Assembly (NCBI GenBank): GCA_030597485.1
Contig: JAUVRU010000024.1
Coordinates: 1 to 12,462, forward strand
Source of the DNA: Anaerolineae bacterium
Lineage (GTDB): Bacteria > Chloroflexota > Anaerolineae > 4572-78 > NAK82
Length of the DNA: 12,462 nt
Reading direction: 5' to 3'
Both the position numbers and the translations under genes were made by a program. Positions 1-12,462 of this stretch are shown piece after piece (within the stretch, counting starts at the first letter, position 1; every line of letters begins with the position of its first letter). Below the pieces are notes generated by a model. It saw nothing but the letters and a program-made list of their open reading frames with translations, was not told where the DNA came from and did not search any database.

Positions 1-1162
1 CAATGGGCACGGTCGTCGTGGCGCCGCCGTCGCTCCCTTCAACAACCACCGCCACCGCGAAACGGGGCGTGTCAGCCGGCCCGTAGCCCACGAACCAGCT
101 CAGTGGTCTATCTCCTGTCTCTTCAGGCAGGGCCACTCCAGACCACCCGGCGATGCCGTCAAAGCGAGTGGTCGCGGCTCGCAACGAAGCCGCCACATCA
201 GAGCCGAACGCCGGCTCTAAACTGGTGATCGATGATGGGCATGCCAGGTCGGGGATGGGCATTCGTCCGTCACCGGCAGCGGCCGCGGAGAAACGAGCCA
301 TGTGGAGCGGGGCCACTGCCAGATCCCGGTACGTGCCCGTGTCGGAAAAATCAGGCAGGATACCAGCGCCACCAGGCAGGTCAAACGGCGGCACGCGGTC
401 AAAACCCAGCTGGCGAGCGGTGGCAAGGTATCCCCTATCACTCAGGGGTGCCATCATGTCATCCAATGGCGTATTCAAGGGATTGGGCGGCGTCGTGATG
501 CCCGCGCTGAGAAGACCGGCAAGGCCAACCCAGCGAGCCAGATCGCCCACAGGATAGATGCCATGGGTGGCCCGGTTGAGCACGGGCGCATCAGGATTGG
601 TCGAAAGTGCATCCCAATCCTGGTCCAGCGTGTTCGGGTCGTAGGCAGGGTGGCTGACCAAAACGAGTACACTTCCCGTATTTATGTCAAGTACAACCAC
701 CGCCCCCTGGTGCCCTCCAAGCCCTTCGTCCGCTGCCCTCTGGGCATCGAGATCGACGCTGAGCGTCACGTCAAGCCCGGCCTGGGGACGATGCAACAGC
801 TGGTCGAGGCCTGTCAGCTCTCCCCGGAGCGCAGTATCGAACGCAGATTCTGCCCCTCCCGTACCGTGACGCAGACTGTAGTAGCCCACAGCGTGGGCAG
901 CTTCCGGATATGGATAGCGCCGCTGCACGATCCCCGCCCCCTCTCCCGAAACCGGCGGCAACTGGGAAAGGGCCAGGACCCGCCCCTGGCGGTCCAACAG
1001 ACGCCCCCGCCGCAAACGTTGCTCAGCCTGTACCAGCCGGGGGTTGTCATCCCGGGCGACCAGCTCCGGCGCACGGATTATCTGCCAGTAGAGTAGCCCG
1101 GCAGCAACCAGCACAAAACCCACAAAAACGGACCGGGCCAGCCGCCCGATGTTAGCCGCCAT
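1..1162 (-). CDS. Class B penicillin-binding protein (PbpA-like), degenerate transpeptidase, 3' end outside window
   Basis: The first 387 residues are in the window, with no stop codon. Residues 11-28 form a membrane anchor. A short stalk leads to 'RGRLLDRQGRVLA' (52-64) and 'YPEAAHAVGYYSLRHGTGG' (85-103), both typical of actinobacterial-type PbpA. The transpeptidase fold follows: 'GAVVVLDINTGSVLVLVSHP' (153-172), 'NRATHGIYPVG' (196-206), 'APLHMA' (284-289) and 'WFVGYGP' (356-362). Family members read YPPGSTFK at the active site. Here it is YPVGDLAR, so the nucleophilic Ser is Asp207 and the general-base Lys is Arg210. KTG reads W340-S341-G342. No good SxN is visible (S241-D-R is the nearest). 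The distance between the first and last motif is about 133 residues, against about 200 in M. tuberculosis PbpA. The ATG overlaps the end of the SEDS gene by 11 nt; an in-frame GTG at 1171 is an alternative start. The fold assignment is firm. Loss of transpeptidase activity is inferred. Confidence 0.88.
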   Translation of the reverse strand, partial: MAANIGRLARSVFVGFVLVAAGLLYWQIIRAPELVARDDNPRLVQAEQRLRRGRLLDRQGRVLALSQLPPVSGEGAGIVQRRYPYPEAAHAVGYYSLRHGTGGAESAFDTALRGELTGLDQLLHRPQAGLDVTLSVDLDAQRAADEGLGGHQGAVVVLDINTGSVLVLVSHPAYDPNTLDQDWDALSTNPDAPVLNRATHGIYPVGDLARWVGLAGLLSAGITTPPNPLNTPLDDMMAPLSDRGYLATARQLGFDRVPPFDLPGGAGILPDFSDTGTYRDLAVAPLHMARFSAAAAGDGRMPIPDLACPSSITSLEPAFGSDVAASLRAATTRFDGIAGWSGVALPEETGDRPLSWFVGYGPADTPRFAVAVVVEGSDGGATTTVPI

Positions 1163-2513
1163 GACCCACACCCGACCTCTTGCCAGAACCGCCGGCGTGC
1201 CCGGAAATGTGCAGTAGCAACCCTATCATGATCATGCTGGTCAGCAGTGAGCTCCCTCCGTAGCTGACAAAGGGAAGTGTCACCCCAGTCAACGGTATTA
1301 TCTTCAACGTGCCCAACATGATAACCAGCGATTGCAGCCCGAACAGCGCCCCGATGCCGGTGGCCAGCAGCTGATCAAACGGACGGCGCGCCTGCAGCGC
1401 AATGTGAAACGCACGGCTGATCAGCAAAGCCAAAAACAGGACGACGGCCAAGGCTCCCGCCAACCCATATTCCTCGCCAATGGCGGCAAAAACGAAATCG
1501 GTGTGGACAACTGGAATCGCGGTGGGCAGCCCCTGTCCCAGCCCCTGTCCCAGCATGCCCCCGCTGGCAAAGGCCAGCAGTGACTGAACGATCTGGAACG
1601 ACCGGCCGGACGCTTCGCTCCAGGGATTCCACCAGCCATCCACACGCAGGGCAACGTGGTCAAACAGCCGGTAAGCGACCGCGGCAGCGCCCGCCAACAG
1701 CAGCAAGCCGACCAGCACGTACCCACTCTGGCCGGTAGCGGCGTACAACATGGCCAGGAACACGCCGAAAAAGAGCAACGCCGCTCCCAGGTCACGCTGC
1801 CACATCAGCACAACGATGCTGAAACCCCACATCAGCAGCAGAGGCCCCAGAAAGGCCGGATGGGGGATCCGCCACCGTCCGATTCTGGCCTCAACCTCCA
1901 CCAGGGCTTCCCGTCGTTCCTCCAGATAGCTGGCCAGGAAGACAACCAGCAGCAGCTTGAGCAGTTCCGATGGCTGGAAATAGACGCCAAACGCCCCCAA
2001 CCACAGCCGGGCACCGACACCGCTGGGGTTCACGCCCAGCACCAGCGTCGTAGAAAGCAGAGCCAGGCCAGCAAAGAGCCAGGTATATCGGTAGCGACGT
2101 AGCCAACGCAAGCTGCGCGGTACCAGCGCAACCAGCAGCAACGCGCCAGTGCCCAGTACCAGCCACACCATCTGCCGGCTAAGGAAGATTGATGGCGCCA
2201 GCCGGGATACTTCTGCCAAGCCCAGCCCAGCCAGCATGCCGGCCAGGGGCAACAGGAGCCGGTCGTGAGCCGGCAGCCACCGGTGCAGCGCCCAGGCTCC
2301 TCCCCATACGCACAGTCCCAGCACGGCGACCGGGACAAATCGGCCTGGCAGAACAAGCCCTTCTTCTACCAGAGACAGCTGGGAGAAGGCGATGATACTG
2401 AAAAGCAAGGGGCCAGCAAGAAGCAACAGATACGGCGTAGATGGCACGGAGCGGGACGCAGAATCGTGGGCGCCCTCCATCCGCTGCTGCCCGCCGTGCA
2501 GTTCAGGCCTCAT
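1152..2513 (-). CDS. rodA: SEDS-family peptidoglycan glycosyltransferase (RodA/FtsW)
   Basis: This 453-residue polytopic membrane protein polymerises lipid II into glycan strands, working with a class B PBP. A hydrophilic tail of about 28 residues precedes the first membrane segment. Family signatures in order are 'GARLWLGAFGVYFQPSELLKL' (split here as GARLWL 167-172 and FQPSELLKL 179-187), 'WQRDLGAALLFF' (238-249), 'GRSFQIVQSLLAFASGG' (303-319), 'HTDFVFAAIGEEYG' (337-350) and 'PLTGVTLPFVSYGGSS' (407-422). Asp339 in HTDF aligns with the essential E. coli RodA Asp262, so the polymerase looks active. Its length matches mycobacterial RodA (about 469) better than E. coli RodA (370). I use rodA from gene context; FtsW cannot be excluded. 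An internal 12-bp tandem repeat (1528-1551) encodes LGQG-LGQG. The gene is followed by, and overlaps, the degenerate PBP gene. A weak AAGCAAGAAG ribosome site lies just before the ATG. Confidence 0.93.
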   Translation of the reverse strand: MRPELHGGQQRMEGAHDSASRSVPSTPYLLLLAGPLLFSIIAFSQLSLVEEGLVLPGRFVPVAVLGLCVWGGAWALHRWLPAHDRLLLPLAGMLAGLGLAEVSRLAPSIFLSRQMVWLVLGTGALLLVALVPRSLRWLRRYRYTWLFAGLALLSTTLVLGVNPSGVGARLWLGAFGVYFQPSELLKLLLVVFLASYLEERREALVEVEARIGRWRIPHPAFLGPLLLMWGFSIVVLMWQRDLGAALLFFGVFLAMLYAATGQSGYVLVGLLLLAGAAAVAYRLFDHVALRVDGWWNPWSEASGRSFQIVQSLLAFASGGMLGQGLGQGLPTAIPVVHTDFVFAAIGEEYGLAGALAVVLFLALLISRAFHIALQARRPFDQLLATGIGALFGLQSLVIMLGTLKIIPLTGVTLPFVSYGGSSLLTSMIMIGLLLHISGHAGGSGKRSGVGHGG

Positions 2514-2697
2514 CTTCTTGCTTCCCGCTTCAGAACCGGACTCTGGCGTTTTCCGTGGTAGCTCTGTATCCTGTGGAGCAAGGCATCCTCATGGGCTAGC
2601 ATCCTCTGGGGATGCCGTATCCTGCGTGCCGGTTCGCATCCAACGCGAAGCGTGCAGGCACACGGTTCGCCAATGTCCAGTTCACACTTCGAGTGCC
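2514..2697 (-). promoter_or_regulatory. 184-nt leader of rodA with competing hairpins
   Basis: This is the largest gap in an otherwise tight minus-strand block (mtnP to rodA). It holds a perfect 6-bp stem with a 5-nt loop (2599-2615, GCATCC/GGATGC). A second copy of GGCATCC at 2582-2588 could instead pair with 2610-2616 as a 7-bp stem, so two mutually exclusive hairpins are possible. A direct repeat GTATCCTG occurs at 2566-2573 and 2617-2624. There is no U-tract, so this is not a classical terminator, and I see no convincing -35/-10 pair. A regulatory leader is inferred only. Confidence 0.35.
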
Positions 2698-3570
2698 CTA
2701 TGCGTCACCGGCGACGTGTTTGCCAACAAGCAGCCCCAGATCACTCTTGGCACCATCGGAGATTACGGCACGGTGCGTGATGATGGCATCGCGCAAAGCG
2801 TGATGACAGGCACAGTCAACCTGGTCGGGCAAAGCCTGCGCCAGGTACTTGATCGCCCGCTTGGCCACCTCCGTATTGGCCTCCAGATTCTTTATCACAG
2901 CGTTCACAGTGACATTCTCTTCCGTCTCGTGCCACACGTCGTAATCGGTAACGTGCGCCATGGTGGCGTAACAGATCTCAGCCTCCCGAGCCAGCTGCGC
3001 CTCGGGCGTGGCCGTCATGCCGATGATATCCATGCCCCACTGGCGAAAGACATTGCTTTCCGCTTTCGTGCTGAAACGCGGCCCCTCGACGGTGATATAC
3101 ACCCCACCCCTGTGAACGGTGGCTCCCGTGCTTCTCACGGCCTCATAGAGCAATTGTGACAGACTGGTGCAGAAAGGCTCGGCAAAGCTGATGTGGGCTA
3201 CCAGGCCTCCACCGAAGAAACTCAGTGGGCGCCCCCGGGTATGGTCAAACAGCTGATCAGGGATCACGATATCGCGGGGCGCATAGCCCTCGCGCAGACT
3301 GCCACAGGCACTGACAGAGATGATATGCTTGGCGCCCAATCGCTTGAGGGCATAGATGTTGGCCCGACTGTTAATCTCACCGGGGCTGATACGGTGACCG
3401 CGCCCGTGGCGGGGAAGAAATGCCACTCTTCGGCCACTGAGCGTTCCAATCACAACGGCGTCAGATGGGTCACCGAACGGAGTGGCGAGACTTACCTCGT
3501 CCACGTCTTCCAGACCCTCTATGTCGTACAACCCGCTGCCGCCAATCACAGCCAGTTTCACTGGTTCCAT
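2698..3570 (-). CDS. mtnP: S-methyl-5'-thioadenosine phosphorylase
   Basis: This 290-residue cytosolic enzyme cleaves methylthioadenosine, the by-product of polyamine synthesis, with phosphate to adenine and methylthioribose-1-phosphate (methionine salvage). The nucleoside phosphorylase fold is complete: phosphate loop GGSGLY (10-15), 'PRHGRGHRISPGEINSRANI' (53-72), 'EGPRFSTKAES' (162-172), M185-T186 and 'TDYDVW' (208-213). The paired Asp209/Asp211 fits 6-aminopurine (MTAP) rather than guanine/hypoxanthine substrates. A C-terminal Cys-Ala-Cys (253-255) recalls the CxC motif of archaeal MTAPII enzymes. The ATG has a near-perfect AGGAGGAAG ribosome site 15 nt after the fhaB stop codon, so it is co-transcribed with the FHA genes. 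It is metabolically out of place among envelope genes and occupies the slot where pstP lies in actinobacterial clusters. A close relative (MTI phosphorylase) is possible but less likely. Confidence 0.94.
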   Translation of the reverse strand: MEPVKLAVIGGSGLYDIEGLEDVDEVSLATPFGDPSDAVVIGTLSGRRVAFLPRHGRGHRISPGEINSRANIYALKRLGAKHIISVSACGSLREGYAPRDIVIPDQLFDHTRGRPLSFFGGGLVAHISFAEPFCTSLSQLLYEAVRSTGATVHRGGVYITVEGPRFSTKAESNVFRQWGMDIIGMTATPEAQLAREAEICYATMAHVTDYDVWHETEENVTVNAVIKNLEANTEVAKRAIKYLAQALPDQVDCACHHALRDAIITHRAVISDGAKSDLGLLVGKHVAGDA

Positions 3571-3585
3571 CGAGTGCTTCCTCCT

Positions 3586-4068
3586 CTATTGCGTAGAATT
3601 CGCGTCTCTTTGCATCTTGAACACCATCTCCATCTGTCCGATGCCGATGACATCTCCATCAGCAAGGAGGACCGGTATGGTGACGGGAGCACCGTTCAGC
3701 CGGGTGCCATTTCGGCTGCCCAGGTCTGCAAGCCACCATTCCTCAACACGACGCTCGATCAGCGCGTGATGCAGCGAAACCCAGGCATCCAGAAGAACCA
3801 CATCGTTATCGGTGGCCCGGCCAAGGGTTGTTGGCGGAAACAGTGCAAAGGCATCCACGGCCTGGAGGGGCGCGTCGCCGCTCGCTGTCAGTCGCAGCCA
3901 GCCTGCGGGGACGTCAACAGGGAGCTGGTCCCTCTCTCCCGGACCTGGCTGCGCCCTCGCCGCTGAGCGCAGGTCACGCCAGATGACAAGGACCACAACC
4001 GCCAGAAACGCATAAAGCACTGCAACTGCCAGCAGTCGCAGTGCTAACAGTGTCCATTCCAGGCTCAC
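3586..4068 (-). CDS. fhaB: Membrane-anchored FHA-domain protein (FhaB/FipA-like)
   Basis: This 160-residue protein has one N-terminal membrane segment (about 7-30, then the positive RDLR), a flexible Gly/Pro linker and a C-terminal cytoplasmic FHA domain (about 80-150). FHA domains bind phosphothreonine peptides. The core pattern is present: LGRA (82-85), VSLHHA (98-103, for the usual VSxRHA) and 'DLGSRNGTRLNG' (115-126), so the Ser and Asn phosphate contacts are kept. Size and layout match mycobacterial FhaB (Rv0019c, about 155 residues), which acts in cell-division complexes downstream of Ser/Thr kinases. The start is GTG, sharing four bases (GTGA) with the fhaA stop, which indicates translational coupling. 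No kinase is in the window; one beyond the left edge, after the PBP gene, would fit the usual cluster. Confidence 0.9.
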   Translation of the reverse strand: MSLEWTLLALRLLAVAVLYAFLAVVVLVIWRDLRSAARAQPGPGERDQLPVDVPAGWLRLTASGDAPLQAVDAFALFPPTTLGRATDNDVVLLDAWVSLHHALIERRVEEWWLADLGSRNGTRLNGAPVTIPVLLADGDVIGIGQMEMVFKMQRDANSTQ

Positions 4069-4859
4069 GGTACTGTCTCAAGATCTGTCTGGCCTGCCGA
4101 CGGAGGCACCGGAGCCCCGGAGGGATCCTGGCTGGGTTTCTCGGCAGTCCACTCTACCGTCAGCACCACCCCCGCCAGACTGATGGCATCCCCGACCGCC
4201 AGGGGGACTTCCTCGTCCTCGCCAATGGGCTCACCGTTCAGATGGACAGCGTGACCGCCATCCACATCGCTCAGATAGTACTTACCCTCTCGCCAGCGCA
4301 ACTGAGCGTGCCGCCGCGAGACACGAGGGTCGTCCAGGATAATGTCATTGCTGAGAGCACGGCCCAAGCGCATCACCGGCCCACCCAGTGGAAATGCAAG
4401 GTTGCCCTGGCGGAGCAGCCATCGTTCGGCGCTGTCGGTGGATAGTGCCACGACCTCCGCTTCGCGCGTATCCTCACCGCTACCAGGCTCTGAAATGTGG
4501 GCCGCACGCACCTCCACCTGGCCGGCAGCTACATCAGCCGTCGGCTGTAGGGTAACCACCAGACGTCCTCTGAATCGCCCTCCCCTCTCTTCGGCCATAC
4601 GCTGCAGGCAGTGGAGAAAGCCGGTACGCAGGGCATCTTCATCAGCGCCAAGAGCGGAGTAGTCAGCCCGACTGAGGAAAACCCAGTATCGATTGGGGAA
4701 GATGAGCTGCCCGTCATCGCCGATGCACTGTGCGTCCTCAATCGCTCGCACCAGTCTACGAACCAGCTCACTGGGATGCAGAGGTGGGCGAAACAGCCGC
4801 CCAAACGTGCCCTCTACCAGGGATTCAGCCCACGCTTCAAACTCATCGAATCTGATCAC
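4065..4859 (-). CDS. fhaA: DUF3662/FHA-domain protein (FhaA-like)
   Basis: This soluble protein of 264 residues starts at GTG 4859. An FhaA N-terminal domain (DUF3662) spans about 3-125, with 'EGTFGRLFRPPLHPSELVRR' (16-35) as its hallmark. A linker follows, then an FHA domain (about 160-240) and a Pro-rich tail. FHA landmarks are LGRA (165-168) and VSRRHA (180-185), so the phosphate-binding Arg and Ser are present. The loop that normally reads GSTNGT is D-G-G-H-A-V, so the Asn that grips phosphothreonine is His203. A TTG at 4889 could extend the frame by 10 residues, but a perfect TATAAT lies between the two starts and the extension does not resemble the family, so I prefer GTG. Mycobacterial FhaA partners pseudokinase MviN and kinase PknB in wall synthesis; a comparable adaptor role is inferred here. 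Confidence 0.9.
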   Translation of the reverse strand: MIRFDEFEAWAESLVEGTFGRLFRPPLHPSELVRRLVRAIEDAQCIGDDGQLIFPNRYWVFLSRADYSALGADEDALRTGFLHCLQRMAEERGGRFRGRLVVTLQPTADVAAGQVEVRAAHISEPGSGEDTREAEVVALSTDSAERWLLRQGNLAFPLGGPVMRLGRALSNDIILDDPRVSRRHAQLRWREGKYYLSDVDGGHAVHLNGEPIGEDEEVPLAVGDAISLAGVVLTVEWTAEKPSQDPSGAPVPPSAGQTDLETVP

Positions 4860-4895
4860 GGTCCCAATTATAGCATAGAACGAGGGCAAGCCGCA
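4860..4895 (-). promoter_or_regulatory. Promoter of fhaA, probably giving a leaderless mRNA
   Basis: On the minus strand, a consensus TATAAT (4872-4867) lies 7 nt upstream of GTG 4859. A partial -35, TTGCGG (4896-4891), stands 18 nt further up. With start about 7 nt after the -10, transcription would begin at or within three nt of the GTG, leaving no room for a ribosome site, and none is seen. The -10 is clear; leaderless initiation is inferred. Confidence 0.6.
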
Positions 4896-4939
4896 ATGGC
4901 TACGACCCTCGCTGTCACATCACAGAGGACGACGCCCTG

Positions 4940-5971
4940 TCACCCACTCCATCGGGGAGCACTCGCGGTTGACGATGCATTGGCCTGCCTGCCCAGAATG
5001 GCTGATTCAACGTGGGCCACGACCTCCTCAGTGACGGAGGCCAGGTCGCCCTCGATTGTGGCCCCGGCCGCCGATGCGTGACCACCGCCCTCCCATCTGG
5101 CCGCCAGCTCGTTGACGGCGACCGTGCCATCGCTCCGTAGGCTCACCTTCACCTTCCTATCAGCTGCCTCGACGCATAATACGCTGACCTGAACTCCGCG
5201 AATCGCCATGCCCATGCCGGGGAAACCGTTGAGATCTGCTGCCTGCACTCCATAGTGATTCAGTGTGGCCTGGTCAAGGGCACACCACACCAGTCTACCA
5301 CCCGCTCCCAGCTGTAGGGAATCCAACACCCGCCCTTTGAGGCGGATCAGATCCAGGGAGTACTGCTCGTAGACCTGTTTGTAGAGACGGGTTGGATCGA
5401 CGCCCAGTTCGAGCAGTCTGGCCGCAATTCGATGTGTCCTTGGATTGGTCGTGGGGTACCTGAACGAGCCGGTGTCCGGGAGGATGGCAAGATAGAGCGC
5501 TTCAGCCATCGTGGGCGTGATATCGCCCCCCGTGCTGGATATCAGGTCGAAAATCAGCTCACCTGTCGCGGCCGCATCGGTGTCCACCACCTCCAGATCA
5601 GCAAACCCAGTCACATCTGAGTGATGATCGATCCGAATTGTGGTGCCCTTTGCACCGGCCAGCACCTTGCCAATGTGACCCGTCCGGTCCCATCCCCCCG
5701 AAACATCCAGCGCGAAGATCACCTCTGCTCGCTGAACGATCTCGGTGTCACCAATGTGATTGAAAGTCCGCACCCGACGCGCTCGATCAATGAACCGGTG
5801 CACTGGAGACACCGAGTCGCTGTTCAGGATCACAACCTGCTTGCCTGAACGTCTGAGGTATTCTTCCAAAGCCAGCTCCGACCCTAGCCCGTCCAGGTCT
5901 GGATTGGTGTGAGTGGTGATGACAAAACGCCGGTGTTGTTCTATCAGACGCAAGATATCAGACCACATCAT
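4940..5971 (-). CDS. DHH/DHHA1-family phosphoesterase (NrnA-like oligoribonuclease/pAp phosphatase)
   Basis: This 343-residue cytosolic metal-dependent phosphoesterase has a full set of motifs: H21-T-N-P-D25-L-D27-GLGS (motif I), D89 in 'FALDVS' (motif II), the DHH triad at 115-117 (motif III), D166 in 'ILPDTGSF' (motif IV) and the C-terminal DHHA1 substrate-binding motif GGGH (295-298) with AAG. Two-domain proteins of this size degrade nano-RNA, or dephosphorylate 3'-phosphoadenosine 5'-phosphate, or linearise pGpG/c-di-AMP products. Sequence alone does not decide among these. The start is ATG-ATG with GGAG about 10 nt upstream and a TATAAT promoter 41 nt upstream. It is the first gene of the minus-strand block, 80 nt before fhaA, so it may have its own transcript as well as read-through. 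NrnA is a family-level name and I do not assign a symbol. Confidence 0.92.
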   Translation of the reverse strand: MMWSDILRLIEQHRRFVITTHTNPDLDGLGSELALEEYLRRSGKQVVILNSDSVSPVHRFIDRARRVRTFNHIGDTEIVQRAEVIFALDVSGGWDRTGHIGKVLAGAKGTTIRIDHHSDVTGFADLEVVDTDAAATGELIFDLISSTGGDITPTMAEALYLAILPDTGSFRYPTTNPRTHRIAARLLELGVDPTRLYKQVYEQYSLDLIRLKGRVLDSLQLGAGGRLVWCALDQATLNHYGVQAADLNGFPGMGMAIRGVQVSVLCVEAADRKVKVSLRSDGTVAVNELAARWEGGGHASAAGATIEGDLASVTEEVVAHVESAILGRQANASSTASAPRWSG

Positions 5972-6003
5972 GAAACTCGCTCCGCCAGTTCAGATTTGAG
6001 GAT

Positions 6004-6022
6004 TTGGCACTATTATACCATC
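6004..6022 (-). promoter_or_regulatory. Promoter for the DHH-phosphoesterase gene block
   Basis: The minus strand reads TGGTATAAT, an extended -10 (TATAAT at 6017-6012, TG at 6020-6019). No good -35 is seen, as is common for extended -10 promoters. The expected start is near 6005, giving a leader of about 33 nt that contains GGAG before ATG 5971. It is back-to-back with the promoter of the TPR gene. Confidence 0.6.
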
Positions 6023-6058
6023 AGTTGCTGGACACACCACACGCGCGCGAACTGCTGC

Positions 6059-6088
6059 TTGACATATGCAAGGCAACTGTGATAAGAT
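6059..6088 (+). promoter_or_regulatory. Promoter for the TPR-protein gene
   Basis: A consensus -35 TTGACA (6059-6064) is followed by GATAAG (6081-6086, 16-nt spacer) or TAAGAT (6083-6088, 18-nt spacer) as the -10, with an upstream TGTG. The expected start is near 6093-6096, with a leader of about 35 nt ending in the strong AGGAGGG ribosome site ahead of ATG 6130. Confidence 0.65.
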
Positions 6089-6129
6089 GCTTCTGTCAAT
6101 ACATCGCAAGGTGTCAAGAGGAGGGCATT

Positions 6130-6696
6130 ATGAGCCAATCAGACGTGGGCGAACTGCTTGAAGAGGCGATGACTCGCGTGAATGCTGGGGAACTCAGCCA
6201 GGGGCGAGCACTGCTGGAGAAGATCCTGGAACAGGACCCCCACAATGACCAGGCGTGGGTATGGCTCAGCGGTTGTGTTGAAGATCCTCGCCAACGTCGC
6301 ATCTGCCTGGAACAAGCACTCAATGTCAATCCGGACAACCAGGCTGCCCTGGATGGGATAGAGGTCCTCGACGGCCAGCTTGTGCAGGTGGCTTCCGCGG
6401 AGCCAACCTTGCTGGAGAGGCGACTGACGGCCATTGGCATGGGAGAGGGAGAAGCAAATGCAGGTGAACAAGATGCTGACGCTGCCCTTCTCGAATCACC
6501 ACCTGCGCCGATTTCCGACGATGTCGCCGACCTGCAAGAAGAGCCAGACTCCCCTGAAGAACCCCGCGTGCGACGCCCGCTGATACTGGTGCTGGTGCTC
6601 GTCCTGGTTCTTGCCTTTCTGGCCTGCGGGCTGGCCGTGGGAGCGATCCTCCCAGCGCTGGGGATAGAAATCGTCCCAGGGTTGGAGATCTTCTGA
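6130..6696 (+). CDS. Small TPR protein with a C-terminal membrane anchor
   Basis: This protein has 188 residues. Residues 1-80 form about two tetratricopeptide repeats ('EAMTRVNAGELSQGRALLEK' at 12-31; 'AWVWLSGCVEDPRQRRICLE' at 42-61), a protein-interaction scaffold. An acidic, Pro/Ser/Glu-rich linker (about 105-146) follows. The end is RVRR and a single hydrophobic span (about 150-175, repetitive LVLVLVLV), leaving about 13 residues after it. This makes it tail-anchored, with the TPR part in the cytoplasm by the positive-inside rule. ATG 6130 is chosen for the AGGAGGG site 8 nt upstream. The longer TTG-started frame from 6004 overlaps both promoters and is unlikely. Partner and pathway are unknown. 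Similar N-terminal TPR proteins are frequent in Chloroflexota. It converges on moaA with 16 nt between stop codons. Confidence 0.85.
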   Translation: MSQSDVGELLEEAMTRVNAGELSQGRALLEKILEQDPHNDQAWVWLSGCVEDPRQRRICLEQALNVNPDNQAALDGIEVLDGQLVQVASAEPTLLERRLTAIGMGEGEANAGEQDADAALLESPPAPISDDVADLQEEPDSPEEPRVRRPLILVLVLVLVLAFLACGLAVGAILPALGIEIVPGLEIF

Positions 6697-6712
6697 ATTC
6701 GACAACGCGTTG

Positions 6713-7693
6713 CTACCCGCCAATCCTGACCATAGCACGGTTGGCCGGGAACACCCCCTGTTCCAGCTGGCTCCCGGGCGGCTTACACGCTACCGCTCGC
6801 CGAAGCAGCGCTGCCAGGTCCTGAATTGAGCCACCTCCCCGCAGGACGTCCCGCACGCTCAACTCTTCCTCTGACAGCAGACATAGTCGGATGCGCCCGT
6901 CGGCAGTCACCCGCAGATGGTTGCAGCTGTCGCAGTACGGGTGACTGACCGGGCTGATGAACCCCACGCTCCCTCGGCCCCCAGCGAGTCGATACAGCTG
7001 AGCTTCACCCTGCAGTTTGCCGTCGTTCAGGGGCAACAGGGGGCCCAACGCCCTTTCAATTCGGTCCATTGACTCCTGCGTAGGGACAAAGTGGTCAAGG
7101 GCAAACCCAGCCGGCTCCCCCAAGGGCATCAACTCGATGAAGCGCACGTGCCATTCGCGCTCAAGAGTGAGACGGGTCAGGCCTACCACATCCTCCTCGT
7201 TGTAATCTCGCACAACGACTGCGTTCAGTTTGACAGGCCGCAAGCCAGCGCGTTCTGCAGCTTCGATGCCCGCCCACACTTTGTGTACCACATTGAAACG
7301 GGTCAATCGCGCCAGATGAACCTGGTCAAGGCTGTCCACGTGGATGTTCACGCGACGTAGCCCCGCCTGTGCCAGGGGGTCGGCGAGCCACGGCAATCGT
7401 ATACCATTGGTGGTCATGAGCAACTCGTCCACGCCCGGCACTCCCGCCAGGCGTTCGACGATCTCCACAATGTCGCGGCGCAAGGTGGGTTCACCGCCCG
7501 TCAACCGCAGTTTGTCGAATCCCAGGGAGACCGCTGCCTGGGCCAATTGCTCAATCTCGAGCGGTGTCAACAGGTCCTCACTCGGCACAAAACCACGCTG
7601 CTCTACAGGCATACAGTACCTGCACCGCAAATTGCAGCGGTCAGTGACTGAGATGCGAAGGTAGCTGATCTGACGTCCGTAGTGATCCTTCAC
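6713..7693 (-). CDS. moaA: GTP 3',8-cyclase MoaA (radical SAM, molybdenum cofactor synthesis)
   Basis: MoaA converts GTP to 3',8-cyclo-7,8-dihydro-GTP, the first step of molybdopterin synthesis, and uses two 4Fe-4S clusters. The radical-SAM cluster ligands are C20, C24 and C27 in 'CNLRCRYC'; GGEP (66-69) binds SAM. The second cluster uses C254, C257 and C271 ('CDSCNHLR...IRLC'). The C-terminal Gly-Gly (325-326, RIGG) essential in this family is intact. I chose GTG 7693, giving 326 residues. It follows GGAG by 8 nt, and 'KDHYGRQISYLRISVTDRCN' (2-21) starts like typical MoaA. The frame stays open to a GTG at 7759, but the extra 22 residues are not family-like. No other mo genes are in the window. 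The gene probably depends on the promoter at 8035-8006. Confidence 0.95.
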   Translation of the reverse strand: MKDHYGRQISYLRISVTDRCNLRCRYCMPVEQRGFVPSEDLLTPLEIEQLAQAAVSLGFDKLRLTGGEPTLRRDIVEIVERLAGVPGVDELLMTTNGIRLPWLADPLAQAGLRRVNIHVDSLDQVHLARLTRFNVVHKVWAGIEAAERAGLRPVKLNAVVVRDYNEEDVVGLTRLTLEREWHVRFIELMPLGEPAGFALDHFVPTQESMDRIERALGPLLPLNDGKLQGEAQLYRLAGGRGSVGFISPVSHPYCDSCNHLRVTADGRIRLCLLSEEELSVRDVLRGGGSIQDLAALLRRAVACKPPGSQLEQGVFPANRAMVRIGG

Positions 7694-7819
7694 TGGACAT
7701 GCTCCAATCGAGTGCCGGTGGAGAAGTAGTAGCTGGCACGTATTTTGCCTATCCGCCACGGAGATGATACAATACGCTCTCAGCGCATAGCACGCTGTGT
7801 GTAGCTCCGGTCCACAATG

Positions 7820-7984
7820 TCAGCACGCCTTGTCCGACCCAGATGGGCGGTTGACACGATACGCGCAGTGCTCGCCATCACCGCCACACAGGTTGATCAG
7901 GTTGGGTTGGCATCGTCTGGACCAGTCTGGCGATGATGGGCCGGTGCGGGCCACGAGATTGCCGTCTTCCCCTAACACAGTCAC
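7820..7984 (-). CDS. Possible small Cys-rich ORF in the moaA leader, ends at in-frame UGA
   Basis: This is a 54-codon frame opening with GTG 7984, about 22 nt after a near-consensus -10. The product is hydrophilic with Cys at 25, 33, 40 and 54; a recognisable stretch is 'ARTGPSSPDWSRRCQPN' (12-28). About 69% of its third codon positions are G/C, as expected for coding DNA here. The stop is UGA, and the same frame stays open afterwards with three further Cys (HC, AC, YC) all the way into the moaA frame. At the stop the codons read Cys-UGA-His-Cys, so a sense codon there would give CxxC. There is no ribosome site; initiation would be leaderless-like. I do not recognise a family. It could be a leader peptide, a decayed zinc-binding protein, or a chance frame. 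Confidence 0.3.
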   Translation of the reverse strand: MTVLGEDGNLVARTGPSSPDWSRRCQPNLINLCGGDGEHCAYRVNRPSGSDKAC

Positions 7985-8005
7985 GGCGATGAGGCCGGCA
8001 GTGCG

Positions 8006-8035
8006 ATTCTAACCTAGGAAGGGAACGGCTGTCAA
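8006..8035 (-). promoter_or_regulatory. Strong sigma-70-type promoter for moaA and its leader
   Basis: A consensus TTGACA (8035-8030) and TAGAAT (8011-8006, 5 of 6) are separated by 18 nt on the minus strand. The expected start is near 7999, which gives moaA a leader of about 300 nt. It is the best -35/-10 pair in the window. Confidence 0.65.
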
Positions 8036-8143
8036 ATGGGAAATGCGTGGGAACACTTTTTGTGGAACCGGGAATACGGTCAACGTATGACACGACGCCT
8101 CAGCGCCCGGAAGCGAAACGCTGGACTGCGCGACCTCGCATGC

Positions 8144-8151
8144 AAGGAGGT
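8144..8151 (+). promoter_or_regulatory. Ribosome binding site deciding the nuoBCD start
   Basis: AAGGAGGT is a full anti-16S match, 12 nt before ATG 8164. The spacing is longer than usual, but no start codon in the nuoBCD frame lies between, and an earlier ATG (8140) overlaps the site itself. Confidence 0.7.
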
Positions 8152-8163
8152 CAAGCCCCGACA

Positions 8164-10656
8164 ATGACAACAGCCTCCCCACATCCGAGCCAACCGCCAA
8201 CCGTACCAGAAGATCTCAAACGCAACGTGTTGGTCGCACCACTGGATGCCATATCCACCTGGGGCCGGATGTACTCGCTCTGGCCAATGGCGTTTGGGCT
8301 GGCATGCTGCGCCATCGAGATGATGGCTGTCCAGACCGCTCGCTATGACATGTCCCGCTTTGGGGCAGAGTTGATGCGTCCCTCCCCCCGGCAGGCTGAC
8401 CTGCTCATCGTGGCTGGCACCGTTACCAAGAAGATGTTACCCCAGATCGTGCGGCTGTACGATCAGATGGCCGAGCCGAAGTACGTGCTGGCGATGGGAG
8501 CCTGCGCCACCGCTGGCGGCCCCTTCAAGGAGGGGTATAACGTGGTGTCAGGCATTGACAAGTACCTGCCCGTGGACGTGTACGTTCCTGGTTGCCCTCC
8601 TCCCCCGCAGGCCTTGCTGCAAGGCCTGATCAAGCTTCAGGAGAAGATCAAGAGCCAATCGCTCCTTGGCGTGCCCTGGTATCGCAAGGACCAGCGAAAC
8701 GAGGCTGTCCCGGTTCCGCTATACGGGCCAGACATCATTGATCCCCGCCAGATTCCGATTATCAAGGCAGAACTGGACAGGCAGCGCCTTGAGCGTGATC
8801 GTCAAGAACCTGAGGAAGAGACAGGCTCGGCCGGGGATGAGACACAAGAGAAAGCCACAAGGCGAGCGGTCAAGCCACCAAAGCTGCCGACGTGGGACCT
8901 CACCCCCGAGCCTGAAGCACAGGCATTGGCCGACCGCATCAACCAGGAAATTGGGGAAGGCTCCGTCTCGCCCGAAAAGGACACATTGGTCGTCGATGCG
9001 CAGCGCCTGATCCCTGTGGCCACGTACCTACGCGACACAGAAGACCTGGCCTACGATTACCTGTCGAATGTGACTGGCGTTGACTATTTGGACCGTGATC
9101 TCCGCTTCGAAGTCGTGTATCACGTCTACGCCACCAGCCGAGGTGGGGGTCCGGTCGTGCTTAAGGCACGAGCGGACGGCCAGAACCCCAAGATCCCCTC
9201 TCTGGTTTCCATCTGGCCCAGCGCCGACTTCCAGGAACGAGAGATCTGGGATCTCTATGGGATTCGTTTCACCGACCACCCAAATCTCAAGCGGATCCTG
9301 CTGTGGGAGGGCTTCCACGGCCACCCTATGCGCAGGGACTGGAACGAAGCATACTACGAAGAACCCACCAAACCCTTCAACAGCCGCTGGCCAGCGGGAC
9401 ATCACCAATTGGCCGACTCGCGCAACCCGTACAACCGCAACGTCGCCTATCCAACCCAGTACCCAGACGGCGAAGAGTGGGATCCTGAGAATTGGGACCC
9501 GATGGAAGAACGGCTGTCCGTTGTGGATGTCGAAGAAGTGCCCCACACGGGCATGCGTACCCAACGGATCATGGTCAATGTGGGTCCCCAGCACCCCAGC
9601 ACCCACGGCGTCTTCCGAATGGTTCTCACTCTCAACGGGGAGACAGTAGTGAACGCCGAACCAGTGTTGGGCTACCTGCACCGCAATCACGAGAAGATCG
9701 GCGAGCGCAACAATTGGCTCATGAACATGCCGTACACAGACCGCCTCGACTATATGAATGCGATGGGCAATAACTTCGGCTACGCCCTGGCGGTCGAGAA
9801 GATGATGGGCACCGAGGTGCCTGAACGGGCAGAGTACCTCCGCGTTATCATGGCAGAATTGAACCGGGTGTTCAACCACATGTCGTTCGCCGGGTTCTAC
9901 ACTAATGAGTTGGGCGCCGCCTTCACCCCATTCCTCTATGCATTCAGAGAACGTGAGCTGATACTCGACCTGTTCGAAGAGGCCAGCGGGTCGCGGATGA
10001 TGTGCAGCTATCTGCGGTTCGGCGGTGTGGCCCGCGACGTAAGCGAAGACTGGCTGGACCGTGCCCGTTATCTGGCCCAAGAGCGCTTGCCCCGCAAGCT
10101 CGACGAGTTTGAGCGGCTGCTCAACCAGAACGAGATATTGGTTTCCCGCACCAAGGGGGTCAGTGTCATCTCGCCCCAGGCGGCCATCGCTTATGGCATC
10201 ACCGGCCCTATGCTGCGTGCTTCGGGAGTGCCTTACGACATCCGTCGCGTTGAGCCATATTCGATCTACGATCGGTTCGACTTCAAGATACCGCTCTTGT
10301 CCAACGGCGACCTGTATGACCGATATTTGATCCGCATATTGGAGGCCCGTGAGGCAGTGAAGATACTCAATCAGGCACTGGATCAGATACCCGGGGGGCC
10401 TATCCAGGGGGGCAAGAAGGCCTGGCAGACGCGGGTGCCCGCCGGTGAAACCTACGCCCGCATCGAGCATCCAAAAGGAGAGCTGGGGTATTACCTGGTG
10501 AGCAACGGCACGGCCAATCCGTGGCGCTACCGTGTTCGGGCTCCATCTTTCGTGAACCTCACCGCCTTTGGCGAAATGTGCAAAGGCCACAAAGTCGCAG
10601 ATACCGTCGTCATCCTGGGAGCCGTTGACATCGTGCTGGGAGAGGTAGACAGATAA
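8164..10656 (+). CDS. nuoBCD: NuoB-NuoC-NuoD fusion, quinone-site module of complex I
   Basis: One 830-residue polypeptide joins three complex I subunits. NuoB (about 20-188) has the N2 cluster ligands C48, C49, C114 and C144, and '[11 protein letters not shown]'. A charged linker (about 189-245) follows. NuoC (about 250-405) has '[12 protein letters not shown]' (358-369), HPNLKRIL (372-379) and GHPMRRDW. An acidic linker leads to NuoD (about 463-830) with '[10 protein letters not shown]' (473-482), '[12 protein letters not shown]' (524-535) and the final '[12 protein letters not shown]'. His481 and Tyr530 match the conserved quinone-headgroup residues. All catalytic features are intact, so N2 and the ubiquinone/menaquinone pocket are built within one chain. 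CD fusions are well known (E. coli); BCD fusions are rare. NuoA, normally just upstream, is absent. The stop overlaps the nuoI start by one base (TAATG). Confidence 0.95.
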
Positions 10657-11246
10657 TGCTAGGACTCGGCATCGCCAAAGGACTGTCTGTCACGTTGAAG
10701 CACTTCGTTGAAACGTACATCGAGGACCTGCGGTACTTCCCACGCCGCTACAGTGAAGAAGCGATGGAGTTTCGCCAGAGCGTGAAGGGACGTGGCCTCT
10801 TCACCGTCCAGTACCCCGAACAGGAACTGCCTGTGCCGGAGAGTTTCCGATACATTCCCTTCCTGGTCTACGATGAAGATGGGGAGTCAGGTGAGAAGAA
10901 GATTCGCTGCACGGCGTGTGGCATATGTACCAAGGTGTGCCCTCCTCAATGTATCTGGATCGTACGCGCCAAGGACGAGAAGGGCAAACCGGTGTCCCAG
11001 CCGGCTGAGTTCTACATCGACATTGATATATGCATGAATTGCGGCTTCTGCGCTGAATTCTGCCCCTTCGACTCGATCGTCATGGACCACAACTGGAAGA
11101 TGGCAGATTATGAGCGCCTTGAAAGCCACATATTCGACCTGCATACACTGCTCAAGCCAGCCAGCTATTACCAACAGATTCGCCCCGTCCAGTATGCAGA
11201 ACGTCAGGCCGGCAAGAAAAAGGAGCGCAAGGGCAAGGAAGTGTGA
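10656..11246 (+). CDS. nuoI: NADH-quinone oxidoreductase subunit I (two 4Fe-4S clusters)
   Basis: This 196-residue ferredoxin-like subunit carries electrons through clusters N6a and N6b to N2 in NuoB. The N-terminal amphipathic part (1-65, '[20 protein letters not shown]' at 15-34) is typical of NuoI and lies on the membrane face. The two CxxCxxCxxxCP sites are '[12 protein letters not shown]' (about 86-97) and '[12 protein letters not shown]' (about 127-138). The tail is Lys-rich. ATG overlaps the nuoBCD stop (TAATG), and its own TGA overlaps the secA ATG (TGATG), so all three genes are translationally coupled. With nuoBCD it forms the Q-module. No genes for the membrane arm or the NADH module are adjacent; they must be encoded elsewhere if a whole complex I exists. 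Confidence 0.96.
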
Positions 11247-12462
11247 TGTTCAAGAATGTTCTCACCAAGGTGTTGGGGGATCCCAATCAGAAAACAATCG
11301 ATAGACTGACCCCGTTGGTTGAGGAGGTCAATGCGCTCGAAGCAGACATGCAGCGCAGGAGCAATGACGAACTGCGCCAAATGATGGCTGACTTCCGCGC
11401 CGATATCGCGCGGGCGACTTCTTCAGTTCGTAGCCAGCTTGAGGAAAGTCGCAACCAGCGCGATGTGGCCAGCGGCGACGAGCGCCGTCGGCGGGAGGTC
11501 GAGGTCGAGCGCCTGGAAAGAGACCGGCTCAAGCTGGAAGAGAGCTTGATGCAGGATATGATGCCCCACGTCTTCGCAGCGGTGCGGGAGGCAAGCGTTC
11601 GCGCCACCGGCCTCCGGCACTATGATGTGCAGACAGTGGGCGGCGCAATCCTCCACCTCGGCAACGTGGTTGAAATGCGCACGGGAGAGGGAAAGACACT
11701 GGTGGCCGCCATGCCAGTGGTGCTCAACGCTCTGGCAGGACGAGGCGCCCACCTGGTCACCGTGAACGACTACCTGGCCAAACGTGACACTCAGTGGATG
11801 GGTCCCATCTACCACCTACTCGGGATGTCTGTGGGTGTGATCCAATCGGCAGGCGGTGGACATCCCGACGAAGCGTCGTACACGTTTGATCCAGACTTCC
11901 AGGCGGCGGATGACCGTTACCTTTATCTTCGACCTGTCTCCCGTCGCCAGGCGTACCACTGCGACATCACCTACGGCACGAACAACGAGTTCGGATTCGA
12001 TTACCTGCGTGACAACATGGTCTACGATCTGAGCCAGCTGGGCCAACGAGAACTCCACTACGCGATCATTGACGAGGTAGACAACATCCTCATTGATGAG
12101 GCACGTACTCCCCTCATCATCTCTGGCGCCGCCGAGGAGAGCAGCAGTCTGTATCGGGAGTTTGCCAGCGTTGTACGCCAGCTCAAGCCCAGCAGTCATG
12201 CCAGTGTGGAAGCCAAAGCGCCAGACGGTGACTACAGCGTTGATGAGAAGGCACGCGTGGTAACACTGACGGAATCGGGCGTCGAGAAAGTCGAGCGGGT
12301 TCACGGCATAGACAACCTTTACGGGCCAGAGCACTGGCAGAAAACCCCTTATCTGGACAATGCTCTGCGCGCCCACGTGCTTTACCAGCGTGATCACGAT
12401 TATCTCGTCAAGGACGGCCAGGTCATCATAGTTGACGAGTTCACTGGGCGAATGATGCTTGG
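11246..12462 (+). CDS. secA: Protein translocase ATPase SecA, 3' end outside window
   Basis: The first 405 residues are present (a full SecA has about 800-1000). SecA drives preproteins through SecYEG with ATP. Nucleotide-binding domain 1 shows Walker A 'MRTGEGKT' (144-151), '[11 protein letters not shown]' (171-181), '[16 protein letters not shown]' (242-257), Walker B IIDEVD (274-279) followed by Asn280 where most SecAs have Ser, and '[12 protein letters not shown]' (283-294). Part of the preprotein cross-linking domain follows to '[10 protein letters not shown]'. Between '[12 protein letters not shown]' and '[12 protein letters not shown]' lies an Arg/Glu-rich segment (about 52-103), predicted coiled coil, much longer than the short loop of E. 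coli or Bacillus SecA. I believe it is a Chloroflexota feature. AAGGAAG precedes the ATG, which overlaps the nuoI stop by one base. Confidence 0.97.

Follow-up and report, generated by a model that had tools for sequence, protein, structure and literature searches.

The window, by which we mean the whole stretch of 12,462 nucleotides analysed here, is one entire contig (C399) of a source genome of 2.94 Mb that is spread over 545 contigs and is 72% complete. The locus of interest pairs a class B penicillin-binding protein (PBP) gene with a SEDS-family gene, followed by a phosphorylase gene and two FHA-domain genes (Table 1). The last few residues of the PBP are missing because the contig ends at the window's first base; a complete relative (P0001), 89% identical to the window PBP, is 396 residues long. 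The SEDS and PBP genes are separate frames rather than one fused frame, and they overlap by 11 bases, the PBP start lying inside the last SEDS codons, which suggests that their translation is coupled. In the remainder of the window, judged by eye, there is a MoaA-like radical SAM frame (6713-7759) and a single long frame (8047-10656) that apparently joins NuoB-, NuoC- and NuoD-like complex I subunits; a ferredoxin-like frame (10656-11246) and then a SecA-like frame (11243-12460) come after it.

Table 1. Genes and features of the SEDS-PBP locus in the window.
Feature	Position	Strand	Basis or remark
PbpA-type class B PBP homologue, transpeptidase active site lost	2..1162	-	387 residues, C-terminus cut by contig edge
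KTG position, reads Trp340-Ser-Gly342	137..145	-	Profile alignment; near-homolog conservation
Shortened stretch without the SxN segment of active PbpA (about residues 225-240)	443..490	-	Alignments
SxxK position, reads Asp207-Leu-Ala-Arg210	533..544	-	Profile alignment to solved PbpA structures; near-homolog conservation
Pedestal/dimerisation region, residues 37-130, PF21922-like	773..1054	-	24.9 bits, just below the cut-off of 27
Predicted N-terminal membrane anchor helix, residues 2-35	1058..1159	-	AF2 model
SEDS-family glycan polymerase (FtsW/RodA)	1152..2513	-	PF01098, 248.9 bits
Codon of Asp339, conserved Asp of SEDS motif HTDF	1497..1499	-	Asp in 220/221 SEDS rows
mtnP-like phosphorylase gene, between SEDS and FHA genes	2698..3570	-	Named from relatives: PNP_UDP_1 at the equivalent place in L296, L297 and L071
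FHA-domain protein (FhaB-like)	3586..4068	-	PF00498
FhaA-like protein (FhaA_N + FHA)	4065..4889	-	PF12401 and PF00498

By descent, the window protein is a class B PBP of the PbpA type, in which the anchor, a probable pedestal and the overall transpeptidase fold are retained and the catalytic residues are lost. The N-terminus is hydrophobic in the aligned orthologs, and PF21922 (PBP_dimer_2) is annotated for P0001, the nearest homolog. A sequence-only reading of this DNA had given the SxxK and KTG positions as Asp-Leu-Ala-Arg and Trp-Ser-Gly, and both were confirmed by the codons and by profile alignment to PbpA. The Ser and Lys of the Mycobacterium tuberculosis PbpA motif STFK align to Asp207 and Arg210, and the KTG aligns to Trp-x-Gly. 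The SCN motif falls within a stretch deleted in the window PBP, in agreement with the earlier remark that no clear SxN remains; the protein's sole S-x-N (Ser187) lies upstream of the active-site position. Counted on the profile alignment, the span from first to last motif is 133 residues, versus 202 in M. tuberculosis PbpA; these 69 missing residues match the shortening of about 70 first reported, as the uninterrupted frame of 387 codons does the claim that no stop occurs. None of the three D,D-transpeptidase motifs (SxxK, SxN, KTG) is in place, and the window PBP has lost its transpeptidase active site. Because the serine is missing, the protein is predicted to be insensitive to beta-lactams.

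Two trivial explanations were rejected. An active site hidden elsewhere in the protein is ruled out, since a scan of all 387 residues found no lysine, no S..K (and hence no true Ser-x-x-Lys) and no [KHR][TS]G. A sequencing or assembly error is ruled out by the identical site on separate contigs and genomes. Among 87 near homologs, 17 also have no lysine at all, seven have some S..K and two some K[TS]G, and Asp occupies position 207 in 87/87.

The open frame had been taken as a sign of selection rather than decay, a view that was to be checked by the conservation of the replacement residues and by dN/dS. In an alignment of 88 rows (the window and its 87 near homologs), Asp207 is found in 88/88, Arg210 in 84/88 (Lys in three, Gln in one) and Trp340 in 87/88, and residues 201-220, the old active-site block, have the highest conservation of all 20-residue blocks (0.89). 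Pairwise dN/dS among dead orthologs is about 0.1-0.25 in the 11 pairs of 14 tried that gave a ratio (one pair was saturated), and these ratios are rough because the NG86 dS exceeds 1 in 6/11 pairs. All five same-family orthologs keep Asp-Leu-Ala-Arg, so that intact motifs in close relatives, which would have spoken against the claim, were not encountered; in a sixth relative (G001, 63% complete), no match over the full length was found. With 151 of 162 orthologs in the class also dead (see below), selection is strongly supported. Plain decay, that is, a pseudogene in progress whose frame is still open, would account for a missing active site, a shortened domain and a catalytic half that drifts faster than in live orthologs. 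It is nonetheless barely credible given that the 151 dead orthologs lie, where read, in long open frames, that dN/dS is 0.1-0.25, that the replacement residues are near-invariant, and that fusion to the SEDS gene recurs. For the family, pseudogene status is rejected, as far as these data go, on the conserved residues and dN/dS.

The class ortholog set comprises 162 loci in 30 families, taken from 60 relatives, a class sample of 396 genomes and a repeat search of 47 of these. The class is Anaerolineae as read from the titles of related records (Anaerolineae, Anaerolineales, Ardenticatenia, Thermoflexales or just Chloroflexi). The 396-genome sample extends, among the matches listed, down to an E value of 5e-89, and its profile (A2) was built mostly from dead copies. 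The window, L234 (no N-terminal match) and the genome repeats L027-L029 and L031-L034 were left out of the count. Ser and Lys are absent from 151 of the 162 loci, 10 are intact (SxxK and KTG), and one (L266) is truncated upstream of the motifs. The readable families number 29, many of them resting on one or two loci; 24 are all-dead among the sampled members, four are all-intact (f35, f39, f44, f49) and one is mixed (f9). The re-searched set consisted of 37 unresolved genomes, mostly one per family, and ten further picks. Eight of these 47 matched the whole N-terminal model, one (G057) is truncated at the edge of its contig, and the other 38, which gave no match starting before model position 44, seem to be without this PbpA module as far as incomplete assemblies tell.

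Intact copies prevail elsewhere. Among fetched orthologs from the rest of the phylum, for which 71 of 80 matched genomes were read and nine left, 69/71 are intact; of the two others, L379 has SIFK and ends before KTG, and L327 is dead. The latter (G416:C456:56168-57890), a dead ortholog outside the class, lies in an 887-residue frame. Named records from outside the phylum are intact in 14/14 cases. A further 66 named loci, which overlap the class-set genomes, include 12 intact and 31 fused copies. One genome contains both a dead fusion (L016) and a second, intact PbpA-like protein on a long branch with a SEDS frame in its locus (L254, G022:C3:1183255-1189371).

The order of the losses was read from trees of the SEDS and PBP N-terminal columns, with the transpeptidase half excluded. 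In the 58-row and 34-row trees, all dead copies fall in one starred group that includes the live L040 and no other live copy. A single change behind all dead copies is ruled out by the dead L024 beside the live L040 in f9: one-change trees make up 0/200 bootstrap replicates of the 34-row tree, and thus two changes are forced. In L024 (G030:C189), the SxxK region of the PBP frame has become a Gly-Glu-Leu-rich stretch after a large deletion, with KTG kept, and L040, its close relative, is intact. We infer that the f9 change was a second loss rather than a loss followed by a regain. There would then be two losses, one for the large dead group (support for its unity 81/61) and one for L024, or perhaps three. 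With the PBP N-terminus as the only input, a 95-row tree is less resolved and needs four changes; it places the live families f35, f39, f44 and f49 among dead copies at open forks and leaves L327 unplaced. This tree is compatible with the larger data set but does not confirm the order read from it.

The SEDS protein directly upstream keeps its Asp, as the sequence-only reading had stated. By sequence, its PF01098 domain and this conserved residue (Asp339 of HTDF) mark it as a SEDS polymerase. The sole exception to the Asp among the aligned rows is masked sequence, some of the rows being one genome fetched twice. We take Asp339 to be the catalytic SEDS Asp on the basis of work on RodA and FtsW. 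The SEDS and PBP genes are adjacent and co-inherited, as befits a cognate pair, and in many relatives they are one gene. Among the 162 class loci, 61 have SEDS and PBP in a single frame, 91 have SEDS as a frame of its own at the same locus and 10 are undecided. In f3, a family in the window's order, 8/8 loci are fused, and on an 83-row tree the fused or split state changes at least six times. Pfam found SEDS plus PBP domains in eight of 10 frames, L034 and L022 not being fusions. An AF2 model of a fused relative has a pLDDT of 84.5 and a pTM of 0.72.

A protein search with one fusion as query returned 3478 proteins at an E value of 1e-20 or better, and the best 120 of these all have a SEDS domain together with PBP-dimer or transpeptidase domains. 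In 107 fusions of at least 800 residues, picked by closeness to a dead fusion, PG-SxxK or KTG occurs in 0/107 and Asp-Leu-Ala-Arg in 79/107. Fusion is also found with a live site. L104, L132, L138 (titled Dehalococcoidia) and L143 are SEDS-PBP fusions with an intact SxxK; L104, L138 and L143, which come from outside the class, are live (L138 by Pfam).

Relative to the pedestal, the catalytic half has drifted much more in the dead copies than in the live ones. For pairs with a pedestal identity of 0.4-0.5, identity over residues 206-387 is 0.47 for the 108 live pairs, 0.26 for the 5366 dead pairs and 0.40 for the 53 pairs within the window's order, and over residues 131-205 it is 0.51, 0.44 and 0.53, respectively. 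The anchor, like residues 131-205, is also somewhat lower in dead pairs. As pairs were matched on pedestal identity, the drift is a relative one and does not imply an unchanged pedestal; since the pairs are moreover non-independent and the dead copies vary in length, it gives a direction and not a rate. A non-catalytic activator would be expected to show this pattern, with its docking region conserved relative to a catalytic half under looser constraint.

Other enzymes in the source genome could cross-link. The search for another intact class B PBP, which the sequence-only reading had proposed, found an FtsI of 614 residues in the dcw cluster, with SxxK and KSG. The genome also has an FtsW adjoining murD- and murG-like genes, and a RodA-like fragment, mreB and mreC. 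Transpeptidase domains with SxxK and KTG are present on C17, C487 and C58; Pfam assigns the C17 protein to the class A PBPs, and those on C487 and C58 are taken as class A PBPs by length only. There are three YkuD matches. The window pair is thus a third SEDS-PBP set, and the loss of its transpeptidase need not cost the cell cross-linking. PF00905 matches number 6-10 per genome with a dead PbpA (15 genomes, own included), 5 or 6 with a live one (6) and 3-7 without an ortholog in hand (4), counts that are small and that include pieces of the dead protein. In a control on paralogues, SxxK was called by pattern in 20/27 loci (two of them repeats; no KTG was found in L283); of the seven uncalled loci, six showed SxxK and KTG, and L270 stayed uncalled.

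The window protein is an old pseudo-transpeptidase, inherited dead across much of the class, and we consider it likely that it is kept as a non-catalytic activator of the adjoining SEDS polymerase, with cross-linking done by other enzymes. The activator fits best, given that the SEDS protein retains its Asp, that a catalytic half drifting much faster than the pedestal is seen only in dead copies and that many relatives are fused. Through its anchor helix and pedestal, the PBP would bind to the SEDS protein and keep it in a polymerising state. Cross-linking of the resulting strands may be left to the dcw FtsI, class A PBPs and YkuD-type enzymes, and the FHA proteins might exert any control of the pair.

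The dead domain probably does something more, as the catalytic half is kept folded and its block 201-220 is the most conserved in the near homologs, when a pure activator should lose it. One alternative is a repurposed binding domain, in which the Asp-x-x-Arg and Trp-x-Gly site would recognise lipid II, a regulator or nascent peptidoglycan and pass the signal on to the SEDS protein, more a sensor than a passive activator. The near-invariance of Asp207, Arg210 and Trp340 within that block would be expected of such a site, as would the recurrence of Asp-Leu-Ala-Arg in 7/8 loci of f3 and in most of the fusions examined (79/107). Against this, Asp-Leu-Ala-Arg occurs in 0/4 loci of f2, also in the window's order, and other dead families have different residues at the SxxK position (e.g., Ala-Ala-Leu-Glu, Leu-Leu-Leu-Gln, Gly-Asn-Ile-Tyr), which argues against a single ligand site common to the dead copies. 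At the KTG position, f3 has Phe or Leu in place of the Trp found in f1, the window's family, and the conservation could reflect no more than a structural salt bridge. We therefore rate a binding domain as rather unlikely. The same near-invariant Asp, Arg and Trp could also belong to a rebuilt site that runs another reaction on peptidoglycan; with no recognisable catalytic constellation, and no conservation of the site across the other dead families, new chemistry is very improbable. Returning to the activator, a bolder version would have a clade of class B PBPs that gave up cross-linking long ago and now serves only to activate SEDS, polymerisation and cross-linking being uncoupled within the unit and the site in f1 and its fused sister family f3 being rebuilt as a conserved Asp-x-x-Arg regulatory element. 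We put this version forward tentatively, as plausible but short of probable.

Published studies describe how class B PBPs activate their SEDS partner through the anchor and pedestal (PMC8078798, PMC10449877), and report that an engineered dead PBP2B still supports division (PMC8078798) and that the engineered dead SpoVD S311A does so in part (PMC12713402). Natural single-ORF SEDS-PBP fusions are already in print ("examples exist", PMC10449877); in their accessible text, these papers do not call the PBP portion of the fusions dead. The open-licence literature, as far as its text was accessible, yielded no description of a class B PBP family that is dead by nature, or of SEDS-PBP fusions with a dead PBP, which does not prove that none exists. 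Fusions were known, as were PBPs inactivated by engineering; a long-kept natural dead branch is apparently new within that literature. Whether the essential job of a class B PBP is cross-linking or the switching of SEDS has so far been debated on the strength of mutants inactivated in the laboratory. Here the experiment seems to have been done by evolution, with the dead form kept in 24/29 readable families of the class and live orthologs as controls. The residues still conserved after the loss of catalysis would mark the activating surface, the fusions offer natural single-chain SEDS-activator proteins usable for structural work, and these SEDS machines are predicted not to bind beta-lactams.

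Among the closest known systems is M. tuberculosis PbpA (3upp, 3un7), the class B PBP of an FHA-linked RodA-PbpA module. It has SxxK, SxN and KTG and was solved as a beta-lactam acyl-enzyme, according to the entry titles, whereas the window PBP is without all three motifs. The nearest structures after PbpA, by Z score, are transpeptidase domains from Eggerthella lenta (4mnr) and Atopobium parvulum (4r1g/4n1x, "peptidoglycan glycosyltransferase"). The chain numbering of the A. parvulum entries (523-936) suggests that these domains likewise come from the C-terminal end of a long SEDS-PBP chain; the A. parvulum entries were solved with penicillins, by their titles, and so have a live site, unlike the window PBP. 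Compared with natural SEDS-PBP fusions, relatives of the window gene are fused and the window pair is split. The RodA-PBP2 and FtsW-FtsI complexes, like the window pair, consist of a SEDS polymerase and its cognate class B PBP, but PBP2 and FtsI are active transpeptidases and the window PBP is not.
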